NCBI GenBank assembly: GCA_029232285.1
Contig: JAOXFI010000004.1
Span: 62,001-126,000, forward strand
Source of the DNA: Agmasoma carcini (nom. nud.)
Lineage: Eukaryota; Microsporidia; Thelohaniidae
DNA length: 64,000 nucleotides
Reading direction: 5' to 3'
Shown here: positions 1-64,000 of the stretch, in pieces
Layout: the number at the start of each line of letters is the position of its first letter
How positions within the stretch are numbered: the first letter of the stretch is position 1
Program-made: the position numbers and the translations under genes
The notes under the pieces: generated by a model
The model's database searches: none
What the model saw: only the letters and a program-made list of their open reading frames with translations
Told to the model about the DNA's origin: nothing

Positions 1-570
1 CGGATTTATCTTATAAAACTATCAATAAGATATATGAAAAGCTTAATTTTAAAAGTTTAGATCATTTTGATACAAATCCAATGCGATTAGGAGACAGAAA
101 CGTGTGTGTCAAATAGAACTAGAATTAACTCAAGCATAAAAGAAAGGAGAATAGAGGAAGATGCCCTAATAACGATGTTTAGATCTTTGGTATAGTAGAT
201 AAATCTTCTAAAGTGTATTTGAAGTATGTTCAAGATAGAAATGCGCTGTCTTTATTGCCTATAATCCAAAGAGTATGTAATGAAGGTATTATAATTCATT
301 CTGATGAGTGGCATTAATACTCAAGAATAAATCAAATATTTGGGTTTTCGAATGATATTGTTATCATAGTATCAATTATTTTAAACCTATCACACTAGCT
401 CATACTCTCTACCAAGATAGATGTGTTTTTGGTAGAAATTATATTCAAAGACAGCATTATACTCGATGATTTTGCAAAAATTATTGATTTGTTAAAAATG
501 ATTTAAACATAAAATATATCAAATATAAAATTTTTAGTGATGATACGAAGTTTATTTTAATCACTAAGTG
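1..570 (+). pseudogene. Merlin (IS1595/ISXO2-like) transposase remnant
   Basis: Forward translation gives pieces of the Merlin-type DDE transposase in the right order but in shifting frames. A weak CQIEL stretch near 107 stands where the first catalytic VxIDE normally lies. Near 186 comes GIVDKSSKVYLKYVQDRNA, then LLPIIQRVCNEG and IIHSDEWH near 295, which contains the second catalytic Asp. The histidine-rich THTxxIE end has decayed and stops interrupt the frame. The copy is truncated by the window edge, so its left end is unseen. It is non-functional and related to the other Merlin pieces in this window. Confidence 0.75.
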
Positions 571-723
571 AAGTAAATAATAATATTTTGGGATTTTTAA
601 TGTATTTATTTAATTAAAAAAGGGTATTATCAATTCTACAAAATTTTACTTCTATATAAGTACATAATAGTTATATTGACACCTTTTGCAATAATTTAAT
701 ACTTTTATATATTAATAAATAAA

Positions 724-1911
724 TCATTTATTCAAAAGCTTTTTTAAGTAAAATGGGAACAATGTAGACATAACTAAATATCCCAGGTTTATTAGATGAT
801 CGTTGCCTTTTAATCCCATCATTTTTATAATTAAAATGTTCAAATTTGATACTAAAAATATAAGAAACATGTTTCTTGATAAAAATATTATAAATTCCGA
901 TCTACGATATAGGAAAGTAAATTTATCAATGAAGAAACTATTTATCGCTATTATAGAATGAGCTATGAACATAAAATAGCTAACAAATTTAGAATTATAT
1001 AATCTTCTAGATGGAAGTTCGTTGATCGAAATGAATATTGCTAAGAATAGTGCAATTAATGGTAATAATTTAGATACTTTAGTAAAATTCTTACCATAAT
1101 AGTTAAACAGCAAATACACAGACAGCAAAGGAATGATTTGAAAAAATCCTTCTTTGTTTTTTAATATAAAATTTGTTCTTATATCACTCATAATAACATA
1201 TTTAAATTTGTTAATCATGAGTATATGAATTATATAAAGAAGGATGGCATATATCAAATTCAATTCAGAATTTAATAAATTAAAACCCATTTTTACAAAC
1301 ATTAGAATGAAGTAGAAATTCATATGCAATCCGTATTCAGAAGGTTCAATATCAAAATTACATATCTTAACAACCATAAACCTTATTGTCCCTAGTGCTA
1401 AAAGTATTAAATTTGTTTTCATAATCCTTAAATATTGTGATTCTTCAGTTTTTCTTTTTGAAAAGAAACCACCTATTGATATAAATGATAGAACACCAAC
1501 ATCCATCAGATAATATCCGTAGGTCAAAGATTTACCAAATTTCTTAGGAAATATATCAAAGTCAACTGCATTTATTGGTATTATAACCATTACAATTATA
1601 CAAGCCCTCATTAAATCTAACATATATGATGTTTTATTACCAGGATAAGTTAATTTGTATTTTTTTTGTTTAAATATAACTTTTAACAAAAGGAAACATA
1701 GAAGAGTTAAATAATGATGTATTATATATTGCGGATAGCAAGTAATAAGGTAACAAGGAACTATAAACGTAAAGAATAAGCCATAATTTGAGCCTATGTC
1801 ATATATTGGTACTGTTAGAAAGGAATAAAAAAGTATTAAAGGTATTTCATAAATATTAGAGTCAAGCATGGGTAAAAATATATGAAATATTAAATAAAAT
1901 AATAATGTCAT
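724..1911 (-). CDS. GWT1: GWT1/PIG-W, GPI-inositol acyltransferase
   Basis: A 395-aa multipass membrane protein of the ER that would acylate the inositol of GlcN-PI, an early step of GPI-anchor synthesis. The family hallmark lies at about residues 113-140: an INAVDFDIFPKKFGK block followed by YLMDVG. Many hydrophobic segments follow to the C-terminus, and the length is a little under that of yeast Gwt1. The open frame extends eight codons further upstream but begins there with TTG, so the first ATG at 1911 is taken as the start. The gene stands alone, with about 700 bp before ORC2 on the same strand. Unlike most genes here, no AAAATTTT element sits directly before the start. Confidence 0.85.
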   Translation of the reverse strand: MTLLFYLIFHIFLPMLDSNIYEIPLILFYSFLTVPIYDIGSNYGLFFTFIVPCYLITCYPQYIIHHYLTLLCFLLLKVIFKQKKYKLTYPGNKTSYMLDLMRACIIVMVIIPINAVDFDIFPKKFGKSLTYGYYLMDVGVLSFISIGGFFSKRKTEESQYLRIMKTNLILLALGTIRFMVVKICNFDIEPSEYGLHMNFYFILMFVKMGFNLLNSELNLIYAILLYIIHILMINKFKYVIMSDIRTNFILKNKEGFFQIIPLLSVYLLFNYYGKNFTKVSKLLPLIALFLAIFISINELPSRRLYNSKFVSYFMFIAHSIIAINSFFIDKFTFLYRRSEFIIFLSRNMFLIFLVSNLNILIIKMMGLKGNDHLINLGYLVMSTLFPFYLKKLLNK

Positions 1912-2608
1912 ACGTTTGAAGCTACTAACAACCAAAGTTTATTAATTTTAATTGAAAGGTGTCATTTAAACAAAAACTAAAAATATCAAAAAAAGCACTA
2001 TAAGTTAGTATTTGAAGAAACATAAATAAAAGATAGTTCCATATCAAGTATTGAAAATAAATCAACATGTTTTTTCATGAGGGCTAGCACACAAAAATTG
2101 TACAATATCAAACTATTATATTTTATCAAACATATAATAGCAGTATTTGAAATATAAAAATATTATTGTACGTATAAAGAATAAAACCTTAAATATATAC
2201 AAAATGTTACATCTGATGTCATCTAATAATTATAATCACCACCCATACTTAACCTTAGTGATATATTATTTGATAATAACCTAAAACACAGTTTTTCTCT
2301 ATTTTTAAGTGTTTAGGCCCTTAACCTTAAAATATTCATCAAATTTGCGAGGGGAGATCTTAAATTTATATTTTGAATGGCGCTGTGTAGATGCGTGCTT
2401 ATTTACTAGCTTTTCTGAATTGATCTATATTCTATTAATAATGAATAAAAAATACATTATATAGTCTATTATGTGATATAAACTTAATAGAATACTTGTA
2501 AAATGATATTATTCAATTTTTATTGACTTTTTACATACCTTCTATCTCAAAAATTATATATAAGCAACAAACTTTAGCTGTAAAATTTCAATTTTAAACA
2601 AATAATTT
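1912..2608. other. AT-rich intergenic region, nothing recognised
   Basis: About 700 bp between the starts of GWT1 and the end of ORC2. Every frame is interrupted and no transposase motif, RNA gene or tandem repeat was recognised. It presumably holds the GWT1 promoter and the ORC2 3' region. Confidence 0.5.
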
Positions 2609-3346
2609 TTATTTTTCAAAATTTGCTTCCTTAAGAACACATTCAATTTCTTCTTTGTTTAAATTAATCTTAATTTGAGATTTTTCAGTTAATTTTATTA
2701 TTTTATGATCAATAAATTCATTAAGCTGCTCTATAATAATATTAACACGTGTTATCATAAGCTCATGTTTTATAGCCTTAAACAAATCAGAGATGGTTGG
2801 TGATTTTAGCTCTAAAAGCCTCTTAAACACAAATTTAGCACGTTTTGATACACTATTGATAACCATAATTGTATTCTTAGCCTTATTATCAAACAAATCT
2901 ACATCAATAATTTCATCTGTATAAGGTTCAAAGGTGGTAAAATCTCTATATATGAAGTTAAAGTCTTCAATATCTTCATTATCAAACGTAAAATCAATGT
3001 TTTCTACTGTTCCAACAATTCTTATTGATTTTAAATCCCTAAGAAATTGAAATTTAAAATCAAAATTTGTTATAATTATGACTAATAATTTGTCTTTTGA
3101 ATCATAAAACTGATCAATTTTTTCAATTGTGGGGTGTTTATCCTCATAATGGCCTAATAATAATATCTCTTGTATTATATCTTCTAGTTTTAGATATAAG
3201 CCATTAAAAACCACAGCTTCAGGGAATATTTCTTCAAGAAGTTTTCTTTTACAACCATATCCATATAACAGAAGATTAAAACTTCCTAATAGTTCAATAA
3301 GTTCTGGTCGTAACTTTTTATGGAAATCAAGCAGACTAGTATTCAT
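2609..3346 (-). CDS. ORC2: Origin recognition complex subunit 2 (ORC2), minimal form
   Basis: A 245-aa protein matching only the conserved C-terminal half of ORC2, a subunit of the complex that marks replication origins and loads MCM. Visible blocks are LLLYGYGCKRKLLEEIF at about residues 25-41, corresponding to the Walker-A-like strand and loop of the degenerate AAA+ domain, and FIYRDFTTFEPYTDE at about 131-145, the strongest family signature. Residues about 165-245 look like the winged-helix domain. The family is usually 550-620 aa, so the disordered N-terminal half is absent, as is common in microsporidia. The ATG at 3346 is preceded on the coding strand by AAAAATTTTTA, the start-proximal element seen throughout the window. 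Confidence 0.85.
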   Translation of the reverse strand: MNTSLLDFHKKLRPELIELLGSFNLLLYGYGCKRKLLEEIFPEAVVFNGLYLKLEDIIQEILLLGHYEDKHPTIEKIDQFYDSKDKLLVIIITNFDFKFQFLRDLKSIRIVGTVENIDFTFDNEDIEDFNFIYRDFTTFEPYTDEIIDVDLFDNKAKNTIMVINSVSKRAKFVFKRLLELKSPTISDLFKAIKHELMITRVNIIIEQLNEFIDHKIIKLTEKSQIKINLNKEEIECVLKEANFEK

Positions 3347-5107
3347 TAAAAATTTTTATCTAATAAATTTTTAGTGAAATATGATTAATACAAAAAATTA
3401 AATTATACGTTGATATAAAAACAATTTTTATCATATTTAGCCATTTTAATCCTTAGATACACTGCTTATAAGGATATATCACTATTTTTGCTCTAAATCT
3501 CAAATATATTCTTTCTAATGATAAATAATTTGTTTTACGAGTATAAATTATCTTGAAAACAAATTTTCTTTGAATAATAATCAATAACGTATCACTAGAC
3601 TTATAAATACCAAAAACGTCATTTAAAAATTATTGGAAATATTGGAAAAATTGATCAATTGTACTGAAATATTTCATTCTTTGGGTCTAAGTCGTACTAT
3701 ATTTGATAATTTTTGATTAATCTGGAAATAATTCTAATAAATATTAACATAATTATATTTAATAATATTTCATAAGTATATTTTTAGATACTTTTAACAA
3801 ATTTTGTAAATTTAGTAGAATTAATTGTACACCATTTGCTTTAAACCCATTTAGAAGTAATTTTAACAAATTCATCTGGTATATTACACCATAATATTTC
3901 ATTATTAAGATCATTTTATGATTAAACCCTTTTTATATAACCAATATGCCTTCAATTGTCGATTTAACTGGTCAATCAATATATTATAAGGTTTTCTTAA
4001 AATATAACCTTGTCAAACTAGAAGCATAACAAAAAGTATTGTATTATTGCTTTTTAAACAAATATAAAGGCTTTATTGGTGCTTAAAGGGCGTCATTACT
4101 ACTAAAAACTAACATAATTACTTGAATTTAATCTTTCATTGATCAAAATTATTTTTACTAATTCTTCCCCTAACAAACAACTAATATATTAAACAGTTTT
4201 CTAATTTTTTTTAGTTTTGTTGATACAATTTTCTGAACCTCTCCCGTCAGACTCATTCGTCATAACATATCACCTTATCCCAATAATCTTTAAACATACC
4301 GTAAACAATTTTATTTGTGTAATTAAGTCAAAAAAAATTTGATGTCTGCAACCCTTGCTTGAATATTCATATTATGAAATACGTTTCTTATTTACTCAGA
4401 GTTTTATCAACTGATTGAGTTTTTCTAATTCTGATATTTGAAAAACAGAATTTTCAAACAATTTTAATTTTATTTATTAACCATATCAATAATCTTTAGT
4501 CTAACAATATTTTTTGTAAAATATATTGCACTGAGAAATTGGGTACTGTCGTATTTTTAGAAAATTTTCTTATTGAGATTCCATCATATTTAGGTTTTAT
4601 AATATGAATATTAATGTCTAAAGACTACTCATGAATACAATATAAGATGTTATTTACTTTAATGGAAGAAAATCATCTTTTTTGAGGGTGTCTGGCTATA
4701 CCTTGCAAAATCTCAAAATTAATAAAAAATATATAACAATATGCATGATAAACACAATATAAGTAATAAATTAAACGTTCAATAAAAACTAAACAATATT
4801 TACATCGCATTGTATTGATGTTTATATGTATCAAAAATATTATATTTTATAATGAAACGAAAGTTCTAAACTAATATCATGATAGATAATTATATATTAC
4901 GACTTGATATTGAAGAATTATGAATATTTACGAATGATTTGACAAAAAACAATAATCAAAGATTTTGATATTCAAATAATGAATTAATAATACAATAGAC
5001 ACCATCTAATTTTTAATTAAAATACCAAAAAAATTACATATCAATTGAAAATAATTTAGTACTTTTAGCATTCTTCACTCTATAACAACAATTAAAACAT
5101 AAATCGT
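3347..5107. other. 1.76 kb AT-rich spacer with possible faint transposon decay
   Basis: No intact gene was found between ORC2 and APC1. Minus-strand frames around 4150-4320 give a short YWDKVICYDESD-like string, faintly recalling the catalytic DE region of Tc1 transposases, but stops are dense and no terminal repeats were found. This is treated as unresolved decayed sequence rather than an element. Confidence 0.35.
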
Positions 5108-7726
5108 TTATTTCGTATTAGCTAAAAGCTTTAATATTTCCCTTTTCTTAAAAATATTAATACATTCAAAATTTTCATGATAATCTGATAAAATATCAAT
5201 AAATATTTTCTTATCAATTTCATCCATCATAGAATATTCTTCCTTATACATTTTCATAATTTGATCCATAATAATCCTTCTATAATCATATATTCGATCA
5301 TTTCTCTTAAGAATACTTGACCCAAAAGCTTTAAATAAATGAATATAAGAATCTATAAGAGTTGGATATGGGAACATAGCTACCAAAATCTTGAAATCAA
5401 ATGTCAGATTGTAATATCCCATTCCTGCACACAATATACCTGTACAGAATTTGTATAGTTCAAGATCATCCTTTGTAAATATCGAAAAATTAGTTGGCCC
5501 TTTCTCTTTGAAATCAAAATATGTATATTCCTTCATAAAAGCAGGTTTTTCAATCTTAAGCAACTGCCTTCTCAATATCCTTAGTATTTCTAAATCAAAT
5601 GTGCCAGATTTAGCCAAACACAAAGCCACGAGACCATAATTAAACAACAATATCCAATCTCTGTTATCCTCTACCATCTCCTCGATTTTTAATACAAAAT
5701 CAATTATTTTTTCAATTTTATGTTCACACACCCCATCTCTAAGAGCCTTAAGTCCAAAATAAAACATTCTGGCTGATATTCTACATATTACTTCATCATC
5801 AATGTACTTTGGTAGGTTAATCATATTTTCAACATAAGTATCATCAAGTTCTGTGGAAAATTTAGAGGTTAGTTGGAATAATTCGGAGTAAAACTGTTCT
5901 GCATTAAGAGCCTCTGTGTCTCTATGATAGGAAATATCAAGCTGGCTTAATCCATTCACAATCAATTCAGAAAGACTATCGTTCATTTGAATAGGAACTC
6001 TTGTACCAACAAAACCAGCTGAGATAGCAGCTAGAAATCTATAATTTCTTGAATAAAATTCCACATTCTTTTCACTATCAAGAGGTCCAAACATATTACA
6101 CTCTTTTGATAATATTCTAAGCACATTTTTATCATATGTGTTCTTATTTTTGTTTCCAAGAGCAAACATAGATGCTTTTTTGATGGTAACCGAATTTTCC
6201 TTTAAGTATCTAAACAAGGTATTGTTGGCCTCAAAGGAATCATTAAATGAAAGCAAAACTATTAAAAATTTTGTATTTCCTGTATCTCGACCATTCAATT
6301 TCTTCAATACATTTTCTAAAGCAATCTTGTTGGGTCCTTTGGTTAAGTAACAACCCATAGCCTGGCCCACTGAAAAAGGGTTTTTTAAATTCATCGGTGA
6401 TACTTGTTTAATGATACCAGAATTAATACCACATTCAAAGTTAAAATCCAACTCAATACTACTCTTAGTGTTAAACAGAAGGATACCAGTTCCCCAGACA
6501 CATGAATTTCTTTTATCCAGTGATCCGCCCCTTGAAACATCAAAAATATCATCAGTTGGGAATAATAGACCTTTAGTCTTAAATAGTCTGTAAATTTCAT
6601 AAGAACGATTATCCTTAAAATATTTTTTGTTATTTGAGATGGTAACAGAATTAAATGACTTTCCTGGTGTTTTTTGATCACCTTTTCTACTTCTTAACAT
6701 CTTAGTAAATTTTTTGTAGTATTTTGAATCATATTTCATATCTTCTCTATTACAAGAAATTATAAAATGGCAAAGTCTATGTGATTTTGAATTTACATAT
6801 TTGAATATTCGATTATAGGTCCTTTGGAGGAACTCATCAATGTTATCACAGGGATTGATCTCATTATACAAGAAATTACCATTAATTGTGCTGATAAAAC
6901 CATTAATATCTAAATCATAATGAAATACCAAAAAGGAATTAATATGGTTTTCAAATACACCTTTTGGTTTTTGATCACCTAAATATTTTTCAAGGAATGA
7001 TTTCATACTTTGCTCTTTAATAAATAGTTTCATTAAAAATTCTGAACTGTTCAGCTCAAACCCAGGCTCGAACAACCTTTCTCCGTATTCTAGCAAGAGT
7101 TCAGAATACAAAGATTCATTTATTGGAACTTCTCTTAGACTACCAACCTTAGAAAATCTTATATTTTTATAAAAAAGTTGATCATTTATATCTAAAAATA
7201 ATTCGCCCAAATGGCGGAAAGTTTTATAAGACTTGTTTGTGCCAAATTCGTACACCTTCTCACCATCTTGAATCCTTAGATCAACAAATCTTAGCTTATG
7301 TGGTAATATTAGCACAACAAAATTGTAATATCCAAATATCTCAAAATCGTCATTTTTTCTTTTTCTTTTAATTTTATTTGCTGTAGGCAGTGCGAAATTG
7401 GAAAGTTCAGATATATCACATTGATATACTGTTGTGGATCTTTTCATTTCGTTCATACCATCATGATTGACTTCGAATGAAACAATAACGTTATCAAACG
7501 TAAGGACAACATCTGACCCATTCTTTATTAGAACAGTCCCTTCTCCTGCGCTTAACAATTTCCCTGATGTAATGTAAACAAAAGTTTTAAAATCGGAAGT
7601 CTTGAATATATTCCCACCTTTTAATTGAACATAATATGTTTCCTTATTCTTTATCATTCGTCTAACACATATTGTCAGAAATACACTATCTACAGTTAAA
7701 AAACTTCCCACTTTCTTAACTTTCAT
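5108..7726 (-). CDS. APC1: Probable anaphase-promoting complex subunit 1 (APC1)
   Basis: An 872-aa protein resembling the APC1/Tsg24 scaffold of the APC/C ubiquitin ligase that drives mitotic exit. The N-terminal 250 residues are beta-rich, as in the APC1 WD40-like domain. From about residue 440 to 620 there are PC-repeat-like helical units with the family spacing: SVGQAMGCYLTKG, FLIVLLSFNDSFEANNTL, KKASMFALGNKNKNTYDKN, then FLAAISAGFVGTR. The protein is about half the length of vertebrate APC1. The open frame starts 20 codons earlier with TTG. The ATG at 7726 is preferred because the coding strand reads AAATTTTTTCCAT just before it. Rpn1/Rpn2 proteasome subunits also carry PC repeats but fit the flanking sequence less well. 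The assignment is moderate. Confidence 0.6.
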   Translation of the reverse strand: MKVKKVGSFLTVDSVFLTICVRRMIKNKETYYVQLKGGNIFKTSDFKTFVYITSGKLLSAGEGTVLIKNGSDVVLTFDNVIVSFEVNHDGMNEMKRSTTVYQCDISELSNFALPTANKIKRKRKNDDFEIFGYYNFVVLILPHKLRFVDLRIQDGEKVYEFGTNKSYKTFRHLGELFLDINDQLFYKNIRFSKVGSLREVPINESLYSELLLEYGERLFEPGFELNSSEFLMKLFIKEQSMKSFLEKYLGDQKPKGVFENHINSFLVFHYDLDINGFISTINGNFLYNEINPCDNIDEFLQRTYNRIFKYVNSKSHRLCHFIISCNREDMKYDSKYYKKFTKMLRSRKGDQKTPGKSFNSVTISNNKKYFKDNRSYEIYRLFKTKGLLFPTDDIFDVSRGGSLDKRNSCVWGTGILLFNTKSSIELDFNFECGINSGIIKQVSPMNLKNPFSVGQAMGCYLTKGPNKIALENVLKKLNGRDTGNTKFLIVLLSFNDSFEANNTLFRYLKENSVTIKKASMFALGNKNKNTYDKNVLRILSKECNMFGPLDSEKNVEFYSRNYRFLAAISAGFVGTRVPIQMNDSLSELIVNGLSQLDISYHRDTEALNAEQFYSELFQLTSKFSTELDDTYVENMINLPKYIDDEVICRISARMFYFGLKALRDGVCEHKIEKIIDFVLKIEEMVEDNRDWILLFNYGLVALCLAKSGTFDLEILRILRRQLLKIEKPAFMKEYTYFDFKEKGPTNFSIFTKDDLELYKFCTGILCAGMGYYNLTFDFKILVAMFPYPTLIDSYIHLFKAFGSSILKRNDRIYDYRRIIMDQIMKMYKEEYSMMDEIDKKIFIDILSDYHENFECINIFKKREILKLLANTK

Positions 7727-7828
7727 ATGGAAAAAATTTACATTTTCTTTATTTGTATATAATTTTTTGAATATTATATTGACCAAATTTTATGTAGCTG
7801 AATATTTAACACAAATATTTATTTTAAA

Positions 7829-8098
7829 CTAATTTATTAGTAACCATGTAAGATATACAATTAGCAGCACCAGAATTATTATGAAGCTTAGCCTTTTGTC
7901 TCTTTTAACTTCACCCATTACAATATCAAAATATGACTTGTTTGATTTAAATAAAACGACATTATCACTTTGCTGACTTTTTATTGACTCTAGAATCAGT
8001 GATTGTGACTTAATCTTCTCTGATATACCAATTGCACCTTCATTTAATTGTAAAGCGATGTTATATAAGTTATCATCCTCTACATGCTCCGGGTCCAT
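7829..8098 (-). CDS. Small tail-anchored Qc-SNARE-like protein (Bet1/Sft1 type)
   Basis: An 89-aa protein with a helical, heptad-patterned stretch at about residues 15-65 and a single C-terminal transmembrane segment at about 70-88 (FIIILVLLIVYLTWLLI). This is the layout of Bet1/Sft1-class Qc-SNAREs acting in ER-Golgi or intra-Golgi fusion. A glutamine within EKIKSQSLILESI (about 28-40) is the candidate zero-layer residue. The first ATG is at 8098; six codons upstream are open but begin with TTG. It lies 102 bp after the APC1 start and 71 bp before the end of the RCM1 gene, all on the same strand. Size and topology support a SNARE, but the exact subfamily cannot be fixed by eye. Confidence 0.5.
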   Translation of the reverse strand: MDPEHVEDDNLYNIALQLNEGAIGISEKIKSQSLILESIKSQQSDNVVLFKSNKSYFDIVMGEVKRDKRLSFIIILVLLIVYLTWLLIN

Positions 8099-8169
8099 AT
8101 GCCTTAAAACAAACAAATTATTTTGTTATATTCTAAAACCATCAAAATAAATTTAATGATTTACTTTAT

Positions 8170-9246
8170 TTATTTTCTTTTTAGTAAAGCAACAAAAAAC
8201 CCATTGTGCTTCTCAGATTTATCCATTCTTATTACTTTTGAGCTAAATTCATACCCATCACAACCTCTTTTACCGATGCCAATCTCTATATTCTCAACTT
8301 CGTATTTATCGTTTTTTTCAAGAATCTCTTTAATAACAGCTTCACCCTCTTCATCAAATTCGGAACAAGTTGAATACACAATTCTTTTGGGGTTGAATGC
8401 AAGTGCATGCTTAAGCAAGACAACTTGTAGATTATGAAGACTATCAACTCTCTTCTGATCCTTTTCATAATTAAAATGTATACCCGAACCAGAACAAGGC
8501 GGATCAAGCAATATATAATCAACTTCTTTAATCTTGACCTTTAGAAAATCAGAATGGAGACATTTGACATTTTTACAGTTATAAACTTTTACTTGCTGCT
8601 TAAGTGTGTTAAATCTAACCTTATTTCTCTCAACAGCCAATATATGACCTTTATTGTTCATGATGGAGGACAAATGCGTAGTTTTATTCCCAGGAGCTGC
8701 GCAACAATCAATTACAGTAGATTCTTCATCAGGATTTAAAATATAAGCAGGTAAGCACGAGGAAAGATTCTGAAATATAAAATTTTTCCTAAATTCTTCG
8801 ACAGTTCTATCAAAATCTTCTGGTATTTCAAAGACGAAAGGTATTTCTGTCTTCTTAAGTCCATATTTATCTGCCAAAACCCCTTTTTCTTTTGATGTAA
8901 GTCTGCAAAACATATTTTTACTGATTTTCTTTAATTCTTTGCCTTTAATACTGTCAGACAGTACTTCTTGCCATTTCTTGTGTTTGATTTTACCTTCAAG
9001 TATTTCAGCAGCAACAATTGGAGCAATTTCTTGGTCTGCCATGAACTCATTAGACTCACATATTTCTTTATAAATATCAAAGTTAGAAACAACCCGTTCA
9101 ACTAAATTGTAGTAATCTAATGGATATTTCTGAGAATACACTTCCGTTTTGATTGTAGATGTGTGGTTTGTTATTCTTTTTATCATTTCCATGGCGTTAT
9201 TGTACTTTTCCTTTTGCTTTGGAGATAGTGACACATCACTTGGCAT
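8170..9246 (-). CDS. RCM1: RCM1/NSUN5-type rRNA (cytosine-5) methyltransferase
   Basis: A 358-aa SAM-dependent RNA m5C methyltransferase of the NOL1/NOP2/sun family. LSSCLPAYILNP (about 161-172) is followed by the SAM-binding motif IDCCAAPGNKTTHL (about 179-192). The two cysteines that define the mechanism are present: Cys251 in LLDPPCSGSG and Cys294 in YSTCS. The CLPA block and the CSGSG motif favour the Rcm1/NSUN5 branch, which methylates a conserved cytosine in the large-subunit rRNA, over NOP2. The length is close to the family core. ATG at 9246 is preceded by AAAAATTTTAT. Only 22 bp separate it from the TAF6 stop, on the same strand. Confidence 0.85.
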   Translation of the reverse strand: MPSDVSLSPKQKEKYNNAMEMIKRITNHTSTIKTEVYSQKYPLDYYNLVERVVSNFDIYKEICESNEFMADQEIAPIVAAEILEGKIKHKKWQEVLSDSIKGKELKKISKNMFCRLTSKEKGVLADKYGLKKTEIPFVFEIPEDFDRTVEEFRKNFIFQNLSSCLPAYILNPDEESTVIDCCAAPGNKTTHLSSIMNNKGHILAVERNKVRFNTLKQQVKVYNCKNVKCLHSDFLKVKIKEVDYILLDPPCSGSGIHFNYEKDQKRVDSLHNLQVVLLKHALAFNPKRIVYSTCSEFDEEGEAVIKEILEKNDKYEVENIEIGIGKRGCDGYEFSSKVIRMDKSEKHNGFFVALLKRK

Positions 9247-9268
9247 ATAAAATTTTTATTAAAATAAT

Positions 9269-10333
9269 TTAAAAATTTATTTTTTTCTTCAATTGATCAA
9301 TATAGTTCATAACTTTTTCATGTTTGGAGGTGTACAAATGGAGATTATCAAATATCTGCCCCTTGACAATCTCTGGGGAGAGTATGCCTAAGCAATAAAC
9401 AGCACCATATTGTGATTCTTCACTCTTACTACCATCTAGCCATGCATTTCTCAATGTATTTAATATCTTAGGAACAATGTTCTTGTATAACACACCATAT
9501 TTATCATATACTTTCTTTATCACATCAGCTGCCACTTTTCTTATTTTCATAGTTACCGATTTTCCAATAACACAAGTAAGAAAGACCGGTAGCATTTCAT
9601 GTAGGTACGGATCTAAGAATATATATTTATTTTTCAAAAGGCTGGCATACATCATAAGATTCTGCTCAACGACAGCTTCTAAGTTTATTTTTGATTTAAT
9701 TTCTGTATTAAAGTGGTGAATGAAATAGGGTACCAACTGCTGAATGCCTGGTTCGTTGGATAGACAATCAATAGCGACTTCAGTTTCTGTTTCGATTGTG
9801 GATAGAATCTTATCAAAATACATTGAGAGTTCTTTAGTCAGTAGATGCTTGTGTTGTTGCTTAAGTTCAAGGGATTCTTGATATTTTGAGAGTGTTTCGT
9901 TTTGAACTTCCTTTTCGTCCATTAATATGGGATTTTGTTTAATAGGTGGCTGAACACCCTCAATTGCAAGCCAGTGACTTTGAAAATAAGGCTTTAGAGG
10001 AACCTTTGGTAATGGTCTATCAAGAAATTCTTCAATATCAATATCCTCATCTGGTACAAAGTATACGTTAGAGGGTAGACCCTTGAAAACGAGAGATTCC
10101 TGTGAATTATAACCGAATAGTGGCTCAATGTTTCTACTGATAAGAGCATAGTTTACATCATCTACTGTAAGCTTGTTTGAATGCGAGGCAAGCATGAACA
10201 TCCCTGCACGCTGACAAACTTCTTTTAGACGGTACTCTAAATCCTGGCTTAGTATTCTTAAAGCATCATCATCAACATTTATTATCCCTTTTGAACTAGC
10301 GAAAGATCTTAGTGTTTCTTTGGAGAACAACAT
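9269..10333 (-). CDS. TAF6: TFIID/SAGA subunit TAF6
   Basis: A 354-aa protein with the TAF6 layout. An H4-like histone fold occupies about residues 1-75: FSKETLRSFASSKGI, a central helix with DLEYRLKEVCQRAGMFM, then KLTVDDVNYALISRNIEPLFG. A linker follows, and a C-terminal HEAT-repeat domain spans about 160-354 (VPYFIHHFNTEI, MLPVFLTCVIGK, WLDGSKSEESQYGAVYCLGIL). TAF6 pairs with TAF9 in TFIID and sometimes SAGA at RNA polymerase II promoters. It is shorter than human TAF6 (677 aa) because the tail is missing. The coding strand has CTAAAAAATTTCTG before ATG. The gene is transcribed away from the RhoGAP-like gene at 10864. Confidence 0.9.
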   Translation of the reverse strand: MLFSKETLRSFASSKGIINVDDDALRILSQDLEYRLKEVCQRAGMFMLASHSNKLTVDDVNYALISRNIEPLFGYNSQESLVFKGLPSNVYFVPDEDIDIEEFLDRPLPKVPLKPYFQSHWLAIEGVQPPIKQNPILMDEKEVQNETLSKYQESLELKQQHKHLLTKELSMYFDKILSTIETETEVAIDCLSNEPGIQQLVPYFIHHFNTEIKSKINLEAVVEQNLMMYASLLKNKYIFLDPYLHEMLPVFLTCVIGKSVTMKIRKVAADVIKKVYDKYGVLYKNIVPKILNTLRNAWLDGSKSEESQYGAVYCLGILSPEIVKGQIFDNLHLYTSKHEKVMNYIDQLKKKINF

Positions 10334-10863
10334 AATCTGGACAGAAATTTTTTAGTTTTGAAAATTTTTAAAAATGTTTTAAAAATTTAACAAATTATGA
10401 ATCAATATATGAAATCAAGGTGAAACTCTAAATTGTAAATAATTGAAATATTTAATTAAAGGATTAATAATAGAATAATTTTTTTTCAATGTTTAATATA
10501 CTGAACAAAGGTGATAAAAATGGTATTAGATACGAAGGAATGACTATAAATGAGTCAATTAGAACCACCAAAGGTCTAATAAGTTAAAATGTGTTTATAA
10601 AAGCACATATAACTCTTTAAATAAGACTTTTACTCTTTAAATACACACGTTTAACTTATCACTAACTGTTAATTAAATATTTTCATATAATCGCCTTTAA
10701 ATGTTTAAACCTTCTACCTTTATTTGATAAATATTAAATAAAAATATATGATATATCCATAATACCTTGACCAACAATTCTATTTGTTCATGTTTATCAA
10801 TTCTCAATTTATATCAAAATATTTTTTACTATAAAATTTTATTTTGCTTGTTTTTATAAATCC
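10334..10863. promoter_or_regulatory. Divergent intergenic region between TAF6 and the 10864 gene
   Basis: A 530-bp spacer between two divergently transcribed genes, presumably holding both promoters. It is very AT-rich and contains AAAATTT-type blocks at both ends (near 10357-10372 and 10836-10843). No transposon motif or RNA gene was recognised. Confidence 0.4.
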
Positions 10864-13137
10864 ATGATTTCAATGGAAAAAATAGAGAAGCTGTACAAGC
10901 TCAGTCTACCACATTTGGGAAATGTGCTTATAGCTACTGGCAACAAATTAGTAGTAATAAATAGTGCACTTGGTATGAGTACCTATAAATTCCCACTATT
11001 ATTTGAAAATTCTGACACAAAAAGAGAACACACCCTCATAAAATACGGTATTAAAATGTATTTCCATGATAAGATTGAAGGCTGGGACGAATTACGCAAC
11101 AAAAGGGAAAACAAATCCGTCTTTAAAGGCTTATTCAGTGTTTTCTCACCTACAATTGACCTTAAACAAATGATGACTACTAGAGAGCTGATCGATGTAA
11201 TCAAGGCAGATTGCAAAGTTTTTGACTTTGAAAAGCTAAATGACTTTGTTGAAATCAACAAGGACAAGTTTTTTGAAATATTGAAAATACCGTTGGTCTT
11301 CTATTGTGACAAAACTAACTATCAACTTACAAAAGACTCAAGATTTGTTTTTTATAAAGAACTGAGTGTGAAGGCAGAGTCGTTCAGTCCTGAAGAAAAG
11401 GCTAAGTTCATCAAGAGCCATATAGTAGAGGAGTTTGCATTCTTTAAGGAGTTGTTCAAATATGTTTATCAGATTGATAAGTTTCCTTCTTTTACTTCTC
11501 CAAAGCATTTGCAGCCTTTTAAATTAATTTTATCATCCCAACAAAAACTATTGACCGATTTTCTGAAGCGGTTCTACGCTAATCAAGATAATGATTATGA
11601 AGAGGTAAGCCTTAAATCACTGTTGAAGTTCTCAATAGATAGTTTAAATTTGAGTTATATTGACTATGAAGACTTCATCGTGTTCCTTTCTGATACGGTT
11701 GATTTAAAGGTACATTTTAGGAGCTTCTATGAAAATTATTTGAGTATTTGTAAAGACGCTCATGATAAAATCAAAATGTTTATTATTAACTCAGGCCATT
11801 TGATTGCCACCCATTTTCTATGTTTCACTGGTAGATTGCAAAAATATTACCAAATAGGAAAGAATGATACAACGAGAGAGTTATATACTAAAATATTATG
11901 GCTTAAGAAGCAATTCGACCTAGCACAATCCACAGGGTCATCTTTATATTGCTTACCTCCACAGTTAGTTGAAGTTGTTAAGGGGATGGGATCTATACAT
12001 CACGGATATTGTGAAATAAATGGAGTTAGGAAAACAATTTTCATAACCCCAATCACAATCTTTATCCTAGACGAGAAGACTAAAGATTTTGATATTAAAG
12101 TATCAACAAAAGAGTCTAACCTTCTGGGAGTGGGTAGCACGTTGTTGCTGTATGTCAAAGGCAGCATGGTATCATCAGTTTTTGAGAAAATACCTTGTTG
12201 TGAATATAATATCTTAAAAATACAAATGATGACAGAAGAAGATGTCACTAAGGCCATGAATTCGTTTTATACTTGTAAATATGATGCTTTTAAGTTTAAA
12301 AATATGTTTTTCACTGCTTTCCCTCGTAAAGATGTAAATTTGAGTCTTATTATTGAAAAGGTAGAAAGAGAAGATGAAAAAAGTATGAAAAAAACAGACG
12401 AATTTGGTTTTACTCTTTTAAATTCTTTTGTTGTTGTGAAAAAAACCCAAAATGCTGGTATAATTGAAGTGATTGACTCATTATCTGATATTGTACTCGA
12501 TCCATGCGGATTCAAAGACTTTGAGACTCAAAGTAGACTGTTTGTGGATTTCTTATTGGATAAGTTTGATGTCTGTGAAGGTATTACTGAAATTAATGAT
12601 TCAATTTCTCTGTCTCCATATGAAGTGGAAGAAATATTTTATTTGTTATATAATAAAATAAAGGAAAGAAGAAATTTGATAAATTTAAAAATAGATGATG
12701 AATATTATAATCCATTTGTTATAACAGGATCAACATCAAATGATATTGTTGATTTCTTTGATAAAGATCATAAAAAAATATTTATTGAGAAATTCAGTGA
12801 TGTTTATCTAAAAGATGGGCTGGAACGTAACCTAAGACGAATGACAGACTTAGAAGTGTTTGTTATGTTTATAATGTTCTTACAAAGAGAGCTATATGGA
12901 ATATTTCTACATTCTGAGGTGGAATGTATGAGAAAAAAATTAGGAGCAAATATTACAATTAGCAAGCACATCAGAAAAAGGTTTGATGATATAAGACAAG
13001 ATATTATTTGTTTGTTGGGTTGTGTTGACGTATATAATAGTAAGAAATTCTTAAAATTTGCTTTAAATAGAATATTTGATATTGATTTATCTGAAAATGG
13101 AGTAATTGAAGTTCTTAAGGGTAAGAATAAACATTAA
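10864..13137 (+). CDS. Large uncharacterised protein with RhoGAP-like C-terminus
   Basis: A 757-aa soluble protein that I do not recognise as a whole. Residues about 600-745 follow the RhoGAP fold pattern: a hydrophobic lead, FVITGSTSNDIVDFFD at about 618-633 where GAPs have the GxFRxSG loop, then EVFVMFIMFLQREL where GAPs have the LKxFLREL helix, and ICLLGCVDVYNSKKFL near the end. The catalytic arginine is replaced (ITG), so GAP activity is doubtful. The middle (about 180-380) is helical and could be a divergent DH- or F-BAR-like module. Residues about 390-480 are beta-rich and could be PH-like, but both are guesses. ATG at 10864 follows AAAATTTTATTTTGC; ATG at 10873 is an alternative. Confidence 0.75.
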   Translation: MISMEKIEKLYKLSLPHLGNVLIATGNKLVVINSALGMSTYKFPLLFENSDTKREHTLIKYGIKMYFHDKIEGWDELRNKRENKSVFKGLFSVFSPTIDLKQMMTTRELIDVIKADCKVFDFEKLNDFVEINKDKFFEILKIPLVFYCDKTNYQLTKDSRFVFYKELSVKAESFSPEEKAKFIKSHIVEEFAFFKELFKYVYQIDKFPSFTSPKHLQPFKLILSSQQKLLTDFLKRFYANQDNDYEEVSLKSLLKFSIDSLNLSYIDYEDFIVFLSDTVDLKVHFRSFYENYLSICKDAHDKIKMFIINSGHLIATHFLCFTGRLQKYYQIGKNDTTRELYTKILWLKKQFDLAQSTGSSLYCLPPQLVEVVKGMGSIHHGYCEINGVRKTIFITPITIFILDEKTKDFDIKVSTKESNLLGVGSTLLLYVKGSMVSSVFEKIPCCEYNILKIQMMTEEDVTKAMNSFYTCKYDAFKFKNMFFTAFPRKDVNLSLIIEKVEREDEKSMKKTDEFGFTLLNSFVVVKKTQNAGIIEVIDSLSDIVLDPCGFKDFETQSRLFVDFLLDKFDVCEGITEINDSISLSPYEVEEIFYLLYNKIKERRNLINLKIDDEYYNPFVITGSTSNDIVDFFDKDHKKIFIEKFSDVYLKDGLERNLRRMTDLEVFVMFIMFLQRELYGIFLHSEVECMRKKLGANITISKHIRKRFDDIRQDIICLLGCVDVYNSKKFLKFALNRIFDIDLSENGVIEVLKGKNKH

Positions 13138-13552
13138 TTTTAGTTAGTTACTGTCTTTGTTGTTATATATTTGATGTTTTTTGCAATCCTGTAAGATCAA
13201 GAACATTTTAATTTTCTTATCATAATAATTTTATTTAATAAGACAGATTAGACATTAAATGCTATAGACGGTGTATTAATATATTTTTAGGCTATAAAAT
13301 TTATTTATACATAAATGAAATATAAAAAATGTTATATTTTACTATTAATTATATATTTGCTTAGGTTTAGTTAAAATTTAATAATTCTGATATGTGATAC
13401 CATATAGAAATATGTTATATAAAATTTTAATAAAATAATTATAGGCCATAATGGGAATCGAACTCGTGATTGTTACGTTTAAGGCATTTAGAAATGAAAT
13501 TATAACATAAAGAATTAATAAAATGTATGAAAATCATAAATGCTATAAATTC
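13138..13552. other. Convergent spacer, nothing firmly recognised
   Basis: A 415-bp AT-rich spacer between two convergent genes. The only unusual part is 13444-13480, whose reverse complement contains GAGTTCGATTCCCAT, resembling a tRNA T-arm. No partner acceptor strand or anticodon arm could be built. Confidence 0.4.
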
Positions 13553-14131
13553 CTATTCAAGATCTTCAGCATCAATTGTCATACCACACTCGCATGTTCC
13601 TTTGTTGTCAGTAAACTTAAAATCGTGTCTGTGTCTTTCCTTAAATTCTATGTGCAATGTTCTTTTCTTTAACATTTTCACATTCTTTTTGATTTTCTTT
13701 ATTTTACGATTCTTTCTCGCCTTAACTCGACCCTCTATAATCTTATCAATCTCTTCCAGCGATCCATATTTATATTCTGCTAGTTCTATAATCTGATCTT
13801 CCATATATAACATCATCTCATGCCAGTTATCACCATGAGGATTCTTCCTAGAAATACAGTTCATTGTCTTTAAATCGTTACTGTCCAACAAATACTTTTC
13901 AGTACATGTCGTCTTAGTAATAAGCTTCACCTCTTCATATGAACACTTCTTGCACACATTTATTTTAAAATTTTGCTTGAATTCATCATTTAAAGGAATT
14001 TTACCACAATATAAACATGAATTCTCATATACTGGCAATGTTACCCCTTCATCTGCTATAATAAGTTTCTTAGGGGTGCTGATATCCTCATTGCTTTGTA
14101 TAAAACCACCATCTTCATCATGTTCAACCAT
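13553..14131 (-). CDS. RAD14: XPA/RAD14 nucleotide-excision-repair damage-verification protein
   Basis: A 192-aa protein with the XPA zinc finger (Cys39, Cys42, Cys60, Cys63: CLYC...CKKC). The diagnostic DNA-binding block KYLLDSNDLKTM and RKNPHGDNWHEMMLYME (about 79-112) follows. Then come an acidic/helical piece, YGSLEEIDKI, and a basic tail. XPA binds kinked damaged DNA and organises the excision complex with RPA and TFIIH. It is shorter than human XPA (273 aa) and keeps an additional late CECG pair near residue 180. It is divergent from UFD1, with 138 bp between the two start codons. Confidence 0.9.
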   Translation of the reverse strand: MVEHDEDGGFIQSNEDISTPKKLIIADEGVTLPVYENSCLYCGKIPLNDEFKQNFKINVCKKCSYEEVKLITKTTCTEKYLLDSNDLKTMNCISRKNPHGDNWHEMMLYMEDQIIELAEYKYGSLEEIDKIIEGRVKARKNRKIKKIKKNVKMLKKRTLHIEFKERHRHDFKFTDNKGTCECGMTIDAEDLE

Positions 14132-14269
14132 TATGGATATTTTTTAAAGAAGTATATAAGCATTCTGAAACAAATCACCCACTATTGGTGTACTTATGAC
14201 TTACAGTCATTTATTAATAATATCTACATATTTACCAAAAATTTATAGAAACAAATAAAATTTTGTCCA

Positions 14270-14965
14270 ATGTTTGAAAGTTTCTTTAGGTCCTTCTCCA
14301 CAAAAATAAAATGGTCTTTAAGGCCTAAGAAATATCCAAGCAACTCAAATCTTCACTTTTCTAGTAAAGTTTTGCTTCCCTATTCAATTTTTCAAGAATT
14401 AATTCTTGAAAATGTACAACTTCCTTATTTATTTGAAATTTCACATGCTAACTGTGCTTTCAAAACCAAATGTTCAGTTAATGATTTTACAGCTAATGAG
14501 GGTGAAATTGTTGTACCATCATGGATATACGAGCAAATTTCATTAGACAATAGCTGTGAAGCTATAATTGAACCTATCAAGTTGGAAAAGGGCGAAGGTT
14601 TACGATTACAACCACATTCTATCGATTTTTTAGAGCTTGAGAACCCAAAGGAAGAATTTGAGAAATGTTTAAGGGAATATGCTGTCTTGACTTTATATGA
14701 TGAAATTATACTTAACTTTGATGATATAGGGATATGTAGGTTTACTGTTACAGATATAAAACCAGATGATATGATATCTATTTATCTTGTAGACTCGGAT
14801 ATAGCGGTGGAGTTTGATCAACCTGTTGGATATGAAGAAAAGCTAGAAGCCGAGAAGAGTATTCTACCTAAAATTAAAATAAATCATAATGACAAGCCAT
14901 TAAAAACCATGGAAGCCGATGGTTTTGGTGTTTTTCTAGACTGGAATACTCTTGATAATCAATAA
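14270..14965 (+). CDS. UFD1: UFD1, substrate-recruiting cofactor of CDC48/p97
   Basis: A 231-aa protein matching the UT3 (double-psi barrel) N-terminal domain of UFD1, which with NPL4 brings ubiquitinated substrates to Cdc48 in ER-associated degradation. Signals are KVLLPYSIFQELI (about 33-45), PYLFEIS, GEIVVPSWIYEQIS (about 80-93), and IKLEKGEGLRLQPHS followed by FLELENPKEEFEKCLREYAVLT (about 103-147). The family is about 310-360 aa, so most of the C-terminal Npl4/Cdc48-binding tail is missing or minimal. ATG at 14270 follows AAAATTTTGTCCA. The CEF1 gene begins 22 bp after the stop on the same strand. Confidence 0.9.
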   Translation: MFESFFRSFSTKIKWSLRPKKYPSNSNLHFSSKVLLPYSIFQELILENVQLPYLFEISHANCAFKTKCSVNDFTANEGEIVVPSWIYEQISLDNSCEAIIEPIKLEKGEGLRLQPHSIDFLELENPKEEFEKCLREYAVLTLYDEIILNFDDIGICRFTVTDIKPDDMISIYLVDSDIAVEFDQPVGYEEKLEAEKSILPKIKINHNDKPLKTMEADGFGVFLDWNTLDNQ

Positions 14966-14987
14966 ATGTTTGTTTATATTTTTAACC

Positions 14988-15434
14988 ATGATGAAAGCAG
15001 ATAAAAATAAAAGGGCGTGGTCAAATGTTGAAGATTCTATTTTATTGCGTGGTGTTGAGAAATATGGTTTGTTTAATTGGTCTAAGGTTTCGTCCTTGTT
15101 GGACAGATCACCATCTCAGTGTAAGTTTAGATTTGATAACAAGTTTGTACCATGGAGTGATGAAGATACAAAGAAGCTGATAGGGCTAGTAAAGATTTTT
15201 AAATCTCAGTATAATTTGATATCAGAGCAGCTTGAAAAGCCTGTCTATCAATGCATATTTAAGTATAATCAATTATTTGGAGCTTCAATGAATGTAGATC
15301 CAAATTTAAATCAACGTGAAAAGGATGTTTTTGATGATTTTTTATATGAGAAAGCTATGGCGCAGATAAAAAACAGAAATTTTTCAAAAAAAATTATTAA
15401 ACTAAAAACGAAAAAAACATTCCGACGTACATAA
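14988..15434 (+). CDS. CEF1: CDC5/CEF1-type spliceosomal Myb protein, reduced
   Basis: A 148-aa protein with two Myb repeats in the Cdc5/Cef1 style. Repeat 1 is WSNVEDSILLRGVEKYG followed by NWSKVSSLLDRSPSQCKFR. Repeat 2 is PWSDEDTKKLIGLVK, then ISEQLEKPVYQC. The QCKxR and late QC cysteines are typical of Cdc5. Cdc5/Cef1 is a core subunit of the Prp19 (NTC) complex and is needed for pre-mRNA splicing. The rest of the 590-800 aa family protein is absent except for a short basic tail. An open frame extends upstream to 14952 within the end of UFD1. ATG at 14988 is chosen because it avoids that overlap and is preceded by TATTTTTAACC; ATG at 14991 is equally possible. Confidence 0.8.
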   Translation: MMKADKNKRAWSNVEDSILLRGVEKYGLFNWSKVSSLLDRSPSQCKFRFDNKFVPWSDEDTKKLIGLVKIFKSQYNLISEQLEKPVYQCIFKYNQLFGASMNVDPNLNQREKDVFDDFLYEKAMAQIKNRNFSKKIIKLKTKKTFRRT

Positions 15435-16149
15435 TTCAAGAATCAAATGTTATAATTAAGTTGATCGCATATTTTAACAGCTTTATAGTTAATTGATCAA
15501 TCTAAATTTTTTTATATAGGAAAAGCTTATGATTCTAAGGATAATCGAAGATGGTAATTATGGTCTTAAAAAATTGATAATAATTCTTGTTTTGAAAAGA
15601 ACCATAATTGTTATTTATAAGCTAATAAATATACTATTAAAATATTATTGGTTTTATATCAACTAAATACAAAATAGATATCATATATATTATATAATAT
15701 ATATTATAAGAATATTATGATTTTGGTTAAATAAGAATTTCATTAGCTTTGACCATAAACTTAAAATTAATGTGATAGCAAAAATGTATCGAAGATTTGG
15801 TTTTAATAAACCATTTATTTATAACTTGATAAAAATATTAATAATCTAAATATATGTAGGTTTATGGTAGAGGATGTGTGACAGAAAAAAAACTTAGCAA
15901 GTATTATTGAAATTTTTACACATTACAATAAATTTAATTTTATATTAAAAAATTGGAATGGTGAGGCCTTGGAATCTAACCAGTATAAATAGACTAATAA
16001 GAAGATGAAATAAAATTTGTATTGCGTCTTGATCGTTTGTTATTTCAAATACACAAAATAAAGATTTTCGAATTATCCAACTCTTTCTCCATATTGTCAC
16101 TTTGAACCTTAGAGTATGTCGATATGTATCACCATGATTAATATGTGAT
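15435..16149. other. AT-rich intergenic region, no gene seen
   Basis: Sequence after CEF1 with no supported gene. A minus-strand open stretch at 15945-16202 overlaps the border of the Merlin-type repeat and has no recognisable domain of its own. Confidence 0.4.
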
Positions 16150-17040
16150 TTTTTAAGTGAAAATCTATCAATATAATAAAAATTATTGTATTGAAATCTC
16201 ATGACACTGTTTAAATCATATATATTTCTATATATTGTTCTAAATTATTAAACATCACATCTCTATTGGTTCTTGTGCCTGTTTTAAACCACCCAAACAC
16301 TTACGAATGTATTTGTATGCTTCTTTATTTAATTTTTAAAATTTCTTGAATGGGTTACTATTAAGTGTCTAAAGTTTGAGTTAGAATACTGAAGGATAAG
16401 GGTTTTTGCTATTTGATTTCAAAAATACCATCCTTTACATTATTTTTAATGAAATTCTCAAAACAACCTATTTTCATATCCTCGAGAACTTACAGCCTAA
16501 TTTCTCTTATATCCTCGCAAATTGCCACTTTCTTATTTCTGTGGATATTGTAATTGGATTAAAATATGATTTTTCCTACAACAAGTATTTTCATCAATTT
16601 AACGCTTCTACTGATTTTCACCCAATTTTGGTTTTACCACCAAATAAAGATTTTTTTAAATTTCCTATCTCGTTTTCACATATCTTAAGTTGTAATATTT
16701 CAGCCTAATAGTTATTCTATGATCATAAAATAAGCAGCTAGTGTAATTTTCATGATATTGGATAGTCTTATATCAAAGTATTCATTAATGGCAACTGTCT
16801 TAAGACATCTCCTATACATAAATAAAAGCATTTAATGTATTTTGCTTGATAACTACAAAACATCGAGTCTCAACGCAATTATATGACGTTATGTGGATAA
16901 TTTTTAAAATAAAAAAAGTCTTCTCAAAATCATTTATTTCGTTTAAAATGAATACAAATATTCTTTTAGTTCCACGGGCAAAGTTTTGGAGTTTCATGAG
17001 ATAGATCCTAATTTTTAATAAAATATTTTTAAAACAAAAG
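16150..17040 (-). mobile_element. Decayed Merlin-type dispersed repeat, copy A
   Basis: This stretch is collinear with 31205-31990, sharing blocks such as GGCAACTGTCTTAAGACAT near 16790, CTCAAAATCATT near 16923 and ATATCCTCGCAAATTGCCAC near 16510. On the minus strand both copies encode a short V(K/Q)IDxxxCxR string (near 16600 here). This fits the first catalytic region of Merlin/IS1595 transposases (VxIDE). Stops and frameshifts are everywhere. The boundaries are set by where the similarity between the two copies fades. Confidence 0.6.
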
Positions 17041-17223
17041 ATGCTTAAGAATGAAATATATTGTAATTAATTAATATAATATCAATATAAATTGATTAAG
17101 ATATATTTAATTAGATAAATTCTTTATCATTAAACATTCAAGTGTTAGCAAAGCCAAGTATGGTATCAAGTTTTATATTATTTCACGTATATTTACGTTT
17201 TTTATTTAATAAGATTCAAGGTA

Positions 17224-17400
17224 ACACTAGATGTAAAAATAGACACTTCAAATGATCGTTTCTTGGTGAAATATTATAACATCTTGATAATATTGTTATA
17301 ACTATTAGGTTAGATTGTGTTTTTAATTTTTTTAATCATATTTATTGTTATATATGTTTAACGATTTTTATAAATTTGGTAAAAACCCTGTGAAACGACC
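17224..17400 (+). repeat. Left terminal inverted repeat of the 17224 Tc1 element
   Basis: Imperfect inverted match to 18360-18537. The two arms share the order CAC...ATCG, TTTGGTGAAATATTA/TTGGTGAAATATTA, TATTAGGTTAGAT and GTTTTTAATTTTTT. Confidence 0.75.
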
Positions 17401-17445
17401 ATTTTTCTCCATCATTTAAAAATTATTTTATAAATTATTGCACTT

Positions 17446-18348
17446 ATGAGTATTCATTGGGCTTTAGATATTAAAAATTTTATTTTGAGACTTAAAGAAG
17501 ATAGAATGTCAATAAGAGATATTCTACAAAAACATCGAATTTTTATTAATTTAGAAAGACGAAGTAATTTTGGGAGGCATAAGACTTTTAAGGTGTTTGA
17601 TTTAAATGAATATCACGAAAATCTATTTTCAAGTCAACAGAGTTATCAAAATAACCTGTCATTAAATTTAACACCAAAAATATAAAAAACGTATTGTATA
17701 ATATAAATATTCATACAAGAGTCGTAGTTAATAAAAAATGACTAAGCTACACAAAAGAATATTTAAAATACAAAAGATGATTGGGACAAGATAATATAGA
17801 GCTAAGAGTGTAGTTTGAGCTAAATTAATGTGATAGAAAGGAATTGGTATAGAGAAGTTCGGGAGATAGGCACAGAGAAGAGTGTATCAATAAAACCGCA
17901 AAATACAGAGGATGTAATTTAATGTATCGGGTTGTATGTCAGGTAAAGGATTAGGAAACTTAGTACTAGTAAATGAAAAGCTAAATTCGTGTGGCTATAT
18001 TGATTTTTTATCACAAAATTTACACCCTTCAGCATAAATGATGTCATTAGATCAGTTTAACTTTGAACAACACAATACATCTTGTCACGCTTCTAGTTTG
18101 AAAAGTCATATTTTAATGAAAATGATATTAATGTCATGTATTGACCAGCTTAGTCACTTGATTTAAACCCAATGGAATCTATTTTGATTATATGAAAATA
18201 ATTTTATTAAAAGATGTATAAATCATCAAATGATCTTTATAATGAAATGTTAGAATTATGACATAATATACAAGACAACTTTGTTAAAAATTGATTTATA
18301 TTATGAGAAATCAGTTTTTAAAACCAATGGTGGTCAAATAAATTATTA
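17446..18348 (+). pseudogene. Tc1/mariner transposase pseudogene
   Basis: An open N-terminal piece (17446-17685, 79 codons) contains KNFILRLKEDRMSIRDIL, a helix-turn-helix-like start. Downstream, frames carry GKGLGNLVLVNEKLNSCGYI near 17945, DQFNFEQHNTSCHASSLK near 18050 (the family FQQDNAPCHxS region with the second Asp changed to His in EQHNT), and a decayed DLNPxE region near 18160 interrupted by a stop. Stops and frameshifts prevent any product. Confidence 0.7.
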
Positions 18349-18359
18349 ATCGAGTTATT

Positions 18360-18537
18360 TACTGGATTTCCGCCAAATTTACAAAATTCGTATAAACATA
18401 TAACAATATACATGATGCAAAAAATTAAAAACGCGATCTAACCTAATAATTATAACAATGTTTATATTCATAAAGATGTTCTAATATTTCACCAAAATTC
18501 GATTATTTTAGAGGTGTCCTGGTTTTTTCTTCCAGTG
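18360..18537 (-). repeat. Right terminal inverted repeat of the 17224 Tc1 element
   Basis: Inverted copy of 17224-17400. It ends at TCCAGTG immediately before TA at 18538-18539. Confidence 0.75.
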
Positions 18538-19145
18538 TACTAGAAAATTTCAGATAAAAAAAACACCAGAAAGAAAATTAAACAGATGAATGTATAATTT
18601 TTTTTATTATTTCACTGTATCTTTATCATATTTCAGAATAGAAAACCTTTTAAATGAATATAAAATAGACTAATTGAATTCAGTATTGTACTTAAGAGAT
18701 GATAACAAATACTATTCTGGATTGTGTAATTATTTTGATATTTATCTATGTCGGGACCCAAAAATAACTGGGTATTTGTGAAGTGTTGAACCAAAAGGGA
18801 TTTATTTATGTGTTGTCAGGGATACCAGGCTCGTGTCTTCCTAATGGTGTTTATCATCTGCGGTCTGTCGTCTTACACCATTTCTTCTGTAGGGGTATCG
18901 TCCTTAAATAGTTTTTACGCTGTTTTAGAGATAAGGATTAATTAAAGTGATGATCAGCCATAATTCAATATATCTCATTTTGGTTCACAACAATCTAATT
19001 AATCAAAAAATAATATTAGAGTAACATATTATGAACCATTCACGAAATAAACAAAATATAAAATGATTGATACGCTTATGAGGTCGTTTTTATCTTTTAT
19101 GAAAATTTTTATTTAACTATTTATGAATTCTTGAAAAATTTTCCA
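18538..19145. other. Intergenic region with a GC-richer island
   Basis: Upstream region of the polymerase gene. From about 18750 to 18905 the composition is visibly less AT-rich than its surroundings. The island starts TGTCGGGACCC and includes GGGATACCAGGCTCGTGTC and GGTCTGTCGTC. A TGT...CA-bounded LTR fragment is possible but no second copy is present to test this. The rest is AT-rich, with a GAAAATTTTTATT block just before the gene. Confidence 0.4.
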
Positions 19146-22100
19146 ATGAACGAATATCAGGCATTGTCAGAGCAGTTCCAGTATTTTCCTTACTATGATA
19201 CTAAACAACGTGATGGATGGTTGCTTAACTATGTAATCACAAGAGATCCTGATAGTGCTGTATTTGTCACTTTGTATCTAGTTGATGATTCGGGATCTAA
19301 TTTTTCAATTTCCCTTCCATATTACAATTCTATACTTTTAGAAATTTTGGAAGAGAATATGGATATTGTCGAGGATTTTTTATCTAGAAAATTTGAAGGT
19401 GCAATAAAAAGCTTTGAAATTGTAAATAGAATTGATCCAAACCAGCATAACCATCTCAATCTTCCACCCAAGAAATATCTCAAGTTGTGTTGCACAAATG
19501 AGATCAAATTTAACCAAATCATTTATGAACTCAGATCAATCATAAACAGCAATAAAATTGACAATAATGATATTGATATTTATCACTATAATCAGGGAAA
19601 CCCAATTAAACAAGATGCCACCAAATACATTATCGATATATTTGAGTTTGATGTTCCTATGGAAGTAAATGTTGCAACATTCTTTAACATTAGATGTGGT
19701 CTTTGGTATTCAATACAATATGATGGTGAACAATATACTCTTAATTTGTTAGATAAACTAGGATTTCCACTCCTTAGGGTGCTCGCATATGATATAGAAA
19801 CTACTAAAACACCTCTTAAATTTCCAAATGCAGAATTTGATGAAGTAATGATGATATCTCTACAAAGAAATGACATCGGCGAATTAATCGTAAATAGAAA
19901 CATAGTTTCCAAAGATATTCAAGATTTTGATTATTCACCAAAAAACGATGTTCATGTGGAATTTAATATTTATAACGAATCCAATGAAGAGGCTTTGTTA
20001 AATAGATTCGTTGATATTATTGTTGATTATAAGCCACATCTCATTACCACTTATAATGGTTCACAGTTTGACTTTCCTTTTGTTGAAAATAGATTGAAAA
20101 AATATGGTGTTTCATTTTCAGAAATGACAAGCATCCACTTAAAAAATGATTACTATACCTCCCCATTCATAATTCATCTTGACTGTTACAAATGGGTTAA
20201 AAGAGACTCCTACCTTCCTATGAATAGCCAGGGTCTTAAAGCAGCTACCCGAGCGAAACTGGGTTACCATCCGGAGGAAATTGATCCTGAGGTGATGGTT
20301 GAATTCGCCAGTAAATATCCACACCGTCTCGCATGCTATTCTGTCTCAGATGCTGTAGCTACATATCTCTTATATATAAAGTATGTGCAAACACATATAT
20401 TTTCTGTTTGTTCGATAATTCCGCTTCCACCTGTACAAGTCTTGTGTAAAGGATCAGGAACACTTTGTGAAGCGTTGTTATACGCAGAGGCAAAAAATTA
20501 TACATTACTTATTCCAAATAAACCTAAGACGAATGAATTACAATATTATAATGGCCATATAATCGATACTTTATCTTATATAGGTGGGCATGTGGAATCA
20601 TGTAAGGCAGGCATCTTCCGCTCTGATATTGTGCAAAATTTTCTAGTTAATAAGGATAGTATAGAAGAGATAATTGGAAAATTAGATTTTATTCTTGGTG
20701 GGTTAAATCTTGGAGATGATTATGAAGAGACAAAGCTTGCTATAGTTAATAAGCTTAGAAATTGTTCTGGTGAACTTTTCGAGGAAGGTCTTATCTACCA
20801 TTTAGATGTTGAAGCGATGTATCCTAATATTATATTAACTAATAGATTACAGCCGATTTCTATTGTTGATGAGGGTACATGCATAAGGTGTGATTATAAT
20901 GGTGAAAGCAATAACTGTAAAAGAAAGATGGGTTGGGTTTCTAAAGCAGATTATTATTTGGCCAATCAAACAGAAATCAAGATGATAAAATCCCAACTGG
21001 ATAAAGAAACATTCTTCAGGTGGCAAGGTAGTGTATCAGAGAAGGTTCCTTATGCTCAATTATCACAAGAAAAACAAAAACAAATCCTGATTGAGCGTGT
21101 CCAAGAATTTTCAAGGAAAATGTACTCAAGAATTAGAAAATCTGAGGTAATAGATAAAGAGTTGGTTGTTTGTCAGAGAGAAATACCTTTCTATGTTGAA
21201 ACTGTGAGAAAATTTAGAGATCAGCGGTATAAATACAAAAAATTATATAAAGATGCTATTAAGAGAACGGTTAGTAATCCTAAAGATGAAGAAAACTCAA
21301 AAGATGTCGAAATATACGGGGGAATACAGGTGGCATATAAATGTATCTTGAATTCTTTTTATGGTTATGTAATGAGAACTGGGTCAAGATGGTTCTCGCT
21401 GGAGATGGCAGCTGCTGTTTGTAACGAAGGTGGACTAATAATTAAGGAGGCTAAGAAATTTCTCCAAAATTTTAGCATACCTCTGGAGTTAGATACTGAC
21501 GGTATTTGGGTTTTTATACCGAAAAGTTTTCCTTCTGAAGTTGAGGTTTGTGGAAGAAAATTACCATTGTTGCAATTATTTTTGAATTTTTTTGTTTGTA
21601 AAAAATTCACAAACCACAATCATCAGACTAAAGTTGGAGATGCTTATGAAATTCAACCTGCCAACTCTATAAATTTTGAGATTGATGGTCCTTATAAGAC
21701 TATGGTTATTCCATCTTCAGTTGAGGAAAATAAACTGTTGAAAAAGAGGTATGCGGTCTTTGATTTCGAAGATAAAATTGTTGAATTGAAGGGTTTTGAA
21801 TTGAAAAGAAGAGGTGAACTTAATATCATAAAAAAGATACAAGAGGATTTATTTACTCATTTTAATGATGGAAATTCGCTTGAAGAATGTTACAGATCAC
21901 TTAGTGCTGTGTGCGAGTACTGGATAGACATTGTTCGTATGGAAGGTGCTGGCCTAGACGATGATACCGTATTTGATTTGTTTTCAGAATCTAGAAACAT
22001 GTCTAAAAGTATTGATGACTATAAAAGTAAAAAATCTAATATTTTGAGCACTGCTAATAAGCTTGCCGAATTTCTTGGAAAAGACATTCTTGGAGATAAG

Positions 22101-24602
22101 CTCAAATGTGAATTTATTGTATCAAAATACCCCATCAATGCACCTGTAGCCGATAGAGTTTTACCTTGTTTGATTTTTAAATCAACAGAAAAACAAAAAT
22201 ATCTTAAGAAATGGTTGTCAACTAGTGATACAGATTTAAAGAAAATTATTGATTGGAATTACTATAGTAGAAGAATAGAGGCAGTGCTTTTGCGTATGAT
22301 TATTATACCTGCCTGCTTACAAGGTATACAAAATCCTCTTCCAATGGTTCAAAAACCAGACTGGATTGATAAGGAAGATCAACATGACAAGCTTAACTTT
22401 AAAACTATTTCTGACATTGAAGACGTTGGATATGGGGCTGAAAAAAATAAGCCGAAGAGGAACAAGATGTGTATAAGTATAAGACAGTCTACAATGAAAG
22501 AGTATTTTAAATATGCAGCACCTAGGTGGTATGAATTTTACAATAGACGATTATTGGGGTATCTTGATTGCTTAAAAATAGAAATACAAGATGAAAAAAC
22601 ATATTTAACCAAGTTATTTGATGGTAGAGTTGAAAAGAATATATTGATTAAGAAAATATTTCTTAGGAATGAAAGTCCCATTTTGAGCGAATCATCTAAT
22701 ACCGGTTTTTCGAAAGAAAAACTCGTTGATGTTGATCCATGCTCATCTTCCTCTGTCATAAATGTTTCTGATGCATCTGAAAACATGTTGAAATTTATTT
22801 TAAACATTTTGGGAGGAAATATCAAATCCTATAATATATTAGAAAAATATGTGATGAATGAAAAAAAGAAGTTTTCAACCGTTTCGTTAGATGTTTATAA
22901 TGATAATTTAAATGTGTGTTTAGATCTGATGAGAAAGAATGGTTATAGCTCAATGGTTTATAATCTGGTTGACCCTATGCTTCAATTGATCTCAGAGAAC
23001 AAGTCAGAATTAGGAGATACCCCCTTTGTTGTTGTATCGTCTTTTGATTATGATAAGAAACCCATTTTTGTTATTCTAAACGATATATCTACTTTTATAT
23101 CCGAATCCAAGTATGATGGTATTACTACTATGTCATTGAATTCATTTAAAGATAGATTTTTGTGTAAAAGAGATGAAATTATAATTATAAATAGGCTTGA
23201 TGGAAACTTTGGAGCAATTGATAAAACATTTCAAGATTATCACAAAATATATGTCAAATGCAAGATCACAAAGGAGCTAGGCAGTTTCGAAGAAGTTAAA
23301 AATAAGCAAATTAAGAACAATTTGAATTTTAAAAATAAGGCAACAGAGATGAGACAGATATGTGAGCTATGGAATATTCCACTACTTAATGTAAATGAGA
23401 GCATACTTGACATATTATATTATGATATGCTTACAAAAGGCAATGTGGCTTGTAATGAAGTTAAGAGTAATTTTATACCACGGCTTTTTACAAATGAATA
23501 TCATAAGGAAACTTATACTACAACAAAAGTAATACAATTTGAGTGTTGTTTGTCTTATATAATTTCTATCATAGAATATCGATCCCTTCTCACGGATTCC
23601 TTATATGATAGACATACATACGAAGATTTTAAAATATTAAGGGATCTTGTTAAAGACATCGCTTTGAAAGCATCAAAAGGAATTACTGCTGCTCAGACCT
23701 TAGCTCATGGTATTGTTAGGTGGATATTTAAAGATTCAAAACTTATAACCACAGAGTTACGTGATTTAATACTCGTTTTACATAATAGATTTATGTCAGA
23801 ATTCATTAAGGAACTTAGGGAACTACAGTGTAAGATTTTAATGGTTAGTGGCAATATTATAATGATAGATACACAGAAGAAAGATGTATCAGGATGTGAC
23901 GCCTTCTTCGATTACATAAACCAAAAAATAACTCAGCTGTCTTTATTTAAACTTTTGAAAATGAAACGTTTGAAGACTTTTGATAATATGGCTTTGTTAT
24001 CAGCAAACAAATATTTTTATTCTACTAATAATAGATTCTATTCCTTCTCAGATTATCTTGTTCCTTCGCTATTCCTTAAAAAGTATTTCAATGAAAAGAC
24101 ATGGTCTAACAATGATGCATACAGTATAATAAGAAAAATTAACAAAAATTCAGCAAAAATTGTGGTTGACTTGGTAAACTTAAAATATTCATCGCTTGGA
24201 TTCGAAAACAACTGCCTTAAATTGTTAAAAATTAATTCATTTCCAGAAAATAATTTCTGGTATCCAAGCACCTTAGTAGTATTGTGTGATAACTGTAACT
24301 TTGAGAATAGAATGTATACCAAATGCATTAGATGTTATGCTCCGTTAGATAGAAACGAAATTGAAAATGTTTGTATAGAATATTTAGAGTATTTAAAATA
24401 TAATGATAACACATCAACTCGTAAGATATGTGTTAAATGTTTCCAAATAAAAGAAAAAGTTGACACATGTGTCTGTGGTGGACGAGTTTTAAGCAAAAAT
24501 ACATACAATGAAATTTTAAAACTCACCGAGTTTGTCAAAACAGAAAAATTTAACAAAATAGCAAGTGAAATTATAGGACATGATAACTTGAATAATAATT
24601 AA
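19146..24602 (+). CDS. POL2: DNA polymerase epsilon catalytic subunit (POL2)
   Basis: An 1818-aa leading-strand replicative polymerase. In the exonuclease, ExoI is YDIETTK (Asp216, Glu218), ExoII is TYNGSQFDFPF (about 302-312) and ExoIII is YSVSD (Tyr398, Asp402), so proofreading residues are present. In the polymerase, motif A is HLDVEAMYPNI (Asp554), motif B is KCILNSFYGY (about 732-741) and motif C is LDTDGIW (Asp783, Asp785). The Pol-epsilon-specific inactivated second polymerase half follows. The tail has two Cys clusters near 1713-1778 (CDNC...CIRC and CVKC...CVCGG) that bind Zn and possibly Fe-S and contact the B subunit. Yeast Pol2 is 2222 aa. The frame opens at a TTG (19131); ATG at 19146, right after AAAAATTTTCCA, is chosen. 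Confidence 0.97.
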   Translation: MNEYQALSEQFQYFPYYDTKQRDGWLLNYVITRDPDSAVFVTLYLVDDSGSNFSISLPYYNSILLEILEENMDIVEDFLSRKFEGAIKSFEIVNRIDPNQHNHLNLPPKKYLKLCCTNEIKFNQIIYELRSIINSNKIDNNDIDIYHYNQGNPIKQDATKYIIDIFEFDVPMEVNVATFFNIRCGLWYSIQYDGEQYTLNLLDKLGFPLLRVLAYDIETTKTPLKFPNAEFDEVMMISLQRNDIGELIVNRNIVSKDIQDFDYSPKNDVHVEFNIYNESNEEALLNRFVDIIVDYKPHLITTYNGSQFDFPFVENRLKKYGVSFSEMTSIHLKNDYYTSPFIIHLDCYKWVKRDSYLPMNSQGLKAATRAKLGYHPEEIDPEVMVEFASKYPHRLACYSVSDAVATYLLYIKYVQTHIFSVCSIIPLPPVQVLCKGSGTLCEALLYAEAKNYTLLIPNKPKTNELQYYNGHIIDTLSYIGGHVESCKAGIFRSDIVQNFLVNKDSIEEIIGKLDFILGGLNLGDDYEETKLAIVNKLRNCSGELFEEGLIYHLDVEAMYPNIILTNRLQPISIVDEGTCIRCDYNGESNNCKRKMGWVSKADYYLANQTEIKMIKSQLDKETFFRWQGSVSEKVPYAQLSQEKQKQILIERVQEFSRKMYSRIRKSEVIDKELVVCQREIPFYVETVRKFRDQRYKYKKLYKDAIKRTVSNPKDEENSKDVEIYGGIQVAYKCILNSFYGYVMRTGSRWFSLEMAAAVCNEGGLIIKEAKKFLQNFSIPLELDTDGIWVFIPKSFPSEVEVCGRKLPLLQLFLNFFVCKKFTNHNHQTKVGDAYEIQPANSINFEIDGPYKTMVIPSSVEENKLLKKRYAVFDFEDKIVELKGFELKRRGELNIIKKIQEDLFTHFNDGNSLEECYRSLSAVCEYWIDIVRMEGAGLDDDTVFDLFSESRNMSKSIDDYKSKKSNILSTANKLAEFLGKDILGDKLKCEFIVSKYPINAPVADRVLPCLIFKSTEKQKYLKKWLSTSDTDLKKIIDWNYYSRRIEAVLLRMIIIPACLQGIQNPLPMVQKPDWIDKEDQHDKLNFKTISDIEDVGYGAEKNKPKRNKMCISIRQSTMKEYFKYAAPRWYEFYNRRLLGYLDCLKIEIQDEKTYLTKLFDGRVEKNILIKKIFLRNESPILSESSNTGFSKEKLVDVDPCSSSSVINVSDASENMLKFILNILGGNIKSYNILEKYVMNEKKKFSTVSLDVYNDNLNVCLDLMRKNGYSSMVYNLVDPMLQLISENKSELGDTPFVVVSSFDYDKKPIFVILNDISTFISESKYDGITTMSLNSFKDRFLCKRDEIIIINRLDGNFGAIDKTFQDYHKIYVKCKITKELGSFEEVKNKQIKNNLNFKNKATEMRQICELWNIPLLNVNESILDILYYDMLTKGNVACNEVKSNFIPRLFTNEYHKETYTTTKVIQFECCLSYIISIIEYRSLLTDSLYDRHTYEDFKILRDLVKDIALKASKGITAAQTLAHGIVRWIFKDSKLITTELRDLILVLHNRFMSEFIKELRELQCKILMVSGNIIMIDTQKKDVSGCDAFFDYINQKITQLSLFKLLKMKRLKTFDNMALLSANKYFYSTNNRFYSFSDYLVPSLFLKKYFNEKTWSNNDAYSIIRKINKNSAKIVVDLVNLKYSSLGFENNCLKLLKINSFPENNFWYPSTLVVLCDNCNFENRMYTKCIRCYAPLDRNEIENVCIEYLEYLKYNDNTSTRKICVKCFQIKEKVDTCVCGGRVLSKNTYNEILKLTEFVKTEKFNKIASEIIGHDNLNNN

Positions 24603-24925
24603 ATGGTGTCATTATGGGTGTTTTCTGTTTAAGTGAAATTATTTAAAATATGATAGTATTTTGCAAATGTAACTAAAAGAATGATTATATGGTTTTGTCA
24701 AGGCATTATAGATTATAAAAAATTCGTTTGTTCTTAGCCTAAATTTGAGCAAATTTTCTTCGCATATGAGCAAAAGATATGGATAAACAGTAATAAAATG
24801 ATTTTAGCATTTTAGCAAAACGTTATGTCTTCATTAAAGCTATAATATTCAAAAAATTTTTGAAATATTTTTGAAATCAAAAAATACCTAATGGCACAGA
24901 ATCGAAAAATGTTAAAAATCTTAAG
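24603..24925. other. AT-rich spacer, no gene seen
   Basis: Start of an 11.4 kb gene-free block. No motif was recognised before the transposase relic begins. Confidence 0.4.
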
Positions 24926-25995
24926 GCAGAATTCGTTCATAGATTGTTGATTCATACGAGAGTTGTGGGGACTGAAGAGATTTGGCAAGACAACACAACG
25001 TTCCTGTATCAACCGTTTATCGCTGGGTTACTCTTGAAATAAACCTGATATGCGATGTGGATTTAAGAAGAGGAAGATTACACGAGACCATATTGATGAA
25101 ATGATCAGAAAAATTGAGATTAACCCACAGATAACATTTGAAGAGTTAAGGTTTAGTCTACAATCAAGGTTCTCTGGTCTATCTATAAGCAAAACATAAA
25201 TTGCGAAGTATCTCGGTATGTCTCTATACACGTTGAAGAAGATACATCATGAGCCTAAGAAAACAAATAGCGAAAAAAACAAAAAAAAGGCATGCATGTT
25301 AGAATCATTTGAAATATTGTTCCGATCAATGACGAATCCTATTTATTGATGAAACTAATTTCAACTTACACATTCGTAGGTCATTCACTAGATCATCAAA
25401 GAGTTTAAGGGCTATTGTGGTATCAGCTGCCTCAAAGGGCGCAAATATACGTCTTATATGCGCAATAAGTAATTTGGGTTTTGTATTTAAGGAAGTAAGA
25501 AAAAGAAACTTTTAAAAAAGTTGATGCGCATGATTGGATTCGAAGGTGCTTGAACGAGTGTATGCGAGCAAACACAAGGCCTGTTGTTTTAGTGATTGAT
25601 AATGCGCTTGCTCATTCTAGCTTGAAGATGTTTTGTGCAAAACAAAATTCTAGGGTTAAGGCCGTACAGTCTAATACTCAGCCCATTGAAAATATTTATA
25701 GCAGTCTTAAAACCCAGTTAAAAGACAGATGACTTCAATAATGAGTGATGAAATTGCAGCAGAAACTGTTATTTTATCAGCAAGAGAGTATAGGACACGA
25801 ACTCTGGAATCTGAAATAAGATCATCTCTTAACAACGTAACACCCATTGAATGCTTTAATTTGATTACCGCGGTTAAAGGAAAAGTCCCAGCAGTTTTAA
25901 ACAAGAAGCACATGATATGGCAATTAAATCTTATTTTTCGAAATTTTTTTTACTTTGTGGGCTCAAAATTTTCATTAGTATCGAAAATTTAAAAA
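24926..25995 (+). pseudogene. IS630/Tc1-superfamily (DDE_3) transposase pseudogene
   Basis: Reading through frameshifts gives a complete-looking order of domains. Near 24941 there is IVDSYESCGD then RDLARQHNVPVSTVYRW, an HTH region whose Trp codon has become TGA. Near 25070 come KRKITRDHIDEMIRKIEINP and ITFEELRFSL, the second HTH. The first catalytic Asp lies in FIDETNFN near 25342, the second in VLVIDNALAHSS near 25585, and the third acidic residue in QPIENIYSSLK near 25680. An uninterrupted C-terminal piece runs from 25729 to 25992. At least two frameshifts and several stops are present, so it is inactive. Terminal repeats were not identified. Confidence 0.8.
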
Positions 25996-28478
25996 CGGTA
26001 AGAATAATTTTTAATATCAATGAGAGAGACTAAGTTTTAAATTTGTTTTCGTTCGGAAATTTTTAGAGTGTTTTAATTAAAAACTTTTTTCTTATAAAAA
26101 ATTTAAAGTCAGCTGTAAAACTGCATATATTGTATTTTTTGTTAAAACTTCATTTTTAAATCAATAACCCCATAATTACGCGAGTAGAAAATGATGTGTT
26201 ATTTGAAGTTTTTAACATATATATACAAACATTAAACCCCAAAAAATTATTGTTTTTGATAACAATATTATTCTACATGTTTTTAATAAATAAATTTTTA
26301 TTTTTTTATATTTTCTCTTTTTACAGTTTCTTATTCTCATTTTAAGGTTTACTATTAATATTTTAAAACGGAAAAGGTATAAAGTTTGGCAAAATAAACT
26401 AGATATAATCAGGAAGAATGAGCGTAAAATTATAGTAAGACTATTGAAATTAATCGAGAATTATGTGTTCTTGTTTTTATTAGTTGTTGGAATGATTAAT
26501 TATAAAAAAGATCATAAACATTATGTGTCTTAAGTATTAGCGTTGATAATCATGTTTTTGGATTTAGATAATATTATTGCAAAACACGTAAGAAAATTAC
26601 AAAATTCAAAAAAGTCAGATTTAATATATGCAATTATTCAAATTTTTAAACCTCTTGCTGATATTTGGTATATACTAGATATTAGCATAATTAACGCGCT
26701 GCTATAAATCGTTTGCTAAAGACATCAAAAAAGAAGAAAGAAAACAAAAGATAATATCGATTTATATAAAAATAATCGAGACGATGAATAAGTGTTTGGA
26801 ATTGATTAGGTGTTGTTGTTTAAAAAGGTAACAAATACTAAGAAAAAATATTTTATGAACAATATATTTAAAATTCAGTTGAAAGATATTTGAGAAAGCT
26901 ATTGATAAATATAAATTGAAAATCTAGATCGGGCATGATTTTCTCATATTTTCCATAAATATTAAGTCATTATTAAATAGTAACGATGTATTTGTAATAT
27001 TTCTACAGGATTTAGATGTACTAAGAAGAATTAGTTATGCCTAATCTGTTGTATCTCGTGTATAATATCAAATGTATATAAGAAGGCTTATATGTTTTTA
27101 AATAAACTTAACAGTTATTTTAAAAAATATTTTCATTTAGTAAAAACAATTTTTGATCACTTTGATAAATCATTAACCATTATTTTAATAAAATAATTTT
27201 TTGTTAAATGACACAACAATTATCAAAGTTGTCAATTAAACTAGTTTATTTAAAGAAAAGATAATACTTCTTTAAAATCTTTATAAATTTTACTTGAATT
27301 CTATATAGAAAGCACATGTTTTTTCCCTATAGAGCTAAAAGAGAAATCTTAATGTTTATAAATGAATTTATTTTTTAAAATACATTTTTAGATTTAAAAT
27401 ACGTGGTAAAGGTCAATATGTCTTTTGAGAAATGTATTATTTAAAAGATTCGTAAGATGTTAAAATAAAAAATTATTAAATAAATAAAATGATATTTATA
27501 TATAACATGTGTATTAAGAAATATAAGAATTTTTTAAAAACAATTTTCCAAGAAAAATAAAATTGTATTGTCTGCATATTTATATGCATATTATACACTA
27601 AATTAGTCAGTTGTAGCTTAATTAATCAAAAACATGGAAAAAACTTGTATTACGCTTAAAAATATTTTTATTGAAGGATTCGGTGACTTTGTAAGAAAAG
27701 GGATAAAATTAAAAAGTTGGCAGGTCAATACTAATCGACGAAACGCCATGCTGCAGTAAAAAGTTACTTTTTAACCCTTACATTTATAAGACTAAAATAA
27801 GGGGTATGAAATAAATTATTGGTGCATTTATGAAGTCACAAAAGAAATAAGATTTGTAGTTTTATAAGACAGTTCAGTTAAGACTTAAAAATATTTATAT
27901 AAAAAACATAATAAATTACACATAATTCAAAACGGATAGATTTTTATCTCATCATGCAGCTGTTGAAAAATCTTGATGTCGACATAGTATAATTAACTAC
28001 AGTAAGAGGCAAAATTAGTAGAAAAATCATATAATTAATATTGAAAATGTATAATCGAGTCTTAAAATTAACTGAAATCGAGATGTATGATAATCTAAGT
28101 AATTTTGTAAAATAATATTAATTGATGCATATAGTAAAGAATTAAAAAATCAGTCTTATTGTGATAAGTTTTTTTAATTAGTTTTTTATTAATATTTCTA
28201 TAATAATAATATGTTTGATTTTTTACCGGAGTTTAATACAAGAGTCTCTAAAAGATGATTAAAATTTATGAAAAGTTTAATTCAATAAATGTAGATTGTT
28301 TTAATGCGCTTCTAATGACGTTGAGAGAAAAATATTGTTGATTGCCGGGTTAATGTAAATCATTTCAAAAAAAAATAAAACGTTGAAGTAAATATTGAAT
28401 AATGATGAATGGTGTATAGATCGCAGATACCCTGTCAATAACTGTCGAAATTCATAGAAAATGTTACTGATTAAATGA
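25996..28478. other. Gene-free AT-rich transposon debris
   Basis: No intact gene. Near 27725-27830 a plus-strand string NTNRRNAMLQ/TDET-CCSKK followed by IIGAFMKSQKK vaguely fits the first catalytic region of Merlin. It could belong to the piece at 28479, displaced by an insertion of several hundred bases. The rest (26000-27600) gave no recognisable motif. Confidence 0.35.
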
Positions 28479-28736
28479 ATGACGTTATTACCTATTATCA
28501 TACGTGTTTGTAGGGAAAATACATTGATTCATTCTGACGAAAAGCGATTATGTTATAGGATTTACTTACGCTTTAGATTAATTCATCACAGATTTAATCA
28601 TGATGTTATTTTTGTTAATACTTTAACTTTGACTCATACTCATAATATTGAGTTATATTGGGGAAGAGTCGAGAAATGTAAAAAGCAAGAAAGGATTTGT
28701 AATATACTAGAACAAAGGTTTTCTGATCAGAAATGA
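28479..28736 (+). pseudogene. Merlin transposase fragment
   Basis: An 85-codon open stretch matching the C-terminal half of Merlin/IS1595 transposases: TLLPIIIRVCRENTLIHSDE (containing the second catalytic Asp), then HHRFNHDVIFVN and THTHNIELYWGRVEKCK, where the family has VNHS...FVDP..G.HTQ.IE..W...K. It has no start region and no N-terminal catalytic Asp in frame, so it is a fragment and not a gene. Confidence 0.8.
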
Positions 28737-29189
28737 TAACAAAGGACAATATATCAGAAATTATTTTAGAAATTTTCAATGATTTTATCAATAATTTTAT
28801 TATTTTATAAAAAAGTGACAAATCGTTTAAGTTGATTTGGATCATCTAATACAATTATTCGAGATAATAGTTTTGAAAAGAAACATCATTGTTCTAATTG
28901 ATTATCAATTTGTTATATAATTGAATATACATAAAACATTATTAAGAGAGTATATAAGTACATGAATTTATCATGTCTATCCCACAAAAACATTTTCAGT
29001 CAAAAGATAAGTTTCTTGTGTGATTTAAACGTTACTTAGAGTAACGCGCTTAAAATTATACAACAATATCTAATTTTTTTAAAATTATCAATAAATCAAA
29101 AATTTTAATTCTTTAGAATTGTGAGGTCAAAAAAGTTATATTCAAAGCTCATAACCCAAAATTGAACTACAAACTAAAAGATACTAAAA

Positions 29190-29510
29190 TGCTAATATTT
29201 TTGGTTTTTGGTATTGTTGATATTTTATCAAGGCTTTCAAAAGTATATAAAAAGTGTGTGCATGATAGAAGCGCATATACTCTATTACCAATTATTTAAG
29301 AGTATTTCTTTAAGGTTTAATATTTTATTCTGATAAATAAGGATCTTATTCTAAAATATTTTATAACCTTGGTTTGGTTCATGGAACAGTTAATCACATT
29401 TTAAAATTTGTTTATATTAAGACTTTAGTTCATACTCAAAATAAAATATTTAGTTCTTTTTAGGCCAAAGTTAAGTAGAAATTAAAGAGATAAAGGGGCT
29501 GCAATCTACT
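29190..29510 (+). pseudogene. Merlin transposase fragment
   Basis: Across frames it encodes FGIVDILSR-like, KVYKKCVHDRSAYTLLPII, a decayed IIxxDE region, then LVHGTVNHILKFVYIKTLV and THTQNK-like pieces. This is the same region as in the 1-570 and 28479 copies but with independent damage. It shows that several Merlin copies decayed separately in this block. Confidence 0.7.
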
Positions 29511-31204
29511 AAAGTAGATGTCTGTTTGGCAAAAATGATGCTAAAAGATAGTGTTTTTTAATTGAATTTAAACAAAAATTATAATCAATGTAGTTTCTTA
29601 TATATTAATAAAAATGTTTATAGTTTTATATGTTATCAAAAAATTATTATAATATATAGGATTTTCAGAAAATTTGAGAAATTACTTAAGAAAAAATAAA
29701 GAGTCCAAAAAAAGAGTTAAAAAATTATAAAGATTGATTTAGAAATATAAAAATATTAATATTAAAAAGTTAACTGATAAACATAAAAATAAATATTTAT
29801 TAGTAAGAGAAATTTAATCATAAATAGATTCACCACGTTCAAACTTTTAAATGAATTAAAACATATTTATTTAATATCTATTGAAATCACATCTGGTAAT
29901 TCAGTACCGTTATGATACAATTAACTAACTCTGTCTCTGTTTTTGAGTTTGACCTAATAACACGATTTTTCTATTTAGAAAAAAACAATTTTAAATTGGA
30001 TTAAGAAACGATAATAAAATCTAAAGATAGAGTGTTTTATGGCATGTTTGATGAATTATAGTTCGAAGTTCGTCAATCTTGTAAATACGGGTTTTATTCA
30101 TAATTAAAACAAATAAATCAGAACTGAAGTTAGTTAATTTATATTAGTATCAGTGTAAAAAGTTTCAAAATTTAGTCCCATCATATGCTCTAACACTTTT
30201 ATCAAAATAAATGGGATCAATCTTTGTATATGCTGCATAAATGCTTGAATTTCTTGACCTTATTGTGGGAATTCTGATGAATAGTGTTGTTCCTCATAAA
30301 AAAACAAATTTGATTAAAAAAATCAAATAATTTTTTTCTTTTCGGTCGTTTCGGTTGAATTTTGATCATCAACGACCCTATTCATGTTTTTCAATGAATA
30401 ATGCTTGTTTCTGAAAGCTTCGTTAATTAGGGTTATTAAAATATAAACTCTAAACATTGTTTTTTAGTTGGTTAAAGGTTATTTTTATATCAATTAATCC
30501 CCTAATGAAAGTTATTTGTTCATTGTTTAATTATTTTCTTTAGTACACAACTTTATTCACGTAATTTTGAACATGAACCTTGTTATAACTGAATCAATAA
30601 TAGAGTAAAGATGTTAGAGATTCTTTGTTATATTTCCTTTGGTATCATCAGACTAGAATCCATCAATTATTAAATTTTTGATCTTTTTTTAATTTTATCA
30701 ATAGTTAAAATAGATTTATAAAACATTAGAATATAATAGTTGATTTAATTATAAAAACATAAAACATTACGATATATTATGAAAATTATAATTTTCCCAC
30801 ACATTTTTAATTTCTTTTTGTTGTTAAGAGCTTCAAATGTCTATTTTTGGGTTTAAAATTTTTGGGGTTTAATTTAATTAGTAAAATAAAAATGATTTTA
30901 AATAGGTTTAAAATAATATAAATCGAATTTTATAACAATAAATAGTTCACAAATTTTAAAGTTTTATAATAATTTATATCATTTTTAGAATTTTATATTT
31001 CATATTGAAATTATCTATAAAGTACCAAATATATTTTATTTATATTCGTTGATTTTTCTTTAAGATTAGTTAACTTTTCTAAAAATTTTATATTTTTATA
31101 TTTATAGAAAAATATCACTAGATCACAAATTTATAATCTTTCTTTTTTGTATTTAAATACTTAATAAATAATTTTGATCTTCTCTATAACTCTACAGTAA
31201 CTTT
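29511..31204. other. Gene-free AT-rich region
   Basis: No open frame of note, RNA gene or tandem array was recognised. It is probably older transposon sequence beyond recognition. Confidence 0.4.
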
Positions 31205-31990
31205 TTTCAAGTGAAATATATATAATAAAAATTGTTGTTTTGACACCTCATGACAATATTTAATTCATATTATCAAACCTCTCTAAGTTCTTGGATCGAT
31301 TTTAACCCGCCTAAACGTTTTTGACCGTATTTGTATAATCTTCTCTTATATTTTTAAAAATTACTATCGAATTCTATATTTTAACTTAAAAATGCGAGTG
31401 ATAAAAAACAAATAATCTTTATTTAATATAAAACACCTAATTGTCCTATTATAGGAGATTTAAAGCCTAGTCTCTCTTGTATCTTCGCAAATTACTACTA
31501 TTATTTATTTACTTTGTTCCTTTTATATCTGTGGGCATTATTGTTTGATTAAAAATAGACTTTCTTCTGCTACAAGCAGTTTTATCAATTTGAACACTTC
31601 GACTGATGCCACTAATTTTACGTTTTTCACCTAATATTGCTTTAATAATTCGAATATTTTTTAGGTCTCATATGTGTGTTTTCACATATCTTAACGTGTG
31701 ATATTGCAGTCTAATACTTAAAATTGTATCAAAAGATCATTAATGGTAACCGTCTTAAGACATTTTACACATAAAATAAAGTCCTTATTGATTTTTTGTG
31801 AATATATGATGTTTTGTTAATAATTTTAAATATAAAAAGTGCTACTCAAAATCATTCTTCTTGTTCAAATGTTAAAACAAACATGCTTCTAACTCTATTG
31901 ATAAAATTTTGAGCTTTCCTACATAAATCTACAAAATATTATTTTTATATTTTACCGTTAGGTTTAACGAAGTAGATCTAATATTTCAAT
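31205..31990 (-). mobile_element. Decayed Merlin-type dispersed repeat, copy B
   Basis: Collinear with 16150-17040. It shares TATCTTCGCAAATTACTAC near 31482, AATGGTAACCGTCTTAAGAC near 31743, TACTCAAAATCATT near 31843 and CCTCATGACAATATTTAA near 31246. The minus strand encodes SVQIDKTACSRRKS near 31575, a good match to the VxIDE region with the first catalytic Asp of Merlin transposases. There are many stops. The ends are approximate. Confidence 0.65.
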
Positions 31991-34469
31991 TATACACATT
32001 TAATTGATGATTTTATTTTTAATATAACGAATCATAACATCTTTATTATGTTACAAGGGCTTTTATAAGATAATAAGAGGTGAAGCAGTAGTCTTAGAGT
32101 TTTAAAGTAAAAATGGTCTTTTAGATAAATCTAAATGATAAAACTTTGCATTCGATTTAGGACTGATTTAAAAGAAGCAAAAAATACAATGTGATTTAGT
32201 TTAAACCCCGCAATATAAAACCATTATTATTAGACGAACGCTCAAAAACACAATAAAAATTATAAATTTCACTTCACAAAAAATTCTATATTAATCAGTA
32301 AAGAAACAAAATAGGTGAAAGAGTTCAACCATATGTAAATGGTTTGATTTATTTAGATTGTTTTAACCTGAACTAGTTTCTGTTGATAATAAAAATTGAA
32401 TCACTTTTAAATAGATGAATCAATGCTTGTGGGCACAGAAAGTAGTTCAAGAGCAATTATGAGTAACAAAGCCAGCAAAATAGGCAAAATTAAAAGAAGT
32501 TTCTCTAAAATATTAGATGGTGTTTAGGTTTTTGGATCGATGCAGTGTAAAGATAAAATATTTTTATTTGAAAGACGAAATAAGGGAATACATTCGCTCA
32601 TGAATCAAATAGGGTTTAGTAATTTTTATAAATGCCCGTATACTTAAATTGAAACTTGTTAAATTAAATACGTTATAGTGTAAGTCATCAAAGGAATTCA
32701 TTTATTTTTGGTATGTGAACAACACAATCAATTAAAATATCAGAATTATGTCTATTTTTAATTTTTGGACACAATTCTATTGCCAAAAATTGATCAAATT
32801 CCAGTAAAATGTTTATAATATTGCTTTTATTATTAAAAAATCAACAAAATGCTCATAAAAATTTAGGTCTTAAAACAGTGCATACACATTTTATTCTTTT
32901 TACTTTAAGTTTTAAATTCTTTTACAAATTTGTAATTATGACAAACATTATTATTTATAGAGTTATAATGACTTAAATTGTTATAACATTGATGTTTATT
33001 GGTCTAAATGATACTTTTAGAGATATTTGACTATAAATTATAGGAATGATATTTGAAGCTCTCTTATCAAGTAAAACTCTGGTAAATACACATGCTATTT
33101 CGAAATCACATATAACAATATAAATGGCATCCGATTATTCAAGGGTGATCATCACTTATGATTTTAATTTTGTAGTTAATCATGGCTTCATCAATTTGAT
33201 CATTTATGCCGATCCCATCGTATTTACTTGTCAAAAAGATATAATTTTTTTAATATTGTTAGTCTATTGTAATACTCTATTATTGAGTTTCAAATTTGTT
33301 TAGACAAAGGTATTAATATTGTCAAAATGAACCGAAATCATAATTAAAAGGTTTAATCAAGACCCTGTTCTCATATAAGTTTTTAGAATGATCTTAGCAA
33401 TTAGTGTTAAAACACCTCAAATAAATCCCATCAATATCGTGGTTAATTTAATTTATTATATTTGATTTAAATTTTTCGAATCTTTTTCTTTCATCAGATG
33501 CTTTATAAAATCTGAATCGCTCATATTCCTTATAGTCTATTCTAATTCATCAGGCAACATAAAAAAATATAAAATTGATGTGATCCAAATATCATGATTA
33601 TTAAAAAACAAAAATCTAATAAAAATTAGTAAAATAACAGTCAGGAATTTTAGCCATATTCATATTTTATATCAGTAAAAAGGTTTTAAATTTATTGAAC
33701 ATACTTTTTACATATCAAAAATAAAAAGAATTATTGACAAGCAATATCATAGAAATATATTATAAAATTGGCTGAAATATACTTTGCTTAGTTCTTTTTT
33801 ATTGCAATGATCTCAAAGCATCAGTAGAAACCTAAAAAGTGAAAAACTAAAGGGAGAAGATAAAAACGACAATATACGTAAGTGCTTCGGTAAAAGAAAA
33901 ACGAAACTGTCATTTCAAGCTAAACTATATATAGATAGTTACGACAAGATTTTAAAACACAATATCATAAGATGCATTTGTAGCTAAGCTTAGATTCTAC
34001 AGCAGACCAACCAGTTAATATCTTAAAAATTTTGATATGGCAATTTTCTACTATAATAAGCTCGTCTTTCATTCAACTGAAAGCTAGTTCCAGAGTGAGC
34101 AAAACTATATGATCTTAACAAGCCTTAAATGTTATAATCTAACTCTTTGGAGTTTACAATCAAAACAACATGAAGGTATAGATTCTTCACCGACTCTATT
34201 TGAAAAAAAGGTGCTTTTGGGATACGTGATCATAGATTAAAAATTTTATCTGATAACGAATAACCTTATAATACTTTTTATATAGATGTTTATAGTAAAA
34301 ATATTTATTTGTAACATACAATTATAATAAATTTATATAAATAATCTAATTTTTAATTATTTTTTGTATACGTTAAAAGAATCAAGATTTTATATGTATC
34401 CTATGAGTAAATAATAACAAACATTGATTATAAACATTTATTTATCAAAGCAACTGAATTTTATAATAT
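31991..34469. other. Gene-free AT-rich region
   Basis: About 2.5 kb with no supported gene, RNA or repeat. All frames are densely interrupted. Confidence 0.4.
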
Positions 34470-35330
34470 TATTAGTGAAGAGGTCAAATCATTTTAATTT
34501 ATAAGAAGACATGGTCTAAAAGATAAAATAGACGAAATAAGAAACCGCCAATGCTGTGGAGGTGAATTACGAAAAGCTAAAAAATAAAATAAAAATGTTA
34601 TGTTGGCATTGAGGTGTAGAAATAGAAACTATCAAACCATTACTCGAACAATATAATTAAAATGATTTTAATTTTTGGAATATATGATATAAGAACATCA
34701 AGATTAACAATTTGTCAAATATTGAATTTAGCCTTTTATTAAACATGGAAATACCATAAAGAATGGTCCAGCAATTAACTGATAGAAGTAGTGACACAAT
34801 TTATAATTGGTTCAAAATATTTTATGGGGTTTGCTCAGAAATAACATCAATTTCAAAAAGGAAAAAAATGTTGTGTACTATAGAACACTCTGATTAAAAA
34901 GACAAATCCAAGTTCTTGAGAAGAGTGTGTAACAGGGGTTGCTTATTACAGGGCGATGAACCAGAAGGTTTGATCGATCCCGAAGCAAATATAATAAATA
35001 ATGGCAATAGAATCGATGGTCCTTAGGGGTTTGATTTAGTTAAAGAAAATGAGTTAAGTTAACATTAAAACTTATTATACAAAGAGAAGTGAAAAATTAT
35101 TCAAATATATATGATCTTAATTATGTACACTGCACCGTCAATCATCAATCTAACTCTGTCGATCCACTGACTGGTGCACTTACTTAGGTTATAAAAGATC
35201 TTGGCTAGATAGTAGAATCAAAATACTAAAAAAATAAGAGGTGTAACACCTAGTATATTTCAGTCTCATCTGTATTTTATATATTGGAAGAGATCCAAGA
35301 GGCAGCATAGTGATATTTTCATTGCCTTTC
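34470..35330 (+). pseudogene. Merlin/IS1595-like transposase pseudogene, near full length
   Basis: In shifting frames the plus strand gives GLKDKIDEIRNRQCCGGELRK and VMLALRCRN (zinc-ribbon-like start), IEHSD near 34885, GCLLQGDEPEGLIDP, NRIDGP-GFDLVKENEL near 35010, LIIQREVKNYSNIY near 35070, then YVHCTVNHQSNSVDPLTGAL near 35125 and VIKDLG. This is a different Merlin lineage from the copies at 28479 and 29190, because the VDPLTGAxT motif is the bacterial-like ISXO2 form. Many stops make it inactive. Confidence 0.75.
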
Positions 35331-36035
35331 TTAAATATAAAAATTCTATTTAAAATTATTTTATTTATTAAAATTTAATTATTCAATAAGCACCATAATA
35401 TGTTTATAGTATAGATCAATTGATCAAAAAATTTAGAAACTGGAAACTCACATATTTTATTAATGTTTCTTTTGAGATCACATATCCAAACAGTCCATAA
35501 AAATTACTAGATTGCAAATCAAAACAACACCAATTTTTGTTATTTTTATTGTAAAAAATCAATTAGAAAAATGAATATAAATACTATATATAAGCTGTCT
35601 GGTGCCTTTAAGGTCTTACTATCACCATCTAAGATAATATGAAGAACAAATTTTACCTAATCATGATAAATATATGGTCACAATCCCTTGTTGTTTGTTC
35701 TTTCAACTTACATTATATTTTAAAATGTTTGATTTTAGGGGTTTTACTTTACTTGCTGGTTCGGCTTTTCTTTTTTGATTGATGATACTTTTAAAAAAAT
35801 TAAAAATGAACGGAGAGGATCACAATCGATACTACTTTGTGCTGTTTATGTTTTTCTTTTTCATTCTTTTGAATAATAAAACTATTATTATTTGCTGATA
35901 TATCATCAATACTATATTTTGATATATTTGAACATAATGATAAACACTTTATGTATCATGTCATTCTATATATCAATTTTTTATATTTATTTAATAAATA
36001 TAATTTTTTTTTGAAATTTAAAAATTTTTTTGCCT
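35331..36035. other. AT-rich spacer before EXO1
   Basis: A 705-bp gene-free stretch at the right edge of the transposon block. The last bases carry TTAAAAATTTTTTTGCCT, the start-proximal element of the EXO1 gene. Confidence 0.4.
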
Positions 36036-37067
36036 ATGGGAATAACAGGATTATTGCCTATCGTTAAGCCTGCAATTGCTTCAAAGTCACTGAAGCTTTA
36101 TAAAAGTAAAAAGATTGGTATTGATGGTCATGTATGGTTGCATCAAATTTTACCAAACTTAGCTATAGATATATATGAAGGTAAGGAAATATCTAAGCAT
36201 ATACCAATGTTCCTTGCTAGGGTGAAATATTTAAAAGATTTACAAATAATACCAATTATAGTGTTTGATGGGGGTTCATTACCATCAAAAGAAAAAACAA
36301 ATAAGTTGCGCAGAGAGAATCGAGAGAGGTATAGACTAGAAGTGGAGGATCTTTTAAAGAAAGGAAGGAAGACGGAAGCCAAAGATCTAATGAAAAGGTG
36401 TGTTTACATCACTGAAAACATGTTTTGCACTCTTTTAAGAGCACTACAAGCTGAAAATATTGAATATATTGTAAGTCCTTATGAATCTGATGCTCAGCTT
36501 TATCATTTAGAAAGGATTAATTATATTGATGCTATTCTAACAGAAGATTCAGATTTGATACCATATGGAGCTAAAAGGATTCTATTTAAGCTTTCAGGTG
36601 GTAAGGTTGATGAATTTGATAGAAGTAAGCTAAAAAAGATTGGTAAATTCTTTGAAGAAAATATTTTAGATATTTGCATATTAAGTGGATGTGATTATCT
36701 TAGTTCTATTAAAGGTGTTGGTTTAAAGACAACTATTAAGAAACTTGAAGAATTTGATGATGTAAGAGAATTCGTTGCATATATAGGTGAAAAGAAAGAG
36801 GTACCAGATAACTATTTAGATGAATTCGCTAGAGCTAAGCTTACCTTCCTTCATCACATAGTTTATGATCCAAATCTTGAGAAGAATGTTCATCTTAATC
36901 CTACAAATACTGACTTTGAATTTTTAGGAAATATTAAACCATCACTCTTAGTATTTAAATCAAAAGTCACAGATGACATTAACCTGAATAGGCACTTTTC
37001 CCCGACAATCTTTAATAAAATAGATGACGAAGTCGAAGTAAAAGAAATTCTACAATCTGATAAATAA
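36036..37067 (+). CDS. EXO1: Exonuclease 1 (XPG/Rad2 family), nuclease core only
   Basis: A 343-aa 5' nuclease of the Rad2/XPG family. The N-domain starts MGITGLLPIVKP and has the metal Asp in KIGIDGHVWLHQ (about 28-39) and VFDGGSLPSKEKT (about 74-86). The I-domain has YIVSPYESDAQLYHLERI (about 145-162) and ILTEDSDLIPYGAKRILFK. The helix-hairpin-helix region is CDYLSSIKGVGLKTTI. The arrangement and WLH motif fit EXO1, which acts in mismatch repair and end resection, better than FEN1, which has a PCNA box at its end. Yeast Exo1 is about 700 aa; here the regulatory tail is absent. ATG at 36036 follows AAAAATTTTTTTGCCT; an upstream TTG is disregarded. Confidence 0.85.
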   Translation: MGITGLLPIVKPAIASKSLKLYKSKKIGIDGHVWLHQILPNLAIDIYEGKEISKHIPMFLARVKYLKDLQIIPIIVFDGGSLPSKEKTNKLRRENRERYRLEVEDLLKKGRKTEAKDLMKRCVYITENMFCTLLRALQAENIEYIVSPYESDAQLYHLERINYIDAILTEDSDLIPYGAKRILFKLSGGKVDEFDRSKLKKIGKFFEENILDICILSGCDYLSSIKGVGLKTTIKKLEEFDDVREFVAYIGEKKEVPDNYLDEFARAKLTFLHHIVYDPNLEKNVHLNPTNTDFEFLGNIKPSLLVFKSKVTDDINLNRHFSPTIFNKIDDEVEVKEILQSDK

Positions 37068-37175
37068 ATCATGTTAGATTAGAATAATATATTATATATA
37101 ATCACAATCCAAACAAAAACATACGTCTATCATTTCCTAAGATAAATACTTTTTAAAATTTATTACTTTGATATT

Positions 37176-37769
37176 TTATTTTTCTGAGGATTCCTCGTCA
37201 TTTTCTATTATTTTAAAGCCAAACAATCTTGGCTCATAAGGCATACATTTATTTTTATCAAAGCGATGAGAGTAATACATTAGGAGCAGATGAGGGAATG
37301 TTTGCCCCCATGCGCATCCATCTATGGTTCTTATACTTTCCTTTCTAGGCTCATAAAGATTAACACAATTATAACAATAAAGCTTGGTACAAGAGATGCC
37401 GTGTTCATCAGTTAGACCTATTGGCACTAAAGGCATATCTTTACACCCATAACGAGAACAAGTGCCATATTCTCTATCCAAGATTCTTTCCAGCATCATA
37501 GCCATACCATCCTTTGTCAATAAAAATCTCTGATGAATTAGATAGTATATCAATGTTTCTGTTTTAAAATCTGATTGCCTAGACTTGTCTTGTATTCTTA
37601 GATAAGCACTTTCAAAATTCGGAAATAGGTTTCTTAAGCCATGTAGATTGAATCTATCTTCGATAAAGTAATCAGGAACTCTAAGAAGGTATTTGTTCTC
37701 ACGCCTCTTCATAAACTTAATTATCCAAGGATCTTTACTATATTCTTCTTCGGATGAGCTATCAACCAT
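37176..37769 (-). CDS. CKB1: Casein kinase II regulatory (beta) subunit
   Basis: A 197-aa regulatory subunit that dimerises and stabilises the CK2 holoenzyme. It has the acidic start (SSSEEEYSKDPWI), DYFIEDRFNLHGL (about 33-45), and the Zn-binding site Cys104, Cys109, Cys132 and Cys135 in CSRYGCKDMPLVPIGLTD and KLYCYNC. The closing TIDGCAWGQTFPHLLLM and YEPRLFGFKI complete the fold. The length matches the family core. It is tail-to-tail with EXO1 and divergent from VPS53, with 89 bp between start codons. Confidence 0.95.
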   Translation of the reverse strand: MVDSSSEEEYSKDPWIIKFMKRRENKYLLRVPDYFIEDRFNLHGLRNLFPNFESAYLRIQDKSRQSDFKTETLIYYLIHQRFLLTKDGMAMMLERILDREYGTCSRYGCKDMPLVPIGLTDEHGISCTKLYCYNCVNLYEPRKESIRTIDGCAWGQTFPHLLLMYYSHRFDKNKCMPYEPRLFGFKIIENDEESSEK

Positions 37770-37858
37770 GAAAGCGTGGTTTGTTTTTTTTTAAAATTTT
37801 AAAACAATTTCAAACAATGTTATAGCAAATAAATAAAAATGTTTTTTGTTTCAATATT

Positions 37859-39367
37859 ATGAACAATAAGTTACTGCAGCTATGTAAGGACAATAAATTA
37901 AAGGAGATATACGAAGTTATAGCCTCAAAAACCACCAGACCATCTTTAGAATACAAAGATTTAAATTTAACGATCCAAGATTTTGATTATCTAAAGAAAT
38001 ACACAATAAATGTTACAAGGGAAACCCTCTGTGCTTACAAGCCAATACCAAATGAGATAATGAAGGTTTCAAACATTCTAGGACATGAACATATTGATGA
38101 TATTAAACAATTGATCTCGAATTTTGTGATTTCACAGGAGTCAGCTGAACTATCACTTTTTCTTTCACAGAATTTCTACAATCTAGATTCTCTAAAGGAT
38201 TGTTTTTTGTATCTAGAAACAATTATTTTAGGATTATATGATAAATACGGGAATATACCTGATGAATGGAATATACAGCACAGTATATTGATAAAATCAA
38301 TTACAATGATAAAACAACGTATTTGTGATTATTTTTTTGCCACAGAAGCTGATGATGAATCATATACTAAAGGTTTTTCACATGCTTTAAGTTTTGAAAA
38401 AGGGCTACAGCCATATTTTGCCACCAAAACTTGTTGTGGATATGAAGGATCAAGCAATAAGAAAGGAAAGATGGTTGAGTGTATTCATACACGGATGCTC
38501 TCAAGTGTGTTTATTCCACACATATCAAAGTACTTTTCATATTACTTACGACCATTTACGACCGATCGATTCAATCAAAGCAAATGTGAACTTAATATAA
38601 TAGATCACTTCCTGTTATATTTTAGAGAAGTGAGTCAAATATGTGAGAAGGTTGAATATTTAGATGATAGTTCTACCTATTTTGAATTTATTAGACATGT
38701 AGATTCAACCCTATTAGTTACATTAAAGAGAATATCAACATCAACTAAATTTGAGGTAGGCGTGATCGTTATGAACACTTTAGTGTATATCAGCGATACT
38801 TTCAGGGATCTCGTACAAATGGTAAGATGTAAGGTTGATCTAAGCAGCGATTTCAAATCTTTAGATGAAATTTCTAGTATTGACAAGCATCAAACAAATA
38901 AACTTGAAAAAATTTTATATTGTAAATTTGACAAAAATAAAATTGTTTCGAATGGATATGAAGTTGTTAAGGGAACAATAGAAGAGCTATTTTCCTTAAT
39001 TACTAAAGAGAGCCTCTACGGGGAAACAAAATTTGCTTTATGTGACTTAATATTTTCTATTTACTTTCAAAAATTGACATCAATAAAAATGACACAAAAG
39101 TTGGCTATCAAAATGCTAGGAGAGGTATGTGAGCTAAAGTCGTATCTAGCAGAGGTAGAGTTTCCAACAGCACCTCTAAGAATTATTGAAACGTATATCA
39201 AAATATTCATACACCCTTCAGATGATCATGAATCATTTATATCGAATTTCGAAATTGTCGGTGGTAAATACTTTTCCTTTCATCAGGTTCTCAAAGCCCT
39301 AAAAGATGCAAAGCGAGCGGAAGAATTGTTTTTACTGTACAAGAAAACCCGAAAAAACTGTCCTTAA
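37859..39367 (+). CDS. VPS53: GARP/EARP tethering complex subunit VPS53
   Basis: A 502-aa all-helical protein matching Vps53, a subunit of the GARP complex that tethers endosome-derived vesicles at the trans-Golgi. The matching segments are LYDKYGNIPDEWNIQ (about 126-140), HALSFEKGLQPYF (about 175-187) and SSVFIPHISKYFSYY (about 219-233). They correspond in order and spacing to the YEEKYG..PxEW, TxxFExxLxxRF and xxxFEPHL blocks of the family. The fungal and animal proteins are 700-830 aa, so this copy is shortened at both ends. It is divergent from CKB1. Other CATCHR subunits such as Sec10 are less likely alternatives. Confidence 0.7.
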   Translation: MNNKLLQLCKDNKLKEIYEVIASKTTRPSLEYKDLNLTIQDFDYLKKYTINVTRETLCAYKPIPNEIMKVSNILGHEHIDDIKQLISNFVISQESAELSLFLSQNFYNLDSLKDCFLYLETIILGLYDKYGNIPDEWNIQHSILIKSITMIKQRICDYFFATEADDESYTKGFSHALSFEKGLQPYFATKTCCGYEGSSNKKGKMVECIHTRMLSSVFIPHISKYFSYYLRPFTTDRFNQSKCELNIIDHFLLYFREVSQICEKVEYLDDSSTYFEFIRHVDSTLLVTLKRISTSTKFEVGVIVMNTLVYISDTFRDLVQMVRCKVDLSSDFKSLDEISSIDKHQTNKLEKILYCKFDKNKIVSNGYEVVKGTIEELFSLITKESLYGETKFALCDLIFSIYFQKLTSIKMTQKLAIKMLGEVCELKSYLAEVEFPTAPLRIIETYIKIFIHPSDDHESFISNFEIVGGKYFSFHQVLKALKDAKRAEELFLLYKKTRKNCP

Positions 39368-39546
39368 TTAAATTACAACTTATTTATTTTAATATTTGTG
39401 ATTAAACCCCATCAGCAATAATTTTGGTACATTATATAGATGAAGCAGGTTTTTAACTGTTTTTATGGTGCAACGTATCAATAGAGGTAAATAAATTAGA
39501 TTATTCTCATGAGTTCATAAATAGTCTCATTTGCTAAAAATTTTCC

Positions 39547-39963
39547 ATGTCACAGCAAGATTTCAATTATATCCACAAAAAGAGAATTGACAATATTTTG
39601 AATGTTTGGATTGAAAGCGATACAATTTATAGCTTTAAAATAACAAAAAGGAATGACAACAATGAGATTCTTAAGTCCATCGATACTGCAGAAAACAAAA
39701 TTGAAATTTTTCTTCTTGATTCATCTTATGAAAATTTTTATTTAGAAAATTTTGTTAATAAAATAATGGAAATGCATAACATTTCTAGGACTACAATTCA
39801 ATGCGTTATCTATGAAGAAATTTCGAGCCAAGCACTTTTAAAAGCATTTTTGTTCATCTTTAGAGAAGAATTTAACTTAAATTGTTCAATTGAACAAAAT
39901 GAATCAAGATTTAGAATTTTATGCGATAATTCTATAATTTGTGAAACAAATTTTGTAATATGA
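39547..39963 (+). CDS. Hypothetical 138-aa protein
   Basis: Not recognised. It is a soluble protein of mixed helix and strand with no clear motif, signal peptide or membrane segment. It is likely real because it is a long frame in a dense gene island, begins with ATG directly after TAAAAATTTTCC, and ends 65 bp before the MSH5-like gene on the same strand. Confidence 0.6.
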   Translation: MSQQDFNYIHKKRIDNILNVWIESDTIYSFKITKRNDNNEILKSIDTAENKIEIFLLDSSYENFYLENFVNKIMEMHNISRTTIQCVIYEEISSQALLKAFLFIFREEFNLNCSIEQNESRFRILCDNSIICETNFVI

Positions 39964-40028
39964 ATAAATTTATGCATTTGCATTAATTTTTAAAAAAATA
40001 TAAATTTTGAGCATTTTTATTTTTAGCT

Positions 40029-41741
40029 ATGACAGACACCAAAATAGCATGTCTAACTTATGGACCTGAGGTGGGTTTTACGTTATTTGATGGTGTAAAT
40101 TACTTTGTTTCGGGTTTTAGTGTACCATTTAGACATTTACTTTGGATTCTAGAAAAATATGAAGTAAAAGAACTATTAATATCTGAAAAGGACAAACTTG
40201 TGTTTGACATAAATAGAGTAAAATCAAAACTAATTGTAGTAAATGAATTCAGATATATACACAAAACACCTAGAACTATGTCTTGGTTGTGTTTTAATGG
40301 ATTATCAAAGAAGTTAAGGCATGGTGGGTTTATTAGAAAGAATAATAAAGATGAACTAGGGGTAATATCGATATATCACGTCTATGAATACCAAAATAAT
40401 GCATATATGAGTATTGATAAGGGTACCTTAAAGATGTACAAGATATTATCAAACAATGACCACCCCAATAGATTCATAAAATCATTTAAGCCAATAAAAG
40501 ATAGCTTATTTGACATAATAAAGTTCACAAAAACAATTTTAGGCACTGACACTCTTAAATACTGGTTACATCACCCATTAAAAGATAAAAATGAATTAAT
40601 TAGGAGACAAACAATACAAAAAATGATTTTAGAGCATCATAAACTTATTTCTGATCAACTAAAATCAGTAAAAATCTCTAAAAACCCAATATTAAGTGGT
40701 GTGTCATTAATCACTTCTACAATAGAGGCTGTACTAAATATATCAGACATTTTAGAGCCGGTGTACCTGTTAGTTCAAAAGACGAAATATCAAGACTTGC
40801 TTCAATATATCAATAAAATCTATGAAGGTGACTTAATTAAGCCAGGTGTTGATCCAAAGTACGACAATAATAAAAAAATACTAGAAGATTTACCAGAGCA
40901 TCTAAACAAACTCGCTGTTAAGATGGCGAACAAATATAAAGTAAAATTGGCTATTATTTACTTTCCACAACTTGGATATTTAATAGAAAGTAATGAAAAG
41001 TTGGGAGAAGAAAAATTTAAGATAAAGAATAAAAATTATTATAAATCAGATGAGATGTGTACATTAGACAGAGAGATGGGGGATGTGCAAACACTTATTG
41101 AACAAAAAGAAGCCTTTTATAAGAGTAAAATCCACAAAAAGCTTTCTACATGTAGTTTATTTCATATATTTGATTATATAGGAAATGTAGATGCTTTGAC
41201 TTCACTAGCGGTCTATTGTAAGAACACGAATGGAGTATTTCCATCCTTTAATGATGGAAAAGAGATAAACATTGAACAATTAAGTGATTATCATGATGTA
41301 AACATATCAAAGTCAATAGTGTATATAGGAAACAAGAGCATGCTATCTAATGTAGCACATATTGTCGTATTATCACAGATAGGCGCATCTATACCATGTA
41401 GAAGGGCCACTATGGGCATATACGATAATATTTTGAGCGATGCTTATCAGCAGATGGATGATTCAAATATAGGCCTCTTTGAAGCGAAAATGAAAAGGTT
41501 AAAAAGTATAGTCCAAAGTTTTAATGAGGGTTCCCTTGTTCTACTTAAGAATGATTGGGTTAATTTCGACAAAAGGATACACCTTGCTATTCTGTTGGCG
41601 ATTTGTAAAAAGCTTTCAGGCTGTTTGATAATTATACGATTTGAATATTATAAAAATGATTTTATAAAAGACTTTGTTATAAGTGAATTAAAGAAACTGG
41701 GTTGTAACATTTTTAATAATTCAATAAATGAAATAGACTAA
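40029..41741 (+). CDS. MSH5: MSH5-like MutS homologue with degraded ATPase
   Basis: A 570-aa MutS-family protein. The core domain has FTKTILGTDTLKYWLHHPLKD (about 166-186, family GxxxLRxWLxxPLxD), the clamp/lever has IIYFPQLGYLIES (about 309-321), and LDREMGDVQTLIEQKE (about 346-361) is the block typical of MSH5. In the ATPase, residues 429-453 (SIVYIGNKSMLSNVAHIVVL then SQIGA) align with the Walker A region but lack GPNxxGKS, and LVLLKNDW (503-510) replaces the Walker B LVLIDEFG. The C-terminal third of the ATPase is cut short. MSH5 normally pairs with MSH4 to stabilise meiotic crossovers; here any role would have to be ATP-independent. ATG at 40029 follows AAATTTTGAGC. Confidence 0.75.
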   Translation: MTDTKIACLTYGPEVGFTLFDGVNYFVSGFSVPFRHLLWILEKYEVKELLISEKDKLVFDINRVKSKLIVVNEFRYIHKTPRTMSWLCFNGLSKKLRHGGFIRKNNKDELGVISIYHVYEYQNNAYMSIDKGTLKMYKILSNNDHPNRFIKSFKPIKDSLFDIIKFTKTILGTDTLKYWLHHPLKDKNELIRRQTIQKMILEHHKLISDQLKSVKISKNPILSGVSLITSTIEAVLNISDILEPVYLLVQKTKYQDLLQYINKIYEGDLIKPGVDPKYDNNKKILEDLPEHLNKLAVKMANKYKVKLAIIYFPQLGYLIESNEKLGEEKFKIKNKNYYKSDEMCTLDREMGDVQTLIEQKEAFYKSKIHKKLSTCSLFHIFDYIGNVDALTSLAVYCKNTNGVFPSFNDGKEINIEQLSDYHDVNISKSIVYIGNKSMLSNVAHIVVLSQIGASIPCRRATMGIYDNILSDAYQQMDDSNIGLFEAKMKRLKSIVQSFNEGSLVLLKNDWVNFDKRIHLAILLAICKKLSGCLIIIRFEYYKNDFIKDFVISELKKLGCNIFNNSINEID

Positions 41742-42470
41742 AAGGCTTATATGTTTAAATATCGAAGTATAACAGACTTAAACATGTATTATAGTTCTAG
41801 CTCGTCAAAGGAATTTTAAGGACCTACAGATATATAAATGATGAAGAGTTCAGACTTAAAATGTATGAAGGTGGAAAAGAAGGTTGTTGTATTAAAACGA
41901 GTCGAAAGAGATACGAACGACCATGTTCACTCTAACTTAAGATGGATAGATACCTCTTCTTATCGAAAATGTAACATGCCTGGTGCGCGTATAGATTACT
42001 AAATACTGCTGAAGCGCATCCTTATGGTCAGTATCCTTATAGTTTAGCTAAAATGGATCAAGACGGCATGATAAGTTTAAAATTGCTATCTTACGTATCC
42101 ATTTTTGGTGTTTTTACATCCACAAGAAACCTTCTTCATATTTAGCTTTGATCTTTTTGTAGGAAATATGAAAAAGGTGAAAAGGTTTCCAATCACCACT
42201 ACTCTACGACTTCCTGTATAATCATAATAGACATAACAAACCTATTTAATTTATAAATAAAAAACTTTTTTCTAAAATCCAAAGCTTCAATACAAATTCT
42301 TGTTTTTGGTTAAACTATTAAAAATGTTATCTGAATAATCTTATAAGATCAAGCAACATATAAACACAAAATATTTACAAATAAATTCTTATTTTGTTTG
42401 TTTTGTGGTCAAAATATTAACACCTAACTTTAAATTGTTGAACACAAAAATTTTGTCGTTTTTTCTTCCC
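41742..42470. other. Intergenic region with a doubtful 54-codon frame
   Basis: A 729-bp spacer. A short ATG frame at 41838-42002 encodes a basic 54-aa peptide; a frameshift would join it to HPYGQYPYS, MDQDGMISLKLL and more. It has no recognisable domain and is probably a relic. The end carries ACAAAAATTTTGTCG, the start element of the importin gene. Confidence 0.35.
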
Positions 42471-44891
42471 ATGAATTTGGACAATGCAGTGGAACTTTTG
42501 AAAAATGTCTTGCATCATGATAATAACATTAGAGACAACGCTTCAGAGACCTTAAGAGAACTCTCCGTACAAAGTTACCCTATATTTTTACAGACTTTCA
42601 TTCCTATAACAGTGAACAACAGCCTAAGCATAGTGGTTAGAAATACGGCTGTCATCATGTTACGTGATCTTCTTTATTCAGACAACAGAGCCAACCAAAA
42701 ATTTATTGAATCTCAATGGTATCAATGTCCTGAAGAGATTAGGTCGTATGCTCGTAGTTTCTTTGAAGAAAATCTTAATTGGAAGGAATTAAATATTCAA
42801 TACAATTTCTCTAACATTCTCGGCTCTATCGCTAGAATTGACTTTGCCTATAACATTAACACTGATTTCTTTACTAGAATGGGTGTTTTACTTCAAAATC
42901 CAGAATATGCAAAAGGTGTTCTCGAGGCTGTAGCTTTTGTATCAGATAAACTATATAACGAAACGAACTACGATCTTGATCCACTTGCTATCATCATATA
43001 CAATATAAGTACGTATTATCTAACCCAAGAAGTCGCAATACCAGAGCCTATTATACTTGCTTCCTTAAGATGCACCTATTGTTCTGTTGATGTGTTCTTT
43101 CCCATTCTTGATCAACAGGGTGCAAAAAATGCTTTCTTGTTATCTTTGTTCAAGTGTGATGACTATGGTAAGGAGGCTTTGGTGCAGGCTTTATCTATTA
43201 TAGTAAGGATTGTTGGTGACTACAGCAAACTTCTATCAGTTGAAATTGCAGGTATCTCAAAATATGTAAGTAGGTACTTTTCTGTCGATGATCCCGAAGT
43301 AAGATTGGAAGTATTTGAATTTTATACAATAATAGTTGATCTTGGTGATAAAAGTACATTGGAAAGGGATTTAGATTTAATATTACAACATTCTTATCAA
43401 TCGTTAACACAAGAATATGAAACAGACGAATGGACAGCCCACAAGGCGGCCACATCACTTTTAAAAGATATGACTAATGTTTTCAGAGGGGTGGTATTAA
43501 GTAATCCAATATCACAAAATTTTATAAAGGAAAAATTGAGCCAAAGTGATTCATCAAATATTGCTATAGCTGCTTTGGCCTTGGGAAGCGTTTGTGAAAA
43601 GGGATATGCTGATTTCTTAGAGTCTGCTTTGCAAGTGCTTATTTCTCAAATTGATAACGAAGATTGTCAAAAGGAAGTTTTATTTGGTATAGCTAGAATA
43701 TGTGAAGTTGATTCTGAGTGTGCTGATAACTTCCTAGAACAAATTTATTCTAAAGTAATATTTTTAATTACATCCAAATCAGAAAATATCGAATCTGCAT
43801 TTTGGGCTTTAAATTCGATATTCTTAGGCATTAAGAAAAGGGTTGTAAAACCCAAACCTAACTTTATAATATTTGCTAATTATGAAGAACTTATAAAATT
43901 CATAAAAATATGTTTTGATGAATATTCGTTGGACATTATTATGAGACAGCCAGTTCATTCGGCTTTCTGTAGTGCTATTTCAATATGCCCACCTAGACAT
44001 ACCCCAATAATTATTCACCTCTTAGATAATCTTTATGAGTTTATAACTTTATATATAAATCATTTTTTCACCGAAAACTATGAAAGAATGGTTGAGAGGG
44101 AAGATATTCTTAGTGATGCTGTTTTACTTGTTGAAAAGACGATTTCTAAGATACCTGATTTTGATGTTCGTAAGTTTGTAAAAATAATTAGTGAGATAAT
44201 GGGCTTTGAGTCCATTTCTACCAGGGGTGAAATTTATATTATCTTATCAAAACATTTAGAGCTATTTTCACCTGTCTTTGATGAGTGTATAGAGCTTGCC
44301 TTGAAGGATCTAAAAACAAGAGATGTATTTGTAGCAAAGACTGCTTCAAACTTTCTTTCAGATGTAGCCAATACCATGGGTAAAGATTTTATATCTTATT
44401 TAGATAATGTTGTTAACAAGACATTGGAGGCTACTTATTCAGATAGGACAGCAGGTAATGCTAAATCACATATAATAACATCTTTTGGTGACATTGCGGT
44501 TGCTGTTGGTGTATTTTTTGAACCGTACTTTGAAAAAGTACTTGGTTTGTGTTCATCTATAAATTCTTTAGAACGAAAAGATCATGAAGATTATGTGGAT
44601 GACCTTAGGCGGGGTATGCTTGTTTTGTTAGACAGTTTAATAGTAGCGATTGGTTCTACTTCTATTACTGATGAGAAATTACCTCACATAATTGAGTTAC
44701 TTACCAGATCAATAGAACAAGATGACGATTATTTATATATGGATGAATCTCTTACTCTTATTGAAGATATCAGTAAACTCTTTCAATTCCCTTTATGGAA
44801 TGAGAAGTGGTGTCAAAGCTTTTTTGAACGTTATGTAGAATTTGAGCCAACGGTAACAGACCGTATCAGAAGATTGCAAAGTGGGCTATAA
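42471..44891 (+). CDS. KAP95: Importin beta-1 (karyopherin KAP95)
   Basis: An 807-codon frame including stop, encoding 806 aa of HEAT repeats, close in length to yeast Kap95 (861 aa). The protein carries importin-alpha/NLS cargo through the nuclear pore and releases it on Ran-GTP. Family signals are the N-terminal ELLKNVLHHDNNIRDNASETL and VVRNTAVIMLRDLL (IBN_N region), DDPEVRLEVFEFYTII, and the acidic-loop neighbourhood TDEWTAHKAATSLL (about 315-330), then GKDFISYLDNVV and VYFEP-like VGVFFEPYFEKVL late in the chain. The open frame extends to a GTG at 42405. ATG at 42471 is chosen because AAAAATTTTGTCG lies about 25 bp before it. Confidence 0.9.
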   Translation: MNLDNAVELLKNVLHHDNNIRDNASETLRELSVQSYPIFLQTFIPITVNNSLSIVVRNTAVIMLRDLLYSDNRANQKFIESQWYQCPEEIRSYARSFFEENLNWKELNIQYNFSNILGSIARIDFAYNINTDFFTRMGVLLQNPEYAKGVLEAVAFVSDKLYNETNYDLDPLAIIIYNISTYYLTQEVAIPEPIILASLRCTYCSVDVFFPILDQQGAKNAFLLSLFKCDDYGKEALVQALSIIVRIVGDYSKLLSVEIAGISKYVSRYFSVDDPEVRLEVFEFYTIIVDLGDKSTLERDLDLILQHSYQSLTQEYETDEWTAHKAATSLLKDMTNVFRGVVLSNPISQNFIKEKLSQSDSSNIAIAALALGSVCEKGYADFLESALQVLISQIDNEDCQKEVLFGIARICEVDSECADNFLEQIYSKVIFLITSKSENIESAFWALNSIFLGIKKRVVKPKPNFIIFANYEELIKFIKICFDEYSLDIIMRQPVHSAFCSAISICPPRHTPIIIHLLDNLYEFITLYINHFFTENYERMVEREDILSDAVLLVEKTISKIPDFDVRKFVKIISEIMGFESISTRGEIYIILSKHLELFSPVFDECIELALKDLKTRDVFVAKTASNFLSDVANTMGKDFISYLDNVVNKTLEATYSDRTAGNAKSHIITSFGDIAVAVGVFFEPYFEKVLGLCSSINSLERKDHEDYVDDLRRGMLVLLDSLIVAIGSTSITDEKLPHIIELLTRSIEQDDDYLYMDESLTLIEDISKLFQFPLWNEKWCQSFFERYVEFEPTVTDRIRRLQSGL

Positions 44892-45074
44892 TTGATAATA
44901 TAGTTAAATAAACAATTATACAAATAATTTTACCTGTGATAAAACCTATTGTTTGATTTCTTACGTTATTTGTATTAGAATTTGGCTTGTGATTTATTAT
45001 CATAGAAATGTAAATTGTGTTTCTATTAAAATATAAATCGTGGGTTTACAAAAAATTTATCGTTATGAATCTTT

Positions 45075-45515
45075 TTATTCTTTTTTAACTCTTTCAATGC
45101 ATGTATCGTACCATATTTTGATTAGTTCTTTGTAGTATGATTCGTTTTTCAATTTCAAAAGCTTGTTTTCCTTTTCTAATCTTGAAATTGCTTCATCATC
45201 AAAAAATGGTGCTTCCTCGTGCTCCCTGTCTATAATTTCGTTTCTCAGAAGCTTAATTTCATTATTTAATTCGTTCAATGTCTGATAATCGGTGTTATAC
45301 TTTGTACTAATGCTCTGATCGTGTGTATATGCTACCAGCTTGCATATTTCCTCTGTATTTATCTCATCAATATTATAATACTTTCTAAAATGAGTTCTAA
45401 GATCTTCATATATACTTTCTTTCCTGATTGGTGTATATAGATTCATGGAAAGCTCAAATAATTCATCATTTGATACGTTTTCTCCTGTCTTAATTCTTTC
45501 CAAAACACTTTTCAT
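45075..45515 (-). CDS. Hypothetical coiled-coil protein
   Basis: A 146-aa soluble protein, not recognised. Residues about 75-135 are strongly helical with heptad-like spacing (LNELNNEIKLLRNEIIDRE, then AISRLEKENKLLKLKNESYY), so a coiled coil is likely. The first 60 residues form a compact helical segment. No known motif was seen. It is probably genuine because it begins with ATG and shares a 29-bp divergent spacer with the glycerol-3-phosphate dehydrogenase gene. Confidence 0.6.
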   Translation of the reverse strand: MKSVLERIKTGENVSNDELFELSMNLYTPIRKESIYEDLRTHFRKYYNIDEINTEEICKLVAYTHDQSISTKYNTDYQTLNELNNEIKLLRNEIIDREHEEAPFFDDEAISRLEKENKLLKLKNESYYKELIKIWYDTCIERVKKE

Positions 45516-45544
45516 AAATAAAACAAAAAAATTAAAAAAATAAC
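45516..45544. promoter_or_regulatory. 29-bp divergent start-to-start spacer
   Basis: The start codons of the coiled-coil gene (minus) and GPD (plus) are only 29 bp apart. The spacer is nearly all A on the plus strand (TAAAACAAAAAAATTAAAAA) with AAATT in the middle. It leaves room for at most one core promoter serving both directions, unless promoters lie within the coding regions. Confidence 0.5.
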
Positions 45545-46507
45545 ATGAAAGTTTTGATTATTGGTAATGGAAATTTTGGTACAACCATTTCTAAGGTTCT
45601 AGGAGAAAGTAATAATGTTACCCTGTGGGTTCATGAAGAGAAATATGATAACATGAATCTCTCAGATTGGATTAGAGATAAAAATTTGAATCCGAAATAT
45701 TTACCTGGTGTAGATCTTCCAAAAATGAATGTAATCACCGATTTTGATGCTACTGGATATGATGTTGTAATATTTTGTATTCCTCATCAATTTCTTGATT
45801 CAATCAAAAAGTTTACATTTTCAAGTGGGTCTAAATTTCTAAATCTTAGCAAAGGGCTTATTTTGGAAAATCAAAGATTAATGATGCCAGCTGAAAAGAT
45901 TTCACAAATCATTGGACATAAAGTTTCAACATTAAATGGTCCAAATATTGCCAATGAAATTGCAAATAACATGATTTGTGAAACTACAATAGGAGTGCAT
46001 GATGACAATGAAGGGAGTACATATTTAAAACTATTTTCAGCAATGAATCCTGAAATCACCACTTATAATGCTGGAATTGAACTTTTTTCTGGAATGAAGA
46101 ATATTATAAGCATTGGATATGGTGTCAGCACATGTTTTGGACATAATTTTCAATCAATAATATTCAGAAGAGGAATTTTAGAGATTAAAAGAGCATGTGA
46201 AATTCTAGGATTTGAATTTCCTTTGTTAAAAAGTTGTGGAATAGGTGATTTGTTGGTTAGTTCAATATGTGGAAGAAATTATAAATTTGGGGTTGAACTT
46301 TCAAAAAAATGCACCATAGAAGCCTTTGAAAAGCAAATGAATGATCAGAAATTGCAAGGGCCTGATGCAGCAAAGATGTTTTATGATTGGTTAAAAATAA
46401 ACAATCATGATTTGAACGATTTTCCAATTTCTGTAACAGTCTATAAAATATGCTTTGAAGGTGCAAATATGAATGAAATGAAAAAGGTTTTAAATAAACA
46501 GATTTAA
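45545..46507 (+). CDS. GPD1: NAD-dependent glycerol-3-phosphate dehydrogenase
   Basis: A 320-aa cytosolic enzyme interconverting DHAP and glycerol-3-phosphate with NAD(H). This links glycolysis to lipid synthesis and redox balance. The Rossmann motif is IIGNGNFGTTIS (about 5-16), the substrate loop is NLSKGLI (Lys102 in 320-aa numbering), the NGPNIANEIA block spans about 131-140, and the catalytic lysine is Lys185 in FSGMKNIISIGYG. GIGDLLVSSICGRNYKFG (about 232-249) closes the active site. The length is typical. Its TAA stop overlaps the stop of the convergent cyclase-like gene. Confidence 0.95.
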   Translation: MKVLIIGNGNFGTTISKVLGESNNVTLWVHEEKYDNMNLSDWIRDKNLNPKYLPGVDLPKMNVITDFDATGYDVVIFCIPHQFLDSIKKFTFSSGSKFLNLSKGLILENQRLMMPAEKISQIIGHKVSTLNGPNIANEIANNMICETTIGVHDDNEGSTYLKLFSAMNPEITTYNAGIELFSGMKNIISIGYGVSTCFGHNFQSIIFRRGILEIKRACEILGFEFPLLKSCGIGDLLVSSICGRNYKFGVELSKKCTIEAFEKQMNDQKLQGPDAAKMFYDWLKINNHDLNDFPISVTVYKICFEGANMNEMKKVLNKQI

Positions 46508-48909
46508 TATAAATTGTTGGGATCCAATTCTTCATCATCTAAGATTGGTATTACGTAATATATTCCATGGGTGTTAGGAAATCCTTTAAGGTTAAATTTA
46601 CCGATATCTTTCATATAAAATAATTCATTCAAATTTCCTATACACTGACAACAAAAGATTCCTGTGCCTAAATGAGCAACCCTATTAGATTTACTGATAC
46701 CTTGTCCTTCATAATACGGTGAAGTGTTTTCATTATCAATCGATGAAACTATTCCAATACCAGGTTCAACACCAATACTATCCAAAATTTGGTATACATG
46801 AATCGAAAATAATATGGCTGTATAATCTGAGGCAAATTTATAGAGATAATATGTGTTTCCATCATACAAGAATCTTCCTTCTAGGATCTCAGATAGAAAG
46901 GCAAAGATATTCGTTAAGTTGTGAGTTTCTTTGAAAATCAATGATTCAAATACATCTGGAAGGCTATTCATGTCTACATAGACATAATAATACCTTAGCC
47001 TATCATTTAATAGTTTTTCTAGGTCGTAGGTTAGAAGAACTGAATTGTAGACAACGCCACTATCCCTGTAAATCTCATGATGACTCATAAAATCTTCATA
47101 TGCAGTATTATATGTAGGTAAGGGAAGAGAAAGATCACTAAAATCAAGAAATTCAACTACTTCTTCAAAGAAGTCAAGATGATATTCTGAATTGACAATA
47201 GAATATTTGAGATTTAAAGGACAGCGGCACTGTATAAGATTGAAAACATCATTATAACAAGCTCTTGAAAGCCTTAGAACACAATTTCTTTTCTCTGAAA
47301 ATAGAGGAACGTCACAGAGGAGAGGTATAACCATCCAATTATGAACATTTTTGAAAATATTCATCGTATCCAAATTATCTAATCTAGAGCAATCACCATA
47401 GTTTTTTATGATGGCTGGAAGGTGATGTGATACAACAAATACGCTATTTGGAGTAATCAATGTAAATAATGCCCTTATGACTGTTTTCTTCGAGGGATTG
47501 TAATGTTCAGAGGTTTTATCACTTTTTCTTGTATTAAAACCCGTTGGATCCATAAAAACCTTCATTTTTAGCCTTTCTACGAATTTTTTAAGAAAATAAA
47601 CATTATTTTCAACCTTTGCTGCTGAAAGTGCAACCCCTTTGATTGTTTCTTTCAAATCTACATTTTCCGGTGTTTCTAAAACAATAATCAGCCTTTTAAA
47701 GTGTGGCTTATCAATTTTGATGCTATACTTTTGAATAAATGTGTTTTGAGTCTTACAAATGTGCCTTTTAATAGACCTCTTAAGGCTATTAGCCCTGCAA
47801 TTAAGATATGATGAATTAGCTACTATTGATTTAAGATGGTTAGGTAAGCCAACCATAACCGATCCATATGCCGTATCAGTTAAAAATAAGTTAATATGAA
47901 CTAAATCAACAAAATCTGTTAAAACCAAGTTAGATATTGGATTTTTAGATAAGTTTAAGGTTTTTACCTTGTTTGGTATGACCTTATCTAAGAAATTACC
48001 GGTAAAATCACCGTGTTTTAGGGATAGCATCAAAGGTACTTCAGTGATAAAGTTGTATTTTGCAGATATGAATTCAATTAGATTGTGCTTGAAGTTGATC
48101 TCTTTAAGATTACAATTATCAATGTATAATCTTTCTATGTTATTACATTTACTTAGATCTATACTCTTACAATTGTTCGCATTTATGATTCTTGCTGTTG
48201 TGAATAGCTTAAAATCTTCTTTGATATTTTGTACTTTAAGACTGTCAGTGAATACACTAAGATGAGTTAAAGGATTTGAAGAAAGATCAATATAAGAGAA
48301 TTTTGATTTGGAATTGAACTTTTTTATACAATTATGGGACAAGTTTAAGATTTTTGCAGTATGATGAAAGTTAACAAGCCTATTATAAGAAAGATCTAAG
48401 TAATTAAGCTTAATACCATCCATTTTTACAGTAATTAGACCACAGTTGCTAAGTCTAACCCATTTAAGAGATTTAGCAGAAACTAGAGAAATATATCTTA
48501 AGTCCGTATTTGGCATATTAAGATACGATAGATGGGTTATATTTAAAGATATATCATTACTTAGGCTTGATAATAGTTCTAGGTTGATACAGCTTATGAA
48601 ATAACTACAACGCAGTACTATCTTGTTATCAACGAATATTAGAAGTTTTGATTGTCTGAACTGCGCTTTCCGTAAAAGACGTGGTTTTCCATCGATGAAA
48701 TGATAAAAGAAAATATTTGGTTTTGCTAAAATTTTGTGAAATTCGTCCCATATGTAAGAAAATGAACCCTTTAGTTTACAATTAGCATTATTTATCAAAA
48801 ATCGAAAACTGTAAGTTGTGGTATTCTCGTTTTCACATTCATTATTGTTTATGAAGGTGATGGTATGACCAGATATTGTTTTTTCAATCTCTATTAAGTT
48901 TTCCATCAT
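46504..48909 (-). CDS. LRR protein with Cyr1-like (LRR-PP2C-cyclase) layout, cyclase apparently degenerate
   Basis: An 801-aa protein. Residues about 30-100 may be a ubiquitin/RA-like start. About 105-365 are leucine-rich repeats (LKWVRLSNCGL, LNYLDLSYNRL, KILNLSHNCI, FSYIDLSSNPL, VKTLNLSKNPI). About 400-600 fit the position and strand pattern of the PP2C-like domain. About 640-800 resemble a class III nucleotide cyclase: YVYVDMNSLPDVFES (Asp646 in place of the first metal Asp), HNLTNIFAFLSEILEG, LYDGNTYYLYKF, VEPGIGIVSS, then YYEGQGISKSNRVAHLGTG. The second metal site, normally GD, reads GN (Asn685). Fungal Cyr1 proteins have this order in about 2000 aa. Enzymatic activity is uncertain. MM start at 48909; the stop overlaps GPD. 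Confidence 0.7.
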   Translation of the reverse strand: MMENLIEIEKTISGHTITFINNNECENENTTTYSFRFLINNANCKLKGSFSYIWDEFHKILAKPNIFFYHFIDGKPRLLRKAQFRQSKLLIFVDNKIVLRCSYFISCINLELLSSLSNDISLNITHLSYLNMPNTDLRYISLVSAKSLKWVRLSNCGLITVKMDGIKLNYLDLSYNRLVNFHHTAKILNLSHNCIKKFNSKSKFSYIDLSSNPLTHLSVFTDSLKVQNIKEDFKLFTTARIINANNCKSIDLSKCNNIERLYIDNCNLKEINFKHNLIEFISAKYNFITEVPLMLSLKHGDFTGNFLDKVIPNKVKTLNLSKNPISNLVLTDFVDLVHINLFLTDTAYGSVMVGLPNHLKSIVANSSYLNCRANSLKRSIKRHICKTQNTFIQKYSIKIDKPHFKRLIIVLETPENVDLKETIKGVALSAAKVENNVYFLKKFVERLKMKVFMDPTGFNTRKSDKTSEHYNPSKKTVIRALFTLITPNSVFVVSHHLPAIIKNYGDCSRLDNLDTMNIFKNVHNWMVIPLLCDVPLFSEKRNCVLRLSRACYNDVFNLIQCRCPLNLKYSIVNSEYHLDFFEEVVEFLDFSDLSLPLPTYNTAYEDFMSHHEIYRDSGVVYNSVLLTYDLEKLLNDRLRYYYVYVDMNSLPDVFESLIFKETHNLTNIFAFLSEILEGRFLYDGNTYYLYKFASDYTAILFSIHVYQILDSIGVEPGIGIVSSIDNENTSPYYEGQGISKSNRVAHLGTGIFCCQCIGNLNELFYMKDIGKFNLKGFPNTHGIYYVIPILDDEELDPNNLY

Positions 48910-49034
48910 TCTTAGAATTGTTGGGTGAATTAAAAAATTTTATATTAAAATATCTTTTTGGACAAAATATATGAAAAATAAATATGAGAGTTAAAGTTAT
49001 AATTAAAATATAAATAATTGTTTAATAGATGACG

Positions 49035-49115
49035 TTTCAATGTGACTATGTGATGATGTGACCATGTGACTATGATAATGTGACTATGATAGTGTGACCA
49101 TGTGATTAATATATA
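49035..49115. repeat. Short degenerate tandem repeat (GTGACYATG)
   Basis: Between the cyclase-like gene and the formin gene, the motif GTGACTATG/GTGACCATG recurs about seven times with TGAT spacers in roughly 80 bp. The remaining bases of this 414-bp gap are plain AT-rich. Confidence 0.7.
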
Positions 49116-49323
49116 TTTTCTATTATACAAAAATGATATCAAACGATTTAAAATTTTAATCAAAACTGCACCATTTTAACATAAAATGATTATTTTATTA
49201 AGACAATATTTTACTATTAACTTATAGAATATATTCGCAAGTAAATCACTTTTATATATTTTTATCAACCATTATTACTATATAAACCTGATAATTCTTT
49301 ATATATCAGTTTATGAGTACTCT

Positions 49324-51822
49324 TTATACGTTTATATGCTTTCTATACTCTTCATCTACATCTATAAGAAATGAATATAGATTTTCTAATACTTCATTGA
49401 TTGGTGTTCTTTGTGGCTCACCAAACCACTCTTTTACACCATCAGAGACCAACATTGAATACTTACAACGCTCTGATACATCATTTAGCTTAAAATTTAT
49501 ATAACTTACCACTTTCCTTAGATTATCCTTATATTTTTGATCAATTTGATTGTAAATGTTTAAAATTTCATTATATTGATGGATAAGGTTGTTAAATCTT
49601 ACTATTACATCCTTAAAATCCTCCTTTTTAATCTCTTCTATAGCTTTTATGATATCTTTAATATTCAATTCACTATTTTCACTTCTTATAATCATTTTTA
49701 CTAAGAATTTTAATAAATTACAATTAAGTCCTTTATATGGCTTTAAAAGTGATAAACATGATAATTTAAAGCCTTTGGTTTTCTCTCCTTTAACAGAATA
49801 TGCATGATTTACAGTATTAAATATTTCCAATACTCCCTTAAACAAAATTCTTATTTCTTCGTTATTTTGTATAAAATTTAAAATTTTTATAAATTTTTCA
49901 ATTGTTGAACAAATCAAGTTAATCTCTTCAAAAAATGTATTTTTGTATATGTAAATATCAATCAATTGCAGAATATTTGCATGTTGTGATACATTTAACA
50001 TTATTTTCTCCACAAAATTTAGTTTGTGATGATCTGACAAATTTAAAGATCTTTCTTCTTCTTCTGAAGGGAAAATAGTCTTAAGATTATTTAAATCTTT
50101 GATTGTTAAAGAATTTACATCTTTTAATAATGAACCAACATCCTTAGGGTCAATATTTGACCTTTCCAGGTGTTTTATTGATAATGCAACCAAGAATTGA
50201 CGCTTTTTACTGATAACTTCTATAATTTTCTCATCTTTAACAAAAGACTTTACATCGTTTTTATCAACGCAAAATTCTCTTTCAAACTGATCAAAATCAA
50301 TTTTTAACATTGTTTCATTTAAATTAGCAAAAATTGTGTTTTCTGTTGTGCCTATCGCCTCTAAATAGAGCGGTCTTCTGGCTACTAATGTTAAATTGTT
50401 TCTAGATACAGATTTTTTTAGAATGAGCTTCTTAGGTCGACATTCAAACTGTTTTTTCCTATCCGCCTCACATACCATGTTTACATTCGTTATTTTCATG
50501 TTTTTATATCGTTTAAAGTTCTTTTCAAAGGCTCTAAACTCTAAGAAAGGTTTTTGATCTTGAAGATCATGACCAATATTAGAACTTTCGACTTGAATTG
50601 TACTCTTTATAGGGTCTTTAATACCAAAACCAACCAGATTTTTAGCAAAATCAACACTTTCTTCATATGAATATGACATTTTACTACAAAATTCAGCTAT
50701 AGATACATAAAACCCCATATTTTTAAGCTTATCACAGAATTTTTGATCAAATGAAAATATTATTTTGTTATTTAACTTGCTAAATAGTGTCTGTGGACTA
50801 TGTATTATTTCATAAGGATTGCTTGATTGGGTAGATACATCTTCCATTATAACAATATCAATATGAAAATCATTTGAATAATATTTGTATATTGACTCTC
50901 TTGGTAAATTTGTTTGTATTTCGTCTCTATCAAATCTATATAGGCCTTGATCGTAAAACAGACTATTTAGCTTTAGATTAAATATGTTTATCAGTCGACC
51001 GTCATCATTAGCACAGAGTGTAATCTCAAAGTCTTCATTAATGTGTGTGTTCACACCTGAATATATTATATAATCTTCATTCATAATACTTTGTTCATTT
51101 TTTAGATTTACTGTTTTTTTATCAGTAGTTATGATGCATACAGGCTTAGATCTGGATTTATCTATATGTGAAGGTATTGTAGTCATTATTATTTGATTTA
51201 ATATTCTATTTTTCTTATTTTTTATTGTATTTTTCCTACAGTAGTACTCTAGGTATCTTTGATATAAGCTTTTATCATTAATATCAAATATTTGAGTGAA
51301 GAATTGGGCAATATATTTAAAATCTTCAATCTTGTGAAGGTCATAGGCCATACAACTAGCCAATAATATGCTTAGATCATATTTTTCTTGTGATATTTCA
51401 ATTATAATTATATTTTGTTTATCTAATCGTAACCAAGTATTAAGAATGTCACAATATTCTTGAATCTTTGATAAATTGTACTCTAAATCATTAAAGTTTA
51501 TATATTTACCAAATTTTTTATCAGTAAATCTCTTTTGAAGCTTAATTATGATAAATTTGTTGAATGTTATTGATAGAAAGTTTATTGCCTCGTCGATGTT
51601 GTTCTTTTTTGAAAATCTTTCAGTTTTATTAGCCCAGCATTCACCTATGACATACAAACGTTCATTGATCTTCCATAGGTTAATTGGATATAAGTTTTTA
51701 TTGTGATCAGTGTGGTTCATTGACCTTCTTACTTCAATTTTTGAATTGATATTAGTTTGTAGTCTTTGTATTCGTTGTAATATACCTTCCTGTATTTTAT
51801 TATCCTTTTCATCCTCTGACAT
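49324..51822 (-). CDS. Formin with N-terminal PTEN-like and C2-like domains (phosphatase loop lost)
   Basis: An 832-aa protein. Residues about 45-200 follow the PTEN fold: LYPINLWKINERLYVIGECW, then RFSKKNNIDEAINFL, IQEYCDILNTWL, IIIIEISQEKYDLSILLASC and YQRYLEYYC. The catalytic HCxxGxxRT loop is replaced by EISQEKYDLS (142-151), so it should bind lipid without hydrolysing it. About 210-330 are beta-rich, as in the PTEN C2 domain. About 460-830 are an FH2 domain: KKRQFLVALSI (539-549), LNNLKTIFPSEEEE (577-590), KLNFVEKIMLNVSQ (600-613), then GFKLSCLSLLK (684-694). FH2 dimers nucleate and cap actin filaments. No proline-rich FH1 is evident. The order PTEN-C2-FH2 is that of plant class II formins. 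ATG at 51822; the preceding TTG is ignored. Confidence 0.8.
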   Translation of the reverse strand: MSEDEKDNKIQEGILQRIQRLQTNINSKIEVRRSMNHTDHNKNLYPINLWKINERLYVIGECWANKTERFSKKNNIDEAINFLSITFNKFIIIKLQKRFTDKKFGKYINFNDLEYNLSKIQEYCDILNTWLRLDKQNIIIIEISQEKYDLSILLASCMAYDLHKIEDFKYIAQFFTQIFDINDKSLYQRYLEYYCRKNTIKNKKNRILNQIIMTTIPSHIDKSRSKPVCIITTDKKTVNLKNEQSIMNEDYIIYSGVNTHINEDFEITLCANDDGRLINIFNLKLNSLFYDQGLYRFDRDEIQTNLPRESIYKYYSNDFHIDIVIMEDVSTQSSNPYEIIHSPQTLFSKLNNKIIFSFDQKFCDKLKNMGFYVSIAEFCSKMSYSYEESVDFAKNLVGFGIKDPIKSTIQVESSNIGHDLQDQKPFLEFRAFEKNFKRYKNMKITNVNMVCEADRKKQFECRPKKLILKKSVSRNNLTLVARRPLYLEAIGTTENTIFANLNETMLKIDFDQFEREFCVDKNDVKSFVKDEKIIEVISKKRQFLVALSIKHLERSNIDPKDVGSLLKDVNSLTIKDLNNLKTIFPSEEEERSLNLSDHHKLNFVEKIMLNVSQHANILQLIDIYIYKNTFFEEINLICSTIEKFIKILNFIQNNEEIRILFKGVLEIFNTVNHAYSVKGEKTKGFKLSCLSLLKPYKGLNCNLLKFLVKMIIRSENSELNIKDIIKAIEEIKKEDFKDVIVRFNNLIHQYNEILNIYNQIDQKYKDNLRKVVSYINFKLNDVSERCKYSMLVSDGVKEWFGEPQRTPINEVLENLYSFLIDVDEEYRKHINV

Positions 51823-52190
51823 CAATAAATATTATTTTTACAAAATTTTTATGATTAATCATAACATTTTGATACGTGATAAACAAACGTAGATTTTTGT
51901 CTATAGTGCCTCTACTATGGTCTACTATATACATATCAAAAGATCAGAGGTGCTATAAATACCAAAAACTTAAATATTTAAATTTTTATTTATAGTTAAG
52001 AACAATATCAGATATCACTTATAATATTGATGACTTAATATCAATATATTAATTATATAATAATAAGATTATAATCATCATTTGACATAAAATATTGTTT
52101 CTTAATAATGAAAATTTCAAACAAATTTTAAAATTGAAATTTTGTATTTATAATTCTCAAACAAATAAAAAGTAGCAGAAAATTTTACTT
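51823..52190. promoter_or_regulatory. Divergent intergenic region, formin and acyltransferase
   Basis: A 368-bp AT-rich spacer between divergent starts. Both ends carry the start-proximal element: TTTTTACAAAATTTTTATG near 51833 on the formin side and GCAGAAAATTTTACTT just before 52191. Nothing else was recognised. Confidence 0.45.
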
Positions 52191-53234
52191 ATGATTAAGA
52201 AAGTCTTTGGAGGAGCAAAAGTGATTTTTAAAAGTATGTTGTTTTTATTATATTGCTTGTTACTGTGCTTACCTCTGGCCATGGTTAGTTTTCTTAAAAG
52301 AAGTAGCAATATCAGAAGTTATGTTGAAACAAGATGTAGAACCATCTTCTATCATATCACACTTACATCATTTGGCTATCTTTTTGAAAAACCAATATTT
52401 ATAGCATATGATAAGCGTATACTGATTAGAAACAGAATTCTTACCATATCCAATCACTGTTCAGATTATGATTGGTTATTGTTGATGAGAGTCATAAAAG
52501 AAGTAGATAGGTCTTGTAATATAAAGTTTCTAATGAAAGAAACACTCAAGTACATTCCTATCATAGGATATATATTTAAGAGATTTGATTGTATTTTCTT
52601 ATCTCGTAATAAAAATGGTGATTTGGGAAGGATTAAGCAGAGCCTAGACAAGTTTATAACAAATAAAGCTTTCAATATTGTTATATACCCTGAAGGGACC
52701 TATGTTTATCCAGATGCATTTAAAAATTCGACTAAATACGCTGAAGAGTCTCGTATAACTGTCGATAATGAAAAATTTGTGCCAAAAAGAGTGCTTTTAC
52801 CTAGGCTTGCTGGTTTTAAAACAATCACTGCTCATTATAGTAAATTTCTTGATGGGATTGTTGATATAACTGTATTAAGCAATCCTTATACACAGTTTGT
52901 GATGGAAAAACATTCTTTAATGAATTTTATCACATCAGCATCTTCAAACTATAACCAGGCTTTTATTTTAGGGCTAACAAAACCAGAGGAAGCTGGCGAG
53001 GATTTTTTATTAAAAAAATTTAAACAAATAGATGAATCAATTGACAAATATGCCAATGAAGTTGGTAATTTTGAAAAGTTAGAAGATTTTAAGGCCTTTA
53101 CAGATAAAATTGGTGTTACAAATGAGTTTTATGACTATCAAAGGCTTGAGATTGCTTCAAGATACGCTATTCTGATACATTCATTACCAATCAGTTTTTT
53201 GGTATATATTTTACTTAAAATATTAATAAAATAA
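52191..53234 (+). CDS. PlsC-family acyltransferase (lysophosphatidic/lysophospholipid acyltransferase)
   Basis: A 347-aa membrane enzyme. Transmembrane segments occur near residues 12-34 and 326-346. The acyltransferase motif I is SNHCSDYDWLLLMR with His89 and Asp94 (HX4D), motif II lies near FLSRNKNGD (about 136-144), and motif III is IYPEGTYVYPDAF (about 165-177). The HCSDYDW form and the YPEGT-Y-P ending resemble the LCLAT1/AGPAT5/Cst26 branch, which acylates lysophospholipids in the ER, but the substrate cannot be fixed. ATG at 52191 follows GAAAATTTTACTT. Confidence 0.85.
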   Translation: MIKKVFGGAKVIFKSMLFLLYCLLLCLPLAMVSFLKRSSNIRSYVETRCRTIFYHITLTSFGYLFEKPIFIAYDKRILIRNRILTISNHCSDYDWLLLMRVIKEVDRSCNIKFLMKETLKYIPIIGYIFKRFDCIFLSRNKNGDLGRIKQSLDKFITNKAFNIVIYPEGTYVYPDAFKNSTKYAEESRITVDNEKFVPKRVLLPRLAGFKTITAHYSKFLDGIVDITVLSNPYTQFVMEKHSLMNFITSASSNYNQAFILGLTKPEEAGEDFLLKKFKQIDESIDKYANEVGNFEKLEDFKAFTDKIGVTNEFYDYQRLEIASRYAILIHSLPISFLVYILLKILIK

Positions 53235-53622
53235 AATTATTTTTTTACTATATCAGACTTAGTTAAAGAGGCATAAAATAGTCTTACTATAATCTATTTA
53301 TACATGAATTATATTATAATATAACTATATTTGGTATTTGAAACATATAAAACTAGTTTATATAATATTTTATTATTTTATAATTCAATTATTTTTATTT
53401 TTTATTAATAATATTTTTTTTATTAAAAAAAAACAAAATTTTTTCACCGTCCCATCGAAGCTTAAAGCTTTTCAGTCTCTAAGTCAAAATGTGGATCACA
53501 TATGTTGACATTCAAAACATCAACAACATTTATAATTGAAGCTTTTATATTCCTTTATGTTCATTTATTATATAATTAAGAAGTTTATTTTTTTCTTTAA
53601 ATAATTCAAGTAAATAATTTTT
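53235..53622. other. AT-rich intergenic region
   Basis: A 388-bp spacer between two plus-strand genes. Long A and T runs lie around 53390-53440. A short palindrome-like CGAAGCTTAAAGCTTTTC lies near 53456. No gene was seen. It should hold the NCS-1 promoter. Confidence 0.4.
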
Positions 53623-54162
53623 ATGGGCAGCACCACGAGTATTGTAGGCTCAGAGTCTGAAGAGGTTAAGAAATTCAGCCACTTCCCACCTGCAGATGTA
53701 AAAGAATGGCTTACACAGTTCAAACAATCCTTCCCAGATGGTGAAATAACTTATTATGAATTTGACAGAGTTTTTGCTTCTTTCTTCCCATTTGGAGATA
53801 CTTCAGCCTTTACAACAAGGCTATTCGACACAATCAACATCGGTCAAAGCGGTGTTATAGACTTTAATGAACTTTTGATCGCCTTTAGCATTCTAATGAA
53901 AGGATCAAACCCCGAAAAACTGCGATGGATCTACAGATTCTATGATAGAGACAACGACGGCATTATATCAAAGGACGAAATGAAAATCGGTGTTAAAGAA
54001 ATAAAAGATATGGTTAGAGACATCATAGACAGTGAATTTGATGTTAACGCTGCGGTTGAGCAAATTTTTTACGATTTGAACGTAGAGAGCGGCTTTCTAA
54101 CATTTGACGACTTCCAAAGGCTTAGCCGAATGGAGCATATGAAATTTAAATTTTTGTTCTGA
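53623..54162 (+). CDS. FRQ1: Frequenin/NCS-1-like calcium sensor, N-myristoylated
   Basis: A 179-aa EF-hand protein of the neuronal-calcium-sensor family. It begins MGSTTS, a consensus N-myristoylation site. Family blocks are VKEWLTQFKQSFPDGEITYY (degenerate EF1), FFPFGDTSAFTTRLFDTI, GVIDFNELLIAFSILMKG (EF2) and YDRDNDGIISKDEM (EF3, residues 108-119). EF3 is the only fully canonical Ca-binding loop. EF2 (N-G-S at positions 1/3/5) and EF4 (NVESGFLTFDD) look impaired. Yeast Frq1 activates the phosphatidylinositol 4-kinase Pik1 at the Golgi. The length fits the family (190 aa). The ATG follows AATAATTTTT. Confidence 0.85.
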   Translation: MGSTTSIVGSESEEVKKFSHFPPADVKEWLTQFKQSFPDGEITYYEFDRVFASFFPFGDTSAFTTRLFDTINIGQSGVIDFNELLIAFSILMKGSNPEKLRWIYRFYDRDNDGIISKDEMKIGVKEIKDMVRDIIDSEFDVNAAVEQIFYDLNVESGFLTFDDFQRLSRMEHMKFKFLF

Positions 54163-54203
54163 TTTTTCAACAAATAAAAAATAATTGATCACAAGCTTTT
54201 TTA

Positions 54204-54773
54204 TTAAAATATAAACTTCAATATAAGAATAAGAAGCAGAACAACACATAAAAACGCGTAAAACACTGCTTTATCACTTTTAAATCTCCTTTCTATTGCG
54301 CTAATGTACTTTGAAGATATTCCCATGACTTGTAATCCATTTTTCATTCTATCATTGATATTTCCGATCATTCTTCCTTGCTGATGAAGCATCTGTAAAG
54401 AATCCATTGATGTTGAAATAAAATCGTCCATTCTATTATTTTGAGTAGTAAAAAAATTATCACTTTTAAGCATAGATTCAGGATCTTCAAAGTCGGTCAC
54501 TCTTTTACTTATAATTTTGGATTCAACCAGTTCTTTTTCTATTGTTTTCTTATATTCTGCCTTCTTATCATTTAAGTTTCTTATCTTTGCTTCTAATTCG
54601 GACAACTTTCTCTGAAAATATGCACTCTCATCACCAGAATATCTTCTAATCATTGATTTAAGAGAGTTCATCTTTATGTTTAGACCACCCACAACGTTTA
54701 AATCGTCTTCAGAACTACTTAATTCATTTTCAATCTCAATAATTCTTTCTTTTATCTCATCTGCACTAATCAT
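54204..54773 (-). CDS. BOS1: Qb-SNARE, Bos1/membrin (GOSR2)-like
   Basis: A 189-aa tail-anchored SNARE. It has an N-terminal helical domain (about 1-90), a SNARE motif at about 113-166 (MDDFISTSMDSLQMLHQQGRM...MKNGLQVMGISSKYISAIERR) and a C-terminal transmembrane segment at about 169-188. The closing GISSxxIxxIERRxxxDK block and the QQ near the centre match Bos1/membrin, which acts in ER-to-Golgi fusion. Vti1 and Gos1 are less good fits. It lies tail-to-tail 41 bp from the NCS-1 gene and 29 bp from the DUS1 stop. The coding strand has AAAATTTTTAAAG before ATG. Confidence 0.75.
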   Translation of the reverse strand: MISADEIKERIIEIENELSSSEDDLNVVGGLNIKMNSLKSMIRRYSGDESAYFQRKLSELEAKIRNLNDKKAEYKKTIEKELVESKIISKRVTDFEDPESMLKSDNFFTTQNNRMDDFISTSMDSLQMLHQQGRMIGNINDRMKNGLQVMGISSKYISAIERRFKSDKAVFYAFLCVVLLLILILKFIF

Positions 54774-54802
54774 GGATTTAAAACTTTAAAAATTTTACTT
54801 AT

Positions 54803-55780
54803 TTATTTTCTGATGTACGGATGTAAGCCTAATACAACATCATCTACTTTATTAAGCTTGCTAAAGTCTTTTAGATTGTCTATAAAGTCTAAATATTCAT
54901 CAATAGAACTACATTCGTTTAATATTTCTCTATATTGTGGATAAAAGCTTAGAAAATGCTTAAGAATTTTAAAACTATGTGATTTGATATGACCTAAGCC
55001 AGCTGATTCTGGATTTTCTTGTATGATTAAATAATATTCCTTTAAAATATCCAAAGATGATATAGTTTGACTAACAAATATAGTAGGATCATAAAGATGA
55101 GGTTCAGCAATCATAACACCATCACATTTTGTAAAATCAATACAATCTTTGATGTTATTGTGATAAATCATGTTACCATTAGCAAGAACTGGTATTTTTA
55201 AGATATTTTTTACAGCTTTTATATGTTCCCAACTTGCAAGACCAGTGTTTACCCCTCTTTGATCACGGGTTCTTCCATGGACGACCAATAGTGAACATCC
55301 AGATCGTTCAATCATTCTAGCATAGTCTATTGTCTTTTGTATTGATGAAAACACCCTTATCTTACAAAATAGAGGTATTTTAATGTTTGATGATAGGGTA
55401 GTTATAATATCAGAGATGAGATCCCAATCTTCCATTAAAAAGCTTCCATAATGTCCTTTTTTTGCAATTTCTTGTGGACAGCCAAAGTTTATATCGATAG
55501 CATTGCAGTGATCTTGGAGAGCCAAGCATGTTTTAAGCATTTCATCTGGATTATTTCCACATATTTGTATTACTAATGGTCTATCCTTGTTGTTGGTTGT
55601 ATACCATCTGTTCTTTGAAGGGTTAGTTTTACGGTTGTTGAATTGCTTACAGTGAACCATTTCAGTATAACAAACATCAGCACCATATTTTCTAGCGAGT
55701 GATCTATAGGCCAGCTCTGAATTAGCAACCATCGGAGCTAAAAACTTCCATGGCTTTTGAATTTTATTTAAGAAATCCAT
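54803..55780 (-). CDS. DUS1: tRNA-dihydrouridine synthase (DUS1 type)
   Basis: A 325-aa FMN-dependent TIM-barrel enzyme that reduces uridine to dihydrouridine in the tRNA D-loop. FMN- and substrate-binding motifs are FLAPMVANSELAYR (about 13-26), DVCYTEMVHCKQF (about 35-47) and IQICGNNPDEM. The catalytic Cys101 lies in IDINFGCPQEIAKKGHYGSF, whose wording is that of Dus1 (positions 16/17). LLVVHGRTRDQRG (about 175-187), PVLANGNM and DGVMIAEPHL follow. The start is ATG at 55780; a TTG one codon earlier is ignored. It lies on the same strand as the Bos1-like gene. Confidence 0.93.
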   Translation of the reverse strand: MDFLNKIQKPWKFLAPMVANSELAYRSLARKYGADVCYTEMVHCKQFNNRKTNPSKNRWYTTNNKDRPLVIQICGNNPDEMLKTCLALQDHCNAIDINFGCPQEIAKKGHYGSFLMEDWDLISDIITTLSSNIKIPLFCKIRVFSSIQKTIDYARMIERSGCSLLVVHGRTRDQRGVNTGLASWEHIKAVKNILKIPVLANGNMIYHNNIKDCIDFTKCDGVMIAEPHLYDPTIFVSQTISSLDILKEYYLIIQENPESAGLGHIKSHSFKILKHFLSFYPQYREILNECSSIDEYLDFIDNLKDFSKLNKVDDVVLGLHPYIRK

Positions 55781-55804
55781 CAAAGGGTTTTTTTTTAAAA
55801 AATA

Positions 55805-55925
55805 TATGTCAATAATACTAATAATAGATATATATGTTAATAATAGATATATATGTTAATAATAGATATATATGTTAATAATATATAGTTAGTCTAATAA
55901 TATATAGTTATTCTAATATTTTATT
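55805..55925. repeat. Tandem repeat between DUS1 and eL42
   Basis: A unit of about 19 bp, AATAGATATATATGTTAAT, occurs three to four times. Two copies of a variant, CTAATAATATATAGTTA, follow. It sits in the divergent promoter region of the two genes and ends at the eL42 start-proximal AAAATTTTTTG. Confidence 0.85.
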
Positions 55926-55950
55926 AAAATTTTTTGTAAAATTTTACCCA

Positions 55951-56265
55951 ATGGTGACTGTACCAAAGAAGATGAATAAATATTGCAGAAAGTGTTGTAA
56001 ACACACATCTCAAAAGGTTATATTATACAAGAAAGGTAAAGTTAATCCTATGAAGCAAGGTGAAAGGAGGTATAGAATCAAGATGAGAGGTTATGGTGGA
56101 CAGAAGAAGCCAATTTTTCATAGGAAGTCTAAAAATTCAAAAAAGAATGCTATTAAGAGAGAATGTTCAGATTGCAAGTCTAGATGTAACCAAGTGTTTA
56201 TGAGAGCTAAGCGTGTTATTCTTAGTGATGCTAAGAAGACTAAAGGTGAGAGTCTGGTTTATTAA
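55951..56265 (+). CDS. RPL42: 60S ribosomal protein eL42 (L44/L36a)
   Basis: A 104-aa ribosomal protein located near the E site of the large subunit. It shows the full family signature: MVTVPKKMNKYCRKCCKHT, GKVNPMKQGERRYRIKMRGY, GGQKKPIFHRKSKNSKK, with zinc cysteines Cys12, Cys15, Cys72 and Cys75. The length equals that of other eukaryotes (105-106 aa). No intron is needed. The proline in QKKPIF, the residue linked to cycloheximide sensitivity in fungi, is retained. The ATG follows TAAAATTTTACCCA. Confidence 0.98.
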   Translation: MVTVPKKMNKYCRKCCKHTSQKVILYKKGKVNPMKQGERRYRIKMRGYGGQKKPIFHRKSKNSKKNAIKRECSDCKSRCNQVFMRAKRVILSDAKKTKGESLVY

Positions 56266-56327
56266 AATTTATTAGGAATTTGTTTGATTTTTGAAACGTA
56301 TATAAAAATATTGAGATGTAAACAATT

Positions 56328-56486
56328 ATGATTTTTGTTAGTGTTCTTTTAGTTTATGGGGCTGGTGATGGTAGCTTGAATACGATGGCAGAACTTATTA
56401 AGAGGGGGAATAATTTGGTTAGCAGCATAAGTAATTTATTAGATGATGATAAGAGTCATATTAGGGAAGAGAGTAGTGATGAATAA
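56328..56486 (+). CDS. Possible small secreted peptide, 52 aa
   Basis: An ATG frame 62 bp after eL42. It encodes MIFVSVLLVYGAGDG, a short hydrophobic stretch like a signal peptide, followed by an alternating charged/polar tail ending in DDDKSHIREESSDE. It lacks the AAAATTTT start element, but its composition is visibly less AT-biased than the surrounding non-coding DNA. No homologue was recognised. Confidence 0.35.
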   Translation: MIFVSVLLVYGAGDGSLNTMAELIKRGNNLVSSISNLLDDDKSHIREESSDE

Positions 56487-56499
56487 ATTATTTTTATAT

Positions 56500-56630
56500 A
56501 AGAGTCATAATGTTAGTTATATATAGATTGTTGTATGTATGTTAGTTAGTTATATATAGATTGTTGTATGTATGTTAGTTAGTTATATATATAGATTGTT
56601 GTATGTATGTATGTTAGTTATATAAATATA
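56500..56630. repeat. Tandem repeat, about 35-39 bp unit
   Basis: Three copies of TTAGTTATATATAGATTGTTG followed by TATGTATG lie directly after the small frame. Copies differ only in the number of TA and TATG steps. Confidence 0.85.
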
Positions 56631-57424
56631 TTTGTGTAAAAATAAAGAATTTTATCTATGTCAAAGTGATAAGAAGTGTGATTTGTTGTGAAGAAGGTTC
56701 AAAGCAAAATAATCATTTTATTTTTGAATTAAATAAAGATTTGCTGTTCATGTCCGTTTCAAGGGGTTTTTGAAATATATTATATGCTGTTTTGATTTGA
56801 AATATATTATATTTGAGATCTCGTAAATTCTCTGCAAATTTTAGACGGATTCCACATGGTGAAGAGTGGAAACATCAATAATCGATATTAACAGGTTTAT
56901 ATGTGATAATTGTTACTCTTACCATTTTAAAATTTTTATTTTTAAATCTAGTCATGACCTTTCAATTAATTTCATAAGAAAATATTACTAACCCTCTTCT
57001 ACCTCTTTGAATTATTTATTATAACTTTCACCCTCATCAAACTTATATGTTTACATAATTTAGTTATTTTAAAATCCTTTATTATACTTCTGCAGTCAAA
57101 AATCATAATTCAATTATTAATAAAATTAAACATAGAAAGTTATTTCAGTGACTTATCTTTTGATGGTCAAGTCTGATAGTAATGATTTTACATTGAAGGT
57201 TTGTATTATATCTCCTTATTATTTTATTCTAATATCATTTCTATTAAGAACTCTAAATTTCTTTTATATTGTCATAGAAGTGATCCTGTACTTCAATAGG
57301 TAAATATAATTTGATAGTAAGTGTTTATCAATTGTTTATTCTGTTGTCACGATGACTCATCTGATAATTTTTAAGTTTATTTTATTAAAAATTTATTTTT
57401 TTATTTTTTTTAAAAAAGCTTATA
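56631..57424. other. AT-rich intergenic region
   Basis: About 800 bp in which no gene, RNA or transposon piece was recognised. The end carries AAAATTTATTTTTTTATTTT then TTAAAAAAGCTTATA before the next start. Confidence 0.4.
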
Positions 57425-57823
57425 ATGTTGTCTAAAGATGAAAGAATGTATTTATTATTGATAGGAATGTTATCAGCAGTGATTATAACTGTTATTGATC
57501 ATTTATTTAACAAATATTTAGATAATAGAACGATGTATGTCTATAGAAATAGTTTAACATCAAATATTGCTTATAATAATAATAAATTCTATAAAAGAGC
57601 TGTTGAATGTATTCTTAAATTTAAAAATAGTGTAAATGATAAAAAAATATTTTTTTCAAAAGATGTAGTGAAAATAATTAATTATGCAAATGATATGTTA
57701 ATAATTGATGAGAATGTTTATTTTTGGTATTCTTATAAATATTTATTTATGTTTTATGGATTATTTTTATTTCCAGTTATTGTACATGTTGTGAAATATA
57801 ATTTTTATAATATATCTTTATAA
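57425..57823 (+). CDS. Hypothetical two-pass membrane protein
   Basis: A 132-aa protein, not recognised. It has hydrophobic segments near residues 8-25 (YLLLIGMLSAVIITVI) and 104-123 (YLFMFYGLFLFPVIVHVV), with a positively charged 80-residue region between them. This suggests a hairpin topology. It has no known motif. A start element and a long frame support it, but the DNA on both sides is simple AT-rich sequence, so a spurious frame is possible. Confidence 0.45.
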   Translation: MLSKDERMYLLLIGMLSAVIITVIDHLFNKYLDNRTMYVYRNSLTSNIAYNNNKFYKRAVECILKFKNSVNDKKIFFSKDVVKIINYANDMLIIDENVYFWYSYKYLFMFYGLFLFPVIVHVVKYNFYNISL

Positions 57824-58050
57824 TATAATTTTTATAATATATAATTTTATAATATAATTTTTATATAATATGTCTTTATAATATGTCTTTATAATATATC
57901 TTTATAATATAATTTTTATAATATATAATTTTATAATATAATTTTTATAATATGTCTTTATAATATGTCTTTATAATACAATTTTTTATAATAATTTTTT
58001 ATAATATTTTTTATATAATATGCCTTTATAATAATTTTATATTTTTTTTC
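57820..58050. repeat. Low-complexity TTTATAATAT repeat
   Basis: TATAATTTTTATAATAT and TCTTTATAATAT units recur irregularly for about 230 bp between the membrane protein and CIA2. This is probably replication-slippage sequence. Confidence 0.85.
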
Positions 58051-58052
58051 CC

Positions 58053-58529
58053 ATGGAATCTTTTCTAAAAGAAGAAACAGAAAAAAGAATAAAATTAGAA
58101 TTTATTGATAAAAAGCTAAAACTAATTAACAATGATACAATCTATCAATTAATAAGAGATATAAAAGATCCAGAATATCCTTATACACTAGAAAGGTTGG
58201 GTGTTGTTAATAAAGAAGATATAAAAATTGGAGAAATATCAAAATCTGATGCTATTTCTAAACTTATCAATCCTATCAAATACATAACCATAATCTTTAC
58301 ACCTACAGTACCACATTGTCACTTAGCTGGTATAATTGGACTAAGTCTTATGTATCAATTAGAAAAATATACTAAAAATTATTGGATAAGAATTGAAGTT
58401 AAGGAAGAGACACATAATACATATCAAGCACTTAATAAGCAACTTAGTGATAAAGATAGAGTTATGGCAGCATTTGAAAATGAGAATTTGATTGAAATTA
58501 TTGATGAATGTTGTACAATCATTAATTGA
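58053..58529 (+). CDS. CIA2: CIA2/MIP18 (FAM96) cytosolic Fe-S assembly factor
   Basis: A 158-aa protein of the MIP18/DUF59 family, part of the CIA targeting complex that delivers Fe-S clusters to cytosolic and nuclear enzymes. Motifs are LIRDIKDPEYPYTLERLGVV (about 33-52), IIFTPTVPHCHLAGIIGLSL (about 80-99, with the hyper-reactive Cys89), and ALNKQLSDKDRVMAAFENEN then LIEIIDECC at the end. The length matches yeast and human proteins minus the N-terminal tail. DNA polymerase epsilon, also in this window, is a known class of client. Confidence 0.93.
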   Translation: MESFLKEETEKRIKLEFIDKKLKLINNDTIYQLIRDIKDPEYPYTLERLGVVNKEDIKIGEISKSDAISKLINPIKYITIIFTPTVPHCHLAGIIGLSLMYQLEKYTKNYWIRIEVKEETHNTYQALNKQLSDKDRVMAAFENENLIEIIDECCTIIN

Positions 58530-58690
58530 TCAAATTGCATAACTACTAATTTGCATAAATAATATTGGATAACTACTAATAGTATTGCATAAATAATTTG
58601 CATAAAATTGCATAACTAATTTATATAACTATTTTATATAATAATATTGCATAAATAAAATTTGCATAAATAAAATTTATATTGAAAAAT
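58530..58690. repeat. Degenerate TTGCATAA repeat
   Basis: TTGCATAA(ATAA) and GCATAACTAC(TAAT) recur about eight times in the spacer between the CIA2 and DHHC genes, which are convergent. Confidence 0.8.
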
Positions 58691-58694
58691 TCTT

Positions 58695-59504
58695 TTATAC
58701 ATTTTCTATGTTAATATCTCTTGGTTCCCTTCTAAAATCATTTTCTGATTCTCTCCTCTTAAAATTAATACCATCCCCTTTAGGTGTCGCTATAAAAAAA
58801 TATTTTATTGGTCCAAAAACATCTTCTATGTTATGTCTAAGGTTTATGTCATAAACTGACCTTTTCTGAAAAGCATCTATGCTAAAACTCCTCTCAAGTT
58901 CTAAAATCTCTAAATATGTATAATTATATTTTATAATCTTGAACTGCTGCTTTAGATGCATTGATGTAGCAAATATAGCAAAACATGCTATTATAAAATC
59001 TAAATATATAAAAACATGTTCATGTATATCTACCTTAGGTAGATCAGCATTAAAAAATATATTGTAGATCATCCAACATATAACCACAAGTGATAACAAT
59101 GCTCTACAATATGAAAAAAATATAAATTTTACAAAATGACCATGGCTGTAATAATTTACACATCTTCCTAAGAAATGGCAATGATGGTCCATTTTTTTAA
59201 CACATCTTTGGCATTTACTGCAATGATGTGCTCTTTCTGGCTTTAACTGCATGCAAACACTGCAATATCTAGTTTTTATGCCTTTATAGCCTTCCAAATC
59301 AGATTCTGAAATATAGCCTCTATAGCATAAACAAAGAGTGAAGTAAAGAGGACCAAGGAATGAAAAAATGAAGTGTGTTGGTTTTATAAATGAATAAAAG
59401 TAGTCTTCGTATTTGTTAAGTATTATTTTATAAAGAAGAAACATTTCAGTTATTTGTATGAAGTAAAGAATGGATCTGAGGAAGCGTTCTATTTTTTTTT
59501 CCAT
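58695..59504 (-). CDS. DHHC-type protein S-palmitoyltransferase
   Basis: A 269-aa membrane enzyme that palmitoylates cysteines of target proteins. The cysteine-rich domain is complete: RYCSVCMQLKPERAHHCSKC then QRCVKKMDHHCHFLGRCVN, with the catalytic DHHC at residues 106-109. Hydrophobic segments flank it near 10-30, 43-62, 125-150 and 163-182, giving the usual four-pass layout. YTYLEI (195-200) stands where the TTxE motif normally is. The Golgi or plasma-membrane location is unknown. The frame opens at a TTG; ATG at 59504 is chosen. Confidence 0.93.
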   Translation of the reverse strand: MEKKIERFLRSILYFIQITEMFLLYKIILNKYEDYFYSFIKPTHFIFSFLGPLYFTLCLCYRGYISESDLEGYKGIKTRYCSVCMQLKPERAHHCSKCQRCVKKMDHHCHFLGRCVNYYSHGHFVKFIFFSYCRALLSLVVICWMIYNIFFNADLPKVDIHEHVFIYLDFIIACFAIFATSMHLKQQFKIIKYNYTYLEILELERSFSIDAFQKRSVYDINLRHNIEDVFGPIKYFFIATPKGDGINFKRRESENDFRREPRDINIENV

Positions 59505-59559
59505 GGGCAAAATGTTTATCAAATAAAAATAAAAATTTTAGAATTGTAAGTTAAATAAA

Positions 59560-59800
59560 AGGTTATGTGTGTATCATAGCTATGTGTCGGTCATAGTTAT
59601 GTGTCGGTCATAGTTGAACTGTGTCGGTCCATGTTGTTGGTCATGTTGGGTCATGTTGAGTCATAGTTGGACTATGTCAGGTCATGTTGGGTCATGTTGT
59701 TGGTCATAGTTGGACTATGTCGGGTCATAGTCGGTCCATGTTGTTGGTCATGTTGGGTCATGTCAGGTCAGGTTGTTGGTCATGTTAGTCCATGTTGAAC
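59560..59800. repeat. Degenerate minisatellite (GGTCATGTTG / GGTCATAGTTG)
   Basis: About 20 copies of a 10-15 bp family built from GGTCATGTTGG, GGTCATAGTTGGACTATGTC and GTCCATGTTGTT. It is strand-biased, with G and T on the plus strand, and less AT-rich than its neighbours. Confidence 0.85.
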
Positions 59801-59807
59801 CATATCA

Positions 59808-59890
59808 TATCCTAATGTCCTAATGTACTAATGTCCTAATGTACTAATGTCTTAATGTCCTAATGTTATTAATGTCCTAATGTTATTAAT
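59808..59890. repeat. TCCTAATG microsatellite-like array
   Basis: Runs of (T)CCTAATGT(A/C)CTAATG: an 8-9 bp unit, CTAATGTC or CTAATGTA, repeated about eight times and ending in two TAATGTTATTAATG variants. Confidence 0.9.
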
Positions 59891-60251
59891 GCTGTATTAC
59901 TTTTTTTATTTATAAAAAATGCATAAAAATTTACCCATCGTAGGACTAAACCAAATTATTTTTAATTATGGAATTTACACTACGATATAACTGTAATAGC
60001 TTTGCTTTTACAAATATTTATATAAAAATATATTTATGATTGATATGTATGCATAAAAAGTTAGAAATGTTTATATACTAACACTATGATATAAAGTTTA
60101 TGATGCATAAAAAGTTATGTTAAATGATAGTTAGTTTATCAGTTTTAGACAATGAGAGATATTTTATAGCATAAGTTATTTTTTTATGTAATTTTAGTAG
60201 AATATGAAGAATTTAAAATAAAATTTTAAGATACAAATATAGGTAGGAGTA

Positions 60252-60349
60252 AAGTATAGGGCCGGAGGGAAAATTATAGGGCCGGAGGGAAAGTATAGGG
60301 CCGGAGGGAAAGTATAGGGCCGGAGGGAAAGTATAAGGCCGGAGGGAAA
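60252..60349. repeat. Five-copy GC-rich tandem repeat
   Basis: Five near-identical copies of the 19-20 bp unit GGGCCGGAGGGAAAGTATA lie in otherwise 80% AT DNA. The last copy reads AGGCC and merges into the left arm of the palindrome that follows. Confidence 0.95.
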
Positions 60350-61024
60350 AAATTTACAAAAATTTTTTAATTAAAAATAAATAAAATAAAAGTAAAATAA
60401 TAAATTATTAATAATAATAATATATTAAATATTAAACTTTAAAATGTCAATAAAACGGTAAATATAAATTAAATAAAACTTTACGCAATTTATTCAAATA
60501 CCTTCATAAATTCCAATAAATGATAATTTTAAAAAATATAAGCAACACTATTAATCAATCATAGATCATATGAAAATTATTTTTTAAGCATAAAATTAAT
60601 TTTAAAATTTGTACCTCCTATTACTGTAAAAAAACATCAATTTTCACATTTTTTTCAGGCTCGCAATTTTTGGGGTTTATTAAAGCTTATTTTTAAAAAA
60701 ACATAAAACTCATGATCTTGATTTTTTTATCAAAATATATATTTAAAATTTAAAAACCAAAAATGCTTTAATTAAAACCCCAAAAATTGCGAGCCTGAAA
60801 AAATGTGAAAATTGATGTTTTTTTACAGTAATAAATAATGTTAAATTGCATTGTATTTTTTTATCTTAATTGAACTTTTTATATAATATATGTTTGGTTT
60901 GTAAGATTGTTTGTAACTTTTTAATATACTGTTTTAAAGTTTAATATTTAATATATTATTATTAATAATTTAATTATTTTTATTTTATATATTTTAAATT
61001 AAAAAATTTTTGTTAAATTTTATA
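60346..61024. repeat. Large nested palindrome (foldback/MITE-like)
   Basis: Outer arms are 60346-60442 (AAAATTTACAAAAATTTTTT...TTAAACTTTAAAA) and about 60930-61022 in inverse, imperfect but clear. Inner arms are 60621-60678 and 60775-60833: 57-58 bases each, differing by a single T, and containing GGCTCGCAATTTTTGGGGTT. About 95 bp lie between the inner arms. No protein is encoded. Confidence 0.85.
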
Positions 61025-61057
61025 CCCCCGACCAATCTTTACCCTTACCACAATTTT

Positions 61058-61370
61058 TTATAAATTATAAAATCAAAAAAGATGTAAATTTTCTTATCGA
61101 ACTAACAAAAAAGCTATCTAATTTTTTTATTTTTTGCATTCGCATTTTTATAAAAATAATTATAATTATTTATGGTTTTTTGTTTTTTAAAAAATGGCTT
61201 AAATGTGAAGTTAATATATAATTATGCAAATATCATAAAACTCAAAAAAACCATGAAAATGATCATTATATTTGTAAAAATGCGAATGCAAGAAAATAAA
61301 AAAAATAAGATAGCTTTTTTGTTAGTTCGATAAAGAAATTAGCATCTTTTTTGATTTTATAATTTATAAT
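61058..61370. repeat. Second palindromic element
   Basis: Arms of about 95-100 bp run from 61058 (TTTATAAATTATAAAATCAA) and, inverted, to 61370. Shared blocks are TCGAACTAACAAAAAAGCTA and GCATTCGCATTTTTA. Its centre is about 100 bp. It lies only about 35 bp from the first palindrome. Confidence 0.85.
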
Positions 61371-62243
61371 ATCATGGTCAATTTTTAAACATATTATTTT
61401 TTTCAATAATTTTTTTAATATAATTAAAATTTATATTTTTTTATTAATTACAGCAAAGAAATTTAATTAGAAAATTATACCGTGTCCCTGTTAATTCCCT
61501 GTGTCCCTGTTATTACCCTTAATCCGTTTATTTTAATACAACACTCTCCACAATTGTATTTTATTTATCCTCTTTATATTAGCTAAATTCACACTACAAT
61601 TTTTTAATTTTACTTTAAACTTTAATTTCGTTTTCCATAACAATATCTTTCTTATTAAAATTAGAGCTGAGGAAATTTTTAAGTCTTTAATAAGATCATT
61701 GTATAACACTTCTTCTCCAGAAATTATACTTTGTTTTCAAGTTGTTTTATATATGTTTTATAATGTTTTTTTTTATTTTTTATATCACCTTATCAAAGTT
61801 TCTTAAAAATTTCAGACTCACAACAGCACATAAAACATATTTTTTAAAAACATTTATCATTTTATAAGCTTAAATATTGCTTTGTCTTGTGTACTGTTCT
61901 TTGAAATAAAATTTTTCATCATAGCATCTTTGGTAACACTTGATTAATTTTTTTTCGACTTAAAAAATGTTTTTAATTTTTCTTTGTAATGTTTGATTAT
62001 TTCGTTCGAAAAACACAATTATAGTAACATTATATAAGATCACTGCCTCACATCTAATATAAATTCATATATTCTTTTATGAAAATAAATTTGTAAATTA
62101 TGATCTGTTATCACATATAATTCTTTCGGTCTTTCATATAAAAAAATATTGTTAATTTCTGTAAAAACCGTATTCGCTTAATATTTTTTATTATTTGCTT
62201 CTCTAATACTAGATAAAAATCATTTACAGAATATGTATTTTTA
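61371..62243. other. AT-rich spacer with a direct repeat and a faint integrase-like string
   Basis: Near 61482-61516 GTGTCCCTGTTA occurs twice around TTCCCT. On the minus strand at about 62055-62200, one frame gives FTEINNIFLYERPKELYVI then TDHNLQIYFHKRIYEF, which faintly recalls the retroelement integrase core. Stops surround it and no further domain was found. No gene is called. Confidence 0.3.
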
Positions 62244-62425
62244 CTGCTTTGCAAAAAAAAGTAGCAACCCAAAAATGAAAATCTTGTGCTAGATAAAACT
62301 AGATAGAAAAAATTTAATGATAAAAACTCTGCAAATACATATATATTCGTGTGTTATAAAATATTTTAATAAAATTCCAAATATAATATTTAGTGTGAAC
62401 ATGTTTTCAAAAAAAAAGTAGCACC
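62244..62425. repeat. Left terminal inverted repeat of the 62244 Tc1 element
   Basis: It starts CTGCTTTGCAAAAAAAAGTA, passes through AATCTTGTGCTAGATAAAAC and TCTGCAAATACATATATAT, and ends CAAAAAAAAAGTAGCACCTT. Confidence 0.85.
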
Positions 62426-62479
62426 TTGAAATTTAATAATTAATTTGTCTCTAATGAACTCAATAAATTACCAAAGCTT

Positions 62480-63440
62480 TTTTGAAAAAACTTTAAGCAT
62501 AATGCCTCATTTTTTCATGATCCATATTGTTCCATATTTGAAGGATTTTATCCTCTAATTCATCTTTCATTAAAATTTTAAAATCTTTTAATTTTTGTTT
62601 TATATATGCCCAAATATGCTCGATAGGGTTTAGATCAGGTGATTGTAGTAGCCATTTTTTATATTCTAATTTTTAGAATTTTTAATTGTTTGAACTGACT
62701 TTGCTATGTGACAAGGTGCATTGTCTTGCTAGAAAGTAAAATCTTAAATATCCATCATAAATGCAGATTCTTCAAGATTTTGATCAAAAAGTTGTTTATA
62801 CGCAGCAGCGGCTACAGATTAATAAAAAATAAGTATACTTAGTTTTTTTAATAATATGCAGCCCCATTCCATTATTGATTCTCTACCATGCTTAACTGAT
62901 AGTAAAATATATTTTAAATTTAGCCTTTCTCTCTTTCTTCGACACACTAAACAAGAACTTTCTGGCTGATAAAAGCTAAATCTGCATTTATCAGAAAAAA
63001 TAATTAATTCAAGCTCATCTTTTTAAAATTTTAAGTTTTTTGTTACAATTTTTTATCGTATAATAATGTTCTTATTACTTAATAATTGAAATAAATGTGT
63101 TAATACATTTATTTAGCCCTTAATATAGTTGATATAGATACATTGATACCATATTGCATTAACAGGTGATTTTTTTTCATTTCTGATAAAGTAATAAATA
63201 GGTTTTAATTAAATATACTTTATCAAATATTTTACTGATATAGAATTATGCTTTATATATCGTCAAGATTTGTTCTTCGATAAATTGATTTGGTGTTTAA
63301 TTTATTGTTGATGTTTTGAACTGTTCTGCGCAAAATACTGTGTTTAAATGAAATAGAATTATGACAAAATCTATTTATAAAATCACTAATAACATTGATT
63401 TTTTGCTCTTATGAAAGATGTTTTGGTAAGGTTTATTCGT
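62480..63440 (-). pseudogene. Tc1 transposase pseudogene
   Basis: Minus-strand frames carry the Tc1 domains in order. IIFSDKCRFSFYQPESSC near 62990 holds the first catalytic Asp (SDE, here SDK). SVKHGRESIMEWGC-like text follows near 62880. QDNAPCHIAKSVQ near 62720 is preceded by a stop. KWLLQSPDLNPIEHIWAYIK near 62640 holds the last acidic residue. ELEDKILQIWNNMDHEKMRH ends near 62500. Frameshifts and stops make it inactive. Confidence 0.8.
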
Positions 63441-63481
63441 TAGATAAATTTTATTATAAAAACAAAAGAAAACTTTAAGGT

Positions 63482-63662
63482 GCTACTTTTTTTTGCAAAC
63501 ATGATCACACTCAATATTTTATTTAGAATTTATAGTAAATATTTAATAACACACGTATATATTTGTATTTGCAGAGTTTATTTTATCATAATTTTTTCTA
63601 TCTAGTTTTATCTAGCACAAGATTTTCATTTTTTTAAGTGCTACTTTTTTTGCAAAGCAATG
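63482..63662. repeat. Right terminal inverted repeat of the 62244 Tc1 element
   Basis: Inverse of 62244-62425, from GGTGCTACTTTTTTTTGCAA to GCTACTTTTTTTGCAAAGCA. Confidence 0.85.
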
Positions 63663-63664
63663 TA

Positions 63665-64000
63665 TATTCTTTTTTCGATTGATCAAGAGTAACAAAATTT
63701 TTATTTTAAATTTACGTAATAAGCACTTAAATATGTAAATAGTGATTGAGTTTTATTTATTATTTTTTGATAATATGTATGGCATTTAATTAAATAATTA
63801 TTTATATCTCTTTTAATAAGAACTTTTACCAATATCTTTTAGAATGTAAAAATTTCATACTACTTTACCGCCATAAGTTGTAAACTCATTGTTTTTTTTT
63901 CATAATTGATTTTTTTCCTTTATATCGAAATATGAATTCTTGTAGTAAAATGTATCTACTTATATTGGTTTAGAAAAAAACACTATTAAAATTTTCGGAG
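63665..64000. other. AT-rich window end, nothing recognised
   Basis: 336 bp with no open frame, repeat or transposon piece that could be supported. Confidence 0.4.

What the first reader, a model, noticed from the sequence alone, without database searches (positions are those of the whole stretch)
46504..48909. Miniature Cyr1-like LRR-PP2C-cyclase protein with a damaged metal site
Seen: leucine-rich repeats at 105-365, a 200-residue middle region, then a cyclase-like C-terminus with Asp646 but GN (Asn685) where the second metal Asp is expected. Known: fungal adenylyl cyclase Cyr1 has RA, LRR, PP2C-like and cyclase domains in this order. Inference: a fungal Ras/cAMP scaffold survives in a genome stripped of most signalling, either as a pseudo-cyclase sensor or as an enzyme with a changed metal site.
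Basis: partly seen in the sequence, partly recalled or inferred. Interest (0 to 1): 0.8.

Follow-up and report, generated by a model that had tools for sequence, protein, structure and literature searches.

The report
Degenerate LRR-cyclase relic in a microsporidian
A gene in a stripped-down parasite genome looks like a shrunken descendant of the fungal enzyme that makes the messenger cAMP, but most of its catalytic residues seem to be gone, while a second cyclase-like gene and a cAMP-type kinase are still present.

Summary
The 801-aa ORF (46504-48909, minus) is real and intact: leucine-rich repeats, about 270 undetermined residues, then a C-terminal domain (about 636-790) that is probably a very distant class III nucleotidyl cyclase. 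The homology is weak: curated models are silent, but profile tests beat shuffles (hhalign 24.7 against at most 20.5 in 300; block test 0 of 1000 after one change of layout, 7 of 1000 before). D646 falls on the first metal Asp. Whether N685 or T686 sits at the second is unsettled; neither is Asp. RA and PP2C were not detected.

New: contig C51 of the same genome encodes a second, clear class III domain that keeps both metal Asp but lacks Asn, Arg and the last strands, so the two are roughly complementary. PKA-like regulatory and catalytic subunits are present. No RasGEF, true RasGAP or phosphodiesterase was found, with weak controls.

Best reading: a degenerate Cyr1-type scaffold, inactive as a homodimer. 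Bold reading: a composite two-gene cyclase. A published survey found no LRR cyclase in Encephalitozoon cuniculi.

The parts
46504..48909 (-). intact ORF, 801 aa: LRR plus degenerate class III cyclase-like protein
   Evidence: the search of its own genome with it returns only itself at E up to 1
48598..48909 (-). residues 1-104, N-terminal region in the place of an RA domain; no family detected
   Evidence: only Baculo_FP_2nd, E 0.023, below cut-off
47815..48597 (-). residues 105-365, leucine-rich repeats
47005..47814 (-). residues 366-635, middle region in the place of PP2C; no PP2C signal
   Evidence: hhalign at shuffle level; Mak16 E 0.004, below cut-off
46540..47004 (-). residues 636-790, class III cyclase-like domain
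46972..46974 (-). D646, first metal Asp position, kept
   Evidence: against: 37 of 40 alignments with Cyr1-type subsets placed it elsewhere
46852..46869 (-). residues 681-686 (LYDGNT), beta hairpin; place of the adenine Lys (L681 or Y682) and of the second metal Asp (N685 or T686), both lost
46714..46716 (-). Y732 at the adenine-specifying Asp
46693..46695 (-). S739 at the transition-state Asn
46681..46683 (-). R743, transition-state/phosphate Arg, kept
46585..46587 (-). K775, phosphate Lys in NLKGF, kept

Best explanation
The gene is a strongly diverged, shortened descendant of the fungal LRR adenylyl cyclase (Cyr1 type). Its C-terminal class III domain has lost so many active-site residues that it cannot make cAMP as a homodimer. 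It most likely survives as an intracellular scaffold or regulatory pseudo-cyclase: the LRRs hold a partner, and the cyclase-like domain keeps the dimerisation fold and pairs with itself or with the second class III protein (C51), upstream of the retained PKA. Shown: ORF, LRRs, the residues at the aligned sites, presence of C51 and of PKA-like subunits. Supported but not proved: class III homology. Inferred: Cyr1 descent, scaffold role, partners, link to PKA.
Against: No Pfam cyclase hit to the window protein. hhalign's own probability is only 10% (prokaryotic) and 25% (Cyr1-type, one 25-column motif). hmmsearch gives 2.8 bits with the Cyr1-type profile and 4.7 and 4.0 bits with two prokaryotic profiles (2 and 3 of 4000 shuffles as good); a third profile did not report the protein at all. 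The first block layout placed the blocks elsewhere and 7 of 1000 shuffles did as well. Without the last block, 2 of 3000 shuffles reach the score. With random Cyr1-type subsets, only 3 of 40 MAFFT alignments put D646 on the metal Asp, and those were wrong elsewhere. The single-sequence AlphaFold2 model failed (pLDDT 31.5). The better model was given cyclases, so its matches are partly circular; Foldseek's best has TM 0.46 and rmsd 9.7, and the stretch with Y732, S739 and R743 has pLDDT mostly under 50. PP2C and RA were not seen. No orthologue was available.
Confidence: 0.47

Rival explanations
1. Composite heterodimeric cyclase: the C51 protein supplies both metal aspartates and the window protein supplies the phosphate-binding Arg and Lys, as in soluble guanylyl cyclase or mammalian C1/C2, and the pair makes the cAMP that the PKA regulatory subunit binds.
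For: C51 is a clear class III domain (Pfam E 2.2e-10; hhalign probability 97), the only PF00211 hit in the genome (which missed the window gene). It keeps D59 and D102 but has E160 and D164 at Asn/Arg and ends before the Lys strand, while the window protein keeps R743 and K775 and lacks the second Asp. In sGC the metal Asps sit on alpha and a phosphate Arg and Lys on beta, and homodimers are inactive (PMC3591389, passages). The PKA-R-like protein keeps a cAMP-type cassette.
Against: Neither protein has the adenine-specifying Lys/Asp or the transition-state Asn. C51 lacks the last strands. The genes are on different contigs. No interaction evidence.
Confidence: 0.12
2. Unrelated LRR protein: the C-terminal resemblance is convergence or over-reading.
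For: No Pfam hit; weak or missing hmmsearch scores; low hhalign probabilities; single-sequence model failed. Secreted microsporidian LRR proteins with similarity to adenylate cyclases and other regulators are described in A. locustae (PMC3976299, passages).
Against: hhalign and block scores above all shuffles, blocks in order, and helix/strand order of the class III fold even in the failed unguided model (residues 650-721). The N-terminus MMENLIEIEKTISG shows no signal peptide by eye.
Confidence: 0.28
3. Active homodimeric cyclase using an unusual metal site (for example D683 or N685) and non-canonical purine contacts.
For: D646, R743 and K775 are kept; D683 lies in the hairpin; 5 of 33 prokaryotic rows have Thr at the Asn, so Ser there may be tolerated; a PKA-R-like protein implies a need for a cyclic nucleotide.
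Against: Second Asp, Lys and adenine Asp are replaced at positions that are invariant or nearly so in 120 Cyr1-type and 33 prokaryotic rows.
Confidence: 0.06
4. Decaying relic under relaxed selection, with cAMP taken from the host or PKA driven by another ligand.
For: Several catalytic losses here and a truncated second cyclase.
Against: An 801-codon frame without stops in a 27% GC window argues for selection on the protein.
Confidence: 0.07

Closest known systems
Fungal LRR adenylyl cyclase (S. cerevisiae Cyr1, C. albicans Cyr1)
   Same: LRRs followed at a distance by a C-terminal class III-like domain; last motif DIGKFNLKGFPN...VIP close to the Cyr1-type consensus ELGERKLKGLENPE...VYP
   Different: 801 aa against about 2000 (recalled); RA and PP2C not detected; second metal Asp, adenine Lys and Asp, and Asn replaced; the Cyr1-type insertion before the fourth strand and the C-terminal extension are missing
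Compact prokaryotic class III cyclases (Ma1120-like; L075-L085)
   Same: domain size and block order; top matches of the guided model
   Different: those rows keep nearly the full residue set; the window protein has lost four of seven sites
Heterodimeric class III cyclases (soluble guanylyl cyclase alpha/beta; mammalian C1/C2)
   Same: division of metal Asps and phosphate Arg/Lys between two homologous domains, if C51 is the partner
   Different: base-specifying residues and Asn missing from both halves here; pairing not tested

Membership tests
Fungal LRR adenylyl cyclase (Cyr1) | leucine-rich repeats | tested here: met
   (6 strict matches, 2 of 5000 shuffles); below cut-off; weaker (13 of 2000)
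Fungal LRR adenylyl cyclase (Cyr1) | class III domain at the C-terminus | tested here: met
   met by shuffle tests only: above all shuffles; weak; first layout reached by 7 of 1000; Pfam silent
Fungal LRR adenylyl cyclase (Cyr1) | PP2C-like domain between LRR and cyclase (present in all LRR-cyclases in PMC2939053) | tested here: inconclusive
   12.4 and 10.4 against shuffle means 13.2 and 12.5 (150 shuffles each); a known Cyr1-type fragment scores only 31.6 with the same PP2C profile
Fungal LRR adenylyl cyclase (Cyr1) | Ras-association domain (absent in some members by PMC2939053) | tested here: inconclusive
   nothing over a cut-off in residues 1-104
Catalytically active class III cyclase | first metal Asp | tested here: met
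   D646; not in 37 of 40 alignments
Catalytically active class III cyclase | second metal Asp | tested here: not met
   T686, N685 (by hand) or a gap, never Asp
Catalytically active class III cyclase | adenine-specifying Lys and Asp | tested here: not met
   Lys: Y682, L681 (by hand) or an Asn in a doubtful register; Asp: Y732
Catalytically active class III cyclase | transition-state Asn and Arg | tested here: not met
   S739 replaces Asn; R743 kept
Catalytically active class III cyclase | class III fold shown by structure | tested here: inconclusive
Heterodimeric class III cyclase | partner domain with the complementary residues | tested here: inconclusive
   C51 keeps D59 and D102 and lacks Asn/Arg/Lys, but base residues and Asn are absent from both
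Heterodimeric class III cyclase | physical dimer and activity | not testable with these tools
   no complex prediction or assay on hand

The most novel reading that the evidence does not exclude
In this microsporidian the fungal Cyr1 was split into two degenerate, complementary class III domains: a stand-alone metal-donor subunit (C51) and an LRR-scaffold subunit (the window gene) that donates the phosphate-binding Arg and Lys. Together they form one composite site feeding PKA, a parallel to metazoan C1/C2 and soluble guanylyl cyclase that would tell where cAMP comes from in a parasite lineage whose PKA has had no known LRR cyclase.
Probability: 0.1. Interest if true: 0.85.

Novelty: new variant of a known kind. 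Interest (0 to 1): 0.5.

Why it matters
E. cuniculi has a PKA catalytic and two regulatory subunits (PMC2078597, passages), and a survey found no LRR cyclase in it (PMC2939053, passages), so the source of cAMP in microsporidia looks open. A genome with PKA-like subunits, one truncated class III domain and one LRR-borne degenerate domain makes the question testable: two candidate genes, one clear set of expected and missing residues, and simple complementation assays in laboratory strains.

Tried and rejected
Rejected: PP2C as detected (shuffle level). RA as detected. Alignment of FKETHNLT with FTDIKNST (MAFFT): it would leave about 24 residues between the metal sites instead of about 44 and drop two helices. 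With compact prokaryotic relatives D646 takes that place in 5 of 6 trials (not with start 620 and --auto) and 6 of 6. MAFFT on the full length or with Cyr1-type rows only gave unstable registers: and only 3 of 40 random subsets put D646 on the metal Asp. I then chose compact prokaryotic rows because they align, a choice made after seeing results. Of 65 loci, 62 were translated (three short matches, L077, L080 and L090, dropped), 33 could be trimmed, 26 were 175 residues or less, and 25 went into alignment A4 (L091 dropped).

Led nowhere: homologue searches with the window protein (none at E up to 1) and C51 (none at 0.001); paralogues in the genome (only itself); microsporidian SSU rRNA (none, although 9 of 14 control genomes rang); single-sequence fold; block layout 1. 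PF00233 rang in no control genome, so its silence says nothing; PF02112 was silent with two sub-cut-off controls; PF00617 silent with one sub-cut-off control. An upstream CCC/GGG motif is not clearly enriched (5 of 27 ORFs against 12.4% of 25-mers). Galpha and CAP were not searched. One search stopped at its third profile because the window protein was not reported with it; one search stopped with an error and was redone. PMC2447327 was opened for residue roles and gave one passage without them.

Not in print as far as searched: (20 of 35 listed; 20 of 28; 15 of 60; 12 of 82; 4 of 4; 8 of 8; 10 of 69; 0; 8 of 14) and 99 (10 of 45) showed, in titles and starts of abstracts, no microsporidian LRR or pseudo adenylyl cyclase; seven papers were opened, each by passages only; only CC0, CC BY and CC BY-SA papers of PMC are held.

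Full report
What is there. The stretch 46504-48909 on the minus strand is one open frame of 801 codons from ATG to stop. It overlaps the end of a convergent glycerol-3-phosphate dehydrogenase gene (45545-46507) by 4 bases and has an unassigned 832-aa ORF upstream. The wider window holds ordinary eukaryotic genes by Pfam: pol epsilon, XPA, TAF6, UFD1, CK2 beta, an XPG-type nuclease, a MutS homologue. The genome holds 4.26 Mb in 69 contigs. That it is microsporidian rests on the uS17 protein, whose three best PDB matches are 6rm3, 7qep and 6zu5, entries that I recall as microsporidian ribosomes; a second protein, uL23, had 7qep and 6zu5 third and fourth of seven hits. The microsporidian SSU rRNA model found nothing in the assembly.

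LRR part. Residues 105-365 show the L..L.L..N.L pattern: 6 strict matches against a mean of 1.14 in shuffles, 2 of 5000 shuffles reaching 6. Pfam LRR_8 is found at E 0.0044, below its own cut-off. A looser chain test was reached by 13 of 2000 shuffles.

Cyclase part. No Pfam cyclase model hits the window protein. I therefore gathered relatives: 203 Cyr1-type fragments, 120 listed and used (the six with an organism name that I saw are fungi), and 65 prokaryotic class III loci, of which 62 were translated and 33 trimmed to the domain. A five-block profile misplaced the blocks, and 7 of 1000 shuffles scored as well. After splitting the long block and widening the gaps, a change made after that result, the window protein scored 6.9 against a shuffle mean of -31.4 (sd 5.9, maximum -4.8 in 1000) and was the best of 25 open frames of 150 residues or more in the window, the next at -17.4. 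Without the last motif 2 of 3000 shuffles did as well. hhalign gave 24.7 with the prokaryotic alignment (its own probability 10%), against a mean of 12.6 and a maximum of 20.5 in 300 shuffles; with the Cyr1-type alignment 29.9 (probability 25%), from the last motif alone and without a shuffle control. hmmsearch was weak: 2.8 bits with the Cyr1-type profile, 4.7 and 4.0 bits with two prokaryotic profiles (2 and 3 of 4000 shuffles as good), and no report with a third.

Active site. Positions: first metal Asp D646; adenine Lys L681 or Y682; second metal Asp N685 or T686; adenine Asp Y732; Asn S739; Arg R743; phosphate Lys K775. The hairpin register is ambiguous: ungapped alignment gives T686 and Y682, matching GN to GD by hand gives N685 and L681, MAFFT leaves a gap. 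No register gives Asp or Lys. In 120 Cyr1-type rows the sites are D 75 (45 gaps), K 117 (3 gaps), D 116 (3 gaps, 1 N), D 120, N 114, R 117, K 101 (15 gaps); in 33 prokaryotic rows D 31, K 33, D 33, D 33, N 27, R 31, K 25 (7 R). So four of seven sites are lost, and a homodimer should be inactive. The residue roles are established knowledge; the sGC structure paper gives the split of metal Asps and phosphate Arg/Lys between subunits and the inactivity of homodimers (PMC3591389, passages).

A second cyclase gene. The only PF00211 match in the genome lies on contig C51: a 196-aa ORF, Pfam E 2.2e-10, 47.9 bits with the prokaryotic profile and 0 of 4000 shuffles, hhalign probability 97. It keeps D59 and D102 but has G98, K153, E160 and D164 at Lys, Asp, Asn and Arg, and stops before the last strands; the sequence after the stop is AT-rich. 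Taken together the two proteins hold both metal Asps, an Arg and a Lys, but no adenine pair and no Asn.

Pathway context. One cNMP-binding gene encodes a 305-aa protein (L010) that matches PKA regulatory subunits (82 bits to RI-alpha, E 3e-22) and, slightly better, a cGMP-dependent kinase. By eye it has RRMSV and FGELSLLHNIPRTAT, with the Glu and Arg of a cAMP-type cassette. A PKA-like kinase is L005 (by eye). Small GTPases: 10 matches; three starts that I looked at resemble Rabs and one Sar1; the rest were not classified. RasGEF: none. RasGAP: one match below cut-off in an ORF that looks like IQGAP. PDE: none, with weak or no positive control. PP2C anywhere: none, with 6 of 14 controls ringing.

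Literature. PMC2939053 (passages): LRR plus cyclase only in fungi, missing in E. cuniculi and B. dendrobatidis; all fungal members there have LRR, PP2C and cyclase. PMC2078597 and PMC4280135 (passages): PKA in E. cuniculi, with two regulatory subunits, and in N. bombycis and N. ceranae, not in E. bieneusi. The passages of PMC2666651 and PMC3976299 named no microsporidian cyclase; the second reports LRR proteins with similarity to adenylate cyclases among other regulators.

Verdict. The best reading is a degenerate Cyr1-type LRR pseudo-cyclase kept for binding; the composite two-gene cyclase is the bold alternative. Orthologues would settle most of it.

Noticed in passing
L009:1546-2136 minus (G000:C51:about 38233-38823): Stand-alone 196-aa class III cyclase domain with both metal Asp but without Asn, Arg and the last strands, in a 19-22% GC low-complexity stretch.
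   Followed up: partly
L010:1180-2097 minus (G000:C4): PKA regulatory-subunit-like protein with RRMSV and one intact cyclic-nucleotide cassette; the second looks degenerate by eye.
   Followed up: partly
P0003 (metagenome protein): A fragment 78% identical to yeast Cyr1 also has GN instead of GD at the second metal Asp, the only such row of 120.
   Followed up: no
L021:67-3114 plus: 1015-aa ORF that looks like IQGAP, with the only RasGAP match in the genome (below cut-off).
   Followed up: no
L008:2833-3204 minus: Ferredoxin-like 123-aa ORF (GACEANLACSTC) by eye, probably mitosomal.
   Followed up: no
window 49324-51822 minus: 832-aa ORF without any Pfam match at E up to 0.001, next to the finding.
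   Followed up: no
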